Positions 1 through 64,000 of a stretch of DNA of 64,000 nucleotides are shown here, piece after piece. The DNA is taken from positions 62,001 through 126,000 of the forward strand of contig CAJONE010000001.1 in assembly GCA_905235855.1 (NCBI GenBank). Direction: 5' to 3'. This stretch comes from an uncultured Bacteroidales bacterium (lineage in GTDB: Bacteria; Bacteroidota; Bacteroidia; Bacteroidales; P3). A program made the position numbers and the translations under genes. Numbering within the stretch: the stretch's first letter is position 1; each line of letters starts with the position of its first letter. The notes below the pieces were generated by a model that saw only the letters and a list, made by a program, of their open reading frames with translations, was not told where the DNA came from and made no database searches.

Positions 1-708
1 TATTTCTTCTCCTCCTTTGACCGTATGTGACGAGGAGTCGGTCCCAAGTGTAAGTTCACCACAAGTGTCGTCAGGCAAAAGACTAATTTTTACCTTGTCG
101 GACAACACTATTGGTCGCAACGTGAGCGTGTGGGCGCCTATTGGAGTGATTACAAGAGAACCTGAATCAGGGGTGAGAATTGGCCCTCCACAACTGAGGG
201 AATAGGCTGTGGAGCCAGTAGGTGTAGCCACTATAAGACCATCTCCGATGTAGTTGGCAAGGTATTGTCCGTCAACATACACACGTACGCGCATAAGCGC
301 ATTTTCAAGCGGACGATGAAGGTATATTTCATTGAGTACAAACTCGGGGACATTGCCAGTACCGCTTGATGTTTCAACTCGAAGAAGTGTACGTGTTTCA
401 ACATTGTAGTCACCGTTTTTCAAACAGTCGGCAAGTTGTTCCACATCTTCACGATCGGCAGAAGTGAGGAAACCCAAGTGGCCGAAATTCACTCCCAACA
501 CGGGAATAGTACTATTGCCGAGCAAGTGAACCGAGGAGAGCAACGTCCCATCTCCTCCAATCGAAATAAGCGCGTCATACTGCTCACCAAACACACATGG
601 TTCACTGCCACTTATCACCTGCGTCTCGATACCACGATTTTGGAGCCTTCCAGCGAGAAAGGCAGAGGCCTCGGGATTAGGTTTACGAGTGTAAAGGGCT
701 ATCTTCAT
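1..708 (-). CDS. nadK: NAD kinase, C-terminus cut by window edge
   Basis: Reverse-strand reading from ATG at 706-708: [22 protein letters not shown]...[37 protein letters not shown]...[23 protein letters not shown]; the GGDGT and NXGXLGFL motifs are typical. Not in the supplied ORF list because there is no stop in the window. Confidence 0.93.
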   Translation of the reverse strand, partial: [236 protein letters not shown]

Positions 709-733
709 GGGATTTATGTTTACTTGTTAGTGT

Positions 734-1879
734 TTACTTTAAAAGCAGCAACTGTCCTTTCTTCACATACTGCTCGCCGTCGATTGAATAAAAAATGAGG
801 TAGACATAGGCACCACCCTGCAACTCGATCGAATTACGGCGTCCCACAAATGCCTCGGACGGATTCTCGCTGCGAAAAACCCGTCGTCCGGTTCGGCAGT
901 AAATATCAAGACGGTAACCTGTTACACCTTGAGGCAAAACACCAGACGGGCATGGTTGGAATTTATCATTAGGGGGCTGGTTGAAAATGATTGCATTGGG
1001 CAGGGCAAACAGCGAACCAACCCCTTCATCGGAGCGTGGGTGTCCGCCAGAACAAACAGAATTGGACGTATCGGCAACAGAGACGGCCACGGGATTAGAC
1101 CATGCACACAAGGTATCGTAGAGACTGGAAACAGAAAGCCGAAAGAAACATGAATCGACAACACCTTCGGGCATAGGAAAACAAAAGCTACATAGCACGG
1201 TTGTATCGACCAAACGCCATACATAAGGCTTGGTCAAAGAGTAAAATAGCTTATATGTGGAGATGCCACCAGGCATGCTAAGATATGGATTCCAAGAGGC
1301 AGTTACAGTACCGCCGCAAGAATCGGCCCGAACCTCCAACAAAATATTGTTGCACGATGGTGACATAGCACTGGGGTTGCCGCAACTGTCAATGGCAAAA
1401 ACACGAAAAGTGTGCGGTATAGTATCGTATTTTATAGCATAACGTGTGTCGTAAACCGTGTCTGGCAATACGCAAGGAGAACCAGTGCACACAATATACG
1501 CCTCAACATCCTTGGATTCAGACGGATACCAAATCACCATAATGCTATCTGCCAACGAATCGACGGTTACAATGCGAATGTCTGTCGGTTTCGGCGGCAT
1601 AGCGTCTGAAAACCATACGGCTGTCTCCATACTTTGTGTGCTGCCATAATTTAGCTTGTAACGAATTGTGTCGCCACAAACCGAAAAGGGGATTGTGTCG
1701 CGGTAACCACAACCTGTAAGAACGCCCAGACTACAATAGGCGGGCTGATTCGGCATCTGACGCCACAACTCTGTTTCACCGTCTATACCTGTCCATCGCA
1801 AATCCACATAGACACCAGCATGCACCTGAGCATTGAAACTCTGTGCGAATAACGACGAGCTCGTAAAAATAAACATCAC
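734..1879 (-). CDS. Secreted protein with FN3-like repeats and a T9SS type-B (CHU_C-like) C-terminal sorting domain
   Basis: C-terminus PNAIIFNQPPNDKFQP...YRLDIYCRTGRRVFRS...GAYVYLIFYSIDGEQYVKKGQLLLLK. The true N-terminus probably lies upstream (see A7 finding). Confidence 0.7.
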   Translation of the reverse strand: MMFIFTSSSLFAQSFNAQVHAGVYVDLRWTGIDGETELWRQMPNQPAYCSLGVLTGCGYRDTIPFSVCGDTIRYKLNYGSTQSMETAVWFSDAMPPKPTDIRIVTVDSLADSIMVIWYPSESKDVEAYIVCTGSPCVLPDTVYDTRYAIKYDTIPHTFRVFAIDSCGNPSAMSPSCNNILLEVRADSCGGTVTASWNPYLSMPGGISTYKLFYSLTKPYVWRLVDTTVLCSFCFPMPEGVVDSCFFRLSVSSLYDTLCAWSNPVAVSVADTSNSVCSGGHPRSDEGVGSLFALPNAIIFNQPPNDKFQPCPSGVLPQGVTGYRLDIYCRTGRRVFRSENPSEAFVGRRNSIELQGGAYVYLIFYSIDGEQYVKKGQLLLLK

Positions 1880-2023
1880 TATGAACAGGTAAACTCTAAT
1901 AATATCTGTCAGTTTTTTTCTCCATAAAGTGGCTTACATTAATACGACTGTACACCGATGGTTTTTAGGCATTCAACATACTATCAATTACTTATCTTAT
2001 TATCACGACAAATTATCAGACAC

Positions 2024-3841
2024 TTAGGCATTAAGTAAACGATAGTAGAAGCCTCTATTTTCAATTAGTTGATTATGTGTACCTTTTTCTACAATTCGAC
2101 CCTTATCGAGGACAATTATCTGATCGGCATTACGGATTGTGGACAAACGGTGTGCAATGACAACCGACGTACGACACTTCATTACCTTATCAATACTGTT
2201 TTGTACCATACGCTCGGATTTTGCATCCAGAGAACTTGTGGCCTCATCGAAAATAAGGATGTCCGGATTGCGCAGAAGCGCACGGGCTATACACAATCGC
2301 TGCCTCTGTCCGCCACTGAGCATAGCTCCATCTTCGCCAACGAAAGTATCATAACCATGGGGCAAGGCAACAATAAATTCGTGGGCATCAGCAATGCGAG
2401 CGGCCTCGATTATCTGCTGCCGAGTTGCATTTGGTGAACCATAGGCTATGTTATTGGCCACACTGTCGTTAAACAGTTGAGGCTCCTGTGCCACAAGTCC
2501 TATTCTGGAGCGCCACGATGCAAGAGAGAAATCATTTATACTACAACCGTCAACCGTAATACTTCCTTCCGTAGGATTGCGGAATCGGAGTAACAGACTG
2601 GCTATACTCGACTTCCCACTGCCCGATGCGCCAACTAATGCTGTCGATTTTCCTTCCAGAATATCGAACGTGACATTTGCAAGAGCAGGCGTGTTTTCTT
2701 TCAAACCTGTTTCCCGCTCGTAAAACAACGTTACATCCGACAGCTTGACCGTTCCTATTTTATTGATAGAGGGCTTTGATTCTAAACTATTTTCAATGTC
2801 ATTTACCGCAAGGAAGCCTCTGATTCTTGCCTCGCATCCCTTTCCGCGTTTTAATTGCGATACAGCCGTGGAAATGTTTTTAGCTGGTGGCAACATAAGC
2901 ACAAAGAGCATAAGATATGATACAAAGAGTTCGGCGGTAAGAACCGTATCATGTCGCAAAATGAGATACGAGCCCCAAAAAAGAACGGCTATGACAACAA
3001 CATTACCAAGAAATTCACTAACGGGCGAAGCAGCATTTATACGACGGTGCATGGCAGTTCTGTGACGGCAATATCTGGCGTTAAGTCTTATGAACCGTTC
3101 GTTTGAAAAGTCAATTGCATTGAAAGCCTTAATGAGACGCAGGCCACGTATTGTTTCCTCTGTTTGAGAGAGTAAAGCCGCCACTTGTTCCTGAACCACT
3201 TGTGAGGTGCGCTTAAGTCGACGTGAAAGCCGCGAAATGACAAGTGCAATAAACGGTATAGCGAGAATTACAGCGACCGTAAGCCTCGCATCGATATAAA
3301 AAAGCATCAGGAGATACAACACAAGCGTAATCAAGGATGACACCAATATATGGAGCGAGCCCAAGACATTCTCGTCATATTCAGCCATATCGTTGCCTAA
3401 CCGAGAAAGCACATCACCTTCACGGTGGCTGGCATAATAATTCACCGTTAAATGCAATGCTTTCGAAAACATAGCATTGCGAATGTCATAGAGAACATTG
3501 TTACGTATAATGCCCGATATAACAGCCGACATATATCCAAACAGATTCTTGAAAAAGAACAAAAGAATCAACAATGCAGAAAAATACCATAGAGCCTGAG
3601 ATTGGCCATGGCTTATCATCCACACATAGAAAGATTCAAGACATTTGCTAACAAGATTTCCACCCTGAACGTTACCCACTGATTCCGAGCCAAAAAGCAA
3701 GCGTAGGAAGTCGGCTACGCTCAAGGCTGTTGACATCATGAAGAGCACGCCCAACACTGCACATAAACCATATAAAAGCATATAGTGTATGTATGGCTTC
3801 AGAAAGTGGAACGTCAGGGATCTCTCACTGCTATTCAGCAT
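2024..3841 (-). CDS. ABC transporter, fused permease/ATPase (MsbA-like)
   Basis: N-terminal TM domain; Walker A GASGSGKSS, signature LSGGQRQR, Walker B ILIFDEATSSLD. Confidence 0.93.
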   Translation of the reverse strand: MLNSSERSLTFHFLKPYIHYMLLYGLCAVLGVLFMMSTALSVADFLRLLFGSESVGNVQGGNLVSKCLESFYVWMISHGQSQALWYFSALLILLFFFKNLFGYMSAVISGIIRNNVLYDIRNAMFSKALHLTVNYYASHREGDVLSRLGNDMAEYDENVLGSLHILVSSLITLVLYLLMLFYIDARLTVAVILAIPFIALVISRLSRRLKRTSQVVQEQVAALLSQTEETIRGLRLIKAFNAIDFSNERFIRLNARYCRHRTAMHRRINAASPVSEFLGNVVVIAVLFWGSYLILRHDTVLTAELFVSYLMLFVLMLPPAKNISTAVSQLKRGKGCEARIRGFLAVNDIENSLESKPSINKIGTVKLSDVTLFYERETGLKENTPALANVTFDILEGKSTALVGASGSGKSSIASLLLRFRNPTEGSITVDGCSINDFSLASWRSRIGLVAQEPQLFNDSVANNIAYGSPNATRQQIIEAARIADAHEFIVALPHGYDTFVGEDGAMLSGGQRQRLCIARALLRNPDILIFDEATSSLDAKSERMVQNSIDKVMKCRTSVVIAHRLSTIRNADQIIVLDKGRIVEKGTHNQLIENRGFYYRLLNA

Positions 3842-3922
3842 ACCTTGCGGTTACTTTATTGATTTCTTTTCTGTTGCGATATTGGCTCGCCACCGAAGAA
3901 TACAATGTCAGCAAACTTTCTT

Positions 3923-5284
3923 TCATAGCTGAGTCTCAACTATTTCATTTGTCCACTCACAAGCATAGCCCGTATAGTTGTGTGGCGTAACAGCGCGAAT
4001 ACGCTGTTTGACAACCTCTTCCACATCCAAACTTTCAACAAAGGTTTCTATAGTACATTCCGTAACATGGTCGTTTGTGCGTGTCAGCTGTTTGAGTGCT
4101 TCATACGGATTAGGATATCCAACACTGCGAAGTATGGTCTGTATAGCCTCGGCAACCACAGCCCAGTTTCGCTCTAAGTCAGCCTTTATCGATTCCTCGT
4201 GAAGGAGAAGTTTATTGACTCCTTTCTCGATAGATGCCAACGCAATCAATACGTGTGAGATAGGTACCCCAATATTGCGGCTTACCGTGGAGTCTGTCAA
4301 ATCGCGCTGCAAACGGGATATGGGCAGTTTGTGGCTAAGGTGTTCGAAAATGGCGTTTGCAAGTCCAAGATTGCCTTCGGCATTCTCGAAGTCTATGGGG
4401 TTCACCTTGTGTGGCATAGCCGAGGATCCTACCTCACCCGCTTTTATTTTCTGTTTGAAATATTCCATGGAAACATACGTCCATATATCACGGCAAAAAT
4501 CTATAAGTATCACATTCAAACGTTTGCAGCAGTCGAAATAGGCCGCCATATAGTCATAGTTTTCTATCTGGGTGGTCAGCTGCTGACGTTCCAACCCAAG
4601 ATGCTTACTTACAAATTCGTTGCCGAAGGCCACCCAGTCAATATCAGGATATGCCACCCGATGGGCATTGAAATTGCCAGTGGCGCCACCAAATTTGGCA
4701 GAAAAAGGTATGGCATTGAGTTGTTTCAACTGATTGCGAAGACGGTAGACAAATACAGCCATTTCCTTACCCAAGCCAGTCGGGGATGCTGGTTGTCCAT
4801 GAGTGTGTGCAAGCATCGGTATTTTTTCCCACTCACGAGCCTTGCTTTCAACAAGTTCGACTATTTTCGCGTAATACGGCAGCAGAACGTTTTCATGGCA
4901 CTCGCGGATAGAAAGCGGAACTGCGGTGTTGTTAATATCCTGCGACGTGAGCCCAAAGTGGATGAATTCCTTGAAATCAGAGAGCTGCAAGCTGTCGAAG
5001 CGTCTTTTTATGAAATACTCCACAGCTTTGACATCATGATTGGTTGTTTTTTCTATCTCCTTTATTTCTAATGCATCATCGTCGGAAAACTTGCGATAGA
5101 TGTCACGCAGCTGTTCAACTTTATCGGTTTGCTTGTGCAGCTGATGCATCAATGCTATAAAATATTCGATCTCAATCCTCACTCTGTATCTGATGAGGGC
5201 CTTTTCGGAAAAATAAGAGGCAAGGGCCTTAACCTTTTCTCTGTAACGTCCGTCGATTGGTGAAATGGCTTCAAGTGTTGTCAT
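3923..5284 (-). CDS. purB: Adenylosuccinate lyase
   Basis: LEAISPIDGRY N-terminus; signature GSSAMPHKVNPIDFENAEGN. Confidence 0.96.
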   Translation of the reverse strand: MTTLEAISPIDGRYREKVKALASYFSEKALIRYRVRIEIEYFIALMHQLHKQTDKVEQLRDIYRKFSDDDALEIKEIEKTTNHDVKAVEYFIKRRFDSLQLSDFKEFIHFGLTSQDINNTAVPLSIRECHENVLLPYYAKIVELVESKAREWEKIPMLAHTHGQPASPTGLGKEMAVFVYRLRNQLKQLNAIPFSAKFGGATGNFNAHRVAYPDIDWVAFGNEFVSKHLGLERQQLTTQIENYDYMAAYFDCCKRLNVILIDFCRDIWTYVSMEYFKQKIKAGEVGSSAMPHKVNPIDFENAEGNLGLANAIFEHLSHKLPISRLQRDLTDSTVSRNIGVPISHVLIALASIEKGVNKLLLHEESIKADLERNWAVVAEAIQTILRSVGYPNPYEALKQLTRTNDHVTECTIETFVESLDVEEVVKQRIRAVTPHNYTGYACEWTNEIVETQL

Positions 5285-5311
5285 ATAGTTTATGATATTT
5301 ATGTTTCATTA

Positions 5312-6694
5312 TTATTCCAACCTCGTTATCTTTGCTCCCAAACGACGCAATCGCTCATCTATGTGCTGGTAGCCGCGGTCGATCTGTTCAATATTATCAA
5401 TGCGGCTCACCCCTTCGGCACTCAATGCGGCGATCAAAAGAGCCACTCCGGCACGAATATCGGGAGATGTCATACGCACTCCGCGAAGACGGTGTGCGTG
5501 GTCAAGGCCTATGACAGTAGCACGGTGGGGATCACAAAGTATAATCTGCGCACCCATATCTATCAGTTTGTCCACAAAAAAAAGTCTGCTTTCAAACATT
5601 TTTTGATGGATAAGAACACTTCCCCTGCATTGAGTGGCCACAACGAGAGCTATGCTGACAAGGTCGGGTGTGAACCCTGGCCATGGAGCATCCGCAACGG
5701 TCATTATAGAACCGTCCATAAAGCGTTCTATCTCGTAAGAATCACGATGAGGTATATAGAGATTATCGCCCTGCTGCCAAATCTCTATACCTAATCGGCG
5801 AAACACCTGCGGAATCAGACCAAGATGTTTAACCTGCGCATTTTTTATGGTTAGGTCACTCTGTGTCATGGCAGCCATGCCTATAAAGCTACCTACTTCA
5901 ATCATATCAGGAAGCAGTCGATGAGTGCATCCATGCAGTTCTTTTACGCCGGTTATTTTCAATAGGTTGGAGCCAACCCCATTGATTTGTGCACCCATTC
6001 TGTTAAGCATGTCACAGAGCTGATAAACATAGGGCTCACATGCCGCATTCATTATAGTAGTCTGGCCCTCTGCCATAACTGCGGCCATAATGATATTAGC
6101 TGTTCCGGTCACACTAGCTTCATCAAGAAGCATATACCGTCCCTTAAGACCTTCATGAGCTTCTACTACGAAACCCATCGAGCTGGTTCTGATGGTGTTG
6201 CCCGTGGATTTTTTTAGACCATACTCTTTATATTCTACAGTGGCACCCAGCATTTCCATTCCCAAAAAATGGGTGTCAAGTCGGCGACGACCAATTTTGT
6301 CGCCACCTGGCTGCGGCACCACTGCCCTGCCAAACCGTGCAAGCATAGGGCCGACGAGCATAATGCTACCACGTAAGGCTGAGGCTTTTTCGGCAAACTC
6401 ACGGCTTTCAAGCGCAGAAATGTTTACATCTTTCGCACAAAAGGAGAAACGACGGCATCGGTCAACATCCTCACTTCCATCATTTTTAGGATTTAGTTCG
6501 ACAACATTGACCCCAATAAGAGAAAGTAGTTCCATTAAACGGTTCACGTCCCTAATATCGGGAATATTGTCGATAATCACCTCTTCGCTGGTCAAGAGCA
6601 CAGCACAAATCACTTGCAAAGCTTCGTTTTTTGCTCCCTGCGGTTCAATATCACCTTTCAGGCGGTGACCACCTACAATTTCAAAACTACTCAT
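5312..6694 (-). CDS. murA: UDP-N-acetylglucosamine 1-carboxyvinyltransferase
   Basis: MSSFEIVGGHRLKGDIEPQGAKNEALQ; RADIRAG-like element SPDIRAGVALLIAAL. Confidence 0.95.
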   Translation of the reverse strand: MSSFEIVGGHRLKGDIEPQGAKNEALQVICAVLLTSEEVIIDNIPDIRDVNRLMELLSLIGVNVVELNPKNDGSEDVDRCRRFSFCAKDVNISALESREFAEKASALRGSIMLVGPMLARFGRAVVPQPGGDKIGRRRLDTHFLGMEMLGATVEYKEYGLKKSTGNTIRTSSMGFVVEAHEGLKGRYMLLDEASVTGTANIIMAAVMAEGQTTIMNAACEPYVYQLCDMLNRMGAQINGVGSNLLKITGVKELHGCTHRLLPDMIEVGSFIGMAAMTQSDLTIKNAQVKHLGLIPQVFRRLGIEIWQQGDNLYIPHRDSYEIERFMDGSIMTVADAPWPGFTPDLVSIALVVATQCRGSVLIHQKMFESRLFFVDKLIDMGAQIILCDPHRATVIGLDHAHRLRGVRMTSPDIRAGVALLIAALSAEGVSRIDNIEQIDRGYQHIDERLRRLGAKITRLE

Positions 6695-7313
6695 TGCTAT
6701 CGTTTACATCAACTTTTATTTCAGCTTTTTCTGAAGAACTTTCGGACAGTTCGCCAACGGATCTCACATTGGGGCGGCTGTGTCTATAGTCAAGCACTCC
6801 ATCGCTCATCTCATATAAATGGTCATATACCATATCAGACTCTATTGACGAATTGTTCCAATTAGAGAAACTATTCTTCATCGCCCCTATTAATTGGCTG
6901 GCCAACTCATCACGTTCAGGCGATTCAGGCATACTTTTTGCACGGTCTACCATTTTTTCAATTATACGCCCATAATGTCTGTATTTCAATCTTTTGGTTT
7001 TATATTCCATCTGACGTGGTCTCATTTCCATGGTCTCTTCTGGTTTGATTTCGGGCCTGCGGCCAGCCCAGACTGGCCAGTCAACATCAAGTTGCCAATT
7101 GGACAATACCATCATGTGATCCCACATGCGACGCTTCCACCCTGCATTTTCACGACTTCGTGGCAGCACACGCGACATAATTTCGACTATTGATTGCGCT
7201 GCTTGATTGCGTTGCTCACGGTCCTCTATTGTTTGGGCGTATTGGATCAGTCCTTCGACAGAGCGTCCATAGTCCATAAATTTAAGTTTCTTACGTTGTG
7301 TATTGTATCGCAT
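6687..7313 (-). CDS. DUF4290 family protein
   Basis: MRYNTQRKKLKFMDYGRSVEGLIQYA...; ORF track extends to 7352 but the family-like start is internal. Overlaps murA by 8 nt. Confidence 0.8.
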   Translation of the reverse strand: MRYNTQRKKLKFMDYGRSVEGLIQYAQTIEDREQRNQAAQSIVEIMSRVLPRSRENAGWKRRMWDHMMVLSNWQLDVDWPVWAGRRPEIKPEETMEMRPRQMEYKTKRLKYRHYGRIIEKMVDRAKSMPESPERDELASQLIGAMKNSFSNWNNSSIESDMVYDHLYEMSDGVLDYRHSRPNVRSVGELSESSSEKAEIKVDVNDSNE

Positions 7314-7388
7314 CTGTTTTATTATTTTGTCTTTGCCTAAGTATTGCCTCAATGGAATTCATGCAGACATTCAACCGTTCGATATTTT

Positions 7389-8072
7389 TCAATAGAATGC
7401 AAAACCTCTGCCCAATCCAAAACCGAATCCCCCCCCAATTCCCATATCTTCGCCGTATGAGAAAAAACCATCCATACATGGATCATAAAACCAAGGGGCC
7501 ATCAGGCCTGACGGATCGTTGATATAGGAGATATGAAACCCAAGCAGGCTGCCGCGTCGCGTACGGTAACGCATATCAGCCGTGAATGCTGTGGCTCTTA
7601 CATAGCCCCCCCTACCACCATAAACTGGCAAAAAGTCTGTTTCTCCACCAATATACAAAAATGACGCAGCCAGCCAAAGCCGTTCATTTACCTGATATTC
7701 ACCCGCTACGTATGCTTCTGCCAGTTTGGCGCCTCCTCTCCGTGGTGCGAGACTTGAATTGTCGGGCCGAAGGCTATAATGGCAAGAAAGCCCAAAACCA
7801 TTGATTAGCCGCGCACCCGCACTTAAAGTGAAATGATCGTTAAAATGATATCTTATCTCAGGTGCTACACCCGTGTAGGCATATCTATGTCCAAACCACG
7901 ATCCGACACCGCCTTCAAGGGTTATTCGTCCTTCGAATTTTTTTTCGATTGAATCTTGACGATAATCTCGTGCTGGACATGACATCACCTCCTGAGCCAA
8001 TGAATAATACGCTGTTAGCAGACAGCAGGTGGCTGTCAGCAGGCAGCGGATAACGATTCGACTATTCAGCAT
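7389..8072 (-). CDS. Predicted secreted/outer-membrane beta-barrel protein
   Basis: Signal peptide ending in SLAQ; alternating aromatic/glycine strands; terminal aromatic residues (GFAFY). Confidence 0.55.
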   Translation of the reverse strand: MLNSRIVIRCLLTATCCLLTAYYSLAQEVMSCPARDYRQDSIEKKFEGRITLEGGVGSWFGHRYAYTGVAPEIRYHFNDHFTLSAGARLINGFGLSCHYSLRPDNSSLAPRRGGAKLAEAYVAGEYQVNERLWLAASFLYIGGETDFLPVYGGRGGYVRATAFTADMRYRTRRGSLLGFHISYINDPSGLMAPWFYDPCMDGFFSYGEDMGIGGGFGFGLGRGFAFY

Positions 8073-8197
8073 TTTAGGAATTGGGAATTGTTAGCGGTTG
8101 TCAGGCACACCGCCTGCAATCCAACTGTTGATAGAATAACGGATAAAATATGGACATATTGCATATAACTGTTTGCCTGCGGTAAGGCTGTCGTCAA

Positions 8198-9010
8198 TCA
8201 TAGATTAGCAATGAGAGCTTCGATTGGTGACCTAACTACGTTTTTTACAGTAAATCCGATGGGAGCAACTTGTTGTATTTCCTCATGGAAGACAGCGGCT
8301 ACACCACCTACCAGCCGGACATCTCCGCCGCTTGTGAGAGGGCAGACCATTTCGCGCCAAAAGGCGGTGAAGACTTCGCTCAAAAGGTTGCGAATATAAT
8401 CCGTGTCACGATATCTGGCAGCTAAAGGGGCGAAACTGGCCATATAACGGTTTGGGAAATCCTCACTGTAAATTCCTCTCATTACTTCTTCTTTCGTGTT
8501 TTTTATTTCACCGGCAATATCGGCAGGCAATCGGTCGGTAAGGAAATCCTTAAGCAATCGTTTGCCTATGTGGTTGCCCGAACCCTCATCGCCAAGCACA
8601 TAGCCGGTAGAGGTTGTCTGTTTCACAATTTTTTCACCGTCAAATAAACACGCATTGCTGCCCGTGCCCAATATTCCCACTACACCGGCCATGCGGTCGC
8701 TCACCGCACGACATGCACCCAACAAGTCGCTTTCCACCTCAATATCCGCACCTTCAAATGTCTGATTCAGAAGGGTTTTGACTCGGCTTCGCATTGTTTC
8801 CATACCGCAGCCTGCACCATAGAAAAATATGGAGAGCTGAAAAGTTGGTGACGCAATTTCACCTCTCACATCCTCCAACACTTTCCGAAACTTCAAATCC
8901 GATGTAACTCTCGGATTTAGCCCTTCTGTTGCCTTCCTATGCCAACGGCCATCGTTGCATTCTATGGCCCATTCTGTTTTGGTGCTGCCACAATCCGCTA
9001 TAATCCTCAT
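8198..9010 (-). CDS. BadF/BadG/BcrA/BcrD-type ATPase, N-acetylglucosamine kinase-like
   Basis: MRIIADCGSTKTEWAIE; GVVGILGTGSNACLFDG; GYVLGDEGSGNHIGKRLL. Confidence 0.85.
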   Translation of the reverse strand: MRIIADCGSTKTEWAIECNDGRWHRKATEGLNPRVTSDLKFRKVLEDVRGEIASPTFQLSIFFYGAGCGMETMRSRVKTLLNQTFEGADIEVESDLLGACRAVSDRMAGVVGILGTGSNACLFDGEKIVKQTTSTGYVLGDEGSGNHIGKRLLKDFLTDRLPADIAGEIKNTKEEVMRGIYSEDFPNRYMASFAPLAARYRDTDYIRNLLSEVFTAFWREMVCPLTSGGDVRLVGGVAAVFHEEIQQVAPIGFTVKNVVRSPIEALIANL

Positions 9011-9146
9011 TTTGTCCTGTTTATGAGACAATTATTCGCTTTATACCAAGTTTCTCTGTTCTGCAATCATTCTTGAAGGAACATATTTTCCATCACTTAC
9101 TTATCAACTGACGAGGTAGACCGCTGTGTACTTATAAAGAAGATAT

Positions 9147-10058
9147 TCAGATTATTCCAATTATTTCGTTAATATCTTTCACGCCATGCTTCTCGCACCA
9201 TTTTTCTATGCATTCTACTATATTCACCGATACTTGAGGATTCAAGAAGTTAGCTGTACCCACCTCTATAGCTTTCGCTCCCGCCATTAGGAATTCCAGT
9301 GCATCCTCGCCCGATGCTATGCCACCAAGTCCGATAACAGGAATATGAACTGCATGTGCAACCTGCCAAACACATCTTAACGCCACGGGTTTTACACAAG
9401 GGCCACTTAGCCCACCCGTCACTGTGCTAAGCATAGGACGTCGGCGTTCCACATCCACAGCCATTCCCAATAATGTGTTAATCAGGGACAGGCTGTCGGC
9501 TCCAGCCTCCTCAACTGCTTTGGCTATTTCAACAACGCTGGTCACATTAGGTGTAAGCTTTACTATCAAGGTTTTATTGTAATTTTGCCTTACTGCCCTC
9601 ACCACTTGTGCCGCCATATCGGGATTTGTTCCGAATCTCATGCCTCCCTTTTTTACGTTTGGACAACTGATATTAAGCTCAATAGCAGGGATATGCTCAA
9701 GCTCGTTTATCATCTCCGCCACGTGGCAATATTCTTCTATTGAACTTCCGCTCACGTTAACTATCACGTTGGTATCGAAGCACTTAATACGCGGATATAC
9801 CTCTTTGCAGAAAGTTTCTACACCGACATTCTGCAAGCCTACGGCATTAAGCATGCCGGCTGGGGTCTCTGCCATGCGTGGATAGGGATTGCCTTGCCGT
9901 CGTTCACCGGTGGTGCCTTTCACTACAATGCCTCCCAACTGAGCCATATCAATAAAATCAGTGAATTCCTCACCGTATCCGAAAGTACCGGATGCCGTCA
10001 TAACCGGATTACGTAGTGTCAGGCGGTCTATTTTTATCTCTAATTTAACGTTTGACAT
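9147..10058 (-). CDS. pyrD: Dihydroorotate dehydrogenase (class 1B catalytic subunit)
   Basis: LTLRNPVMTASGTFGYGEEF; ELNISCPNVKKGGMRFG; VIGLGGIASGEDALEFLMAGA. Start at 10058 (MSNVKLEIKIDRL) preferred to ORF start 10190. Confidence 0.94.
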   Translation of the reverse strand: MSNVKLEIKIDRLTLRNPVMTASGTFGYGEEFTDFIDMAQLGGIVVKGTTGERRQGNPYPRMAETPAGMLNAVGLQNVGVETFCKEVYPRIKCFDTNVIVNVSGSSIEEYCHVAEMINELEHIPAIELNISCPNVKKGGMRFGTNPDMAAQVVRAVRQNYNKTLIVKLTPNVTSVVEIAKAVEEAGADSLSLINTLLGMAVDVERRRPMLSTVTGGLSGPCVKPVALRCVWQVAHAVHIPVIGLGGIASGEDALEFLMAGAKAIEVGTANFLNPQVSVNIVECIEKWCEKHGVKDINEIIGII

Positions 10059-10116
10059 AATGTGCTCGTTTTGATGAAAGCAGATTTTGCTCACATCAGA
10101 AATTTTCCATTTGGAT

Positions 10117-10902
10117 TTAATTATTGAAGTCTGTAACTTTCGTACTGTCGAATACTGGACCGTCCTTGCAAACACACTTGTGGCCCTCATCGGTGTTGGT
10201 CACACAACAAAGACAGGCTCCGACACCGCACGCCATCATATTCTCGAGTGACACCTCACAACTTATGTTTCTCGCATGTGCAATTTTAGCCACGGCTTTC
10301 ATCATCGGCGTGGGGCCACAGGTAGCAATGTGGTCGAACGAATCAAGAACCATTCCACTATGTCCAACGAACAAAGAGTGCTGCGTCACAAAACCCTTTT
10401 CGCCAATGGAGCCATCCTCGGAAGAAAACTCCAAAAGGCCTATGCCTTCAAATAAGGAATGTGCTGGAATCAAACTTTTCGTACGACCGCCGAGCAATAT
10501 AGTCGGCTTTACGCCTTTTGCCTTATATGCTTTTGCAAGCGCCAGCAGCGGGGCGATACCGGCACCACCGCCAACTATCAAAGGGTGTTCGCCAATCACG
10601 CCAAAGCCATTGCCCAGCGGGTATATTATATTCACATTGTCGCCCTCTTTCAAGGTTGAAAATTTTCGCGTGCCTTTGCCCACAACCTGTATAAGCAACT
10701 GCAAAGTGTTCGCGTCGTTATCAAAGTCATGTATGGATATGGGGCGCCGCAACATAAAGTCGTTGCAGCCGCTCACCTCGACCTCAACAAATTGTCCTGG
10801 TCGTATTGGCCCGATATTCTCATTCGACGCAAGCGTCCATGCAATATAGTGTTCTCCGTATTGTCGTCTCTGTACTATTTTGAAATCGGTTATTTTTTTC
10901 AT
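10117..10902 (-). CDS. pyrK: Dihydroorotate dehydrogenase electron-transfer subunit
   Basis: FNR-like fold motifs RRPISI, GGGAGIAPLLALA; Fe-S motif CEVSLENMMACGVGACLCCV; directly upstream of pyrD. Confidence 0.92.
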   Translation of the reverse strand: MKKITDFKIVQRRQYGEHYIAWTLASNENIGPIRPGQFVEVEVSGCNDFMLRRPISIHDFDNDANTLQLLIQVVGKGTRKFSTLKEGDNVNIIYPLGNGFGVIGEHPLIVGGGAGIAPLLALAKAYKAKGVKPTILLGGRTKSLIPAHSLFEGIGLLEFSSEDGSIGEKGFVTQHSLFVGHSGMVLDSFDHIATCGPTPMMKAVAKIAHARNISCEVSLENMMACGVGACLCCVTNTDEGHKCVCKDGPVFDSTKVTDFNN

Positions 10903-10976
10903 ATTGCTTACTCTATATTCTCTTTCGTACCAAGTCGATGGCACAAATATGTTTCGATTATTCCAGGTTCAAACTG

Positions 10977-11546
10977 TTACCGCAAATCATTCATAGCCGC
11001 CTGCAACGACTTTATAACGGCCGTGGACGTGTATGTAGCACCCGCTACGGCATCGACTTTTTTCTTGTATGCTGCTTTAGGCGAAAGTCCGTTCCATGAT
11101 TTGAAAAAGCCTGCGTCCTTCACAATTTTCACAAATTTAGGGGTCTCATTGTTAGCAAGTAGCTCCACAGCAATGATTTTTTTGTTTTTGTCGAAAGCTA
11201 TCATCAGTGGTGTTTCACCGTTATAGCCCTTTATTCCATCACTGTACGGCTTGGAATAGACCGCATATCCAAGAAGTGTCTTCGAAACATCATACACAGA
11301 TATGTATTTCCCATCGTTCCGAACGCTCTTCGCTGTCGGAAACACATGTACAATCTCCATTGCTATTCCATCTGCATTCACTGCCGACTGCTGTTTTGTT
11401 GCAGAAGACCTGTGGTGAGGGCAGTTACCACAGTGATGAGCACAGTTGTTGCTCTGCTTGGTTGGGGCACCATTCGTTGGTTGTTGCGCCAGCACTATTC
11501 CCATAGAAAACAGTACTGTTACGGTTAGCAATAGGAGTTTTTTCAT
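10977..11546 (-). CDS. Periplasmic FMN-binding domain protein (RnfG/NqrC-like)
   Basis: Signal peptide, His/Cys-rich segment CAHHCGNCPHH, C-terminal DAVAGATYTSTAV resembling a covalent flavinylation motif. Confidence 0.75.
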   Translation of the reverse strand: MKKLLLLTVTVLFSMGIVLAQQPTNGAPTKQSNNCAHHCGNCPHHRSSATKQQSAVNADGIAMEIVHVFPTAKSVRNDGKYISVYDVSKTLLGYAVYSKPYSDGIKGYNGETPLMIAFDKNKKIIAVELLANNETPKFVKIVKDAGFFKSWNGLSPKAAYKKKVDAVAGATYTSTAVIKSLQAAMNDLR

Positions 11547-11560
11547 GAGTGAATAATATT

Positions 11561-12316
11561 TTACATTAAAAATTTAGATACAAGTATCGCCGTAGCGGAC
11601 GCTGCATTGAGAGACTCACAAGTATTTCCAACATTGGGTATCGCTATTCTGTGTGTGAGCAGACTACATATCTCGGGTGAAACACCTTGCGATTCGTTTC
11701 CTATAACCAAGACGGCACGTTTGGCCAAATCAACCTGTCGTAAATCTGTCCCGTCAAGCAATGCCCCGTAAACAGGCAAACCGCAACCTAAAAGCCATTT
11801 AGCCAAACTGCAATAACTGACAGATACACGGAAAAGACTCCCCATTGTAGCCTGTACCACTTTCGGATTAAAACAACTTACTGTATCAGCGCTGCAGACA
11901 ATTCGCCGAATCCCAAACCAATCGGCTATGCGGATGATGGTTCCCAAATTGCCAGGATCCTGTATTCTGTCTAAAACAAGTGTCAGAGCCGGTTCACGCA
12001 AAGCGTATTTTGAAACCTGCATCTGTGCTGCCGAACGTTCTACAAGCATCCACACCTTGTTTGGTTGCCTTTGTAACGAAATTCTTTCAAGTTGGTTTTC
12101 ATCAACTATCCATTGACTGCTTACCATCGGATGGTCACTACCATTTTCTTCATACCAACCACTTGTGGCGCAAAGAGTGTGAATCGGCACTTGCATTGAC
12201 AGAATCTCGGAGGCCAATTTGGATCCTTCCGCCACAAAAACCCCCCTATCTTCGCAAACTTTTTGCTGCCTAAAAGAGGCTAACTCCTTGAGTTTTGAAT
12301 TGGATAAAAGTTGCAT
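11561..12316 (-). CDS. TrmH/SpoU-family RNA methyltransferase
   Basis: LVLDRIQDPGNLGTIIRIADWFG; VLVIGNESQGVSPEI; IAIPNVGNTCESLNAASATAI. Confidence 0.93.
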   Translation of the reverse strand: MQLLSNSKLKELASFRQQKVCEDRGVFVAEGSKLASEILSMQVPIHTLCATSGWYEENGSDHPMVSSQWIVDENQLERISLQRQPNKVWMLVERSAAQMQVSKYALREPALTLVLDRIQDPGNLGTIIRIADWFGIRRIVCSADTVSCFNPKVVQATMGSLFRVSVSYCSLAKWLLGCGLPVYGALLDGTDLRQVDLAKRAVLVIGNESQGVSPEICSLLTHRIAIPNVGNTCESLNAASATAILVSKFLM

Positions 12317-12361
12317 TCTGATGGTATGTATATTGATTAAACGCGGGTTTTCAAAATAAAT

Positions 12362-12392
12362 TTTGTCGATTTAAAGAATTATAGTATTTTTG
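12362..12392 (+). promoter_or_regulatory. Bacteroidetes-type promoter for tRNA-His
   Basis: TTTG (12362-12365), 19-bp spacer, TATTTTTG (12385-12392), matching TTTG-N19-TAnnTTTG. Confidence 0.75.
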
Positions 12393-12414
12393 CAACCGCT
12401 TTAAAGCGAAAGAT

Positions 12415-12489
12415 GGTGGGCGTAGCTCAGCTGGTTAGAGTGCCGGATTGTGGTTCCGAAGGTCGTGGGTTCGAATCCCACCTCCCACC
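12415..12489 (+). tRNA. tRNA-His (GTG anticodon)
   Basis: GGTGGGCGTAGCTCAGCTGGTTAGAGTGCCGGATTGTGGTTCCGAAGGTCGTGGGTTCGAATCCCACCTCCCACC; cloverleaf folds, anticodon GTG, extra 5' G (G-1) opposite C73. Confidence 0.95.
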
Positions 12490-12495
12490 CCTGAA

Positions 12496-12530
12496 AAGCC
12501 TGCGACGTCTCTGTTGCGGGCTTGTTTTTT
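12496..12530 (+). terminator. Rho-independent terminator after tRNA-His
   Basis: AAGCCTGCGAC gtctct GTTGCGGGCTT stem (with G-U pairs) followed by GTTTTTT. Confidence 0.8.
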
Positions 12531-12586
12531 AAATATCCTACAGACAAATACAGGCAAATCATCCATAGATTTTTATACCCTATAAA

Positions 12587-13597
12587 TTGACGAACTGGGA
12601 TATATGCTACTTTTCTGACGACGGACGAGTGCTCACTGTACTTGACCAGACCCAGTTACCAATGGTGGAGCGCTACGTTCAGTTACGGAATTCGACAGAA
12701 GTTGCGGATGCAATAAGACGGCTGGTTGTTCGTGGGGCTCCGCTTATCGGAATTGCAGCTGCTATGGGACTTTGTGTGGCTATGGTCAATGGGGAAAGTT
12801 TTTTTGAGGCTAAAAGAATTATAGGCTCATCTCGTCCAACAGCTGTTAACCTGTCATGGGCTCTTGACAGGATGGAGTCCGCATTAAAGAATTTCGGCAT
12901 TAAAAGCACAGACACATACACTTCCTCCTCCGACGTTATTATTATGCTTCAGACAGAGGCTCTTCGCATAAAGGAAGAAGATGCTGAAACCTGTCGCAAA
13001 ATAGGGCAGTTTGGCAGTAGACTGATAACGGACGGTATGGGTGTTCTAACTCACTGCAATGCTGGGCATCTTGCCACCGGACATTACGGCACAGCCCTTG
13101 CTCCAATCTATTCAGCTGCCATGGACGGAAAAAGTTTTCGTGTTTTTGCCGACGAGACACGCCCACTGTTACAAGGTGCCCGACTAACGGCCTACGAACT
13201 GACAAAACACAATATCGACACTACGTTAATCTGCGACAACATGGCCGCATCTCTTATGGCAGCCGGCCGCATTAACATTGTTTTCGTAGGTTGCGACCGT
13301 GTGGCCGCAAACGGCGACACGGCCAATAAGATAGGTACTTTAGGGGTAGCCGTGCTTGCAAAGCATTTCGGTGTGCCTTTTTACGTTTGCGGACCACTTT
13401 CAACTTTCGACAGCCACTGTTCCACCGGGTCTGACATAATAATAGAACAACGCCCGGGTGAGGAAATAACCACTATGCACTACGCACATCCTATGGCACC
13501 TGAGCATGTCAAGACCTTTAACCCAGCTTTTGATGTAACGCCACACAATTTGATAACAGGATATATAACAGAGAATGGAATCCACACGACGAAATAA
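12587..13597 (+). CDS. mtnA: S-methyl-5-thioribose-1-phosphate isomerase
   Basis: LDQTQLP; VVRGAPLIGIAAAMGL; TETRPLLQGARLTAYEL-like DETRPLLQGARLTAYEL; VGCDRVAANGDTANKIGTLGVAVLAKHFGVPFYV. TTG start likely. Confidence 0.93.
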   Translation: MTNWDICYFSDDGRVLTVLDQTQLPMVERYVQLRNSTEVADAIRRLVVRGAPLIGIAAAMGLCVAMVNGESFFEAKRIIGSSRPTAVNLSWALDRMESALKNFGIKSTDTYTSSSDVIIMLQTEALRIKEEDAETCRKIGQFGSRLITDGMGVLTHCNAGHLATGHYGTALAPIYSAAMDGKSFRVFADETRPLLQGARLTAYELTKHNIDTTLICDNMAASLMAAGRINIVFVGCDRVAANGDTANKIGTLGVAVLAKHFGVPFYVCGPLSTFDSHCSTGSDIIIEQRPGEEITTMHYAHPMAPEHVKTFNPAFDVTPHNLITGYITENGIHTTK

Positions 13598-13946
13598 AAT
13601 TGCAAGACTCATACAGCAAGATATGGGTAGCATCTTACTGAAAGAGATGAAGCCAAAACTCGGCAATTCGCTCATAACTGTTACGGAAGTACGCATAACC
13701 CCTGATCTTTCAATAGCGCGGATTTATGTGAGCGTCATGCCAATAGGAGTCATGCCCGAAACCAATCCTCCAGTCGCAGCATCGAAAGAATCAGTGATGG
13801 CTGCCATCTACGATAACAGTGCAGACTTGCGACGACGACTAGGTATGCTCGAGGGCAAACAGCTCCGCATAATTCCACAACTGGAATTTTTCCTCGACCA
13901 AACACTTGACCGATTAGAAAATATCAATCGTCTGTTGAAACAGTAA
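13575..13946 (+). CDS. rbfA: Ribosome-binding factor A
   Basis: ESTRRNKIARLIQQDMGSILL; ITVTEVRITPDLSIARIYVSV; overlaps mtnA end by 23 nt. Confidence 0.9.
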   Translation: MESTRRNKIARLIQQDMGSILLKEMKPKLGNSLITVTEVRITPDLSIARIYVSVMPIGVMPETNPPVAASKESVMAAIYDNSADLRRRLGMLEGKQLRIIPQLEFFLDQTLDRLENINRLLKQ

Positions 13947-13953
13947 GTGTAGC

Positions 13954-15201
13954 TTGAAACTTGAATCATTCATAGCCTTACGGTATCTTTTCACACGCAA
14001 GAACAAGAGTATAATAAATATTATCTCTTGGATTTCACTTGTGGGATTGAGCGTTGCGTCCACAGCTCTGATTGTAGTTCTTTCCGTTTACAACGGCATA
14101 GGCAGTGTTACCCAGAAACTCTTCAACGCTTTCGATCCGCAACTGATGATAGAAAAAAATGAAGGAAAGTGTTTTCACGCCGACAGCTCCTTTATTGTAA
14201 AGGTAAAATCAGTCGATGGGGTAAAAACGATAAGCTGCATTGCAGAAGAAAACGCATGGATAACCTACCGACAAAATCAAGCCATAGTTCACCTTCGTGG
14301 AGTCGATAGCAACTATCCCGCCATAACTGGCATAGACACTATGATTGTTGACGGAGAGTATGCTTTGCGAGCTCAGCGACCCAATAGCCCTATGTCAGAA
14401 AATGAAAATCCTGAGAACTCGGTCATCGACTACGCTATTATGGGCGCTCTCGTTTATGATCAACTAGGGCTTCGATCGCTAACAAGCGAACCCCTGTCGG
14501 TACATATTCCTAAACGCGGCAAAGGAATAGGCATCTCCATAGACGATGCCTTTAACACTGGCTATCTCTACCCCTCCGGCACATTCTATATTCAGCAAGA
14601 TATTGACAGCAAGTATATGCTCGCCGACATAGACTTTGTTCGCACACTACTCGATTATTCCGACAACGAATGCAGCTCGATAGCTATAGATTTCATGCCA
14701 AAATCCGATATCACGAAAGCAAAGAAAGAACTTCAACAACTTCTCGGCAATGGTTTTATTGTCAAAGACCGATATGACCAACAACCTCTATATTTCAAAA
14801 TATATCGTTCCGAAAGGCTTGGCATAATACTTATTCTCTCGCTTATTGCGATTATTTCGACACTTAACCTTACCGCTTCACTGTCATTGTTGATTATCGA
14901 CAAAAAACACGACATTTCAACTATGCGGAGTTTTGGTATGGAAAGACGATCTGTAAGGAACGTGTTTTTTGGAGAAGGTATGCTTATCAGTGCCGTTGGT
15001 GTGACTATCGGACTTCTGATTGGTTTTGCCATCTGTTTTGTACAACAAACATTCGGCATAATAAAGATGGGCAACAACTTTGTAGTTAACGCTTTCCCTG
15101 TGGAAATGCATCTATCAGATTTCCTGCTCACCTTCGTGTTGGTGATGCTATTGAGCACTATTGCCGTTTGGTTCACATCGCGACGCGCAAAAATTGCATG
15201 A
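13954..15201 (+). CDS. FtsX-like ABC permease, lipoprotein-releasing (LolC/LolE-like)
   Basis: ALRYLFTRKNKSIINIISWISLVGLSVASTALIVVLSVYNG; C-terminal FtsX TM block; TTG start. Confidence 0.85.
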   Translation: MKLESFIALRYLFTRKNKSIINIISWISLVGLSVASTALIVVLSVYNGIGSVTQKLFNAFDPQLMIEKNEGKCFHADSSFIVKVKSVDGVKTISCIAEENAWITYRQNQAIVHLRGVDSNYPAITGIDTMIVDGEYALRAQRPNSPMSENENPENSVIDYAIMGALVYDQLGLRSLTSEPLSVHIPKRGKGIGISIDDAFNTGYLYPSGTFYIQQDIDSKYMLADIDFVRTLLDYSDNECSSIAIDFMPKSDITKAKKELQQLLGNGFIVKDRYDQQPLYFKIYRSERLGIILILSLIAIISTLNLTASLSLLIIDKKHDISTMRSFGMERRSVRNVFFGEGMLISAVGVTIGLLIGFAICFVQQTFGIIKMGNNFVVNAFPVEMHLSDFLLTFVLVMLLSTIAVWFTSRRAKIA

Positions 15202-15330
15202 TTTGGTTTATGTCAGAAGTTTCGGCTGCTATAACATGTTCGACGCATAATATTTTTGGGGTAGTACTGCTTACAGCCATAACAGTGACATCTTCTAACA
15301 GGGCTAATACGATGATTTCTTCAAAGAATA

Positions 15331-15363
15331 TTGGCTCGGGATGAAAACTAATCTGTAATTTTG
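15331..15363 (+). promoter_or_regulatory. Probable promoter for trpS
   Basis: TTGG (15331-15334), 21-bp spacer, TAATTTTG (15356-15363). Confidence 0.6.
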
Positions 15364-15432
15364 CACAATAAAAACAGATACCATAAAGTTCTCAAAAGCA
15401 AATCCAATAATAAACATATTCCCGCACCCAAA

Positions 15433-16434
15433 ATGGAAAAAAAAGGCATTGTATGCAGCGGCATACGTCCAACTGGTAATTTGCACCTCGGAAATTATTT
15501 CGGAGCCCTGCGCAATTTCGTAAAAATGCAAGACAATTATGACTGCTACTTCTTTATCGCCGATTATCATTCACTAACCACACATCCCACACCCGGAAGC
15601 ATCTACGGCGATGCCCGAAAGATTATGGCAGCATATTTGGCCGCTGGCCTTGATCCCGAAAAAGCTACAATATACCTGCAAAGTGACCTGCCCGAAACAA
15701 TAGAGCTTTACCTGTTTCTAAACATGAATGCCTATCTTGGCGAATTGGAACGTGTTACGTCGTTCAAAGACAAGATACGCCAAAACCCGAACAACGTGAA
15801 TGCCGGACTACTTACCTATCCGACACTCATGGCTGCTGACATACTGATCCACAAGGCCACAAAAGTCCCTGTTGGAAAGGATCAAGAACAACATTTGGAA
15901 ATGACACGCACCTTTGCCCAACGCTTCAATACCATGTATGGGTGTGATGTATTCCCACTGCCGCAAGCCATAGGTTCTGCATCCGGACTTGTAAAAATAC
16001 CCGCTCTGAACGGAGCAGGCAAGATGGGAAAAAGCGAAGGGGAAGCCAGCACCATCTTTCTTACCGATGAACCTGATGTCATACGCAAAAAAATAATGAA
16101 AGCCAAAAGCGACAGTGGCCCTACCGAAATGAATCAGAAAAAACCCGATGAAATAGAAAACCTCTTTGCTCTGTTGCGTGCCGTCTCCAAACCAGATACA
16201 GTGGAATATTTCGACAACCTATACAACCACTGTCAAATTCGCTATGGCGACATGAAAAAACAATTGGCAGAAGATATGGTGGCTTTTGTTTCACCCATAC
16301 GCGAACGGATTATGCAATACTCATCCGACGAAAAACTTTTGTCCAGAATCATGGATCGTGGGAAAGAAAAAGCCCACGAAAGCGCATGCAAAACAATTGG
16401 TGAGGTGCGCCATACGATAGGCTACAGAAACTGA
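15433..16434 (+). CDS. trpS: Tryptophanyl-tRNA synthetase
   Basis: MEKKGIVCSGIRPTGNLHLGNYFGAL; KMSKS-like KMGKSEG. The ORF-track start (15361) falls inside the -7 element. Confidence 0.95.
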   Translation: MEKKGIVCSGIRPTGNLHLGNYFGALRNFVKMQDNYDCYFFIADYHSLTTHPTPGSIYGDARKIMAAYLAAGLDPEKATIYLQSDLPETIELYLFLNMNAYLGELERVTSFKDKIRQNPNNVNAGLLTYPTLMAADILIHKATKVPVGKDQEQHLEMTRTFAQRFNTMYGCDVFPLPQAIGSASGLVKIPALNGAGKMGKSEGEASTIFLTDEPDVIRKKIMKAKSDSGPTEMNQKKPDEIENLFALLRAVSKPDTVEYFDNLYNHCQIRYGDMKKQLAEDMVAFVSPIRERIMQYSSDEKLLSRIMDRGKEKAHESACKTIGEVRHTIGYRN

Positions 16435-16454
16435 ACAATTCTGCGTAATCGTAT

Positions 16455-18311
16455 ATGAGGAGCATATTCAGTAATAAGAACTGCACCAAGATGATAAACC
16501 TGAAGCTATATTTCAAACAACTGATACTGAATGTTTCAATGCTTCTGATATGCTCATTTTTTTTATACTCATGTGCCAAACAGGGATACCCATCGGGCGG
16601 TCCCGTGGACAAACAACCACCAATAGTAAAGGGTGTCAATCCCAAAACAGAATCCACCAATTTCAACGCCAAACGTTTTCGCATAGACTTTGACGAGTAC
16701 GTTACTATGAAGGACGCTGACAACAACGTACTCATCTCCCCACCTATGGCGAACAAGCCAGAATACAGTACCAAAGGCCATAGCCTTATTGTGAAATTAT
16801 CTGACACACTCGCACCAAACACCACCTATCTGTTTCAGTTCAAAAACGCTATTGTGGACTTCAACGAGGGCAATCCCCTACCCTCTTTCGAGTATGTCTT
16901 CTCAACAGGAAACATGCTTGACTCCATGACGATTTCAGGATCCGTTGCCGATGCATTGACACAAAAAGCCTCCGATGCAACACTGGCTGTTGTGGCTTAC
17001 GAAATGAATCCTGATAACCTCAATTGGGGCGATTCCATTGTTGGAAAAATCTCCCCTACATACCAAACCAGAACTGCATCTGACGGCTCCTTTCAATTCA
17101 ACTACATACGCCCTGGAAAATACAAGATAATAGCACTCGACGATGCAGACAAAAACCTTCGCTATTCAGTCTCCGAAGCTATAGCATGGCTTGATTCACC
17201 AGTAGAGGCACGATTGATGCCAAAGAGGGAAACCATAGACACAACCAACAATACCACTCTGGCCGATGTTCCAACTGATACCGTCATATATGGCCAGCCA
17301 TCCGACTCCATCAAACATCTTGCAAAACATGCCATATCGCTCTCTCTTTCCAAAAAGGAGACATGCCAACAAAGAGTTCTCAACAAAGAGTTCACTAACC
17401 GCGGCCATATACGAATTATCACCCAAACACCTATGTTAAACCCCGTCATAGAATGCGATTCTGTCATTTGGAGCCTTTCGGCCAAAGGAGACACAATGAA
17501 TGTCTGGACTCTCCGTCAAACACGCGACTCCGTTCACATTATACTCTCCGATACGGCCACCTCTCTTTGCGACACCATTATCCTGAAATTTCGCGAACCA
17601 AAGAAATCCAAACGCATAACAGAAAACACAGATAAAAACCTCAACAAGACAGAATCACTGGTAACCGCATCTCACCCATATTTCGACACAATGTGTATTC
17701 GTTTCGAGACACCCGTAACAGTTTGCAACAAAGATTCATTGACATTGATGCTACTTGACGATAGTACCACAATATACGCTAAAATCATGTTAGCCCGAAA
17801 CACCTATTCAATATTTCAGCATACATCAAGCACACTCGCTTACATTCTGCCCACTACAAGTTTAAAACAAGGCGGGAAATACGTATTTACCATATCACCA
17901 AAAATCTGTCGTGATATCTACAACCGCTTCAACGACTCTGTTACAGTCACCACCACCATAACAAGAGCCGAGGATTACGGTTCACTAACCGTTGATCTAA
18001 TACCCCCATCCGACACCGTCCAAGATGATCTAATCAATCATGCCATCATTCAGCTTCTCAGTGACAATGATATCGTTGTCAGACAGTTACCAATTAACCA
18101 GAATGGTCAGAGCGGTAATACGGTTAAACTAACGTTTAAAAACCTTAAACCTTCATCATATCGAATAAGACTATTTTACGACCTCAATGGTGATGGGCGT
18201 TGGACTCCAGGCGACTACTATATGCACAGACAACCCGAACCTGTTGTTTATTTTCCCAAAAAACTGCAACTGCGTGCAAATTGGGAAATGAACGAAACAT
18301 GGAACTTGTAA
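16455..18311 (+). CDS. Ig-like domain lipoprotein
   Basis: Lipobox LYSC; CAKQGYPSGGPVDKQPPIVKGVNPK; SbsA-like Ig motif PNTTYLFQFKNAIVDFNEGN. Confidence 0.7.
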   Translation: MRSIFSNKNCTKMINLKLYFKQLILNVSMLLICSFFLYSCAKQGYPSGGPVDKQPPIVKGVNPKTESTNFNAKRFRIDFDEYVTMKDADNNVLISPPMANKPEYSTKGHSLIVKLSDTLAPNTTYLFQFKNAIVDFNEGNPLPSFEYVFSTGNMLDSMTISGSVADALTQKASDATLAVVAYEMNPDNLNWGDSIVGKISPTYQTRTASDGSFQFNYIRPGKYKIIALDDADKNLRYSVSEAIAWLDSPVEARLMPKRETIDTTNNTTLADVPTDTVIYGQPSDSIKHLAKHAISLSLSKKETCQQRVLNKEFTNRGHIRIITQTPMLNPVIECDSVIWSLSAKGDTMNVWTLRQTRDSVHIILSDTATSLCDTIILKFREPKKSKRITENTDKNLNKTESLVTASHPYFDTMCIRFETPVTVCNKDSLTLMLLDDSTTIYAKIMLARNTYSIFQHTSSTLAYILPTTSLKQGGKYVFTISPKICRDIYNRFNDSVTVTTTITRAEDYGSLTVDLIPPSDTVQDDLINHAIIQLLSDNDIVVRQLPINQNGQSGNTVKLTFKNLKPSSYRIRLFYDLNGDGRWTPGDYYMHRQPEPVVYFPKKLQLRANWEMNETWNL

Positions 18312-18395
18312 AACTCATGCACTTTCTTGTCAGTTTTGGGGACCAAACATATAGAACTATGTGGTCAAACCTGCGATTCAGAACATCTGCCGGAT

Positions 18396-18701
18396 TTACT
18401 CTCCGATGGTCTCTATCAAGAAACTTACCGGACGGAATCCATCATTACAACTAACCATAGCACTTTTCGGATTCTTCATCCATCCGTCAAAAAAATTGCC
18501 TTCACCAGCGGCAAGCTTTTCAACGAATTCCTTCATGGTTTTCCATGCTTCGGGGCATAGACCTTGAGGACGATGAGCATTGTAACTTACCCACTGCATA
18601 CCTTCGCGCACATTGCAAGCATGTTCTATCGGATTTTCGTATAGTTCTTGCAAATCGCAATAATCGGCACAACGTATGGCAGTGATTCGAACTGACAACA
18701 T
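18396..18701 (-). CDS. TIGR04076-like small protein
   Basis: PQGLCPEAWKTM... and SCNDGFRPVSFLIETI match the family pattern as remembered. Confidence 0.6.
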   Translation of the reverse strand: MLSVRITAIRCADYCDLQELYENPIEHACNVREGMQWVSYNAHRPQGLCPEAWKTMKEFVEKLAAGEGNFFDGWMKNPKSAMVSCNDGFRPVSFLIETIGE

Positions 18702-18704
18702 AGC

Positions 18705-19628
18705 TTACAAATTATTTCTGACTGATTCACCGTCAGATTCAATTACTTCTTTATCCCCAGATATATCCATCAACTGTCTAAACTCAGATGGCAGAGGAGT
18801 CTCGAAAGCAAGCCGTTTGCCCGTTATAGGATGAATAAAACAAAGACGGAAAGCATGAAGAGCGAGACGGTTAATAGGTGCGCGGTCTTCCTTGTAGCCA
18901 TACATTGGATCGTGGACGACCGGATGGCCCATTTCACGCAAATGGACACGTATCTGGTTTCGACGTCCAGTGTCGAGCTTCAACTCGACAAGACTATAAC
19001 ATTTTGAACGGCCTTTCTCCTCGTAATGAGTGACGGCCAATTTGCCACCGTTGTCGGTCACTGACGATAACACACAATATTTTCCATCCGTTAACCAACT
19101 TCGTATCACACCTTTTGAAGGGACAATACTACCCCACACTACAGCGACATAACGACGATCGTATACGCTTCCTTTCCAGTCCTCTTCAAATTTACGGCTA
19201 ACATCCTTGCTCTTCGACACTATCAGCAGGCCACTTGTATCTCGGTCAAGGCGATGAACTATATGAGCGTGGCAGTGCTGACCCGAGGCCTCAAGGTAGG
19301 TATTGAGTTCGGTGATAACTGTTTTGTCGCCTACGTGTTTGCTATAACTCAACAGCCCATAGTGTTTGTTTATCACGAACAGATGCCGATCTTCATAAAC
19401 AATATCAAGGTCAGACGGTCTCAGACGTTCCTTTCCACTGTTTCGTTCCACAGTGACCGTCATTCCTGGATACAGGCGATGGTCGAAACGTGTGCTACGG
19501 CGCCCATCAACATAAACACTGTGAGCCAAAAGCTCCTTGACGTTATTACGCGATGAGTCTGGCATGTTTCTTTGCAGAAATTCCAGCAGCGTCGCATCCT
19601 CCGCAACCTTAAATTCTTTTTTTTTCAT
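18705..19628 (-). CDS. RluA-family pseudouridine synthase with S4 domain
   Basis: HIVHRLDRDTSGLLIVSKS catalytic motif; ELKLDTGRRNQIRVHL. Confidence 0.93.
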   Translation of the reverse strand: MKKKEFKVAEDATLLEFLQRNMPDSSRNNVKELLAHSVYVDGRRSTRFDHRLYPGMTVTVERNSGKERLRPSDLDIVYEDRHLFVINKHYGLLSYSKHVGDKTVITELNTYLEASGQHCHAHIVHRLDRDTSGLLIVSKSKDVSRKFEEDWKGSVYDRRYVAVVWGSIVPSKGVIRSWLTDGKYCVLSSVTDNGGKLAVTHYEEKGRSKCYSLVELKLDTGRRNQIRVHLREMGHPVVHDPMYGYKEDRAPINRLALHAFRLCFIHPITGKRLAFETPLPSEFRQLMDISGDKEVIESDGESVRNNL

Positions 19629-19781
19629 ATTTCTTCTACTTTACCTAACGCGCTACACATCGCAAACCGTAAGGGTGATCATGTGTGACAATAGCATGGA
19701 TTTGTATTTTGTACGGAGAACAACATTTTTTCGTAGACCACGAACGTGTCTTGAAACCGAACTGCTTTTGCCCACCCCTGT

Positions 19782-20732
19782 TCACTTTATTATCCCTAAC
19801 TTGCGCGACATTTCCAGCATTCTCACTATGGGCTTACGCGCGGATTCTATCTGCGATTCTGTCATAACTATTTCTGGACTCTCATTGAGCAAACATGCAT
19901 ACAGCTTCTCCAATGTGTTTATCTTCATATATCCACAGTCATCACAGGCGCAACATTTTTCATCCTTCAAGGTTATAAATTCCTTATCCGGATTCTCCTT
20001 TTTCATCTCGTAAAGTATGCCGCTCTCTGTTGCTATAATAAATCGTTTCGCTGACGACGACTTTATGTGTTTCAACATCGCTTTTGTCGACCCCACAAAA
20101 TCAGCCACCTGCAGAAGCGCTGCGTTACATTCAGGATGTGCTATTACAGGGGCATCCCTATTTTCTTCTTTAAGTTTTATAACCGCCTCTGCCTGCATAG
20201 CATCATGCACGGTACACACCCCGTTCCATAAAACCATTTGGCGTCCAGTTACTTGGTTGATGTAACTTCCCAAATTCTTGTCTGGTGCAAATATTATTTT
20301 CTGATTTTCTGGCATTGCTCTGACCAACTTCTCGGCATTGCCGCTTGTACATATCAAATCACTTAAACATTTAATTTCGGCCGAACAGTTTATGTAAGAT
20401 ATCACTATATGGTCAGGATGTTCAGCCTTAAAACGCGAAAAATCCTCTGCCTTGCAACTTTCGGCCAACGAACACGATGCTTTCATATCAGGTAAAAGAA
20501 CTTTGCGTCCTGGGTTCAGTATCTTCGCTGTCTCAGCCATAAAATGCACACCACAAAACACAATGATGTCACTTTCGCACCGCTGAGCCTCTTGAGCCAA
20601 AGCCAGACTGTCTCCAATGTAATCCGACACCTCTTGAATCTCCGGGCGCTGATAGTAATGTCCCAAAATCACAGCATTCTTTTGCCGTTTGAGTTCCATT
20701 ATTTTTTCAAAAAGTTGATTGCTTTTAACCAT
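19782..20732 (-). CDS. nadA: Quinolinate synthase A
   Basis: AVILGHYYQRPEIQEVSDYIGDSL; FCGVHFMAETAKIL; PDMKASCSLAESC; AHPECNAALLQVADFVGST. Confidence 0.96.
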   Translation of the reverse strand: MVKSNQLFEKIMELKRQKNAVILGHYYQRPEIQEVSDYIGDSLALAQEAQRCESDIIVFCGVHFMAETAKILNPGRKVLLPDMKASCSLAESCKAEDFSRFKAEHPDHIVISYINCSAEIKCLSDLICTSGNAEKLVRAMPENQKIIFAPDKNLGSYINQVTGRQMVLWNGVCTVHDAMQAEAVIKLKEENRDAPVIAHPECNAALLQVADFVGSTKAMLKHIKSSSAKRFIIATESGILYEMKKENPDKEFITLKDEKCCACDDCGYMKINTLEKLYACLLNESPEIVMTESQIESARKPIVRMLEMSRKLGIIK

Positions 20733-20775
20733 AGTTATAATTTAATAAACTCTGATTTGGTGTATAATAACAATG

Positions 20776-20783
20776 CAAAGTTA
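20776..20783 (-). promoter_or_regulatory. -7 element upstream of nadA
   Basis: Reverse strand TAACTTTG matches TAnnTTTG; no clear -33 partner. Confidence 0.5.
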
Positions 20784-20809
20784 CAAAATTTCACATGCTA
20801 ATCCGCATG

Positions 20810-21262
20810 TTATTCTTTACGGTCGAAATTTTCTTCCATCATGGTGTGCAGACTTTTGCCTGAAAAATTCCTCTGTCCGATAAACGAAACCTTTTTATCT
20901 CCCATCTTACACTCAAATGCCATCCTATCAGCATTAGCAACGCCTTTGAATTCTGTTATTTTATGTTTTTTTCGGGGTTTTCCATCATTTAACGGGATAA
21001 TATTTTCACCTGTCACTATGCGGTTATTCCCTTGAAATTTAACCTTGAGACCTTTCACCTCTACATCCACTTTGACAGGCATAAGCTTTGCAAATCTCAC
21101 TCGCCGCATTTCTAAAGTAACCGTTTTCCCCTGCGTTTTAATCTCCAAACAAACTCCTTTTTGACTATAGGAACCTGTCGTTAATACACCAGTGTATGTC
21201 TGTGAATATACAGTGGTTGTTATTAAAAAAAGTGGTATTAAGAAAAACAAAATCCGCCTCAT
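20810..21262 (-). CDS. Hypothetical secreted protein
   Basis: Signal peptide MRRILFFLIPLFLITTTVYSQ; no family recognised. Confidence 0.55.
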   Translation of the reverse strand: MRRILFFLIPLFLITTTVYSQTYTGVLTTGSYSQKGVCLEIKTQGKTVTLEMRRVRFAKLMPVKVDVEVKGLKVKFQGNNRIVTGENIIPLNDGKPRKKHKITEFKGVANADRMAFECKMGDKKVSFIGQRNFSGKSLHTMMEENFDRKE

Positions 21263-21264
21263 AA

Positions 21265-22065
21265 CTACACTTTATAGTATCTTCTTAACACGTCAACAAA
21301 CCAATTGCCCGGAAGAACACTATGTAGCATAATGGATAGCCGCTGTTCAATATTGGCAACAGGATATCTGAATTTTGGATGACGTGAATCCACAATCTTC
21401 TCTATCGTCGTTGCAAGCACCTTCGGATCTAATCCTCCATTCTCCTCTTTTTCTATAATACCCAAAGCACGGTTGAAACTTTCACCATAGTCAGCATTGT
21501 CCCTTGTTGCCTGCGAGTTGACTCTGCTTGCCGTAAACCCTGTTTTGAAGTCTCCTGGCTCAACGATGCTCACGGTTATGCCAAAACCCTTTACCTCGGC
21601 GCTTAATGCCTCCGAAAAACCTTCTATTGCAAACTTTGAGGCCGAATAGAAACCTTGATACGGCAATCCCATAATTCCACCAATGGAACTTAGGTTAATA
21701 ATACGCCCTGCACGCTGTTTTCTCATATAAGGCAACACCTTTTGGCAAACGTTCACGCATCCCATAAAATTAGTCTGCATCTGATCCTGTATTTCCTCTT
21801 GTGTGGCAAACTCCAAAGAACCACCTATACCTATTCCGGCATTGCAGATAACCACGTCTACCCTTCCCTCTTCCTTAATGATTTTTTCAACCCCATTTCC
21901 CACCGACGATGCATCTCTCACATCCATCTGTAAATATCGTATGTTCTCACCTATCTGTGGTCTTCTGCTCGTTCCATAGACAATATGCCCTTTGCAGGCA
22001 AGCCTTTCTGCCGTTGCTTTTCCAAATCCGGAGGATGCTCCCGTGATAAGAATGACTTTTCCCAT
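21265..22065 (-). CDS. Short-chain dehydrogenase/reductase
   Basis: ITGASSGFGKATAERL; ICNAGIGIGG; YSASKFAIEGFSEAL. Confidence 0.92.
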   Translation of the reverse strand: MGKVILITGASSGFGKATAERLACKGHIVYGTSRRPQIGENIRYLQMDVRDASSVGNGVEKIIKEEGRVDVVICNAGIGIGGSLEFATQEEIQDQMQTNFMGCVNVCQKVLPYMRKQRAGRIINLSSIGGIMGLPYQGFYSASKFAIEGFSEALSAEVKGFGITVSIVEPGDFKTGFTASRVNSQATRDNADYGESFNRALGIIEKEENGGLDPKVLATTIEKIVDSRHPKFRYPVANIEQRLSIMLHSVLPGNWFVDVLRRYYKV

Positions 22066-22085
22066 ATCTTATTTTCTGATTTGTG

Positions 22086-22117
22086 CAAAAATACTTAAAA
22101 AACTTGATATTGTGCAA
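22086..22117 (-). promoter_or_regulatory. Probable promoter for the SDR gene
   Basis: Reverse strand TTG-N21-TATTTTTG. Confidence 0.6.
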
Positions 22118-22432
22118 CTACTCCTTCTATACCAAATAGTCTTATTTTCCATAATATCACAATATTCTTTCAGCGAAAGACATAGGAAAACAATCAAATG
22201 TTTGATATTTTGGTTTTTATGTTTTTTACGTAACTACTTGATTTATCTTGAGATATTGTTTCTCATATTTTATTTTCTTCTTCATATTTCAGTCCTGAAT
22301 ATTCTATACTCCTGACACCTGCATAATCCCTTGTTTCGCATTATTTTCGTAATTTTGCATTATCATTAGAGGAGGCTGCTTTTTCTCGCCGACTATTATT
22401 AATTCGCAACATTCGCGGTTGCAATCCTATTT

Positions 22433-25400
22433 ATGGAAAAGTCAAAAGGATTACTTATAGAGAGTCTGGATTCGTTTATCCGAAAGTATTACAAAAACCG
22501 ACTGATTCGAGGTATACTTTATTCTTCAGCCTTATTGCTATCATTGTTCCTTGTGATGGTGACAACAGAGTATTTTGGCTGGTTCGGCACAGGTATTCGT
22601 ACAGCCGTATTTTGGCTGTTTTTAACGGCAATTGTGATTGTTACAGGAATATATGTAATCGTCCCTTTTCTACAGATGCATCGGATTGCGGGCGGACTTT
22701 CTTATCATGCAGCAGCACAGATTGTCGGAAAACATTTTCCGGAGATCCAAGACAAATTACTAAATCTTCTGCAACTTCAGGAACTTGGCGGTTCGATTGA
22801 CGCATCATCTCAAGAATTGGTGCAAGCAAGCATCGAACAGAAGTCGACTCTACTTCGTGTTGTGCCCATAAACAACGCCATTAACCTGAAACTTAACCTT
22901 AAATATGTTAAATACGCTGCTTTTCCTATACTCGTGATAGTTGTTTTGCTAATTGTTAAGCCATCTTTCATTACAGATCCAACCCACCGCATTGTTAACC
23001 ATAATGCCATATATGTTCGTCCCGCACCTTTTAGTTTCGTGATAGAAAACTCAAGCTTAAATACTGTGCAAGGTGAAAATTTTTCAATTATGGTTTCTGT
23101 TATCGGTTCTGCTGTTCCCGAAGAAGCATATATCACAATAGAAGGGTACACATACAAAATGCAAACCGTTGACAAAACGCATTTCACATATGTGGTAAAT
23201 AATATACAGCACTCATGCAGTTTCACTCTGAGTGGGGGAGGGGTGACAACACATGAATATAAAATTAAGGTGTTTAACCAACCAATGGTGACATCATTCA
23301 ACATGCATCTTATTTATCCTATCCATACCGGCAAACCGTCCGAGACAATCTCAAACGTAGGTGACATTGTAGTTCCAGAAGGAACTTCTATAAAATGGAT
23401 TTTACATCTACGTCATACTGACAACATTACTTTCATTGTTGACAGTAATTATTCGTACTATAAACCTGATAAAAACGGAAGAATTGACATAAGCAAACAA
23501 GCCAAAAAAACTTTCCATTATGCTTTTACCATAAGCAACTCCAATGTGAAATCCGCAGATACTATGCGATACACCGTTTCAACAATAACAGACATCTATC
23601 CTCAAATATCAGTGATAGAAAAGCGAGATTCCATTTACAGCGACCATGTTTTTTTCAAAGGGCGTATTACAGATGACTACGGATTCCACAAAATGGACTT
23701 TGTAATAGTACATAACACTAATGATTTATCTGGCACTAAAATATCTGATACTCTGCGTCTTCCATTATCTGTTTCACGTGAAACCGAGCAAGATTTCACC
23801 TATTATTACAATCTCAAGTCTCTAAATATATCCATGGGCGACCATCTTTTCTACTACTTCCAAGTTTGGGATAACGATGCTCCATACGGATTTAAATCCA
23901 CAAAATCAAAGATTTTTGAATTTTCTATACCTTCAGAGGACGAACTTAAAGAAACCATTTCTAACAACGTCGCTGACATACAATATAATGCATCTTTAAC
24001 CATAGATGAAATAAAAAAATTACAGCAAGAAATTGATGAGATAGTAAGAAAAATGATAGACAAAAAAAATCTTAACTGGCAGGATAAACAAGAATTGAAA
24101 CGCATTACTGAAAAACAAAAAGAACTACATGAAAAAATTCAACAGATAAAGGATAACTTACAGCATAATAACTTATTGAAAGAAAAATACTATAATCAAA
24201 GCGAAAAATTAATAGAAAAACAGCGGGAAATAGAAAATCTGATGGAAAACATGATGAGCGATGAGATGAAAAATACATTAGAGGAAATAGAACGCCTTTT
24301 AGAAGAATCAGATAAACTACAGATGCAAGAGCAACTTGAAAAACTCAAAATGGAAAATTTTGGTTTGGAAAAACAGCTTGATCAAAACCTTAACTTGATG
24401 AAACGGATTGAGCTGGAATCGCGTGTCGAGTCCGCTGTTGAATCATTAAAGAAATTATCAGAAGAACAACGAAATCTTGCCAATGAAAACAAAAATAACA
24501 AAGAAAAAGACATTGACAAGCAGAAAAATCAACAACAGGATTTATCAAACAAATTTCAACATCTAAAACATGATCTTAAATCCATAGAGCAAGACTACAA
24601 CCAACTTGAACCTTCTTCCTCATTCAAACCAAACGAACAATTACAAGAAAATATAGAACAACAACAGAATAATGCCCAAAAGCAACTGAATAAAGGCAAC
24701 AACAAATCCGCAGCGATGTCTCAAAATAAGGCGGCTGACGGCCTTGACTCTTTGGCAAATCAACTAAAACAGGAAATGGAACGAATGGAACAAGAGGAAA
24801 CGAGCGAAGACGCAGAACAGATACGACAAATGCTTAAGAATCTGGTTGGCATTTCTTTCAACCAAGAATCACTTATTTCTAAAACAGGAGAGACCTTTAT
24901 CCAAGACCCCAACTATCAAACAATAATCATTAACCAAAACCAGATAAAAGACGACTTTAGCCTGATAGAAGACTCGTTGCGCAGTATATCAAGAAGACAG
25001 TTGAACGTAGCCTCTGCCATTAACCAAAATCTCAGCGAGGTTAACACAAATATCAACAAATCGCTCAATACGTTGCTAACATATAACCAGTCATTCTATG
25101 GCAATTCTAAGAATATAGGAGCAACAAAATGGATGCAGTATTCTATGACATCTATAAATAATCTTGCATTGCTACTCGCTGAATCACTTGACAAGATGCA
25201 AGACCAACAAAGGCAAAACAAAAACGGACAATGTCAAAATTCTTCAAAAATGAAGTCTAAGGGAAAATGCAATAATCCAGGAAAAAATCCATCTCCAAAA
25301 ACGATGAAAAAATTGCAGGAAGAACTAAACAAACAGTTAGAAGCACTCAAAAAACAACTCGATAAAGATGGAAAACCAACTGTTCGAAAACAAATAGGTG

Positions 25401-25843
25401 AAAAGAACAGTATGAGCGAACAACTAGCAAAGATGGCAGCCCAACAGGAAATGATACGTCGAATGATGCAAGAATATGGACAACGTATGAAAGAAAACAA
25501 TGCCAATAACACAAAACTTGCCAAAGAAATAGAACAAATACAGCATCAGATGGAACAAACAGAACAAGACATAATTAACCGCACAATTTCTCAACAATCT
25601 ATCTTACGGCAACAACAAATTCTTACGCGATTACTTGATTATGAGAAAGCAGAAATGCAACAAGAAAAGGATGATAAGCGCCAAAGTCGTGAATCCCATG
25701 AATTAAATACTATTTTTAGCCCTAATGATTTGGAAATATACAATCATTTAAAACTTAACAGCGTCGATTCATTCAGACGCTCTGTACCTTCTATGACTAA
25801 TTTTTACAAAACAAAAGTTTCAAATTATTTCTATAAGTTATAG
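22433..25843 (+). CDS. Large membrane-anchored coiled-coil protein, DUF4175-like
   Basis: Two N-terminal TM segments, beta-rich middle, long K/E/Q-rich coiled coil (about 530-1080 aa). Confidence 0.65.
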   Translation: MEKSKGLLIESLDSFIRKYYKNRLIRGILYSSALLLSLFLVMVTTEYFGWFGTGIRTAVFWLFLTAIVIVTGIYVIVPFLQMHRIAGGLSYHAAAQIVGKHFPEIQDKLLNLLQLQELGGSIDASSQELVQASIEQKSTLLRVVPINNAINLKLNLKYVKYAAFPILVIVVLLIVKPSFITDPTHRIVNHNAIYVRPAPFSFVIENSSLNTVQGENFSIMVSVIGSAVPEEAYITIEGYTYKMQTVDKTHFTYVVNNIQHSCSFTLSGGGVTTHEYKIKVFNQPMVTSFNMHLIYPIHTGKPSETISNVGDIVVPEGTSIKWILHLRHTDNITFIVDSNYSYYKPDKNGRIDISKQAKKTFHYAFTISNSNVKSADTMRYTVSTITDIYPQISVIEKRDSIYSDHVFFKGRITDDYGFHKMDFVIVHNTNDLSGTKISDTLRLPLSVSRETEQDFTYYYNLKSLNISMGDHLFYYFQVWDNDAPYGFKSTKSKIFEFSIPSEDELKETISNNVADIQYNASLTIDEIKKLQQEIDEIVRKMIDKKNLNWQDKQELKRITEKQKELHEKIQQIKDNLQHNNLLKEKYYNQSEKLIEKQREIENLMENMMSDEMKNTLEEIERLLEESDKLQMQEQLEKLKMENFGLEKQLDQNLNLMKRIELESRVESAVESLKKLSEEQRNLANENKNNKEKDIDKQKNQQQDLSNKFQHLKHDLKSIEQDYNQLEPSSSFKPNEQLQENIEQQQNNAQKQLNKGNNKSAAMSQNKAADGLDSLANQLKQEMERMEQEETSEDAEQIRQMLKNLVGISFNQESLISKTGETFIQDPNYQTIIINQNQIKDDFSLIEDSLRSISRRQLNVASAINQNLSEVNTNINKSLNTLLTYNQSFYGNSKNIGATKWMQYSMTSINNLALLLAESLDKMQDQQRQNKNGQCQNSSKMKSKGKCNNPGKNPSPKTMKKLQEELNKQLEALKKQLDKDGKPTVRKQIGEKNSMSEQLAKMAAQQEMIRRMMQEYGQRMKENNANNTKLAKEIEQIQHQMEQTEQDIINRTISQQSILRQQQILTRLLDYEKAEMQQEKDDKRQSRESHELNTIFSPNDLEIYNHLKLNSVDSFRRSVPSMTNFYKTKVSNYFYKL
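23770..23785. promoter_or_regulatory. parS-like ParB-binding site
   Basis: TGTTTCACGTGAAACC: 15/16 match to TGTTTCACGTGAAACA with a perfect 14-bp palindromic core GTTTCACGTGAAAC. Confidence 0.75.
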
Positions 25844-26283
25844 AAATAATTTCACAAACATTAATTATTAATTATAATAATAAATTTAATTATAATTTTA
25901 TGTTTTGTCAATATTGTTGATATCGTGTGTTTCAATTTCAGACAATAATTTATTTGCAGTTGTTTCAACATAAATATGAACATTGTAAGAATCTAAAAAC
26001 AAATATTTTTTTTTGTTTTTAACACATGTTTATAAATGGTAAATTAGAAATTGTTGAAATTGTTACGAAACCGAATTTATGTGAATTTATTTTCATATCT
26101 TATGTTTTTATAAACGTGGGTTAAGAAAAATATAGACTATACCTTTTTTGAGTGAATGTTATTAACAAATATTGCTAAGTTGAATTTTTCATTATCTTTA
26201 TAATCTAATTATGTTAATAAATTATAAAATTATTTGACATAATTTATTCATAATATTGTACCTTTGTAATAGTATAATTTATT
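25844..26283. other. Candidate chromosomal replication origin (oriC) region
   Basis: 440-bp very AT-rich intergenic gap; plus-strand skew changes from C>G to G>C across it; flanked by two parS-like sites; mnmG nearby. No perfect TTATCCACA DnaA box seen. Confidence 0.55.
26233..26266 (+). promoter_or_regulatory. Probable promoter for the HATPase gene
   Basis: TTTG (26233-26236), 22-bp spacer, TACCTTTG (26259-26266). Confidence 0.6.
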
Positions 26284-26742
26284 ATGGTTGCTATGGAAGA
26301 TCTTGTTATTCAGTCAAATGATCAAAATATAGAAAAGGTAGAGTCTTTTCTATGGGATATATGCGAATCAAACCATATTACAGATTATTTCGGAATAATA
26401 TCTGTTCCAGTTGTTCAGGCTGTAAAAAACTCTATTCATCATGGAAATCATGATGATGATGGAAAAAAGGTATATATATCATGCAAATATATTCAGTCGG
26501 GTATCTCATTTAGTGTTTCAGATGAGGGAGAGGGCTTCGACCATTATAAATATGGTGAATTTCCCATGAATGATGGCGATAGAAAGGGTCTTTATCTGAT
26601 AAAACACCTCGCTGATAATGTTTCTTACGTTGACGGATGCCTTTCTATGGATTTTATGATATGTGGTGTTGATGAGCGATTTGCATCCATGAGACGCAAA
26701 GTCATTGAAAACTTTGGTGTGAAAAATACTGTGTCTGTATAG
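26284..26742 (+). CDS. ATP-binding protein, anti-sigma-factor-like HATPase
   Basis: N-box-like AVKNSIHHGN; G-box-like VSDEGEGFD; GLYLIKHLADNV. Confidence 0.8.
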   Translation: MVAMEDLVIQSNDQNIEKVESFLWDICESNHITDYFGIISVPVVQAVKNSIHHGNHDDDGKKVYISCKYIQSGISFSVSDEGEGFDHYKYGEFPMNDGDRKGLYLIKHLADNVSYVDGCLSMDFMICGVDERFASMRRKVIENFGVKNTVSV

Positions 26743-26954
26743 AACGTATTTTATATGCCGGATTTGTTGTCTCCATTTTTGGAGCAGTATTTTCACTTAT
26801 TTTCTTTAAACTATTTGTCATTATACTTTGGCTTTTTTCCTTTATTCAAATCTCGTAAAGGAAAAATAATTATCAGTATAAATAATTCATTTATATAGTG
26901 AATCATATATAAATTAAATTATATTTCTTTTTCATAATTAAACGGATTTTTATT

Positions 26955-27389
26955 ATGGCTGTTTCTTTTATCGAGAACATTGATGATTTTATTCTCACTG
27001 ACAAATCAATTTTACAGAGATGGCTTTCACAAATTATTCAAGAGGATGGTAAGAGAGTTGGAAAAATAGTGTATCTATTTAGTAACGATGAGTATGTTCA
27101 CGCTGTCAACAAACATTATCTTCGCCATGATACATATACAGATATAATCACATTTGACTACGTCGAGGGAGATCTCATTTCAGGTGATATTTTAATCAGT
27201 ATAGATAGAGTTAAAGAAAATGCCAGAAAGTTTTGCAGCACGTTTTCAGATGAATTGCACCGTGTAATTGTTCACGGAGTTTTGCATCTTTTAGGGCAAG
27301 GTGATAAGTCGAAACAGGAGTTGTTGGAAATGAGAAAAAAAGAGAATTCAGCACTTGCTAAATTACAAGAAATCACCGAAAAAAAATGA
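26955..27389 (+). CDS. ybeY: rRNA maturation RNase YbeY
   Basis: HRVIVHGVLHLLGQGD metal-binding motif; TDIITFDY. Confidence 0.92.
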   Translation: MAVSFIENIDDFILTDKSILQRWLSQIIQEDGKRVGKIVYLFSNDEYVHAVNKHYLRHDTYTDIITFDYVEGDLISGDILISIDRVKENARKFCSTFSDELHRVIVHGVLHLLGQGDKSKQELLEMRKKENSALAKLQEITEKK

Positions 27390-27543
27390 ATTATTTAAAT
27401 AAGTGCTACAACTAAAGAATTATATCCAAATGTTATTTATACTAACAAAAATCAACAAAGTATAATCTTGCAAGTAACAAAGTTGGAATCATAAAAAAAA
27501 TTTCATAATTCGTTCCAATAAATAACATACTAATTGGATACCT

Positions 27544-29454
27544 ATGAAGTGGTTAAAATATGATATAGTTGTTGTTGGGGGAGGACACGCAGGTTCAGAG
27601 GCTGCAAATGCGGCAGCACAGATGGGCGTAAACACGTTGCTTGTGACACAGGATATTGATTCTATTGCACGAATGTCGTGCAATCCAGCTATGGGAGGTG
27701 TTGCAAAAGGACAAATCGTCAGAGAAATCGATGCTCTTGGGGGAATGTCGGGTATTATCACTGACAGGTCAGCAATTCAATATCGCATGCTGAATCGATC
27801 TAAAGGACCGGCTATGTGGAGTCCTCGTGCACAATGTGATAGGGCAATGTTCTCGTCAGAGTGGAAAAAACATCTTGAGCATATTCCAAATTTAAGTATT
27901 TGGCAAGATGAGGTAATTGAAATTATAGAGCGAAACGGCAGAGTAAGCGGGGTTCGGACACGAATGGATATTGAAATTCCTGCCAATGCCGTGATTTTAA
28001 CAAATGGAACATTTCTCAATGGTCGTATTTTTATTGGAGAAGTCTGTCTTGAGGGTGGAAGGATAGGGGAGAGACCAGCAAAAGGTCTTTCTGATTTTTT
28101 TCGCTCATTGGGTTTTGAAGTTGCTCGACTAAAAACCGGCACGCCTGTACGCGTAGATGGACGAACTATTGATTTTTCAAAGCTTGTAGAGCAACCAGGC
28201 GATGACAAGCCACAAGGTTTTTCCTTCCTACCTACCGAAAGGCGTTATGTAAATCAAAGGTCGTGTTTTATAGCATATACTAATGAGAAAACTCATGATA
28301 TACTACGCAAAGGATTTGACCGCTCTCCAATGTACAGGGGAATTATAAAAGGTCGTGGACCGCGATATTGCCCTTCCATAGAAGATAAAATAGTTCGCTT
28401 CTCGGATAAAAACCGTCATCAGCTTTTTGTCGAACCTGAGGGAAAAGAAACTGTATCATTCTATCTAAATGGTTTTTCATCATCGCTTCCGATAGAAATA
28501 CAAACGGAAGCACTACACTCTATTCAAGGATTTGAAAACTCCCGTATTATCAAACCCGGCTATGCCATAGAATACGATTTTTTTCCACCAACACAATTGA
28601 ACTATACTCTTGAAACCAAGATAGTCGAAGGGCTTTACTTCGCGGGACAGATTAACGGTACTACGGGGTATGAAGAAGCCGCATGTCAGGGTCTCGTTGC
28701 GGGAATCAATGCTGCGGCAAAACTCAAAGGACTTGAGCCACTCGTATTATCACGTGAGCAAGCATATATTGGTGTGCTTATTGATGACCTTGTCTCCAAA
28801 GGGGTAGACGAGCCATACAGAATGTTCACTTCACGTGCAGAACATCGTATACTGCTTCGTCAGGACAATGCGGACGAACGTCTTACCCCAATATCATACG
28901 GAAAATATCATCTGGCCAGCGAGCAACGTATGAGACTTGTGGAAAGAAAGCAAGAGAATTTTTCACATCTTGTTGAACTTTTATCCGTTTTGTCGGTCAA
29001 ACCATCGGAGGTGAACGAGAAAATGAGCGAATTGGGTACATCCCAATTGCGTCAGCGATCCGATTTAAAAAGTTTGTTGCTTCGTCCAGAAATCAGTATG
29101 TCGCAACTTGCAGAATGTTCGTCTGATTTCTCGCAAGCCATAGAGTCTATTCCATCGGATATACGTGAAGAGGTTGTCGAGTCAGTTGAAATATCAATAA
29201 AGTACGAAAGGTATATTGAGAAAGAACAAGAAGTGGCAAGGCGGGTTCTCAAGTTTGAGAATGTGATAATACCGTCAGACTTAAATTACCATTCTATATA
29301 TGCCATATCGTATGAGGCGCGAGAAAAATTATCTCGACAGAGACCTCAAACGTTAGGGCAAGCATCAAGAATAAGTGGTGTCTCGCCGGCAGATATTTCG
29401 GTATTGCTTGCCTACTGCGTTACACAAAAAGATTGTGGAAGGGAGAGTCGTTAA
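27544..29454 (+). CDS. mnmG: tRNA uridine 5-carboxymethylaminomethyl modification enzyme MnmG (GidA)
   Basis: YDIVVVGGGHAGSEAANAAAQMG; SCNPAMGGVAKGQIVREIDALGG; FAGQINGTTGYEEAACQGLVAGINAA. Confidence 0.97.
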   Translation: MKWLKYDIVVVGGGHAGSEAANAAAQMGVNTLLVTQDIDSIARMSCNPAMGGVAKGQIVREIDALGGMSGIITDRSAIQYRMLNRSKGPAMWSPRAQCDRAMFSSEWKKHLEHIPNLSIWQDEVIEIIERNGRVSGVRTRMDIEIPANAVILTNGTFLNGRIFIGEVCLEGGRIGERPAKGLSDFFRSLGFEVARLKTGTPVRVDGRTIDFSKLVEQPGDDKPQGFSFLPTERRYVNQRSCFIAYTNEKTHDILRKGFDRSPMYRGIIKGRGPRYCPSIEDKIVRFSDKNRHQLFVEPEGKETVSFYLNGFSSSLPIEIQTEALHSIQGFENSRIIKPGYAIEYDFFPPTQLNYTLETKIVEGLYFAGQINGTTGYEEAACQGLVAGINAAAKLKGLEPLVLSREQAYIGVLIDDLVSKGVDEPYRMFTSRAEHRILLRQDNADERLTPISYGKYHLASEQRMRLVERKQENFSHLVELLSVLSVKPSEVNEKMSELGTSQLRQRSDLKSLLLRPEISMSQLAECSSDFSQAIESIPSDIREEVVESVEISIKYERYIEKEQEVARRVLKFENVIIPSDLNYHSIYAISYEAREKLSRQRPQTLGQASRISGVSPADISVLLAYCVTQKDCGRESR

Positions 29455-29456
29455 AA

Positions 29457-29472
29457 TGTTTCACGGGAAACA
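29457..29472. promoter_or_regulatory. parS-like ParB-binding site
   Basis: TGTTTCACGGGAAACA: 15/16 match to TGTTTCACGTGAAACA, 3 bp after the mnmG stop. Confidence 0.6.
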
Positions 29473-29539
29473 TTAGGTACAAATATTTTGTTTTAAGCAA
29501 GATAGAAGGTTCGGGATAATGATGTACTGATTTATGACA

Positions 29540-30586
29540 TTATTGTTGGCTTAAAATAGTATCACGTATTTCGTTTTCGCTGACGGGAATGTCTATAATT
29601 GGTACGCCTAATTTTTTCAACAGTACGCATCGTATTTCACTATCGTGGGTTTTCTTGTCACGGTACATGTATTGAATAATTTCCTCAATGTCTTTCAGAG
29701 AATACTTTGGCAAATTCCTCCTGTTTTTTAACCATGTTTTGTATAGTGAAAGACATTCCTTTTCAAGACCAACTTTTTTCGTTGAAAGGTATATAGCGTA
29801 AAGCATACCTATCCCAACGGCTTCGCCGTGACTTATGGTACGGCCACATGCTGTTTCGTATGACTCGATGGCGTGGCCGAAGGTGTGACCAAAATTCAAC
29901 ATCTTCCGTATGCTCTGCTCGTGTGGATCTGCTTTTACCACTGCACGCTTGAAGTTTACACAGTAAGAAATCAATTCGTTATATGACCTTTCCTTAATAA
30001 ACACTTTATTCCAGTTTTCGTAGTTTGTAAGCAGCAATATTTTCATTATTTCGTATTCTCCAGAGCGTAGTTCTTTGTTGGGAAGTGATTCAAGAAAAGC
30101 TGGTTCGATGCATGTCAGTATTGGAAGATGAAAACAGCCAACCTGATTTTTGGTGTTATCGAGGTTAATTGCAGTTTTCCCGCCAATGGCCGCGTCGACC
30201 ATTGCTGTAAGGGTGGTGGGTATATTTATGTAACTGATACCTCTTTTATAAGTCGCTGCTATGAAACCTCCGGTGTCGCACACGCAGCCGCCACCCATAT
30301 TTACTATTATGGAGTCACGGTCAGCGTTGCTCACTACCAAGGATTTCCATACTTCATTCACGATTTCAATATCCTTGCATGCTTCGCCCGCCGGGAGTTC
30401 CAGAAATTCGGCATTTTCCAGTTCCTGAACATTATATACCAAGGTCGGTAGGCCGTGTTCCAGTACGTTCTCGTCGGTCAGAATAAAGTACTTTCGCTTT
30501 CTTTCGGCATTTAGTTTTTTTAGTCTGCGGTCAAGGGTTTTGAGTGCCGACAGGCGGTTTGAGATAATTATTTTCTGGTTGGTCAT
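29540..30586 (-). CDS. aroB: 3-dehydroquinate synthase
   Basis: IVNMGGGCVCDTGGFIAATYKRGISYINIPTTLTAMVDAAIGGKTAIN; LNFGHTFGHAIE. Confidence 0.95.
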   Translation of the reverse strand: MTNQKIIISNRLSALKTLDRRLKKLNAERKRKYFILTDENVLEHGLPTLVYNVQELENAEFLELPAGEACKDIEIVNEVWKSLVVSNADRDSIIVNMGGGCVCDTGGFIAATYKRGISYINIPTTLTAMVDAAIGGKTAINLDNTKNQVGCFHLPILTCIEPAFLESLPNKELRSGEYEIMKILLLTNYENWNKVFIKERSYNELISYCVNFKRAVVKADPHEQSIRKMLNFGHTFGHAIESYETACGRTISHGEAVGIGMLYAIYLSTKKVGLEKECLSLYKTWLKNRRNLPKYSLKDIEEIIQYMYRDKKTHDSEIRCVLLKKLGVPIIDIPVSENEIRDTILSQQ

Positions 30587-30620
30587 AATTTTTGAATATT
30601 AGAGGTAATTTGATGTTTTG

Positions 30621-31361
30621 TTAGCCGGCAAAAGCGAGCGATGCAACACTTACTCTAACTCCCTCAACGTGTGAAAGTGTTTCATAGCAGGCTCGTATGG
30701 TCGCCCCTGTGGTTATTACGTCGTCTACCAGAAGTATGTGTTTCCCAGCAAGCTGTTGAGGATTTCTTACTTTAAAAGCTTCCACTACGTTGCGTGAACG
30801 AGCGATGTGGTTTTTGTGTGTTTGAGTTTCGGTGTAGCGGATGCGTGCGATGGCAAAGTTTTTTATGGGGCGTTTGAACCTTTTAACTATACCTTGACTT
30901 ATCTCGCGGCTTTGGTTAAAACCGCGTTTGTACCATCTGAAAAAGTGCAACGGCACGGGAATGATATAATCCACGTCGTCGAAACGGTGCGAGTCGGCGA
31001 TGGATTCTCCAAGCAGTTGACCGAATCTCGTTGCAAGGTGCAGGTTGCCGTGGTATTTTATCTCGTGTATTATTTTTTGCGAAACCTCACCTTTTTCGAA
31101 ATACATCAGTGATGTTGCCTTCACGTTGGGGATAGAGTTTTCCAACAGAAGTTCAAGTTGGTTGCCTGGCATGGGAGCAAAATCGGTGAAAGGTATATGA
31201 CTTATGCACTCGACGCATAACAGGCTTTCTTCACCTACAAGCTGTTCCCCGCACGCAATACAGGTGGGCGAGTACATAAGGTTTAGCAGGTCTTTGAGTG
31301 GATTAAAGGCGTAGATTGATTTCATTAGGTGGCTCTTCTGATCACAGGAAGTAGTGTGCAA
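30621..31361 (-). CDS. ComF-family phosphoribosyltransferase-like protein
   Basis: CIACGEQL...LLCVECI zinc-ribbon; RGFNQSREISQGI; HILLVDDVITTGATIRACYETL. Confidence 0.9.
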   Translation of the reverse strand: MHTTSCDQKSHLMKSIYAFNPLKDLLNLMYSPTCIACGEQLVGEESLLCVECISHIPFTDFAPMPGNQLELLLENSIPNVKATSLMYFEKGEVSQKIIHEIKYHGNLHLATRFGQLLGESIADSHRFDDVDYIIPVPLHFFRWYKRGFNQSREISQGIVKRFKRPIKNFAIARIRYTETQTHKNHIARSRNVVEAFKVRNPQQLAGKHILLVDDVITTGATIRACYETLSHVEGVRVSVASLAFAG

Positions 31362-31366
31362 ATGTA
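31359..31366 (-). promoter_or_regulatory. -7 element upstream of comF-like gene
   Basis: Reverse strand TACATTTG. Confidence 0.5.
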
Positions 31367-31440
31367 AAAAATTTAAACGGCAAAATCAGTCCTGAGGTAA
31401 ATATAATGTAATAAAAGAAAGGATAATCAGGAAATAATCG

Positions 31441-31743
31441 TATCTTTGCAAGGTTCAACGTATAGATATAGAGTATGACATAATAGCGAAGAATACCGAT
31501 TATAATTGAGTTGACGCTCTTGTTCTCCCTTGTGGAAAGTCTGGAAAACTGCCATCATGATACGAGAATAAGTAAGCGGACAGTTCACACGTTGGCGTGA
31601 ATACTTTCCCACTTATTTATATCATTGGTATTCCAGACACCACCACAGGAAATAAGCGGACACCAAAGAAAATCATTCGCGTCTTTCTTTATGCCCTTAA
31701 CAGAACAACGGCTTCCGGCTCAACGGTCGGGAGCCGTTTTTTT
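31441..31743 (+). ncRNA. Candidate structured small RNA or terminator-containing leader (6S-like rod)
   Basis: TATCTTTG -7 element at 31441-31448; nested complementary segments closing at GACGC(31513-31517)/GCGTC(31679-31683); terminator at 31707-31743. Confidence 0.5.
31707..31743 (+). terminator. Rho-independent terminator upstream of the giant surface-protein gene
   Basis: AACGGCTTCCG gctcaacggt CGGGAGCCGTT plus a run of seven T. Confidence 0.85.
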
Positions 31744-31840
31744 GATCACAAACATTGCCAAACACAAAACAGGCCACAATAGAGACCTTAATAGGATTCA
31801 GATTAGAATCATTACGTCAAGTTTATTAAATCAAAAAGTC

Positions 31841-34800
31841 ATGAAAAATTTCAGAATTCTATTGGCAACATTGTTGCTGATAGCATTGGCGGTTCCAGAC
31901 GTTTTTGCCGATACTTGGGACGGTTCAGCCACTTCGTGGACGCGTGGTAGCGGAACGTCGGCAGACCCGTACCTTATTGAATGTGCTGCACATTTGGCCT
32001 ACCTCCAAGAGATGGTCAATGGCGGAGTCAGCACCTATAGTGGAAAATATTTCAAGATGACAACCAACATAAACTTGAATAGCAGAGCATGGGATGGCAT
32101 TGGCACAAGCAGTACTATCTGTTTTAAGGGCATATTCGATGGTGGTGGTCATTGCATTACAAGAATCAAAGCAACATCATCTGCACTTTTCAAGTATATC
32201 GATGGGGCATCCATAAAGAATCTTTCTACTGGTGGTTCTGGAGGGGCCGGTATCGTTCTCGAATCGTACGGTACAGTTACGGTGGACAACTGCCATAGTG
32301 CTGTAACAGTGATCAGCAGTGATGCGGCAGGTGGAATTATTAGCACAGTCGCCGGAGGGAAAGTCACTATTACAAACTGCTCAAACTCTGGCAATATCAC
32401 TGCGAATGCATCAAATGGAAACACGGCCAAAGCAGGTGGCATTATAGGTCTTGCCGGCGGAACAAACGGGCATATAATCACAAACTGTCACAACGCAGGT
32501 TCGATTCGGGGTAACAAAAATATTACAAGTTACAATACGTACAATCCAGCAGTAAACTACAACAGTGCATTTTCGGGGGGAATAGTTGGTTCTAATACTG
32601 TGACCCTTACTATTACGGCCTGTTACAACAGAGGGGATGTTTCCTCCAAAATTATGTATAGCTACAGCAATACTAACTATCATAGTACAAGTCTAACTCA
32701 AGAAACTTATTCGTTTTCTGGAGGTATGATAGGATACGCTAATTGTTCCAGTTCTTTTTACATCGATAAAAGCTATAACAGTGGACCAATAAGTGCGGAA
32801 GACACAACGATATTTACAAGTTGCACAGCAAAGGCGTACTCAAGAGCCGGAGGAATTGTTGGCTGGCGATCATCAGCAGATATTAATATAAAGAATTGTT
32901 ATAACACAAAGGATGTTTACGCCCATGCCTACTGTTCCGGCGCATCTATAAATCCGGTATCGAGATCTGCAGGTATTTCTGATTATGCGAATACAACAAA
33001 CTGCTATAACACTGGCACATTGACCGCTAACACAAGCAAAGCCGGTATAAGCAATGGCACCGTTTCTAATTGTTACTATTTGGAAACCTGTGGCAGCGCC
33101 AATGGAGAAGGAACGAGCAAATCTGCTATGATAATGAAATCAACCGCATTTCCGGCAATGCTTAATGCCAGTGAAGAGGTCTTTTGTATGGATTTAACGC
33201 CCAACGTGAATGACGGCTACCCAATCTTTGGATTTTTCAGCGTATGCGAAGTGAACACCGATGCCGCCACTAATGTTGGTTTTACTACAGCAACACTCAA
33301 CGGTTCCTATACGCTTGGAGAATATTGGCCGTCAGGCACACCAGACGTACAGGGATTCGCCTATAAAAAAAGTTCAGCCTCAACCTACGACACTGTTTAT
33401 GCCAATAACGGCAACCCGATGTCTTATAGCCTTTCGGGACTTGAAAACGGAACGACCTACAAGTATAAAGCCTTTGTGACAAAGAATGGTCTTACTATAT
33501 GTGGAAGCGAACAGTCGTTTACCACGCGCAGTTGTTCCACAGCACTTTCGGCCCGGATAGACGCGTCGGCAACCATGGTTTGTGACGGCGACACGGCCAC
33601 TTTCACCGCTGTCGGCAGTTCGTCATACTCGGAGAACTTCGCCTACGTTTGGAATACCGGTCAAAATACTGCTACAATTCATGCTACACAAAATGGCACC
33701 TATACCGTAAGCGTAACCGACGACAACGGATGCTCAGTGAGCAAGAGCGTAACATTGACGGTTAACCCAAAGTATGGTGATGTGCCGGTGGCACAGACGA
33801 TATGCGATGGTGAGACACTCAACTTCTTCGGAACAATACTGACAACAGCTGGTACATATATCCACAACGGAACAACTTTCGCAGGGTGCGACTCAATAGT
33901 GAATCTCACGTTGACAGTGAACCCGCAGCCTTCGGTAGCCATTAGTGGTAACACAGCATTTTGCGAAGGGCAAAATACTACTCTAACAGTCACCGGAGGC
34001 TCTTCGTATCTGTGGAACAATGGCGCAACAACATCGAATATAACCATAAACAACGGCGGAACATACAGCGTTACTGTGACCGACGCCAACGGATGTAGTA
34101 GCACCGCATCACAAACCGTCACAGCCAATCCATTGCCGAACATCACAATCAGCGGCGACACCTCGTACTGCCAGGGAGGTAATACAATGCTTCAGGCCAA
34201 TGGTGCTGATAACTACATGTGGAGTACGGGTTCGTCCGATGCATCCATACAGGCTTATAATGCCGGCACTTATACGGTGACGGGTACTAACGCCAACGGC
34301 TGCAGCAATATCGCTGCGGTGTCGGTGATAGAAAATCCTATATATAACATCTCCGTTGCCGAGTCACTGTGTCAAGCTGATAGCTATGATTTTTGTGGAC
34401 AAACACTCACGACTGGCGGCGTATACAGCCATACACTGCTAACGACCTCGGGTTGCGATTCTGTCATCAGCCTCACGTTGACCGTGAACCCACTGCCAAC
34501 GGCAACAATTAGCGGAGAAACATCGTTCTGCGAAGGGCAGAGCACAACGCTGACCGCTACAGGCGGAGTTTCATACCTCTGGAACGATGGCACCACAACA
34601 CAGAACCACACCGTCAGTGACGTAGGTACATACAGCGTGACTGTGACCGATGCCAACGGATGCACAGGAACAGCATCGCAAACGGTGACTATGAAGACGC
34701 TGCCGACAATCACTATAAGCGGAGATACAACGTTCTGTGAAGGACGTAACGCCACCCTTACAGCGCTGGGCGGCGCAAGCTTTGTTTGGTCAAACGGATT

Positions 34801-35731
34801 GACAAACGCATCAATCAGCGTTTATACGTCTGGCAGCTATTCGGTGACGGGAACTGGCGATAACGGGTGCTCAAATATGGCAGTAGCCGTGGTGACCGTC
34901 AATCCTATGCCGACAATCTCCATCAGTGGCAACACCTCGTTCTGTCAAGGTAGCAGCACCATTCTTACTGCATCGGGTGCCGACAGCTACATATGGAACA
35001 ACGGCACGACCGCGCCGTCAGTAACGATTGATGCCTTCGGCATCTATAACGTCACAGGCACAACGGCTGCTGGATGCACGGGTTCGGCCAGCGTAATGGT
35101 AACGGTGTCGTCCAATCCTACAATAACCATCACCGGAGACACCGAGCTTTGCCCTGGTGAGACCACCATGCTTACCGCCAACGGCGGCACGAGATATATA
35201 TGGTTCGACGGTAGCAGCAGCGCGACCTATCAGACCAGCACAGCTGGCAACTACTCTGTTATAGGCTACAACGACGCAGGGTGCTATTCGATGGTGTCGG
35301 TTGACGTGCAGCAGTACGACAATGCTCAGACGGAAGAGACTGCAACAGGCGCAGAAACTTACTTATGGAACGGCGAGAACTACACTGAGAGCGGTGACTA
35401 CACTTACACTACGACGACAGCACACGGATGCGACAGCACGGTGACGCTGCACCTGACCATAGAGCAGGAGGGTGGACAGGGTATCGCCGATGTCATCGAT
35501 GACGATGATGTAAAAGTCTATGCCAAAAGCGGCAGGATAATGGTTGAGTTTGGCAAACAGCAGGCAGCGGTTTGCGGCTCGTCCATTCTTGTCTATGATG
35601 TGATGGGGAGGGTGCTTAAGCGAGAGGAAGTTTATGGTCTGCAGGAGGTTATCGAAATCCCGGTTACTTCTGCTGGTGTCTATATGGTAAAAATAGGCGA
35701 CCGAAAGCCGCACAAAGTTGTTGCGAGATAA
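31841..35731 (+). CDS. Giant T9SS surface protein: GLUG-type repeats, FN3-like domain, Ig/PKD-like repeat array, type-A C-terminal sorting domain
   Basis: Signal peptide MKNFRILLATLLLIALAVPDVFA; repeated ISGxTxFCxGxxTxLTAxG...YxWxxG...GxYxVTxTxxxGC; C-terminus SILVYDVMGRVLKREEVYG...GVYMVKIGDRKPHKVVAR. ORF-track extension to 31625 crosses the terminator and is not credible. Confidence 0.85.
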   Translation: MKNFRILLATLLLIALAVPDVFADTWDGSATSWTRGSGTSADPYLIECAAHLAYLQEMVNGGVSTYSGKYFKMTTNINLNSRAWDGIGTSSTICFKGIFDGGGHCITRIKATSSALFKYIDGASIKNLSTGGSGGAGIVLESYGTVTVDNCHSAVTVISSDAAGGIISTVAGGKVTITNCSNSGNITANASNGNTAKAGGIIGLAGGTNGHIITNCHNAGSIRGNKNITSYNTYNPAVNYNSAFSGGIVGSNTVTLTITACYNRGDVSSKIMYSYSNTNYHSTSLTQETYSFSGGMIGYANCSSSFYIDKSYNSGPISAEDTTIFTSCTAKAYSRAGGIVGWRSSADINIKNCYNTKDVYAHAYCSGASINPVSRSAGISDYANTTNCYNTGTLTANTSKAGISNGTVSNCYYLETCGSANGEGTSKSAMIMKSTAFPAMLNASEEVFCMDLTPNVNDGYPIFGFFSVCEVNTDAATNVGFTTATLNGSYTLGEYWPSGTPDVQGFAYKKSSASTYDTVYANNGNPMSYSLSGLENGTTYKYKAFVTKNGLTICGSEQSFTTRSCSTALSARIDASATMVCDGDTATFTAVGSSSYSENFAYVWNTGQNTATIHATQNGTYTVSVTDDNGCSVSKSVTLTVNPKYGDVPVAQTICDGETLNFFGTILTTAGTYIHNGTTFAGCDSIVNLTLTVNPQPSVAISGNTAFCEGQNTTLTVTGGSSYLWNNGATTSNITINNGGTYSVTVTDANGCSSTASQTVTANPLPNITISGDTSYCQGGNTMLQANGADNYMWSTGSSDASIQAYNAGTYTVTGTNANGCSNIAAVSVIENPIYNISVAESLCQADSYDFCGQTLTTGGVYSHTLLTTSGCDSVISLTLTVNPLPTATISGETSFCEGQSTTLTATGGVSYLWNDGTTTQNHTVSDVGTYSVTVTDANGCTGTASQTVTMKTLPTITISGDTTFCEGRNATLTALGGASFVWSNGLTNASISVYTSGSYSVTGTGDNGCSNMAVAVVTVNPMPTISISGNTSFCQGSSTILTASGADSYIWNNGTTAPSVTIDAFGIYNVTGTTAAGCTGSASVMVTVSSNPTITITGDTELCPGETTMLTANGGTRYIWFDGSSSATYQTSTAGNYSVIGYNDAGCYSMVSVDVQQYDNAQTEETATGAETYLWNGENYTESGDYTYTTTTAHGCDSTVTLHLTIEQEGGQGIADVIDDDDVKVYAKSGRIMVEFGKQQAAVCGSSILVYDVMGRVLKREEVYGLQEVIEIPVTSAGVYMVKIGDRKPHKVVAR
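33930..35310 (+). repeat. About six tandem ~70-aa Ig/PKD-like repeats
   Basis: Repeats start VAISGNTAFCEG, ITISGDTSYCQG, ATISGETSFCEG, ITISGDTTFCEG, ISISGNTSFCQG, ITITGDTELCPG. Confidence 0.85.
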
Positions 35732-35761
35732 GGTTAACCTACAAAGCATTCTTCATAAGTG

Positions 35762-35795
35762 AGGCGGCACCCGCAGAATCTGTGGATGCCGCCTT
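35762..35795 (+). terminator. Probable terminator after the surface-protein gene
   Basis: AGGCGGCAcCCgCAGA..TCTGtGGaTGCCGCCT hairpin; short T run. Confidence 0.5.
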
Positions 35796-35902
35796 TCGTT
35801 GTTGCTGTCGCCATTGCCAGTTGACTTTCCATGTGACTTTTTGGGAACTTCCTCAAGTGCAATTTTGCAGTCAGCGGCGATATGTGATGTTACACAAATG
35901 CC

Positions 35903-37150
35903 TTATGGCAGAAGAAGGCAGCTGTCGCCGTAGCTCAAAAAACGAAAACCGTGGTCGAGTGCGTAGCGGTAACAGTCCTTCCAGTGGTTGCCTATCAGAG
36001 CTGAAACCAGAAGCAGAAGTGTGCTTTTCGGTTGGTGAAAGTTGGTTACCATACCGTTGATTACATGGTATCTATAGCCTGGAGTAATGATGAGACGGGT
36101 TTCGCCAGATAGGGTGTCGAGCGACTGTCTGTTGAGCCATTCGAGCACATTGCTGTAGGCCTCTCGAAAAGAGATGGATACATCGCACTTGTAAGGTTCC
36201 CACTGCTCGACATGCATAGCAGTTGCGTTGGCATCTTTACACAACTGTACACCGAACCAATATATTGATTCCAAGGTGCGAACACTGGTGGTGCCGACGG
36301 CTATCACAGGTTTGCCCTCATGATGCATTATATGTTGTATCGTATTGCGGTTGACTACTATCTTTTCGGAGTGCATTTCGTGTTCGCCTATTGTGACGCT
36401 GCTCACAGGTTTGAATGTTCCTGCACCCACATGCAGGGTGAGGAATTCGGTGATGATATGCTTTGCTTTCAGCTGGTTGAACACGTGGTCGGTGAAGTGC
36501 AGACCAGCGGTGGGTGCCGCAACCGAACCTTCGGGACGTGCATAGACGGTCTGATATCGAGAGTTGTCGTCATACTCGGCTTCGCGGTTGAGATACGGTG
36601 GCAGAGGAATGACACCTGCCCGCTCAATCACTTCGGCGAAACAAATGTTACCTGTCCAGTCGAAATCGACAACCCAGGCATTGCCAACAGCCTCTCGACG
36701 GGATGCAGTAAGGATTATCCGATTGTCTGATTTTTTGGATACCGGTGAAACGCTATCTGTTGTTTGCTCAAGATGAACTTCTTTCCTTAAACTTCCGCCT
36801 TTCCACTTCTTATTGTTGCCTATAAAACAAAGCCACGTACAATGATTGTGCTGTTCGAAAGCCTCGGATACAGCCGTTATGTAGGGTTCAAGACAGAAAA
36901 TTTCTATTGTCGAACCGGTCTCTTTGCGAAATAGCAGCCGCGCATGGATAACTTTGGTGTTGTTGAAGACCAGCAAAGAGTCTTCTGGCAAAATGTCGGC
37001 GATGTTGCAGAAAGTGTCTTCAGATATTGTACCGTTCTTGAAAACAAGTAGTTTTGACAGGTCGCGCTGCGTGAGGGGGTACTTCGCTATGCGATCTTCA
37101 GGCAGAGTGTAGTCGTAGTCGGCAATAACGATTGACTTAGGGTTTGTCAT
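35903..37150 (-). CDS. queA: S-adenosylmethionine:tRNA ribosyltransferase-isomerase
   Basis: YTLPEDRIAKYPLTQRDLSKLLV; GSVAAPTAGLHFT; LHVGAGTFKPV; TNFHQPKSTLLLLVSALIG. Confidence 0.94.
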   Translation of the reverse strand: MTNPKSIVIADYDYTLPEDRIAKYPLTQRDLSKLLVFKNGTISEDTFCNIADILPEDSLLVFNNTKVIHARLLFRKETGSTIEIFCLEPYITAVSEAFEQHNHCTWLCFIGNNKKWKGGSLRKEVHLEQTTDSVSPVSKKSDNRIILTASRREAVGNAWVVDFDWTGNICFAEVIERAGVIPLPPYLNREAEYDDNSRYQTVYARPEGSVAAPTAGLHFTDHVFNQLKAKHIITEFLTLHVGAGTFKPVSSVTIGEHEMHSEKIVVNRNTIQHIMHHEGKPVIAVGTTSVRTLESIYWFGVQLCKDANATAMHVEQWEPYKCDVSISFREAYSNVLEWLNRQSLDTLSGETRLIITPGYRYHVINGMVTNFHQPKSTLLLLVSALIGNHWKDCYRYALDHGFRFLSYGDSCLLLP

Positions 37151-37887
37151 TGCTTTGAATCAGTCTTGTATGTGAACAATGAGAGTATAATATACCATGC
37201 AATGGTGAGCGGAATGCCCACTATGCCGAAAAAAAGCAGCAGCAGGGCACTTGCCGTCAGGAAGATATATCTCACACGGTTATCCCTCCACTTTATATTT
37301 TTGAACTTCAGTGCGAAAAGTGGAATCTCCGTAACCATTAGCAAGCTGCATATCACCGAAAGCAAGACCAATACAATGGGACCGATGCCGCTAAACAGCC
37401 AGTTACATACATTGGGAACGGGCAGCAAGGCAATTGTTGTCCAAGATGGGCTCTTGAAGAAGAACCCTACTGATGCCCATACAAGAGCGTTGGCTGGTGC
37501 CGGCAGGCCGAGAAACGATGATGTTTGCCGCGTGTCGAGGTTGAACTTGGCCAGACGCCATGCAGCCGTCAGTGGGATAAGCAAAGCCGCAAAGGCAAAC
37601 CAAGACGGAATGGCACACTGCCGCAAGACATAAAATAGTATAAATCCCGGTGCCACGCCCGAGGTCACAAGATCGGCCATAGAGTCGAGTTCTTTTCCTA
37701 AAGTCGAGGTCACTTTCAGTAGACGGGCTGCGAGTCCGTCAAAGAAATCAAAAAATATGCCAAGCAGGATGAAAATTGCCGCATAATGCGGGTTACCCTT
37801 AACCGCCTGCCATGCAGCTATGATGCCGCAAAGCAGGTTGCATAGAGTTATGAGGTTGGGTATGTTGCGTTTGATCGTTAGTAACAT
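37147..37887 (-). CDS. pssA: CDP-diacylglycerol--serine O-phosphatidyltransferase
   Basis: NIPNLITLCNLLCGIIA; CDP-alcohol motif FFDFFDGLAARLLKVTSTLGKELDSMADLVTSGVAPG. Confidence 0.92.
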   Translation of the reverse strand: MLLTIKRNIPNLITLCNLLCGIIAAWQAVKGNPHYAAIFILLGIFFDFFDGLAARLLKVTSTLGKELDSMADLVTSGVAPGFILFYVLRQCAIPSWFAFAALLIPLTAAWRLAKFNLDTRQTSSFLGLPAPANALVWASVGFFFKSPSWTTIALLPVPNVCNWLFSGIGPIVLVLLSVICSLLMVTEIPLFALKFKNIKWRDNRVRYIFLTASALLLLFFGIVGIPLTIAWYIILSLFTYKTDSKQ

Positions 37888-37911
37888 TCAGCGAAATGAT
37901 GATAAGTGTAG

Positions 37912-37968
37912 AAAAATAAAAAAGCAGTCAGCAGTCCTTGTATTTATTGACCACTGACTGCTGACTGC
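37912..37968 (-). terminator. Terminator made from a GACTGCT-type inverted repeat
   Basis: GCAGTCAGCAGTC (37924-37936) and GACTGCTGACTGC (37956-37968) form a perfect 13-bp stem; reverse strand continues TTTTTTATTTTT. Confidence 0.75.
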
Positions 37969-37978
37969 TCACAAATGG

Positions 37979-39814
37979 CTATTCTTCCGTGTATAACTGT
38001 ACGATGGTCTTGAATTCCTGATCCTCCCAATAGGAGCGGAATTCCACGTCGGTCTGTGCGGTCTTCTTATATTCATAATTCTGTGCGACCGACTCTTTCA
38101 GGTTTTTCAAAGCATTGGCTTTGTCGCCTAAACGAGCGTAGGCCACAGCGCGGAGATAATAAACTTCGGCGTTCTGGTCGAGACAGCAGTCGAGTGTGCG
38201 TATGGCAGTTGTTGCTTGATCGTTTTGTAGTTGTGCGAAGGCCAGATTGAAGCTGCAAGTGCTTGTTTTCAAGCTTTTTTCCGCATCCTCATAATTACCT
38301 TGCTTAAGGTTGAGGATTGGTATGTTGGCGTCGGCATCGGCACTGCCTTGGCGTTGTGCCTCCTCGAAGTATTTTTTGGCCATTGGGTATTCTTTCTTGG
38401 CCATATAAAGCAGGCCAGTGTTGTTAAGTACGTCAGGGTTGTGGGGATTCATTTCGCGAGCCACATTGAGGTAGCGCTCGGCCTCTTCAACGTCACCCAT
38501 ATAGAGCGACACGGCGCCGGCATTGTTCCAGGCGGCCCACTCGTCGCTGTGGTTTTCGGTAGCCCATTTGTAGTATTTCAGCTTTGTGGGATAGCTGTAG
38601 TTAATATAGGCGGCGTACATCAGCTCGTCGAATGAGAGTTTCGAGGGGTTGATGGTGGCCTGCTTTGCAAGATCCTGGTCATTTTTGCGGGCCTCGGAGT
38701 AGTAGAGGGCTATCTGTGCACGGCGCAGGTTTGGGAAAATTTCATCGGCCAGTTGTGTATAGACTGTCGCATAATTCTTAATCATCTGCTCGCGCTTGAT
38801 TAGGTTCTGCTGTGTTTCGACGATGTTTACGATGTTGTGTTTGTCCTGAATGTCGGAACCCTCGACCATGAGTACGAAGTGTACCCAGTCTTCGCCGGCG
38901 GCACGAGTGGTCTGAACCACCTCCTTCTGAAGGTTGTATTTGAAATAGTCAAGGTCTTGCGGTTTCACCCTGGCGCGTTTTGCCATAGCGTTGAGCGTTT
39001 CCTCGAACACGCGTTTGAACTGCTCGGTAGCCACATCGGCACGCCCTTTCGACACGCCAACGTTGTTGGTTTCCTCGCCTTCGGGCGATGCCCATCCGGT
39101 AATTGTTACCTGCTTGGGCAGACCGTTCTGCAGCATAATTTGTTTCAGTTCTTCAAGGCCGTTTTTGGTGTCGAATTTGCGGTTCATCTCGAAGTTCCAG
39201 TCCAGTTTCGACAAACCGTTTGGGAAATAAATGTCGGCTGTTTCGACTATGCCTTGCTTTTTGTTGTAGTTTATCGGGGCGATAGAGATATTGCCACGTA
39301 TATCGACCCACGCCGATGTGTTGTTTACTCCGTCGGATATGAGCACTTCGTTGAATGTCTTCCCACCGTGCTTGTCGACAATTTCGTCGGCAAATTTGGT
39401 TTCCACATCGGTGAAGGAGGTCTTGTAGCCTACTGGTGCTAACGTGACGCGTCCGGTCTCCATACCCGGCTTGAAATCAATCAGGTCGGTATAAGTAAAA
39501 CGTCCGCCAGATTCGTATTTAATCATAGTGCCTTCGCCCTCAACGTTCTCGCCTTTCAAAGTCATGGGTTCCAGCGGTATGCTGCCGCCGTCCCAAGTGA
39601 ATACTGGCTGAAGAAAAACGGCCACATTCTTGGCGAAATATTTTTGCGGAATGGCACCGGTGAATTTCACAACTACTTTGTCGTCCATGGTGGCCACGGG
39701 GTCAGGTATGGCCTGGTAGCGTACTTCGCCGGCATGCTTTTTCATGTAGGATAACCCCTTGCATCCCACGAGCATAAAGCTCATCACAGCAATCAAAAAA
39801 AAGCCTTTTTTCAT
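37979..39814 (-). CDS. TPR lipoprotein with OmpA-like segment
   Basis: Lipobox LVGC; OmpA-like ITGWASPEGEETNNVGVSKGRADVATEQF; TPR motifs near C-terminus. Confidence 0.8.
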   Translation of the reverse strand: MKKGFFLIAVMSFMLVGCKGLSYMKKHAGEVRYQAIPDPVATMDDKVVVKFTGAIPQKYFAKNVAVFLQPVFTWDGGSIPLEPMTLKGENVEGEGTMIKYESGGRFTYTDLIDFKPGMETGRVTLAPVGYKTSFTDVETKFADEIVDKHGGKTFNEVLISDGVNNTSAWVDIRGNISIAPINYNKKQGIVETADIYFPNGLSKLDWNFEMNRKFDTKNGLEELKQIMLQNGLPKQVTITGWASPEGEETNNVGVSKGRADVATEQFKRVFEETLNAMAKRARVKPQDLDYFKYNLQKEVVQTTRAAGEDWVHFVLMVEGSDIQDKHNIVNIVETQQNLIKREQMIKNYATVYTQLADEIFPNLRRAQIALYYSEARKNDQDLAKQATINPSKLSFDELMYAAYINYSYPTKLKYYKWATENHSDEWAAWNNAGAVSLYMGDVEEAERYLNVAREMNPHNPDVLNNTGLLYMAKKEYPMAKKYFEEAQRQGSADADANIPILNLKQGNYEDAEKSLKTSTCSFNLAFAQLQNDQATTAIRTLDCCLDQNAEVYYLRAVAYARLGDKANALKNLKESVAQNYEYKKTAQTDVEFRSYWEDQEFKTIVQLYTEE

Positions 39815-39977
39815 GTATGTTTCTTATGTTGATGAATGTTCAAAACTGTTGAAACTTGTTGTATAAACGAGCGAAAAGATTGTAAATTGCAAAAATATGA
39901 AAAAAAAATTGATTTTCTGCAATTCATGAAATTTATCCTGACAGATTTCGTGAGTAATTTGGGACAGCAGGGCGGCA

Positions 39978-42842
39978 CTATTCGACACGGTTGGGTGGCA
40001 TAGCGATAGTATCATTATCGTTTTTTTTCGTGCAGACCGATACAATGGAACAGTAGTTGCAGTAATTCCCGGGTTGTGATGTGAACGGGATGTTTTCATC
40101 CAATATCTCACCAAAGATGTTGCACATGAGCTGTTCAAATTGCGATAAGACGTCGTGAGTCAGAAGAGTAGTGTCTCCAATGGACGCGGGCATGAACTCA
40201 CCGCCTATGTGCTGCAATGGATACAATCCGGAAAGCATTGGTTCTTGAATGCTGTGGGTGCGTGAGTAGTACCATGCGTAGAACATTACCTGAAACCACT
40301 TTGCAGGAATGGTTTGCCATTCTGTAGGAGTGAGGGTCTTGACGGATATATCATTCTTTCTGACATACCCTGACTTGTAGTCTACCACCCGAAGTTGGCC
40401 GTTAATGCGATCGATGCGGTCGGCTTTTGTGTTGAAATGAATTTCTATAGGATTTTTATACCCGTCTATGTTTAAAACAAGTGGTTTATCTAATGTTTCT
40501 TCAAGTTGTAATATATCTATTTTCTGGCCTTGTTTGAGTTTTCCTATTTCATGATTCAGAAAGTGGGTTACCTGTGAAATAGCCACAGCGCGCATCAGGT
40601 CGGTTTTTCCTTCGTGTATTTCACCATTTGTGAAAAAATCATCCAAAAGTTTTTCTATTCTCGATGGAACTGAATCTATCTCTGCGGCAAGTATATCCAT
40701 GTCCAATGCCTTGTTTTCAAATGGTTTGTAGATATCTTCGAGGCATTGGTGAATAATGGTTCCGAGGTCGCTGCTTTCAATAGTGTCGCTTATCTCGTCG
40801 TCTTGCCGCAGATGTAGCAATTGTTCGTAGTAGAAACGTAGAGGGCAGCTGATATAGCTGTTCATTGAAGAAGGGGAGTAGCGTTTTAGGCGCAGCTGTT
40901 CCATTATTTCGGGTGATTTTTCAACACGGTTGTCTGGCGGTGTTCTGTAGCTGCGGTTGCTGATAGATGCATTCAGTTCGTGGACTGTGATTTTGTCGCT
41001 GTATTTTTTTGACAGTTCGGCACGCAGCTGTTGCACAAATCGGCTTTCCTGGTCCTTTTGGCCATCGTTCGATGATACAATATATATTTCTTCGGCGCGT
41101 TGCAGCAAGTGGTAGAAGTTGTATGCATATACCGCATCTTTTTCATAGTAGGTAGGCATTCCAAAATGGCGTTTCAGGCTGGTAGGTATCAGTGTGTTGT
41201 TGTTTTGTGACGACGGTATTACCCCTTCGTTGGCAGAGAGCAGTATTACCCTGCGAAAATCAAGGCAGCGCGTTTCGAGAACACCGAGTATTTGTAGGCC
41301 GCTCAACGGTTTGCCGATAAAAGAAAGGCTTCTGCGTTGTGCTATACGCAGGTAGATTTTTCGCAAGGTTTGGATGTTTTCAACAGGTATTGCGCTGGTG
41401 CCGTAGGTTTCGACTTGTTTTTTCAGTCCTTCTATGTAATCGATTATCTGAACTAGGCTTTCTATGGCTGCTGTCTCCTTTGATTCGTTGGGAATAATAC
41501 GCTTTTCAACGATTTTGGTTGTAAGGAGTTTTATTGTTTCCAGTAGGACGAAGGGGTTGTTTGCATCGGCCTCGAAAAGAAAACGGATGGGTTCTATATT
41601 GCCGTGCAGATTTGAGAACATTGTTTCCAAGTCTGTTATACAGGCGTAGATAACGTTTCGTTCTGTAAGATACTTCTTGGTTTTCTCGTTAATATAGTCG
41701 GCATCTAACAGTTTGGATATGTATTTGTTGCCTATAACGTCAGAAATGCTTTTATGATAAAACATCGGGCTGCCGTATTTTGATATCCGGCTGTTGGCAT
41801 AGAGAGACAGAACGGTGAGGGCAAGCGAGTGCATTTCGGTCTGTGTAAATGGTATACCCATTGTTATGTTGGCTTGCCCTATTCCGTTGGGCAGGGAATT
41901 CAGCACGGTAGTTATAATGCCCTCGTCGCCAAGAACGAGTGCAGTTTCGGCAATTTGAATATTGCTATCATCTGATGCAATGTCGTTCAATAATGTGCCA
42001 GCATATTTTGCCTGCGACACATTGTCGGGAACTTTAACTATGTTAATGCTTTTATTCTTCTTGGCAAAGAGTTCGTCAAACTCTTTATTTGCACAGAGAT
42101 AATGATGTTTACGCAGAAAATAGCCGGCTTCTTGCGTTGGGTCGTCCATATAATATTTGTCTCCATCCGGAATAAATTCAGCGAGACCCCGCCGTATAAA
42201 TGTATGGATAATTTTCTCTTCGCATTTTGATAAAGCGTTGAATCCTAAAAAGTAAAGATGGTTTATAGGGTGATTGTCCAGTATTGTGTCAATATTCTCG
42301 GCCACCTTGCGGTATGCCATACCGTAATAGGCCTGTCCGCGACTGTCGAGGAGGTTGTTAAGCTCAGTGTAGTAGGTGTGGATTGACTTGTAGAAATGTA
42401 GGTAATCTTTTTGAAACTGCGTTAGTTTTTCGCCATCAATATGCCACTCGCCTATTTCTTTCAAATCGTGCAGGTTTCCGTAGATGTCCTTGACATTTAC
42501 CAAATAGCGGTCTATCTCGGAAAAGTCTGCCAGCATCATATCAGCCATGGGCATAAACTGCTCTAACGTTCGCGGGTCGTTGGGATTTACTTTGCGGTGT
42601 ATGCCATATAGTTCAAACAGCAGGAATTCGTTTGGAACCAGTTCGGTTTCGCCTAATTCGCTTACCAGGTCATCAAAAACAAGTGTTTTAGGAAGTAAGA
42701 ATGTGTTGCCTAACAGCTCAGTCAGATAGTGTTTCACAAACAGAGTTGGACGCCGATTGTTGAAAATCAGTGTGATTTCGCTTAAGTCATTGTGGTGCTT
42801 GTTGACAATTTGGAGCAGTGTTTCTTTCAGAAAAGGTTGCAT
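39978..42842 (-). CDS. AddB-like PD-(D/E)XK nuclease family protein
   Basis: SYISCPLRFYYEQLL; RIDRINGQLRVVDYKSGYVRK nuclease core; C-terminal YCNYCSIVSVC Fe-S cysteines. Confidence 0.85.
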   Translation of the reverse strand: MQPFLKETLLQIVNKHHNDLSEITLIFNNRRPTLFVKHYLTELLGNTFLLPKTLVFDDLVSELGETELVPNEFLLFELYGIHRKVNPNDPRTLEQFMPMADMMLADFSEIDRYLVNVKDIYGNLHDLKEIGEWHIDGEKLTQFQKDYLHFYKSIHTYYTELNNLLDSRGQAYYGMAYRKVAENIDTILDNHPINHLYFLGFNALSKCEEKIIHTFIRRGLAEFIPDGDKYYMDDPTQEAGYFLRKHHYLCANKEFDELFAKKNKSINIVKVPDNVSQAKYAGTLLNDIASDDSNIQIAETALVLGDEGIITTVLNSLPNGIGQANITMGIPFTQTEMHSLALTVLSLYANSRISKYGSPMFYHKSISDVIGNKYISKLLDADYINEKTKKYLTERNVIYACITDLETMFSNLHGNIEPIRFLFEADANNPFVLLETIKLLTTKIVEKRIIPNESKETAAIESLVQIIDYIEGLKKQVETYGTSAIPVENIQTLRKIYLRIAQRRSLSFIGKPLSGLQILGVLETRCLDFRRVILLSANEGVIPSSQNNNTLIPTSLKRHFGMPTYYEKDAVYAYNFYHLLQRAEEIYIVSSNDGQKDQESRFVQQLRAELSKKYSDKITVHELNASISNRSYRTPPDNRVEKSPEIMEQLRLKRYSPSSMNSYISCPLRFYYEQLLHLRQDDEISDTIESSDLGTIIHQCLEDIYKPFENKALDMDILAAEIDSVPSRIEKLLDDFFTNGEIHEGKTDLMRAVAISQVTHFLNHEIGKLKQGQKIDILQLEETLDKPLVLNIDGYKNPIEIHFNTKADRIDRINGQLRVVDYKSGYVRKNDISVKTLTPTEWQTIPAKWFQVMFYAWYYSRTHSIQEPMLSGLYPLQHIGGEFMPASIGDTTLLTHDVLSQFEQLMCNIFGEILDENIPFTSQPGNYCNYCSIVSVCTKKNDNDTIAMPPNRVE

Positions 42843-42977
42843 ATCGTATATGGAATGTAAGTCGGATTTTTATTTATAAAGTGTTTCCACGTGTGTGAGT
42901 GGATTGCAGGTGGCGGCGGAATTTTTCCCATTAGAATGTCAGATAAAAACGTGAGAGCATATATTATCGCCGAGAAT

Positions 42978-43532
42978 TTAAAATGCCACATGCCAACCGA
43001 TAGCGGCCAAGTAGAGCAAAATTGCTACAGTCATGAATTTTTTTTCGTGAAGACCTTTATTTTGGCGTCCGAGCATAATACCCAATTCGCTGAAAAAGAG
43101 ACTCAAGACGGTAGTGGCAATACTTAAGGTCAGGATTGTTCGGCTACTGTTTTCAGCACACATACCAAGACCCATGGCGGCAATGAAGCTGTTCATACCT
43201 AATGCTATACAGAGTGTGAAGACGGTTACCGGTTTCGACAGGTCGTATATGGGTTGCTTTTGTTTTGAGAATGTGGTCATGCATAATTTCGCGGCGACCA
43301 CTACCAGAAGTGCGAGAGCAGTGGTGGCGTTCAGGTCGGATGGCTCGAACCGCAGGGCCATTCCTAAATACAGGCCGCCTATCGTCAACGCGGTGTGGAT
43401 AACACACATTGTTGTGCTTATGCCAAGTCCGGCTATAGATTTTATGCCAGATGATACCGAATTGTGTCTCAATGTAACTGTTAGAGGCATATTGAGAGCT
43501 ATGCAGAAAAGAATATACTTGATTGTTAGCAA
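42978..43532 (-). CDS. MntP-like manganese efflux protein
   Basis: Six predicted TM segments; ALGMNSFIAAMGLGM resembles the ALxxDAFAVG-type repeat. Confidence 0.6.
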   Translation of the reverse strand: MLTIKYILFCIALNMPLTVTLRHNSVSSGIKSIAGLGISTTMCVIHTALTIGGLYLGMALRFEPSDLNATTALALLVVVAAKLCMTTFSKQKQPIYDLSKPVTVFTLCIALGMNSFIAAMGLGMCAENSSRTILTLSIATTVLSLFFSELGIMLGRQNKGLHEKKFMTVAILLYLAAIGWHVAF

Positions 43533-43545
43533 GATGTTTACTGAT

Positions 43546-44364
43546 TTAAGAACGAATATGTTTGGCTATATGTTCGAATTGGGTATGTGAAAGCTGTTCG
43601 GCGCGTTTGTCCAAAAGTGCGTCCGGGATATTAGGGTCATAATTCAGATCCATAGCCTTAAGTGCGTTGCGAAGAGTCTTGCGACGTTGATTAAAGCCCG
43701 CTTTCACTATTTTTTTGAACAGGTCTTCATCGCAGTCGACGGTTGTGCGGCCATTACGTCGCAAACGAATCACCGCCGATTTCACTTTGGGGGGTGGGTT
43801 GAAAACCGTTTCTGGCACAGTGAAAAGGTACTCCATATCGTAATATGCAGAAAGCAGAACGCTTAGGATGCCGTAAGATTTATTGCCTGGTGGCGACACA
43901 ATCCGCTCTGCCACCTCTTTCTGAAACATACCAACCAATTCGGGCACAACGTTGTGGTTGTCGTATACCTTAAACAGAATCTGCGATGAAATGTTGTACG
44001 GGAAGTTTCCTATGATAGCGAATGGTGCATCAAAAATTTTCGTCAAATCCAGTTTCAGAAAGTCACCTTCCACAAGTTGTAGGGTGGGGTAGTGGTTGTG
44101 CAGGTAAGCCACCGATTCGCTGTCAATTTCTACGCATTTCAGATTAATTAGTTTGTCATTTACCATATATTTTGAAAGTATTCCCATGCCAGGTCCGATT
44201 TCCAGCACGTTGCGTACTTCTTGTTCACCACACGTTGTTAAACTATCCACTATTCTGCGTGCGATGCTTTCATCGGTCAGGAAGTGTTGGCCGAGCGATT
44301 TCTTAGCAGTAACATCGCCTGCTCTTTTGCGCTGTGGTTTGCTATATCTGTTCGAGTGTTTCAT
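43546..44364 (-). CDS. rsmA: 16S rRNA adenine dimethyltransferase
   Basis: [50 protein letters not shown]. Start at 44364 rather than ORF 44460. Confidence 0.94.
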
Positions 44365-44905
44365 CAGCTTCTCTGTACTTTCGTCCACAGGTGCATACCA
44401 AAGAATTATCAAGCCGTTTGCCACATTCGCACACCCAGCCAATCTGTCGTGCCGGTACACCGGCCATCAGCGCATAGTCTCTTACATTCTTAGTCACCAC
44501 TGCACCTGCGGCAACCATTGCGCTTTTGCCCACAGTGTGTCCGCATACCACCGTACAGTTTGCACCCAGCGAGGCTCCCTCTTTGATCAGTGTTTTGGTG
44601 TATACGCCATGGACAGGGAAGTGCGCTCTTGGTGTTGTGACGTTTGTGAATACGCACGATGGTCCGCAGAACACGTTGTCCTCGATCTCCACCCCTTCAT
44701 ATACCGATACGTTGTTTTGTATTCTCACACCGTTGCCAATTTTCACATTGTTGCCTATGTTCACATTCTGTCCCATAGAGCAGTTCTTGCCTATTGTGGC
44801 TCCTTTCTGAATATGGCAAAAATGCCATATCTTGGTACCTTTGCCTATGGCCACTCCTTCGTCAATATAGCTTGACTCGTGTACAAAAAACTCCTTATTG
44901 TCCAT
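44342..44905 (-). CDS. WbpD/WlbB-like left-handed beta-helix N-acetyltransferase
   Basis: [51 protein letters not shown]...[18 protein letters not shown] hexapeptide repeats. Confidence 0.88.
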
Positions 44906-44910
44906 AATGG

Positions 44911-47832
44911 TTATTTTTTTAACATACTGTACATTATCTCTATTGGGTGAACGGCATTGACTCCAGTCCCGTCGTGAATCTGTTGACGGCACGAAGTACC
45001 GGGAGCAGCAACAAACATGGGTATGGCCTTATTATTTTCGGCTATAGCTTTTCGTATTGTCGGAAAGAGTATCATCTCGCCTATGGCAAGAGATATTTTA
45101 TAGTGCTCTTTCTCATAACCGAACGAACCGGCCATACCGCAGCAGCCGCTGGCTATGCAGTGTAGGACCGCACCTCTCAGCAATGTAAACATCTCAACGG
45201 TTTTTTCTATGCCAACCAGTGCTTTTTGATGGCAATGTCCGTGAAGCCATATCTCTATTGAAGTGTCATTGAAGTCTTCTGGCGTGATATTGCCGAGATG
45301 CAACTCTCTCACAAGAAACTCGTCGAACAGCAAGGCGTTTTTGCCAAGCCTTTTGGCTTTATCTCGTAGGGTTTCGGGCACGAGGTCGGGATATTCGTCG
45401 CGAAAGCTCAAAATGCACGAAGGCTCTATACCCACCAGAGGTGATGATTCACTTACGAGGTTGGAAAGCATTTCCACATTGCGTGTGGCGTATTTTTTGG
45501 CCAATTTCAGACAGCCCTTTGATATTGCAGCTCGTCCGCTCTCCACATGTTGCGGCATTACAACCTTGTAGCCCAGCCGTGTAAGCAATTTGGCAAAGGT
45601 GACGCCAAGATTCGCTTCCATATAGTTTGTAAACTCGTCGGCAAACAGATAGACTTTTTTTGTGCCTGTATTCTCTGCCGTGAAATATTTGTTATCCAGC
45701 AATGTCCGCATGGTTTTCTTGTTCAATGTCGGAATGCTGCGTTCGGGGGCGAATTTTACTATCTGTTTAATAAGCGAGGAGGAAAGGCTCCAACTTGCCA
45801 TCAAGTTGTATAGTGGTGCTACGGTGTGACCAAGTTGCTGTACGGTAGCCATCCGTGCCACCATCCATGTGCGGAGCGGTGTGCCATGTGTGTCGTAATG
45901 GAGTTGCAGCAGTTCGGACCTAAGGCGTGTCATATCCACGTTCGATGGGCACTCGCTTTGACATCCCTTACAAGCAAGGCAACTGTGGAGTACTTCCAGT
46001 AGTTCTGGTGCAGAAAGAGATAATCCATTGATACCATGTGTCAAGGTTTCACGAATTATATTTGCTCTTGCCCGTGTACTCATTATCTCGTCGTGAGACA
46101 CTTTGTACGCCGGACAGAGCGTCCCCCCCATAAGTGTGCTCTTGCGGCAGTCGCCAGCTCCGTTACACTGTTCGATAGAACAAGTGAGCGCGTTACAGTT
46201 GTTGAATTTTTTGTAGGTTGGTAAACCATTCCCTGATTGGGCATTTTCATTGAATATTGCTTTCCAGTTATAGTAGGTCTTATCGTTTTTTAGGATATTC
46301 TCCACAAGATACCGTTGGCCTATTTCGTATCGCAGGCATGTGTCCATCAGGGGTGTATCGACAATTTTGCCTCGGTTGAAAACCCCGTCGGGATCCCAGC
46401 ATTGCTTAAGCTGACGCATAAGCTCATAGCATTCAGTGCCATAGACCAGTGGGATGTACTCACCGCGCAGGCGTCCGTCACCATGTTCTCCGCTGAGGCT
46501 ACCATGATGTTTTTTGACCAGTTTGGCCATTTCGTATGCCACAGTGCGGAATAGTTCTCTGTCGTGCTGGGTTTTTAGGTTGAGCACGGGGCGCAAGTGG
46601 AGTTCGCCAGTTCCTATATGTCCATAATATACACAGCTTAGATTCAGTCTATTGAGCATTGTACGGACATCGTCCATAAAAGCCAGCAGTTTTTCCGGCG
46701 ATATGGCGGTGTCTTCGATAACGCCGATTGGTTTTGCATCGCCTCTCATGCTGCTCAACACGCCGAGGCCGGCTTTTCGCAGTGCCCAAACTCGTTGTAT
46801 GTCTTCGCCATAGACTTGTGTAGTGCAATACGCAAGCTTGCTTTCCATAATCTCTTTCTCAAAAGCTGCTGCACATTCTTCCGTTTTGTCACCGTTAAAT
46901 TCGGCTACCAGTATTGCTGCCGGTTCTCCGCTGACGAAAAAACGGTTGCGCTCTTGTTCTTTGTTGTGGCGGCAGAGATCCAAGATCTTCCCATCAATCA
47001 ATTCTACGGCCACAGGATTATGCCGTAGGGCAATCAGGTTAGCCTGAAAACTGTTTTCAAATGCGTTGCAGTGTGCGCATACCAGCATTTTCTTGTTCGA
47101 CGGAAGTGGGTCAAGTGAGAGCGTCAGCTCGGTGATGAACGCAAGCGTCCCTTCCGAGCCAGCCAAAAGTTTGCATATATCTATTCTTTCGTCAAGAATT
47201 GTCTCGTCAATGGCATAGCCGCAACTTCTTCTACGTATTGAGCGGTCGGGGTAGTTGGCAATTATATTCTTGCGAATTTTATCGTCTGTTTGCCAATGTT
47301 TTAGTTGGCCGTAAACTTTATTCCATAGTTTGCTGCCCTCTTGTTTGGTAGTGTCAAATTCACTTCCATCGGAGAGAATGCCTTTCACTGCTCTAACGTG
47401 GTCGCGGGTGCTGCCATAGACCAAAGAGTGTGAGCCACAGGAGTTGTTCCCAAACATTCCTCCGATGCAGCATCGGTTGCTTGTCGAGGTTTCAGGGCTG
47501 AAAAAGAGGCCGTAAGGTTTCAGGGCAAGGTTCAATTCGTCGCGAACCACGCCAGGCTGCACTCTTACCCATCGTTCGTCGGCGTTGATTTCAAGTATTT
47601 TAGTAAAACGTTTGCTAATATCAACCACTATACCGTTTCCGACCACCTGTCCTGCTATTGAGGTTCCGGCTGCGCGAGGTATTAGGAAAGATTGTTTTTC
47701 ACGAGCAATTTGCAGCAGTACTTTGACATCGTTAGTTGTTTCAGGGTATGCTACAGCCATTGGCAGTTCGCGGTAAACGCTAGCATCGGTGGCGTAGGCA
47801 ATACGGTGCAGGTTGTCGGTGAAAAATTGCAT
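44911..47832 (-). CDS. Fused FAD-linked oxidase and Fe-S/CCG-domain dehydrogenase (YdiJ/D-lactate or D-2-hydroxyglutarate dehydrogenase-like)
   Basis: FAD_binding_4 motifs ([33 protein letters not shown]), [13 protein letters not shown], Fe-[16 protein letters not shown] motif [15 protein letters not shown]. Confidence 0.88.
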
Positions 47833-49053
47833 TTACTTGATACTTTGGATGAATTGGTTAGCGAGAGTGGAGTACTTTAGATGTTCGACAGCATAATTAT
47901 ATCCCTTACGTCCCATTTCGGCTCGTTCAGATTCTGATAGGTTTGCAATTTTAAGTATTGCTTTTGTTGCTTGGTTAGGGTTTTCCGCCTCTACACGTAA
48001 TCCGCATCCCACGCGCTCCACCACGCTGTCTGGTTCATCCACCGACATGACTATGGGTTTGCAGGCGAGCATGTAGTCAGTCATTTTATTGAACGACGTG
48101 CCGTACTGGTGTAGTACAGAGTGAACGCCTCCCATGTAACAGATGTCGAACTGTTCTACAACTTTTGGTATCAGAACTTTTGATACAGCTGGAAGAAAAA
48201 ATGCATTCGTGAGCCCTTTGTTTTGAACTGTTGTCTGCAATTGTTTTTTTTGAATGCCCTGACCAACAAAGACGAATGCGATTTTCTCCGTTTGAAGTTT
48301 TGTTGCACAGTCAATCAAAACATTCAGCGCGGTCGATGCTGTGTGTCCTCCCGTAAAACCCACAATTGTTTTGTATTTGGTTTTAAGCATGTTGAAGATG
48401 CGTGTGTGTATATCAGGAAGTTTATTGTTGACGTTGTTTGTCCATTCATCTTCGACAAAGCCATTTGGAACGCATACGAATCGGTCAGCCGACAAGCCGT
48501 GGCGTTGCATGTGTGGAAATGCTTTATCGAGCAGGGAAACCACTTTGTCGGCATGTTTATATGCGTAATTTTCGGCGTACTGCATAATTTTGATGAAAGG
48601 GTGTTTTTCAGAATATCCACCTATCACCATAGGCGATAGCGGCCATAGGTCGTGCACCTCATAGACCAGCTTGCCCTCAAAATGTTTTGCATATTTTCTG
48701 GCGGGGTATATGTCAAGAGGATAAGTGGATGAAGCTATTACCACATCCGGGGTAAAAGCGCCGAGATATTTTCTCCCGTGCATCAGAATTTTTAGTGCAA
48801 ACTGAAACATTGAAAGGGCACGCATTATCCCATTACTTTTGTATCTCAGGGTTTTCACCCAATAATAAGTGATTCCATCAATTTGCTCTACTCCCAATTT
48901 TAAGGGCTGAATTTTGCGCAAATGAGAGAAGCTGCCGCCGATAATCCTTACGTTATGGCCTTGTTTTATCCATTCTTTAGCAAGGTAGTATGGCCGGAAC
49001 TCCATGCCGTAGTCGGGTGAGCCGGCATAGTGGTTAAGTATCAGAATGTTCAT
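47833..49053 (-). CDS. Glycosyltransferase (GT4-like)
   Basis: HYAGSPDYGMEFRPYYLAKEWIKQGHNVRIIGGS; VGFTGGHTASTALNVLID. Confidence 0.87.
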   Translation of the reverse strand: MNILILNHYAGSPDYGMEFRPYYLAKEWIKQGHNVRIIGGSFSHLRKIQPLKLGVEQIDGITYYWVKTLRYKSNGIMRALSMFQFALKILMHGRKYLGAFTPDVVIASSTYPLDIYPARKYAKHFEGKLVYEVHDLWPLSPMVIGGYSEKHPFIKIMQYAENYAYKHADKVVSLLDKAFPHMQRHGLSADRFVCVPNGFVEDEWTNNVNNKLPDIHTRIFNMLKTKYKTIVGFTGGHTASTALNVLIDCATKLQTEKIAFVFVGQGIQKKQLQTTVQNKGLTNAFFLPAVSKVLIPKVVEQFDICYMGGVHSVLHQYGTSFNKMTDYMLACKPIVMSVDEPDSVVERVGCGLRVEAENPNQATKAILKIANLSESERAEMGRKGYNYAVEHLKYSTLANQFIQSIK

Positions 49054-50168
49054 TCGCCCTCTTTTTTGTTTCTCTCAACTAATGATGAATATATGTTGAA
49101 CAGTATGGTCTCTTGTGTTGGCCATGAATATTTGTTTTTAACGGCTATTCTTCCATTTTGACCCTTTTGTCGTGCAATCTCCTTGTTCTCTATAAAATAA
49201 TTTATTGCGTTTGCAATAGCATTGATGTCATGTGGGTTTATGCATATTCCGCAATCATTTCCTTCAACAATTTCTTTCCACAAGTCAAAATCCGTGGCAA
49301 TAACCGGAATACCAGCCTGCATGTATTCAAAAATTTTCAGAACACCCAATGAACCCTTTTTGTATCCAACGTTGGGCAAATAGTCAAGTAGCGCTAATCC
49401 GACTGATGATTTTTGTATGTATGCGGTACACTCAGAATGAGGTATAACTCCATCGTATTGAACTCTATTCCAGTTAGGCAGGACTTGGAGTTTTTTCATG
49501 TAGCTTAAAGGATCACAAGGTCCGGCAAGTCGGTATGTAACATTTGTTTTTGAAAGTGCGTTGATGATGTTCTCATGCATATACTTCACGCTTATGCCGC
49601 CGGTGAAACACACGCTGTTTCCCCACTCGTGATAGTCATTGGTAGTCTTTATAATAGGGAAATTGGTAATCTGGTAGGTATTGCTGTTGATTGTACGTAA
49701 CCTGTCCACAATGGAGGGGGTTACGCTAACAAGGGCATTGAAGTTTTTCAGTGAATGTCTTTCATAGAACGCATAACATCGTGACACTAATTTAGCCACT
49801 CTTTTGGGTAGCCATTCTTTTGTAAGCAGTTGTTGTGGAACATCTTCATGAGAGTCGAAAATGACAATTTTACCTTTTCTTTTGAGTTTTAGGCCTATTG
49901 GTAATAATTCTGGGTCGTGAAGATGATATATTGTCGCATCGATTTCACGTGCTTTTTTCAGAATGGACCGCTGATAAAACAGTCTCTTGAAACGTCCTTT
50001 TGCTATGTGTACTCCTGCAATATGCACCCCGTCTTTTAAATGGTCTTCGACATTTGGCGCAATAAGCCATACATCATATTTTTTTGCCAGAGAGCAACAT
50101 TCTTTGTAAAAAATCCGCACGTCATAAACTGGATGTACGGACGTGATGTGGCATATTTTTACAGGCAT
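49050..50168 (-). CDS. Glycosyltransferase (GT4-like)
   Basis: KICHITSVHPVYDVRIFYKEC; LGVLKIFEYMQAGIPVIATDF. Start at 50168. Confidence 0.87.
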   Translation of the reverse strand: MPVKICHITSVHPVYDVRIFYKECCSLAKKYDVWLIAPNVEDHLKDGVHIAGVHIAKGRFKRLFYQRSILKKAREIDATIYHLHDPELLPIGLKLKRKGKIVIFDSHEDVPQQLLTKEWLPKRVAKLVSRCYAFYERHSLKNFNALVSVTPSIVDRLRTINSNTYQITNFPIIKTTNDYHEWGNSVCFTGGISVKYMHENIINALSKTNVTYRLAGPCDPLSYMKKLQVLPNWNRVQYDGVIPHSECTAYIQKSSVGLALLDYLPNVGYKKGSLGVLKIFEYMQAGIPVIATDFDLWKEIVEGNDCGICINPHDINAIANAINYFIENKEIARQKGQNGRIAVKNKYSWPTQETILFNIYSSLVERNKKEGE

Positions 50169-51307
50169 TGTGAGCAGAAGTGTGATAGTTGTTCTATTAC
50201 TAAATTTTGGATTTCGATATTCAGTTCGGTGTGTATAGGTAGTGAAAGCACACTGTCGGCACACTGTTTTGCCACCATTAGGTTACTGCCTGCGTGGGAT
50301 ATTGGCTTGAATGCCTCCTGCTCTTGCAGCGGCAGTGGATAGTATATCATACTGGGAATACCATTTTTGGTAAGGTATTCTTTTAGTTTGTCTCGGTGCG
50401 AACTCTTGATTTTCAGTGTATATTGGTGATATACGTGTGTGCTATACGTGGCCTCTACGGGAGTGACAAATAGGCGTTCAGATGGGTCTATCTGTTTGAT
50501 TGCATGTGTATAATACTGTGCTGCGGTATATCTTGCTGCACAGTATTCGTCAAGATGCTTTAATTTAACATCCAGTATTGCGGCTTGCATTGTGTCGAGC
50601 CGGCTGTTGCAACCTATCACCGAATGATGGTATTTAATTTTCTGTCCGTGGTTGGCAATCATTTGTATACGTTCGGACAAGGCATCGTCGTTGGTAAACA
50701 AGGCTCCGCCATCGCCATAGCAGCCAAGGTTTTTAGATGGGAAAAAGGAGGTGCAGCCGATGGTTCCCATTGTGCCTGTTTTGGCTTTGTGTCCGTCTGA
50801 AAAAGTGTACTCTGCACCTATGGCCTGGGCATTGTCTTCTATCACATACAGTCCGTGTTGCTTGGCAATGTCAAGCAAAGGTTCCATGTCGCAGCTTTGT
50901 CCAAACAGATGTACTGGGATTATCGCTTTTGTTTTCGGGGTAATAGCGTTTGCCAGTGCCTCGATGCTGATGTTGAATGTGGTATAGTCAACATCCACCA
51001 TTACTGGGGTCAGGTTTAACAGACCGATCACCTCGGCGGATGCCACGTATGTGAAAGCTGGAACAATTACTTCATCGCCAGACTTCAGATCCAGTGCCAT
51101 AAGAGCAATTTGCAGAGCGTCCGTTCCATTTGCGCATGTTACAACATGGCAACCACCTAAATAATCACTAAGATGTTGTGTGAAATCTTTAACGGCGGGC
51201 CCATTGATAAATGCGCAGCTGTCTATTACGTTTTGAATGCTGGAGTCAATCTCGCTCTTGATTTTAAGATATTGACCATGGAGGTCAACCATTTGAATGG
51301 TATTCAT
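50159..51307 (-). CDS. DegT/DnrJ/EryC1/StrS aminotransferase, WbpE/WlbC-like
   Basis: MVDLHGQYLKIKSEID; DEVIVPAFTYVASAEVIGLLNLTPVMVDVD; TSFFPSKNLGCYGDGGALFTND. Confidence 0.92.
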   Translation of the reverse strand: MNTIQMVDLHGQYLKIKSEIDSSIQNVIDSCAFINGPAVKDFTQHLSDYLGGCHVVTCANGTDALQIALMALDLKSGDEVIVPAFTYVASAEVIGLLNLTPVMVDVDYTTFNISIEALANAITPKTKAIIPVHLFGQSCDMEPLLDIAKQHGLYVIEDNAQAIGAEYTFSDGHKAKTGTMGTIGCTSFFPSKNLGCYGDGGALFTNDDALSERIQMIANHGQKIKYHHSVIGCNSRLDTMQAAILDVKLKHLDEYCAARYTAAQYYTHAIKQIDPSERLFVTPVEATYSTHVYHQYTLKIKSSHRDKLKEYLTKNGIPSMIYYPLPLQEQEAFKPISHAGSNLMVAKQCADSVLSLPIHTELNIEIQNLVIEQLSHFCSQCL

Positions 51308-51326
51308 CTTTTGAAATGGTATCGGA

Positions 51327-52307
51327 TTAGTATTTCATGTCATCCCATCCGAAAGGGTGTTTGGAGAGAGGCAATTTAGCCAATGGGTGATAATCGCCTT
51401 TAAGTCCGATGGGTGTCGCATTTCGAATGTCGTGCACTATCTGTATGCAAGGTTTGGCCTCGCCGATGCGGAAACCTCGTCCAGCAAGTATCTCCTTGTA
51501 GCTTTTGGTGTGCAGTTCGGTGAAGCCTTGGCTGAACTCGAACTCCTCGCCATTGATGTTGAGTGTGCGGTAGGTGCGTTTTTCCCCTTGCACGGCGTTT
51601 TCGGGGAGGCAATCGGCATTGATGCTCAAGAAGTAGCGAACGCGGGCCTGTCTCAATCCGAGGTATCCTGCCACACGGTCGAAGTCCATCACATGCACTA
51701 TATTTTCCTGCACGGGGCCAAATATCCACTGTAGCATATCGTAGAAATGCACTCCTATGTTGGTGGCCACACCCCCGCTCTTGTGCACATCACCTTTCCA
51801 TGAGGTGTAGTACCAGTTTCCACGTGAAGTGATATAGGTGAGGTCGATGTCATAGACTTTGTCTTTCGGGCCTGCGGCTACTTTGTCTTTCAGTGCCGCG
51901 ATTCGGTCGTGCAGGCGCAGCTGAAGGATGTTGTATGCACGGTGTCCGGTCTCTGTTTCCACTTTTTCAAGTGCATCTATGTTCCAAGGATTCAGCACGA
52001 CGGGTTTTTCGCAAATCACGTCGGCACCGAGGCGTAATCCGTAACGTATAAATGCATCATGTGTGTAGTTAGGGGTACACACAGAAAGCCAGTCGATGTT
52101 TCGTTCGGTACCTTTCACCTTGTTGCAGAATCGGTCGAATAGTTCCTGTTCGGTAAAAAAAGCACATTTTGGGAATGAGCTGTCGAGGCGACCCACGCTG
52201 TCGAATTTGTCGTAGGCCGCGATAAGGTTGTTGCCGGTGTCTGATATGGCCTTGATGTGTCGCGGCGCGATATATCCGGCAGCGCCTATAAGTGCGAAAT
52301 TAAACAT
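51327..52307 (-). CDS. Gfo/Idh/MocA oxidoreductase, WbpB/WlbA-like
   Basis: MFNFALIGAAGYIAPRHIKAISDTGNNLIAAYDKFDSVGRLDSSFP; VICEKPVVLNPWNI. Confidence 0.92.
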   Translation of the reverse strand: MFNFALIGAAGYIAPRHIKAISDTGNNLIAAYDKFDSVGRLDSSFPKCAFFTEQELFDRFCNKVKGTERNIDWLSVCTPNYTHDAFIRYGLRLGADVICEKPVVLNPWNIDALEKVETETGHRAYNILQLRLHDRIAALKDKVAAGPKDKVYDIDLTYITSRGNWYYTSWKGDVHKSGGVATNIGVHFYDMLQWIFGPVQENIVHVMDFDRVAGYLGLRQARVRYFLSINADCLPENAVQGEKRTYRTLNINGEEFEFSQGFTELHTKSYKEILAGRGFRIGEAKPCIQIVHDIRNATPIGLKGDYHPLAKLPLSKHPFGWDDMKY

Positions 52308-52425
52308 TTAAATGATTGTTAGAATTTTTTGATTGTCTGTAAGTTGAATGCCCAATATGGGTGTGGCTGAATGGTTTATAAGTTACAAAAGTAGATAAAA
52401 TATGGAAAGATAATTTGCCGATAGC

Positions 52426-53745
52426 TCAAGTTTTATCAACATCCATTATGGTATAATGGTAGGTCATAACAATGCTTAACAGGTAGGCTGTCGCTCGCAA
52501 TACGGAGAACAAAATAACGGTGACAATCATAGATTTGTATATCAGCCCCCCTACGATTATGGCTGCAATGGTTGTGACTACAAAATAAATTTGCCAGAAA
52601 AAAAGGTGTCGTAGTTTATTGGCCACAATGAACATCCCGCTTAGTGAATTGGCTATGAACGACAATACCATTGCCCCGCACAGAATTTGTGCATACACAC
52701 CGCAGGTATGCCATTGGGGGCCTAAGAAAACTGTTGTGAGTTGTGGCAGAAACCATACAAAAACCATAGCCGCACCGACTGAGATAAGTGTCAGTAACAA
52801 CGCGACCTTTTTAAACAGAGCGCGGCAGTTGCCAGTGGTGATGATTTGTTCGTTGGCACGTTGTCTGAAAACGTCACGTACGGCACCACTAATTACTGTT
52901 AGCGGTATGGCAAAGATATTTATTGCCATAGAGAAATGTCCAACCTCGGCCTTGTCGAAATATGCGGCCAGCATAAGTATAGGGAAATTCAGGGCTATTG
53001 TGTTAAGCAGTTGGCCTGGCATTGTGAATTTCGGAAAGTCGGCGTATTTTTTTGCCGCTGCGGTTATATCTTTCCATCGCACAACCATGAATGTTTTGCC
53101 GTCTCTCGCCATCGCACGCATTATACAAATTATTGCTGATATTGCACGCCCTATGGTATCGCCGATGACAAGGCCATGGCCGAAAATGTGAACGTACCCA
53201 AGCAGCGTTTTGGCTCCAACAATGGCCCCGGAATTAATGGCTTTGTTCAATGACAGGGATTTGAAATGCTTTTCACGGACACACCACTCATTGTACACGG
53301 TAAAGATTATTATTGCCCATGCTGATATTGGGCAAATCCATAATATTTTTTTCAGCATAGGTTCGGCTACCCAGCGGCACAGAGCGTTGGCAAGAGTGGT
53401 TTGCAAAATAAGATAGCTTACTATCAAGAACAAAGCGCTGACCAGCAAAGCAAGCAATGCCAGCGATGCTGCCTCGTTTTTGTTTTTGGCCACCAGTATT
53501 GCACTTTCGTATTTCCCGCTTGCCACGACAGCCATGATGGATGTGACCGCAGTGATTGTAGCCAATAGGCCGAATTCCTCGACTGTGAAAATACGTCCAA
53601 GTATCGGATAGAAGAGGAATGGCAACACTTGAGCTATTGCGGTACCACCCGAGAGTATCAGAGTGTCGCGAAAAAAACCGGATTTATGTAAATTGTGAAG
53701 AAGTTTCATGATTCGGAAGTTATCCATCATCTTTATTTCGGTCAA
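52426..53745 (-). CDS. Wzx-like polysaccharide flippase
   Basis: Multiple TM segments; LILSGGTAIAQVLPFLFYPILGRIFTVEEFGLLAT. Confidence 0.87.
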   Translation of the reverse strand: MTEIKMMDNFRIMKLLHNLHKSGFFRDTLILSGGTAIAQVLPFLFYPILGRIFTVEEFGLLATITAVTSIMAVVASGKYESAILVAKNKNEAASLALLALLVSALFLIVSYLILQTTLANALCRWVAEPMLKKILWICPISAWAIIIFTVYNEWCVREKHFKSLSLNKAINSGAIVGAKTLLGYVHIFGHGLVIGDTIGRAISAIICIMRAMARDGKTFMVVRWKDITAAAKKYADFPKFTMPGQLLNTIALNFPILMLAAYFDKAEVGHFSMAINIFAIPLTVISGAVRDVFRQRANEQIITTGNCRALFKKVALLLTLISVGAAMVFVWFLPQLTTVFLGPQWHTCGVYAQILCGAMVLSFIANSLSGMFIVANKLRHLFFWQIYFVVTTIAAIIVGGLIYKSMIVTVILFSVLRATAYLLSIVMTYHYTIMDVDKT

Positions 53746-55009
53746 CCAGAAACGTCAGTATGAGAATCAGTAAAATGCCTCCATGTGTAAGCATAGATGT
53801 TAGCAAGGCACTGTTTGCCAATGTGAATATAAAAATAAAAACAAGACCGAAATAAGCATGGTGTATACCAATTGAGTCAATATACTTGAACAGAAATACC
53901 GTTGTAAAAATCCACAACAAAACCCCAAGGTGTCCGAAATTCATAAATCCGTCGGCTATGATGCCAGTATTGCAGCTTGTTGCGCTTGTTTCATGCATCA
54001 TAAATCCCATAAGATGAGAAGGATCCCAAGCATAGGGATATTTAAGTAATCCCGACAGTATGCTGTGAGAAAGCATCATGGGGTTGTTGTTGAAAAACAT
54101 GAAATAATTGTCGGATATTAATACGGGCAGAAAGAAGCCTCGTCTTATCAAAATAGACTCGATGAGTATGCTGTTTATTGTCAGGCGCATGATGACACTC
54201 AATATCAAAGTGAAATCCAACAAAAGGAGAAAGGCGCCAGCTTTTGCCTCATGTTGTTTGAAGAATACAAATGCAATGGTAACAGGTATAGAAAAAAGCA
54301 ATGTTTTATGAGGATTGACTAAAAAAAGATAAAGCATAGCAAGTACTGCCAACGCTGTTATTTTAAAATCCTTGTGAAGAATGGCTGTAATCAGAAGTGT
54401 CGGCAAAAGTATTTTGCTTAACGGACCGAACAAATAGCTGGTTAACAGGGTTGCATTTCTGTTTGCCGCCAATCGTACGTCGTAAACCTCGCTACCGAGA
54501 CTGAAAACTTTAAAATTGGTGGGAAAACCATAATTTATCACAAAAGGTATGGTTAATATGATTACGATGCAGGCAAGTGTCAGTGCTTGCCACCGGTAGC
54601 TGGCGTGATTAGCGGTGAAAGCAGGTATGTTTAGTTGGTCACAAGTCAACAGAATCAGCAGCAGGGAGGAGTATAGTGGACATAGGATGGAGACACCTCC
54701 GAAGATATACATTATTGTGGACGGAATGCAAAGGATTACCCCGAAGCAGATCGCTGTCAGATAAAGGAACGATGAAACTTTTCGATTGCCGAACAAAGAG
54801 ATATATATGATGACCAAGAATAGCAGCCCAACTATTATGGTAACGGGATTTGCGTCGAGACGAAATCCCATATAGCTATAGTTACTATAGACGAAGCTGA
54901 AGTATTCGACGGACAAGACTATACAGAACAAAGCAACCAGCCAATGGTGCAATCGCTTTTCGGATAGCCACACTGTAATTTTATCCTTTAGACTTGCGCT
55001 CACATTCAT
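53720..55009 (-). CDS. Wzy-like O-antigen polymerase (predicted)
   Basis: 10+ hydrophobic segments with a large periplasmic loop; position between Wzz-like and Wzx-like genes. Confidence 0.65.
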   Translation of the reverse strand: MNVSASLKDKITVWLSEKRLHHWLVALFCIVLSVEYFSFVYSNYSYMGFRLDANPVTIIVGLLFLVIIYISLFGNRKVSSFLYLTAICFGVILCIPSTIMYIFGGVSILCPLYSSLLLILLTCDQLNIPAFTANHASYRWQALTLACIVIILTIPFVINYGFPTNFKVFSLGSEVYDVRLAANRNATLLTSYLFGPLSKILLPTLLITAILHKDFKITALAVLAMLYLFLVNPHKTLLFSIPVTIAFVFFKQHEAKAGAFLLLLDFTLILSVIMRLTINSILIESILIRRGFFLPVLISDNYFMFFNNNPMMLSHSILSGLLKYPYAWDPSHLMGFMMHETSATSCNTGIIADGFMNFGHLGVLLWIFTTVFLFKYIDSIGIHHAYFGLVFIFIFTLANSALLTSMLTHGGILLILILTFLVDRNKDDG

Positions 55010-55740
55010 TTGCCGTTGTCTTCTTTTCTATAGAACAGTATGACCGTTGAACATAGAGCAATAGCGGCAATCACGGACAGGAGCAGAATCCAGACAGGTG
55101 ACAGCGATTTAAGAACTTCATCTTTCGGCGTCTCGTACAAGATGGTTAAAGGGCTTTCGGTGGGTTCAATGTTTTGTAACTCTAATAAGATAGAGTCCAT
55201 ACAATCATTGTAAACGGAATCCAAAAGTTGTTCTTTGTCATGAAATGTCGAGTCGTGCATAAGGCGGTTTCGGAACATTGCCATGCCTTTTTCCAGAATT
55301 TCAATGTAGTTTTCATGACGTTCCAATTGGTGCCCGAAGGGAGTGCGGGAAGAAAATGCTAAGATGCTGTCTTTGGCAATGGCAAATAAATCCATAGTCA
55401 TCTCGTATGCTATATTGGGACTTGAGCTACGTGTAAGGATGGTGTATTTGTTGCTCCCGTCAAGTGAGACAAACACTTCGGTTTCACCAAACATTTCAGC
55501 TTTGGTTTGACCAGTTTTTTGTAGTTTTCGGGACATCAATTGCGCGTCGAAAAACGCTTCTCTTCCGTTTTCGCACAGTATACCCACCAAGAGACTGCTG
55601 TTTATGCGGAATTCTACTTTAGCCTCGTATCTTTGTGGTATATAGCGCTTGTTTATGGAAAGATAAGTAAGCGCCACAGAGACTATAACGGCAATGAGTA
55701 TCCAATATTTATAATGCCATACTTTATTCAAGTAGTCCAT
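55006..55740 (-). CDS. Wzz-like chain-length determinant
   Basis: N- and C-terminal TM helices around a periplasmic domain: WILIAVIVSVALTYL...PVWILLLSVIAAIALCSTVILFYRK. Confidence 0.65.
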   Translation of the reverse strand: MDYLNKVWHYKYWILIAVIVSVALTYLSINKRYIPQRYEAKVEFRINSSLLVGILCENGREAFFDAQLMSRKLQKTGQTKAEMFGETEVFVSLDGSNKYTILTRSSSPNIAYEMTMDLFAIAKDSILAFSSRTPFGHQLERHENYIEILEKGMAMFRNRLMHDSTFHDKEQLLDSVYNDCMDSILLELQNIEPTESPLTILYETPKDEVLKSLSPVWILLLSVIAAIALCSTVILFYRKEDNGK

Positions 55741-55760
55741 AGGGGGAGGAATCTTTTTTG

Positions 55761-55768
55761 CAAAGTTA
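55761..55768 (-). promoter_or_regulatory. -7 element for the wzz-like operon
   Basis: Reverse strand TAACTTTG. Confidence 0.5.
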
Positions 55769-55821
55769 CTAACATTTTAACTATAATGACACTTGGAGTA
55801 CAACAAATCAATCAAATCGTG

Positions 55822-55829
55822 TATATTTG
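55822..55829 (+). promoter_or_regulatory. -7 element for the O-antigen ligase-like gene
   Basis: TATATTTG matches TAnnTTTG. Confidence 0.5.
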
Positions 55830-55879
55830 CATAGTGATTGCAAAAAGGTCCAAATCTGCTGGATTTTGGAAAATAGGGC

Positions 55880-57121
55880 ATGATGAAAAAAATAACGGTA
55901 TACAACGGGTTGAAAATCTATCAGATTTCGGAGCAAATTTTGTTTGTATTTTTTGCATTATGTCTGCCGGTTTGGTGGCGATTGTCGCTGATAGTGGCAT
56001 ATTTTCTGTTAGCAAACCTTATGGTAAAAGCAATTGTTACCAGGCACGTGGGAAACGGAGCCTTGCGAAAGATGGGTGTTTTCACGTGGCTGTCGGTTTT
56101 GGCTTTTGTGATAATGTACGCCATAAGTCTCTTGTATTCAGACAATCTTACCGTAGGTTATAAATCTTTTGGACATCATCTCACATTTGTTGCTATGTCG
56201 GCACTATTCCTACTTTCCGACCTCTCGTATGTGAGAAAAGAACATGTCCGGATTGTGCTGTACGCTATGACTATTGCTTTACTGATACGGTTTGCATGGT
56301 TTTTATGTGCGGCAATATACGGCTATTTCTTTATACACCATGACGTTCAGTTGATTATCGGTAGCCACTTCGATCCTATGCATCACGCCTATCTGTCGCA
56401 GTATATATTGCTTTCGATAGGATTCTTGTATCTCAGACTTGAAACGAAGATATCGCGTAGGAGAATGGTGGCAGTATTGTTGGCAATGGTATTCTTATCG
56501 GCCTATATTTTTCTCATTCAAGCCCGTATGGGTTTTTTGCTGTTGGGGGTGTTTGTCATAATCGCACTTTTTCATCAGGCAATTGCACATCGCAGGATCA
56601 TAATGAGTTTGTCAGTTATTGTTTTACTGGAGTTTGCTGCGATAGTGCTGCTAACAGCTGCACCTAAAATGACACAACGGTTCGCAGGCTTTACATCTGT
56701 ACTCTCTGAATCGGGAGAAAGAGATGTTCGGTATACGATAATGAAAGCAAATGTTAGTGTTATCAAGCGTAGCCCTTTCTTTGGTGTAGGTGTAGGAGAC
56801 CTCGAAGATGAACTTGCATCTGAATATCACAAAGAGTCAGTCGAAAATAAAGTGTATACGCCACACAATCAGTATCTTGAAACCCTCATTTGTACTGGTG
56901 TGGTTGGTCTTGCGTTTCTTTTGTCAATGTTGATTTTGCCAATGATATATGCCGTTCGTAGCAAGAATCCACTGTTAATCTGGTTCTTATTGGTCATTGC
57001 TGTCAGTTCTCTCACAGAGTCTGTTCTGGAACGCCAAATGGGTATACAGTTTTTTTGTTTGTTTCTTGGGCTGTTGCCGTATATGTCAGGATCGTCGAAT
57101 TACGGTAAAAGCAAGATGTGA
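55880..57121 (+). CDS. O-antigen ligase-like (WaaL/Wzy superfamily) membrane protein
   Basis: Many TM segments; RSPFFGVGVGDLEDEL...YTPHNQYLETLICTGVVGLAFLL ligase-type loop. Confidence 0.8.
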   Translation: MMKKITVYNGLKIYQISEQILFVFFALCLPVWWRLSLIVAYFLLANLMVKAIVTRHVGNGALRKMGVFTWLSVLAFVIMYAISLLYSDNLTVGYKSFGHHLTFVAMSALFLLSDLSYVRKEHVRIVLYAMTIALLIRFAWFLCAAIYGYFFIHHDVQLIIGSHFDPMHHAYLSQYILLSIGFLYLRLETKISRRRMVAVLLAMVFLSAYIFLIQARMGFLLLGVFVIIALFHQAIAHRRIIMSLSVIVLLEFAAIVLLTAAPKMTQRFAGFTSVLSESGERDVRYTIMKANVSVIKRSPFFGVGVGDLEDELASEYHKESVENKVYTPHNQYLETLICTGVVGLAFLLSMLILPMIYAVRSKNPLLIWFLLVIAVSSLTESVLERQMGIQFFCLFLGLLPYMSGSSNYGKSKM

Positions 57122-58948
57122 CTATTTGTTGCCTGATGCTTTCAGTTTGTTGTAGTTTTTTCTTGCCTGCTCGATATAGAGGCTTGTCGGGTGGTCGAGT
57201 ATCAGTTTTTCGTATTGTTCTTTGGCATGTTCTTTGTTTGAGAGGTATAGTTCGTTCAGCTGAGCGGAAAGCATAAGAGCGTCGTCGGCTAACAGTCCGT
57301 CGTCGTAAAAGTCTATTAATTTTTGAAGTAAGTCATCGGCTTCGGCATAGCGGCCTTGTTTCATACGAATCTTGGCTTTCTGAAGAAGTACGTCGTCAAG
57401 TATGGGGTGCGAAAGGGTGTGGTGTTCAATATAGTCAAATGCGTTCCAGGCAGAGTCGAGCATATTGCGATACATTAACAGGTCGGCTGTGGCATATTGT
57501 TCAAGTGTTGTGAAGGTGCTGTCGTCCTCCATATTGTCGCTTATAAGTAGAGAAAGTTCCATTGCATCGTTGGCGACCAGTTTGCTTGTGGATCCGCGTA
57601 AAACGTCGAGTTGTGACTTGGCCCATTCGAACTCGTGTGTAAAGTATGACAATTTGGCGTTACGCAGTTTTGCTTGCGATCCAATCACATCGTTTTTGTT
57701 GGCTTTTTCGACTTGCATATACATAAGGGAGGCCTCCCAAACTTCGCCGGCAAAAAGCAAAAGGTCGCCCAATTCCAATTTAATTTCCCCTTGTGTATGC
57801 GATGGTAGTTTTGGAATTTCGAGGGCATCGTACAGCATGTCTGCTGCGGTCTGAACCTCGTTGCCGTAGTAGGCGGTTAGTTCGGCGTAGTTGCGCATTA
57901 GCCGAAGTGTTTGTTCGGTTTTGCCGAGTTCGCCTATGGTTTTTTCATAGTCTTGTTTCAGCGACTTGTATTCTTTAGGTGAAAGCGAGTGGAAACGGTC
58001 AAGGCGCAGGAATCGCACCTCCAGTTTGCCCACTTGAGCCTCAAAGAATAGAGGATTGCTTTTGCCTTTTTTAATCAGATGGTTGTAACCATCCTCGGCT
58101 ATGTTGTAACTTTCATTGCTTTTGGCTATGTCGGCCACCTGTTTCACCAGTTCGCCACCGGTTTCCGGAAACCGCGAATCCACTGCCTTTGCTTGTGTCA
58201 GTGCAAATTCGAAATCTTTCTCTTGGAGCGAGAACCATATCATCATTTGCAGGTAGGTCTTGTTTGATGGATCCTTTTGTATTCTTGAAATCAGAGCTTT
58301 CCTTAAACCGTTGGCCAGTTCTGTTCCGGACGACTGGTTCAAGTTGCGTTGTAGAGAAATCTGCACGGAGCTTATCGATCCAGGCGAGTTGTCGAGCAGA
58401 TCCATATACTCCTGTGTCATGGCTTCGTAATTGCCCATTGTGCCGTAAATGGATGCAAGTTCGTTGAGATACAGAAACTTGTTTTTTGTAATCTCTCTTG
58501 CTTTCAGATAGCATTTTGCAGCGTAGTCGTATTCGTTTGCCGATACAAATGCGTCTACGAGTTCCGATATTTGTCGCTGGTCGTACTTGAGTTTTTCAAG
58601 AGCTTCATTGTAGGCTTTCTGCTTTTTTTTGTTGTCTCGTTTGGCTGCATAGATTTTCCCCAAGTCCACATACAGGTACAGTTCTTTGGGGTTCTTTTTC
58701 ATGCGTCCGTCCACCAATCGTTCAGCCTCTTTGTAGTCTTCAAGCGACATATACGAGCGGTAGAGCATCTGGTAGTAGTACTTGTTTGCAGTTTTTTTGT
58801 ACAGAGGTTCGGCTATCTCTATAGCCTGGCGGAATTCTCCGTTGTTGAAATAATATTGCGCCAATTGTTCCTTTGACTGTTGGCAGTGGACTATCATGGG
58901 AATCATTCCCCATAGGATAATAGTTATAAATGAGTGCAGTCGGAACAT
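57122..58948 (-). CDS. TPR-repeat secreted protein
   Basis: Signal peptide; repeated TPR-like helices (QLAQYYFNNGEFRQAIEIAEPLYK...). Confidence 0.8.
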   Translation of the reverse strand: MFRLHSFITIILWGMIPMIVHCQQSKEQLAQYYFNNGEFRQAIEIAEPLYKKTANKYYYQMLYRSYMSLEDYKEAERLVDGRMKKNPKELYLYVDLGKIYAAKRDNKKKQKAYNEALEKLKYDQRQISELVDAFVSANEYDYAAKCYLKAREITKNKFLYLNELASIYGTMGNYEAMTQEYMDLLDNSPGSISSVQISLQRNLNQSSGTELANGLRKALISRIQKDPSNKTYLQMMIWFSLQEKDFEFALTQAKAVDSRFPETGGELVKQVADIAKSNESYNIAEDGYNHLIKKGKSNPLFFEAQVGKLEVRFLRLDRFHSLSPKEYKSLKQDYEKTIGELGKTEQTLRLMRNYAELTAYYGNEVQTAADMLYDALEIPKLPSHTQGEIKLELGDLLLFAGEVWEASLMYMQVEKANKNDVIGSQAKLRNAKLSYFTHEFEWAKSQLDVLRGSTSKLVANDAMELSLLISDNMEDDSTFTTLEQYATADLLMYRNMLDSAWNAFDYIEHHTLSHPILDDVLLQKAKIRMKQGRYAEADDLLQKLIDFYDDGLLADDALMLSAQLNELYLSNKEHAKEQYEKLILDHPTSLYIEQARKNYNKLKASGNK

Positions 58949-58963
58949 AAGTTACTATAAATC

Positions 58964-58994
58964 AAAAAAAACCGGATATATTCCACATCCGGTT
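58964..58994 (-). terminator. Terminator after the tRNA-Lys pair
   Basis: Reverse strand AACCGGATgtggaatATATCCGGTTTTTTT. Confidence 0.75.
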
Positions 58995-59007
58995 CTTGCT
59001 GTTTTTG

Positions 59008-59080
59008 TGACTAAGCTGGGATTCGAACCCAGGACCCCATCCTTAAAAGGGATGTGCTCTACCTGCTGAGCTACTTAGTC
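59008..59080 (-). tRNA. tRNA-Lys (TTT anticodon)
   Basis: Reverse strand GACTAAGTAGCTCAGCAGGTAGAGCACATCCCTTTTAAGGATGGGGTCCTGGGTTCGAATCCCAGCTTAGTCA. Confidence 0.97.
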
Positions 59081-59120
59081 GCCGCTGAAAAGCATTGCGT
59101 TTTTGTCCCTTGTATCGTTG

Positions 59121-59193
59121 TGACTAAGCTGGGATTCGAACCCAGGACCCCATCCTTAAAAGGGATGTGCTCTACCTGCTGAGCTACTTAGTC
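59121..59193 (-). tRNA. tRNA-Lys (TTT anticodon), identical second copy
   Basis: Identical 73-nt sequence, 40-bp spacer from the first copy. Confidence 0.97.
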
Positions 59194-59209
59194 GTGCAAA
59201 TTGAGTTTG

Positions 59210-59217
59210 CAAAGGTA
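59210..59217 (-). promoter_or_regulatory. -7 element for the tRNA-Lys pair
   Basis: Reverse strand TACCTTTG. Confidence 0.55.
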
Positions 59218-59280
59218 CAAACTTTTTTTTAATCTTTCTTGCACAATCGTGAAAATAATGTCAATGTCACCTGCAAACGC

Positions 59281-61236
59281 TTATTTCCCAACGTTGTCGC
59301 TGTTGTCGAGATTCGTGTCGAGTTGGCAGAATACGCTGTTGTTGCTGATAAATTCTGGTACTATCTGTTTCATTTTAGCCACAAGTTGCATGGGGTCCAT
59401 AGATGGCAAAAGGTCAAACAGTTCTGACAACTCTTTTTCTATTTTATCAACAGGATAGTTTGCAACTTGTGCGCGCAGAATTTTAGGATGGTGTGTGGGA
59501 ATTGTGTTTTCTTTCGATGCGAGCAGCTCTTCGTACAGTTTCTCGCCTGGCCTTAGGCCTATCTCCTTGATTTCTATCCCCTGTAGACCCGAAAGCTGAA
59601 TCATCTTTGCGGCAAGATCGTAAATTTTGACCGCACGACCCATGTCGAAAACAAAAATGTCACCGCCCGTACCCATGGCACCTGCTTCAAGCACAAGATT
59701 ACATGCTTCGGGGATAGTCATAAAGTAGCGTGTAATGTCTTTGTGTGTAACGGTTAGCGGGCCGCCGGCAAGCAATTGCTTTTTGAAAAGAGGTATAACG
59801 CTCCCGCTCGAACCCAGCACATTGCCGAAACGGGTTGTGATGAAGTGCGTGTCCTCGGTGGAGTGGTTTTGCACATATATCTCGGCCAATCGTTTTGTAG
59901 CACCCATAACGTTGGTGGGATTGACTGCCTTATCGGTAGAAATCATAACAAATTTCTTGACACCGTATTTGAGTGAAAGGTCTGCAATTGTCTTGGTACC
60001 AAATACATTAACCTTTATAGCTTCGTAAGCGTTTTCTTCCATAAACGGCACATGCTTGTAAGCGGCAGCATGGTATACAATGTCCGGATGATGTGTTTCG
60101 AACAGCTGCTGCATGCGTCGTGAGTCCTTTACGCTGGCGATTACAAACTCCATTTTGTCAGTGTGTTTACAATATGGCTCGATATTTCGGAGTTCATACT
60201 GAATATCGTATAGCGGAGATTCTGCCTGATCCAGCATAATTACCTTTTTAGGTTGGTAGTGCAACACCTGACGGCAAATTTCGCTGCCTATGCTGCCAGC
60301 GGCACCGGTTATGAGAATTATCTTGCCGGTTATGTCGCGTACTATGTTTTCGTTGTCGAGTTTTATGCTTTCGCGCTGAAGGAGGTCTTCTATCTTGATA
60401 TCCTCTATCTGGGCCGAGTTGAAACGTCCACCAATCCATGAGCGGATATGCGGGACGGAGCGAACAGTCAGACCCAGTTCGAGAGCCCTGTTTGTTATCA
60501 GTTGTTTATGCGCTATTTTAAGACTCGGTATTGCGATAATGAGTTGGCGAATGTCTTTTGCGCCGACAAACTTTTCGTTTAATACGTCCTTGCGGCGCAT
60601 AATGGGCACTCCCATTATTGACTGTCCCTGTTTTGACGCACTATCGTCGATGTAAGCTATGATATGGTACTCTAATCGCATATCGGCTTTTAGGGCGCTA
60701 TATGTAATCACACCGGCAGCCCCGGCTCCATAGATTACCACATTGAGGACAGGTCGCTGTTTGCGGATATAATCGTTGTATATGCGCTGGCACACAATCC
60801 TAAACAATACCATCAAAAGAGCCGTGATCATATATGTCATGGTAACGACTGTGTAAGTTGGCAAGTAACAGTATTGCACTATTTGGTGGTTGTTGTTGAA
60901 ATAGATAACAGCAAAACAGAAGACGATACATATTCCGCATGCAAACAATATCTTATAGATGTCGTTCATTCCCGAGTGGCGAAGTATTCCACGGAATGTT
61001 CCCAACACAAGGAATGAGCATAGCGTAACAACCAAACAGAACCCGTAGCGTATGACAATTGCCGTCCAGTCAAGTACTATATCGTTGTCGTGAAGCACGA
61101 AAAACTCTCCTATTGCGAACCCCATGGTCAGGAATAAGAGATCGAACAACAGTATCACGCCTTTGGGTATGGTAGAGTGGCGATATTTGTGTATCAAATT
61201 GAAAATAAGCCCGTGATGCGAAGGATGTGTGGACAT
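59281..61236 (-). CDS. Membrane nucleoside-diphosphate-sugar 4,6-dehydratase (CapD/WbpM-like)
   Basis: N-terminal TM segments; VVIYGAGAAGVITYSAL; ILITGAAGSIGSEICRQVL; MISTDKAVNPTNVMGATKRLAEIYV. Confidence 0.93.
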   Translation of the reverse strand: MSTHPSHHGLIFNLIHKYRHSTIPKGVILLFDLLFLTMGFAIGEFFVLHDNDIVLDWTAIVIRYGFCLVVTLCSFLVLGTFRGILRHSGMNDIYKILFACGICIVFCFAVIYFNNNHQIVQYCYLPTYTVVTMTYMITALLMVLFRIVCQRIYNDYIRKQRPVLNVVIYGAGAAGVITYSALKADMRLEYHIIAYIDDSASKQGQSIMGVPIMRRKDVLNEKFVGAKDIRQLIIAIPSLKIAHKQLITNRALELGLTVRSVPHIRSWIGGRFNSAQIEDIKIEDLLQRESIKLDNENIVRDITGKIILITGAAGSIGSEICRQVLHYQPKKVIMLDQAESPLYDIQYELRNIEPYCKHTDKMEFVIASVKDSRRMQQLFETHHPDIVYHAAAYKHVPFMEENAYEAIKVNVFGTKTIADLSLKYGVKKFVMISTDKAVNPTNVMGATKRLAEIYVQNHSTEDTHFITTRFGNVLGSSGSVIPLFKKQLLAGGPLTVTHKDITRYFMTIPEACNLVLEAGAMGTGGDIFVFDMGRAVKIYDLAAKMIQLSGLQGIEIKEIGLRPGEKLYEELLASKENTIPTHHPKILRAQVANYPVDKIEKELSELFDLLPSMDPMQLVAKMKQIVPEFISNNSVFCQLDTNLDNSDNVGK

Positions 61237-61298
61237 TTATTGGATGGGAGATTAATATAGAACAGAGTTAGACCGCAAGGTACATAATAGGATAAGTT

Positions 61299-62402
61299 TC
61301 AACGTTTGCCATACATTGACTCGTAGTATCTCTGATAGTCGCCGCTGGTAACATTGTTCATCCATTCCTCGTTATCGAGATACCATTTAACAGTCAGCTC
61401 GATTCCCTCGTCGAAGTTTACTTGTGGCTTCCATCCTAGATGGCGATTCAGTTTTGAGGCATCGATAGCGTAGCGAAGGTCGTGGCCTGCACGGTCGGTT
61501 ACGAATGTGATGAGGTTTTCATCCTCGTTTTCGGCGCGACCGAGCAGCCGGTCGACAATCTTTACCATTGTTTTCACGACATCAATGTTTTTCTTTTCGT
61601 TAAACCCACCTATATTGTAGGTCTCACCAGGTATGCCGTTATGAAAAATCAGGTCGATGGCTCTGGCGTGATCCTCAACATAAAGCCAGTCGCGAACGTT
61701 TTCGCCCTTGCCATATACCGGAAGTGGTTTGCGGTTACGTATATTGTTTATAAACAATGGTATGAGTTTTTCCGGAAATTGGTATGGGCCATAATTGTTA
61801 GAACAGTTTGTAATAATGGTTGGCATGCCGTAGGTGTCATGGAATGCGCGGACAAAGTGGTCGCTTGAGGCCTTTGAAGCCGAGTATGGACTGTGGGGCA
61901 TATATTTGTTTTCTTCGGTAAACAGATCGTCGCCATAGGGTCCGTTGCCGTGCCCATCGCCATCGGGCCGGTTGAGTATTAGTGCGCCGTAAACCTCATC
62001 GGTCGATATGTGGTAGAAATTTTTTCCGTCGTATTTTTCCGGCAAGCTTTCCCAATACATGCGAGCCGATTGAAGAAGCGACAGTGTGCCCATCACGTTG
62101 GTTTGTGCGAATGAGAAAGGGTCTTTAATGCTGCGGTCGACATGGCTTTCTGCGGCAAGGTGAACGATGCCGCTTACCTGTTCGTCGCGCATAAGACTAT
62201 AAACCGTGTCAAAGTCGCAGATATCAATACGACGAAACTCGTAGTTGGGGGAATGTTCAACATCTTTCAAGTTTGCCAAATTTCCTGCGTAGGTGAGTTT
62301 GTCGACGTTGATAATGCGATAGTCAGGATACTTGTTCACAAACAGGCGTACAACATGGTTTCCTATAAACCCGGCTCCGCCGGTAATTACGATAGTTTTC
62401 AT
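61299..62402 (-). CDS. rfbB: dTDP-glucose 4,6-dehydratase
   Basis: ITGGAGFIGNHVVRLF; HLAAESHVDRSI; HISTDEVYG; YSASKASSDHFVRAFHDTYGMPTIITNCSNNYGPYQFPEKLIPL. Confidence 0.95.
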   Translation of the reverse strand: MKTIVITGGAGFIGNHVVRLFVNKYPDYRIINVDKLTYAGNLANLKDVEHSPNYEFRRIDICDFDTVYSLMRDEQVSGIVHLAAESHVDRSIKDPFSFAQTNVMGTLSLLQSARMYWESLPEKYDGKNFYHISTDEVYGALILNRPDGDGHGNGPYGDDLFTEENKYMPHSPYSASKASSDHFVRAFHDTYGMPTIITNCSNNYGPYQFPEKLIPLFINNIRNRKPLPVYGKGENVRDWLYVEDHARAIDLIFHNGIPGETYNIGGFNEKKNIDVVKTMVKIVDRLLGRAENEDENLITFVTDRAGHDLRYAIDASKLNRHLGWKPQVNFDEGIELTVKWYLDNEEWMNNVTSGDYQRYYESMYGKR

Positions 62403-62430
62403 TCTTATAATATTGTTTGTTTGATAATTA

Positions 62431-63297
62431 CTACTTGATACTTATATTTTCAAGACATAGTTTCAGGCTTGTCAGCCAGTAAGGAATTTCAATGCCGAAT
62501 GTGGTCTTTATTTTGGTTTTGTCTAATACGGAATAACTTGGACGAACCACTTTGCTACGGTATTCGCTGCTGCGACAAGGTAATATATGGCATTTGCTGC
62601 CAGACATTTGTGCAATAGCTTGCGCGAAATCATACCAGCTGCATACCCCTTCGTTCGAAAAATTGTACAGTCCGCAATGTGTTTCAAAATGTTTGGTTTC
62701 AATGATGTTAAATATTGCTTTGGCCAAGTCTCCGGCGTAAGTGGGAGTCCCTACCTGATCGTAAACCACCGACAGATTTTCGTGAGAAGACATAAGAGAC
62801 AACATGGTTTTAACGAAATTGTGTCCATATTCACTGTAAAGCCATGCCGTGCGGATGATAATATGAGGGCAATTGCTTGATATCAAGGCTTGCTCGCCAG
62901 CGAGTTTAGTGCGTCCATAGACACCCAACGGATTAACCACGGCCTGTTCGTTGCAAGGTGTATTGTATAGGTTGCCGCCAAATACGTAATCGGTGGAGAC
63001 GTGCAACATGAAGCCCCCTCTTTTTGCCATAGAAGAGGCTAAAATCTTAACTGCAAGGCGATTGACGTTGTCGGCTTCCGGTTCGGCGTCTTCGGCGGCA
63101 TCGACATTGGTATATGCCGCACAGTTTATCACGCAATCTATCGATTGCGAATCAACAAATCGTGCAACGCTTTCTTCGGATGTGATATCAAGCGTTTCGA
63201 TATCGGTAAATAACCAGTGGTTTGTTGAGGTATTGGATGCAAGCAGTCTGATGTGTGTGCCCAACTGTCCGTTTGCTCCTGTAACCAAAATGTTCAT
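62431..63297 (-). CDS. rfbD: dTDP-4-dehydrorhamnose reductase
   Basis: ILVTGANGQLGTHIR; INCAAYTNVDAAE; HVSTDYVFGG; GVYGRTKLAGEQAL. Confidence 0.94.
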   Translation of the reverse strand: MNILVTGANGQLGTHIRLLASNTSTNHWLFTDIETLDITSEESVARFVDSQSIDCVINCAAYTNVDAAEDAEPEADNVNRLAVKILASSMAKRGGFMLHVSTDYVFGGNLYNTPCNEQAVVNPLGVYGRTKLAGEQALISSNCPHIIIRTAWLYSEYGHNFVKTMLSLMSSHENLSVVYDQVGTPTYAGDLAKAIFNIIETKHFETHCGLYNFSNEGVCSWYDFAQAIAQMSGSKCHILPCRSSEYRSKVVRPSYSVLDKTKIKTTFGIEIPYWLTSLKLCLENISIK

Positions 63298-63324
63298 TTG
63301 AGCAATATTTTTTATGATGAATTT

Positions 63325-63876
63325 TTAAAACGGGGATTCAATATCTGATAGTAGCGGATTGCAACTGTCTTTTGGGGAGAGTATAACATTTTGAGGTGGT
63401 ATAAGCCAGTCAATTCCAATTGACGGGTCGTTCCACGCTATGGAGCCTTCTGCTTCGGGGTGATAATAATTGTCGCATTTGTACTGGAATATAACGTCTT
63501 GGCTGAGGACAGAGAATCCGTGTGCCATGCCACGAGGTAGAAAAAGTTGTAGATGATTTTCGCCTGAAAGTTTGACAGCTATGTATTTGCCATATGTTTT
63601 TGAATTGCGGCGTAAGTCAACCGCCACGTCAAGAACTTCGCCAGATACAACTCGAATAAGTTTGGCTTGCGCGTATGGCGGTTTTTGAAAGTGCAGGCCG
63701 CGTACTACTCCGTAATGAGAGCGCGATTCATTGTCCTGCACGAAATATTCTTTTTGGCCAAGTGCATCGGTATATCTTTTCGTATGGTAGCTCTCGAAAA
63801 AATAGCCGCGACTGTCGCCAAACACATCCGGTTCTATTATCACAACACCGTCTAATTCAGTTTTTTTAATATTCAT
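63325..63876 (-). CDS. rfbC: dTDP-4-dehydrorhamnose 3,5-epimerase
   Basis: VVIIEPDVFGDSRGYFFESY; GVVRGLHFQKPPYAQAKLIRVVSGEVLDVAVDLR; LFLPRGMAHGFSVLS. Confidence 0.95.
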   Translation of the reverse strand: MNIKKTELDGVVIIEPDVFGDSRGYFFESYHTKRYTDALGQKEYFVQDNESRSHYGVVRGLHFQKPPYAQAKLIRVVSGEVLDVAVDLRRNSKTYGKYIAVKLSGENHLQLFLPRGMAHGFSVLSQDVIFQYKCDNYYHPEAEGSIAWNDPSIGIDWLIPPQNVILSPKDSCNPLLSDIESPF

Positions 63877-63906
63877 AATATTCTATCCTATGTGGGTTTA
63901 AATATG

Positions 63907-63939
63907 CAAAGATACTAAATTTTGGTAATGGTTTCGCAA
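63907..63939 (-). promoter_or_regulatory. Probable promoter for rfbC-rfbD-rfbB
   Basis: Reverse strand TTG-N22-TATCTTTG. Confidence 0.6.
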
Positions 63940-64000
63940 GGTTACGGTGAATCTGCAGTTGTGTTATGATTGATCGTGAATATAATAATGACGTGTGAAA

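Follow-up and report, generated by a model that had tools for sequence, protein, structure and literature searches.

We found that the intergenic gap at positions 25844-26283 of the window (the 64-kb stretch of DNA analysed here, to which coordinates refer unless another contig is named) is very probably the chromosomal origin of replication, oriC, and that this origin has likely been relocated relative to congeneric genomes. Our full explanation, which we hold with considerable confidence, is that the gap represents an oriC with lineage-specific boxes whose module moved there from between nadA and rpiB, the old site being lost. The strongest evidence for the putative oriC, which also bears out the original prediction of an origin at this place, is a conserved core together with a box array, which in this genome occur only in the gap, and the apparent loss of the ancestral segment. 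We build on a skew step, the box array, the core, gene synteny, the absence of a segment and an altered skew in the genes that would have been crossed. The window comprises bases 62001-126000 of contig C1 (132,721 bp) in a 2.25-Mb assembly of 133 contigs that is about 93% complete and comes from a gut-type, uncultivated member of the Bacteroidales.

The cumulative GC skew falls before and rises after a minimum at 25859, both in the window and over the whole contig. This places the minimum inside the 25.5-26.5 kb interval in which the inflection had been expected. The original prediction relied on G and C counts of ten single lines, all correct to within one base, and held that the switch does not simply follow gene orientation. 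When gene orientation was modelled, a single step in third-position skew gained 81 log-likelihood units, while 60 permutations of the genes gained 26 at most. As the step is highly significant under this model, the strand on which genes lie does not account for the flip. Skew alone gives only a loose position for it. The claim that the switch coincides with the AT-rich gap agrees with the minimum, but third-position skew is best fitted by a break at 22.25 kb, which exceeds the gap by 3.8 log-likelihood units. Fourfold sites leave breaks at 22.2 and 27.5 kb indistinguishable, and a break at 22.2 kb is compatible with part of the signal.

The relatives provided the features by which an origin of this lineage may be recognized. 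In about 20 congeneric genomes, an AT-rich spacer located 4.6-13 kb left of the DUF4175 gene separates the divergent genes nadA and rpiB, and a perfect parS site is present near nadA in most of the congeneric genomes examined. We counted words in 18 of these spacers against dinucleotide shuffles; a simple motif EM was dropped because it drifted to low-complexity sequence. TCAACA was by far the most enriched 6-mer (110 observed versus 14.5 expected), mainly in the forms TTTTCAACA and TTATCAACA, and in most genomes examined box density peaked in the nadA-rpiB spacer or, in the sisters, in the nadA-rpiB interval. At least six relatives also carry the 19-mer TTGTCAATATTGTTGATAA in this spacer with at most one mismatch. 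It keeps a single orientation in the spacers of the genus, is exact or nearly exact in many and degenerate in others, and is exact in the spacer of a named rumen MAG (L038, 189-743). Arrays of TTWTCAACA together with this core were seen in the nadA-rpiB spacers of many uncultivated relatives (e.g. L259, L261, L258, L265, L038). In Carboxylicivirga (L095, 461-990), nadA and rpiB diverge from a spacer of 25% GC about 9 kb from mnmG; TCAACA boxes are absent from it, and the DnaA box of this organism may differ. Contig skew was rejected as a means of placing the origin in relatives, since the offsets were noisy with an uncertainty of at least several kb, and in two genomes (G002, G085) the contig minimum lies elsewhere.

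We then compared the gap with these features (Table 1). It is the most AT-rich 440 bp of the window (18% GC), matching its earlier description as the AT-richest non-coding stretch, and a 61-bp element that would qualify for unwinding by its composition adjoins the core. The core is the only site in the 2.25 Mb that matches the 19-mer with at most one mismatch, and across 5000 shuffles of the gap the closest match had three. Three TCAACA cores are clustered in the gap (p = 0.009). No other spacer of the contig has three strong boxes, and 440-bp windows away from the gap never reach this number. The boxes are weaker than the best ones of the lineage, as neither TTATCAACA nor TTTTCAACA is present. 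These data also bear on the break at 22.25 kb, which would be expected if the origin lay further left, in the AT-rich divergent SDR-DUF4175 spacer (22066-22432) or near the nadA scar, and if the gap, which has a promoter-like end, were an AT-rich promoter region. We consider this very unlikely: the SDR-DUF4175 spacer has zero TCAACA boxes and no core element, and the promoter is confined to the last 80 bp of the gap.

Table 1. Features in and around the candidate origin (window coordinates).
Feature	Position	Strand	Remarks
nadA (quinolinate synthase A)	19782..20732	-	Pfam PF02445; left neighbour of the ancestral origin
Scar, nadA upstream spacer joined to the 150-aa gene	20733..20809	.	Site of the origin, rpiB, deoC and neighbours in relatives
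DUF4175-like large protein	22433..25843	+	Now left of the origin; Pfam PF13779 below the curated cut-off; synteny
parS TGTTTCACGTGAAACC	23770..23785	.	One mismatch; inside the DUF4175 gene; perfect parS at the same place in sisters
Inserted origin module (oriC candidate)	25844..26204	+	From the DUF4175 gene stop to the conserved RsbW-like promoter
Likely DNA-unwinding element	25844..25904	.	93% A+T; left-adjacent to the conserved core; role suggested by composition
Conserved origin core TTGTCAATATTGTTGATAT	25905..25923	+	One mismatch to the consensus of relatives
Box ATATCAACA	25915-25923	-	Within the origin core
Predicted lineage-type DnaA box GTTTCAACA	25962..25970	+	
Box variant TTATAAACA	26027..26035	-	12 observed versus 0.7 expected in the origins of relatives
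Predicted lineage-type DnaA box ATTTCAACA	26052..26060	-	
Weaker box-like TTATTAACA	26159..26167	+	Named in the original prediction; second copy at 26212-26220, minus strand
Conserved promoter region of the RsbW-like, ybeY and mnmG genes	26205..26283	+	Alignment with relative G073
RsbW-like HATPase	26284..26742	+	PF13581
ybeY	26955..27389	+	
mnmG (gidA)	27544..29454	+	
parS TGTTTCACGGGAAACA	29457..29472	.	One mismatch; just after mnmG; position conserved in many Bacteroidota

The E. coli-type box TTATCCACA is absent from 19.9-33.9 kb at up to one mismatch, and the gap had accordingly been described as lacking a perfect DnaA box. Because the box consensus depends on the species, the missing cluster rejects an origin of the E. 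coli type only. Clusters of this type failed as an origin marker in most relatives as well, where only scattered sites occur near the block. The form TTATTAACA that had been pointed out in the gap is indeed present but was compared with the wrong consensus: this lineage presumably uses TTWTCAACA. We infer this role from the sequence, supported by four such boxes upstream of the organism's own dnaA. Papers found in a literature search for TTWTCAACA dealt with a cyanobacterium and with phytoplasmas, none with Bacteroidota; DnaA boxes are often species-specific (PMC10225481). The DNA-binding helix of the DnaA protein encoded by the source genome reads DHATVLHA versus DHTTVIHA in the best-matching solved DnaA (8btg), a possible reason for an altered box.

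The gene for this protein lies outside the window, as had been stated, at 5898-7334 of contig C62, and the gap is thus not adjacent to dnaA. As a candidate origin, the gap competes mainly with the 792-bp spacer that precedes dnaA: dnaA-linked origins are common in bacteria, the spacer has 35% GC overall and positions 5241-5370 of C62 hold two copies of TTATCAACA, one of TTTTCAACA and one of GTTTCAACA within about 125 bp. If an active origin lay elsewhere, it would most plausibly be here, and the skew minimum of the window would be a relic of a former origin. We regard this as unlikely. Autoregulation, the probable role of the four boxes, would lead one to expect a box cluster in front of dnaA, and Bacteroidetes origins usually lie a long way from this gene (PMC4755523). 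Moreover, C62 lacks parS in a genome-wide search allowing two mismatches and lacks the core 19-mer within three mismatches, and its local skew minimum is 4.6 kb away from dnaA. A relic would also leave the new box array in the gap unexplained.

Accepting the gap as the probable oriC, we asked how it relates to the site used by the relatives. Between the DUF4175 and RsbW-like genes, relatives mostly have a spacer of 40-160 bp, distant ones an operon-like or overlapping arrangement, and none of these has a counterpart of the insert. In an alignment with G073, only 26205-26283, upstream of the next gene, is shared; this part contains TACCTTTG at 26259, which we take to be a Bacteroidetes-type -7 promoter motif. 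Taken alone, the short spacer of relatives and the missing E. coli-type boxes counted against an origin, and the gap was rejected as a conserved origin position. In the tree, the source genome is nested in a clade whose other members and outgroups keep the nadA-rpiB site, and hence its origin position is derived. It carries the core in the same orientation as the ancestral origins and not between nadA and rpiB. The insert of about 360 bp resembles the nadA-rpiB spacers of relatives in the forward direction (seven genomes, z 3.6-4.9) and shows no such resemblance in reverse (z about 0 or lower). The match to the spacers of the three closest sisters is weak (z 0.8-2.1).

At the ancestral position, nadA adjoins the 150-aa gene in the source genome, and the nadA side of the scar retains a promoter-like TGCAAAGTTAC; sisters have the 150-aa gene beside SDR. 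A search of the source assembly, run without a positive control, detected neither rpiB nor deoC; the rpiB query recovered an orthologue in 22 of 22 relatives. A serine palmitoyltransferase-like gene was represented in the assembly only by a 34% paralogue. Since this is a MAG assembly of 133 contigs, the missing rpiB/deoC segment could lie in unassembled sequence.

We next examined the genes that would have changed side. A rightward move of the origin across SDR and DUF4175 should have left DUF4175 coded on the lagging strand and SDR on the leading strand. Consistent with this prediction, the coding-strand third-position G/C skew of DUF4175 is the lowest of 23 genomes (-0.09 versus 0.18 ± 0.10) and that of SDR the highest (0.23 versus -0.21 ± 0.18). 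Compared with the three sisters, z was -4.5 for DUF4175 and +2.0 for SDR, and the 150-aa gene agreed weakly with the predicted direction (z = +1.5). Shifts against the sisters were also seen for mnmG (+2.9) and for the control gene PsU (z = -4.0), where none was predicted and two sisters are unusual. According to fitted skew coefficients, the value of DUF4175 is intermediate between those expected for the left and the right side of the contig, as it would be if mutation had not yet fully caught up with the move.

These observations speak to a further explanation, namely that the contig is misassembled, the window joining wrong pieces while the real genome retains nadA-oriC-rpiB. A metagenome-type assembly of this fragmentation and completeness could contain such an error, and a missed contig would equally explain why rpiB and deoC were not found. 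We consider it highly improbable, however, as the sequence at both joints is ordinary, the 150-aa gene adjoins SDR as in the sisters, the skew of DUF4175 and SDR has changed as a real switch of side would predict, and an origin core between the DUF4175 and RsbW-like genes is an unlikely product of an assembly error.

The surroundings of the gap identify a domain rather than a site. Three parS sites within two mismatches exist in the whole genome, and two of them flank the gap, 2.1 kb to the left and 3.2 kb to the right, confirming the parS-like sites noticed before. The third, a perfect parS at 5371 of contig C45, occurs without an origin block, and aligned flanks in two relatives (G070:C25, G073:C21) also have a perfect parS; by sequence it is a conserved distal parS. 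The order DUF4175-like, RsbW-like HATPase, ybeY, mnmG recurs, completely or partially, throughout Bacteroidota, often with parS directly before or directly after mnmG, and the best named matches of the source genome's mnmG come from uncultured rumen Bacteroidales. Thus, mnmG and parS mark an origin-proximal domain in many Bacteroidota and not the gap itself. Both are present as originally pointed out, but they are weak evidence for the gap and were rejected as such.

On the relocation reading, the genus would ancestrally have had its origin between nadA and rpiB. A module of about 360 bp would then have settled between the DUF4175 and RsbW-like genes with its orientation kept, and the old site would have been lost together with rpiB, deoC and neighbouring genes. 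It is reasonably likely that this was a recent natural transposition past o150-SDR-DUF4175, with the old site deleted and strand composition partly adjusted. In the present genome, DnaA would bind the array of TTWTCAACA and near-variants at 25905-26060 and open the adjoining AT-rich stretch, from which two forks would depart, leftwards and rightwards, while ParB would load at the two flanking parS sites and segregate the new origins. We infer DnaA binding, unwinding, fork firing and the order of events from the features described above.

Their distance from dnaA makes Bacteroidota origins difficult to locate, and most predictions have used the E. coli box. The combination of TTWTCAACA, the core and the nadA-rpiB location could serve as an origin finder for hundreds of uncultivated genomes and could give metagenomic growth-rate estimates a fixed reference point. 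An origin that moved while close relatives kept the old site would provide a natural experiment on the pace at which strand composition follows replication, and would inform how an essential unique site changes place. The partial catch-up of strand composition in side-changed genes, if true, would date the move.

Among known systems, the predicted oriC of Prevotella intermedia chromosome 1, one of the predicted Bacteroidetes origins far from dnaA (PMC4755523), is alike in being intergenic, at a skew switch and with a box cluster. It differs in that its prediction used the E. coli box, whereas the source genome has TTWTCAACA and a position that changed between sister species. The gidA-mioC origin of E. 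coli and Yersinia (PMC10225481) also combines an AT-rich stretch and DnaA boxes with a nearby mnmG (gidA) but has a different box and different neighbour genes; the mnmG link reflects a gene block conserved in Bacteroidota and does not argue for shared ancestry. The closest counterpart is the congeneric nadA-rpiB spacer, which shares the core TTGTCAATATTGTTGATAA, the box type, the AT-rich flank, the orientation and a nearby parS, and which represents the ancestral position; the module of the source genome is instead placed between DUF4175 and the RsbW-like gene.

Follow-up and report, generated by a model that had tools for sequence, protein, structure and literature searches.

On the minus strand of the window, by which we mean the whole stretch of 64,000 nucleotides of Bacteroidales DNA analysed here, six tightly packed genes lie in the order WbpB-WbpE-GT1-GT2-oxidase-WbpD. 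The leading gene (51327-52307) encodes a WbpB-like UDP-GlcNAcA 3-dehydrogenase of 326 aa, which is expected to convert 2-oxoglutarate to D-2-hydroxyglutarate (D-2-HG). It is followed by a WbpE-like DegT/DnrJ/EryC1/StrS aminotransferase (50159-51307, 382 aa; PF01041, 371 bits), by the glycosyltransferases GT1 (49050-50168, 372 aa from the ATG at 50168; PF00534/PF13692) and GT2 (47833-49053, 406 aa; PF13439/PF13692), by the oxidase (44911-47832), and by a WbpD-like hexapeptide N-acetyltransferase (44342-44905, 187 aa; PF00132), with WbpE and WbpD matched at the family level only. Read from the DNA, WbpB and WbpE are separated by 19 nt, WbpE and GT1 overlap by 10 nt provided that GT1 starts at ATG 50168, GT1 and GT2 overlap by 4 nt, GT2 and the oxidase abut (0 nt), and a gap of 5 nt precedes WbpD; the junctions of -10, -4, 0 and 5 nt listed in an earlier sequence-only reading of this DNA are thereby reproduced. 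The 118-nt gap between Wzx and WbpB (52308-52425, minus strand) is the likely transcript start and contains one Bacteroidetes-type -7 motif (TANNTTTG at 52393) with no match to a -33 element. The window holds 48 such motifs in total, and we do not count this weak half-site as evidence for a promoter upstream of WbpB. At the other end of the operon, the gene for the 16S rRNA dimethyltransferase KsgA (43546-44460, minus strand) directly follows and overlaps WbpD, as it also does in the near relatives L119, L141 and L142. Because of this overlap, the transcript may extend beyond the limit set in the sequence-only reading and into a housekeeping gene.

The fused oxidase and its active site

The oxidase gene, single-copy in the window's genome, is an open and complete reading frame with an ATG start, and its 973-aa product joins FAD, [4Fe-4S] and CCG portions in one chain. 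Pfam matches are to FAD_binding_4 (residues 24-160), FAD-oxidase_C (250-490) and Fer4_8/Fer4_17 (about 553-633), and a GlpC-like NCBIfam entry matches the C-terminal half (613-972, 205 bits), so that the full-length fused layout of YdiJ, comprising FAD_binding_4, FAD-oxidase_C, two [4Fe-4S] motifs and the CCG region, is present. YdiJ (NF049975) is also the best-scoring NCBIfam entry, but the score of 596.6 bits lies below the curated equivalog cut-off of 1350, and we therefore do not file the protein as a YdiJ equivalog; the earlier label of a YdiJ-type enzyme holds for the architecture and fails at the curated family boundary. In E. coli and P. ananatis, YdiJ is a D-2-HG dehydrogenase of strict specificity (PMC9504171). 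The present oxidase shares with it the fused full-length architecture and the catalytic and cysteine residues, but differs in its low identity (29% to E. coli YdiJ), in missing the cut-off and in having no association with SerA. It is closer to uncharacterised fused proteins on plasmids (34-36% identity). The oxidases of the plasmid loci L224-L228 (Caballeronia, Limimaricola, Halomontanus, Rhizobium and Tateyamaria) form a separate clade of fused FAD/Fe-S oxidases and adjoin class-V or alanine-glyoxylate aminotransferases, often together with GntR regulators and transporters.

Five residues of the 2-hydroxyacid site, R352, H405, H412, E449 and H450, do not vary among 100 Bacteroidales homologues; they correspond to residues that bind the metal, the C1-carboxylate and the 2-hydroxyl in human D2HGDH (PMC7801405). 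In the Fe-S/CCG half, 11 cysteines are likewise invariant across these homologues and are also present in YdiJ. Together with the domains, these catalytic residues and cysteines mark the protein as a probable D-2-HG dehydrogenase, and from its sequence it probably works like YdiJ despite missing the cut-off. Among the residues considered for the choice of D-2-HG over D-lactate, K367 and R414 match YdiJ, yet they are present in uncharacterised fused proteins as well, and the human K401/N443 pair is not retained; the two residues set the fused family apart from GlcD, but do not separate its fused members from one another. We weighed these residues as a way to prove that D-2-HG is the substrate and rejected them for that purpose, because K367 and R414 occur across the whole fused family. 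Residue counts at the level of the phylum were set aside here, many of those loci having been read in a wrong segment.

WbpB as a probable source of D-2-hydroxyglutarate

The window's WbpB matches both solved WbpB enzymes, those of P. aeruginosa (3oa2, E 7.6e-113, the closest) and T. thermophilus (3o9z, E 7.6e-87), and scores 380 and 295 bits against WbpB entries, with other GFO/IDH/MocA entries reaching at most 41.5 bits. In sequence type it belongs with these two enzymes and not with the WlbA of B. pertussis and C. violaceum, a distinction that has been drawn in the literature between the ping-pong, 2-oxoglutarate-using WbpB of P. aeruginosa and the sequential enzymes of the latter two species (PMC10622841). 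In P. aeruginosa PAO1, WbpB reduces 2-oxoglutarate to D-2-HG and is inhibited by this product, and a strain without the D-2-HG dehydrogenase PA0317 makes less O-antigen (PMC8651671). By analogy, the window's WbpB is expected to make D-2-HG from 2-oxoglutarate. The stereochemistry of the product, named as the weak point of the sequence-only reading, is settled as the D form for the P. aeruginosa enzyme (PMC8651671). The same reading knew of no description of the coupling; the P. aeruginosa case had in fact been published in 2021 (PMC8651671).

The two systems would be alike in that WbpB makes D-2-HG and an FAD dehydrogenase clears it, to the benefit of O-antigen synthesis. They differ in that the published account describes the P. 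aeruginosa enzyme as a partner common to SerA and WbpB and does not present its gene as part of a wbp operon (PMC8651671), whereas the window's wbp operon itself encodes the oxidase, a fused FAD/Fe-S protein from a different subfamily. In the literature searched, 2-hydroxyglutarate combined with "diacetamido" returned nothing and combined with WbpB returned PMC8651671 only, and no repeatedly assembled operon shared by WbpB and a D-2-HG dehydrogenase was found. Hence the principle of pairing WbpB with such an oxidase is not new, but the genetics, a shared operon, looks new.

We consider it likely that the oxidase is a D-2-HG dehydrogenase co-expressed with WbpB that recycles the D-2-HG made by WbpB. 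In this scheme WbpB would oxidise UDP-GlcNAcA at C3, and its bound NAD+ would be regenerated by the reduction of 2-oxoglutarate to D-2-HG, which the oxidase would return to 2-oxoglutarate. Clearance of D-2-HG would lift the inhibition of WbpB and pull the 3-oxidation toward WbpE and WbpD, and electrons would leave the FAD by way of the [4Fe-4S]/CCG half, with menaquinone as the probable acceptor. We infer three of these elements: the substrate of the oxidase, a quinone as its electron acceptor, and the use of 2-oxoglutarate by the window's WbpB. A comparable arrangement is the SerA/D2HGDH coupling of L-serine synthesis (PMC9504171), in which a 2-oxoglutarate-reducing dehydrogenase is likewise driven by a D-2-HG dehydrogenase, but the dehydrogenase partner and the pathway are different ones.

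Recurrent linkage, co-occurrence and the competing explanations

The arrangement recurs beyond the window's genome. Of 121 family genomes, 51 have the oxidase and 94 have WbpB, and 50 of the 51 have both. In 29 of these 50 the coordinates place the two genes no more than about 8 kb apart, whereas chance alone would give about 0.8% in a genome of 2.4 Mb. Within the window's genus we call a WbpB near-type at 77% identity or more. Of the 22 genomes with such a WbpB, 19 have the oxidase, in every case linked; of the 27 whose WbpB is far-type, two have it, and neither of these is linked (p 2e-8 for the contrast). Scanning named genomes that encode WbpB yielded 80 loci, mostly from rumen, horse and other gut metagenome assemblies. 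The oxidase is present in 41 of the 64 decidable loci, a fraction that is valid for near relatives only because the loci were chosen by WbpB similarity. It lies on the strand of WbpB in all 41, downstream in 34 and upstream in seven (six of them within 100 nt). The neighbourhood is thus conserved within a group of gut and rumen Bacteroidales, and the outcome that the sequence-only reading had named as fatal to its proposal, a neighbourhood confined to this one genome, did not come true when the comparison was run. In the phylum sample, no linkage was seen outside the window's own genome.

On the oxidase tree, linkage to WbpB appears in at least three places and in several gene orders: the window's own clade, an adjacent group ordered WbpD-WbpB-(VimA-like)-oxidase, and genome G195 of another family; the linkage label requires eight changes. 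Since the window's clade and the second group adjoin each other on the tree, they may share one origin followed by losses, but the differing gene orders argue for re-assembly of the linkage over a single origin. G195 carries two recent oxidase copies (C1:1752692-1756581 and C1:2426323-2429184), one of which starts 69 nt after WbpB. The same genome also has a second WbpB-like stretch with internal stops.

Co-occurrence extends the pattern to the order. Among 198 Bacteroidales genomes, the oxidase is present in 104 of 120 with WbpB and in 26 of 78 without it (odds ratio 13, p 1e-14, uncorrected for genome size), and the association persists when about one genome is taken per family (odds ratio 15, p 7e-10, also uncorrected for genome size). 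WbpB also occurs alone: in 44 genomes of the family it is present while the oxidase is absent, and nothing else there matches the oxidase at E 1e-3. WbpB sequences with and without an accompanying oxidase show no difference at the positions common to the P. aeruginosa and T. thermophilus enzymes, and we found no sequence differences in WbpB that would explain a need for the oxidase. A substitute D-2-HG enzyme beside WbpB was also sought in the oxidase-less loci; the recurrent neighbours scanned there comprise genes for polysaccharide export, kinases, transferases, ABC proteins and T9SS, with no oxidoreductase among them.

The distribution bears on a reading in which the oxidase is a D-2-HG dehydrogenase of general use, supplied by SerA, PdxB-like enzymes or other housekeeping sources, its position in the wbp operon being incidental. 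E. coli YdiJ serves SerA in this way (PMC9504171), the oxidase is single-copy in the window's genome, two further D-2-hydroxyacid dehydrogenases, which may be alternative sources of D-2-HG, are encoded there, and many Bacteroidota carry the oxidase away from WbpB. We nevertheless regard this reading as unlikely. The genome's SerA, a 306-aa protein encoded next to SerC, is by its length probably a short type III enzyme and would not be expected to make D-2-HG, as the type I and III SerA enzymes so far examined do not reduce 2-oxoglutarate (PMC9504171). Moreover, within the genus the oxidase tracks the type of WbpB and not the genome, and the linkage recurs in varied gene orders, always on the strand of WbpB.

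On a second reading, the true substrate is a different 2-hydroxyacid, such as D-lactate or glycolate, and chance or hitch-hiking has placed the gene in polysaccharide clusters. This view draws on the breadth of the fused family, on the family-wide pocket signature and on the 34-36% identical relatives that adjoin aminotransferases and transporters without a link to D-2-HG. Against it stand the recurrent linkage to WbpB, the co-occurrence with WbpB across families, and the company that the oxidase keeps when WbpB is not its neighbour. In other Bacteroidales, oxidase genes unlinked to WbpB often follow a DUF1338 gene, which we confirmed as HglS (PF07063), the enzyme that converts 2-oxoadipate to D-2-HG, an intermediate of lysine catabolism (PMC7286885). 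All 44 HglS-positive genomes among the 198 have the oxidase, adjacent in 18. In the comparison with about one genome per family, the odds ratio for the oxidase and WbpB is 13 once the HglS genomes are removed. The strongest argument for D-2-HG as the substrate is that two producers of it, unrelated to each other, lead to the same oxidase, and we judge the second reading to be quite improbable. The lysine route (PMC7286885) resembles the present case in that the same oxidase, in other Bacteroidales, adjoins HglS, but differs in that the window's own genome has no HglS. HglS adjoins the oxidase in L006, L012, L015, L017 and L026 in addition to the 18 genomes of the order sample, and the HglS step is O2-dependent. 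Direct oxidation of a sugar hydroxyl, a glycan-modifying step in the manner of DprE1 in place of recycling, is very improbable: DprE1 has the same FAD_binding_4 fold and is matched weakly, and the gene does lie among glycosyltransferases, but the five human D2HGDH residues are invariant in the oxidase and its HglS-linked copies lie outside sugar operons. The earlier proposal that the oxidase re-oxidises 2-hydroxyglutarate is thus well supported by genomic context (linkage, co-occurrence and HglS), from which we infer the substrate.

Surface-sugar synthesis and its possible link to respiration

The Wbp pathway to UDP-GlcNAc(3NAc)A, which leads to a rare sugar of the cell surface, is complete in the window's genome, with WbpB, WbpE and WbpD encoded in the operon and the WbpA step by one UDP-GlcNAc 6-dehydrogenase-like gene outside it. 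In P. gingivalis the sugar that links T9SS cargo depends on the Wbp pathway (PMC7468200). Because the window's genome encodes 44 T9SS tail domains above cut-off, the pathway may supply an anchor sugar for T9SS here as well; alternatively, its product may enter the adjacent wzx-containing O-antigen cluster. The likeness to the Wbp/Vim pathway of P. gingivalis and T. forsythia (PMC7468200, PMC4031482) lies in the occurrence of WbpA, B, E and D in Bacteroidota and in the many T9SS cargo tails, but the wbp genes are scattered in P. gingivalis, and neither paper mentions 2-hydroxyglutarate. No VimA-like gene is found within the 64-kb window. In L130-L135 (genera g2, g161 and g153), a FemAB/VimA-like acyltransferase gene (TIGR03019, weak match) lies beside WbpB, mostly between WbpB and the oxidase, a layout that suggests a Wbp/Vim anchor-sugar operon. 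In the oxidase-less relatives L126 (G278), L127 (G305), L169 and L188, GldM-GldN-GldN directly precede WbpI-WbpB-WbpE-WbpD, a layout that joins T9SS genes physically to the anchor-sugar pathway.

It is plausible, though in our judgement evenly balanced, that gut Bacteroidales have repeatedly built a respiratory D-2-HG dehydrogenase into a surface-sugar operon, for O-antigen or the T9SS anchor, with electrons passing to the menaquinone pool and glycan synthesis dependent on a respiratory acceptor. If this is true, the recycling of D-2-HG can be dedicated to, and inherited with, one biosynthetic pathway, beyond its housekeeping role. The linkage would also provide a genetic handle on the substrates of a broad and mostly uncharacterised family of fused FAD/Fe-S oxidases, and it predicts that the synthesis of O-antigen or of the T9SS anchor sugar in anaerobic Bacteroidota would depend on the electron acceptor.
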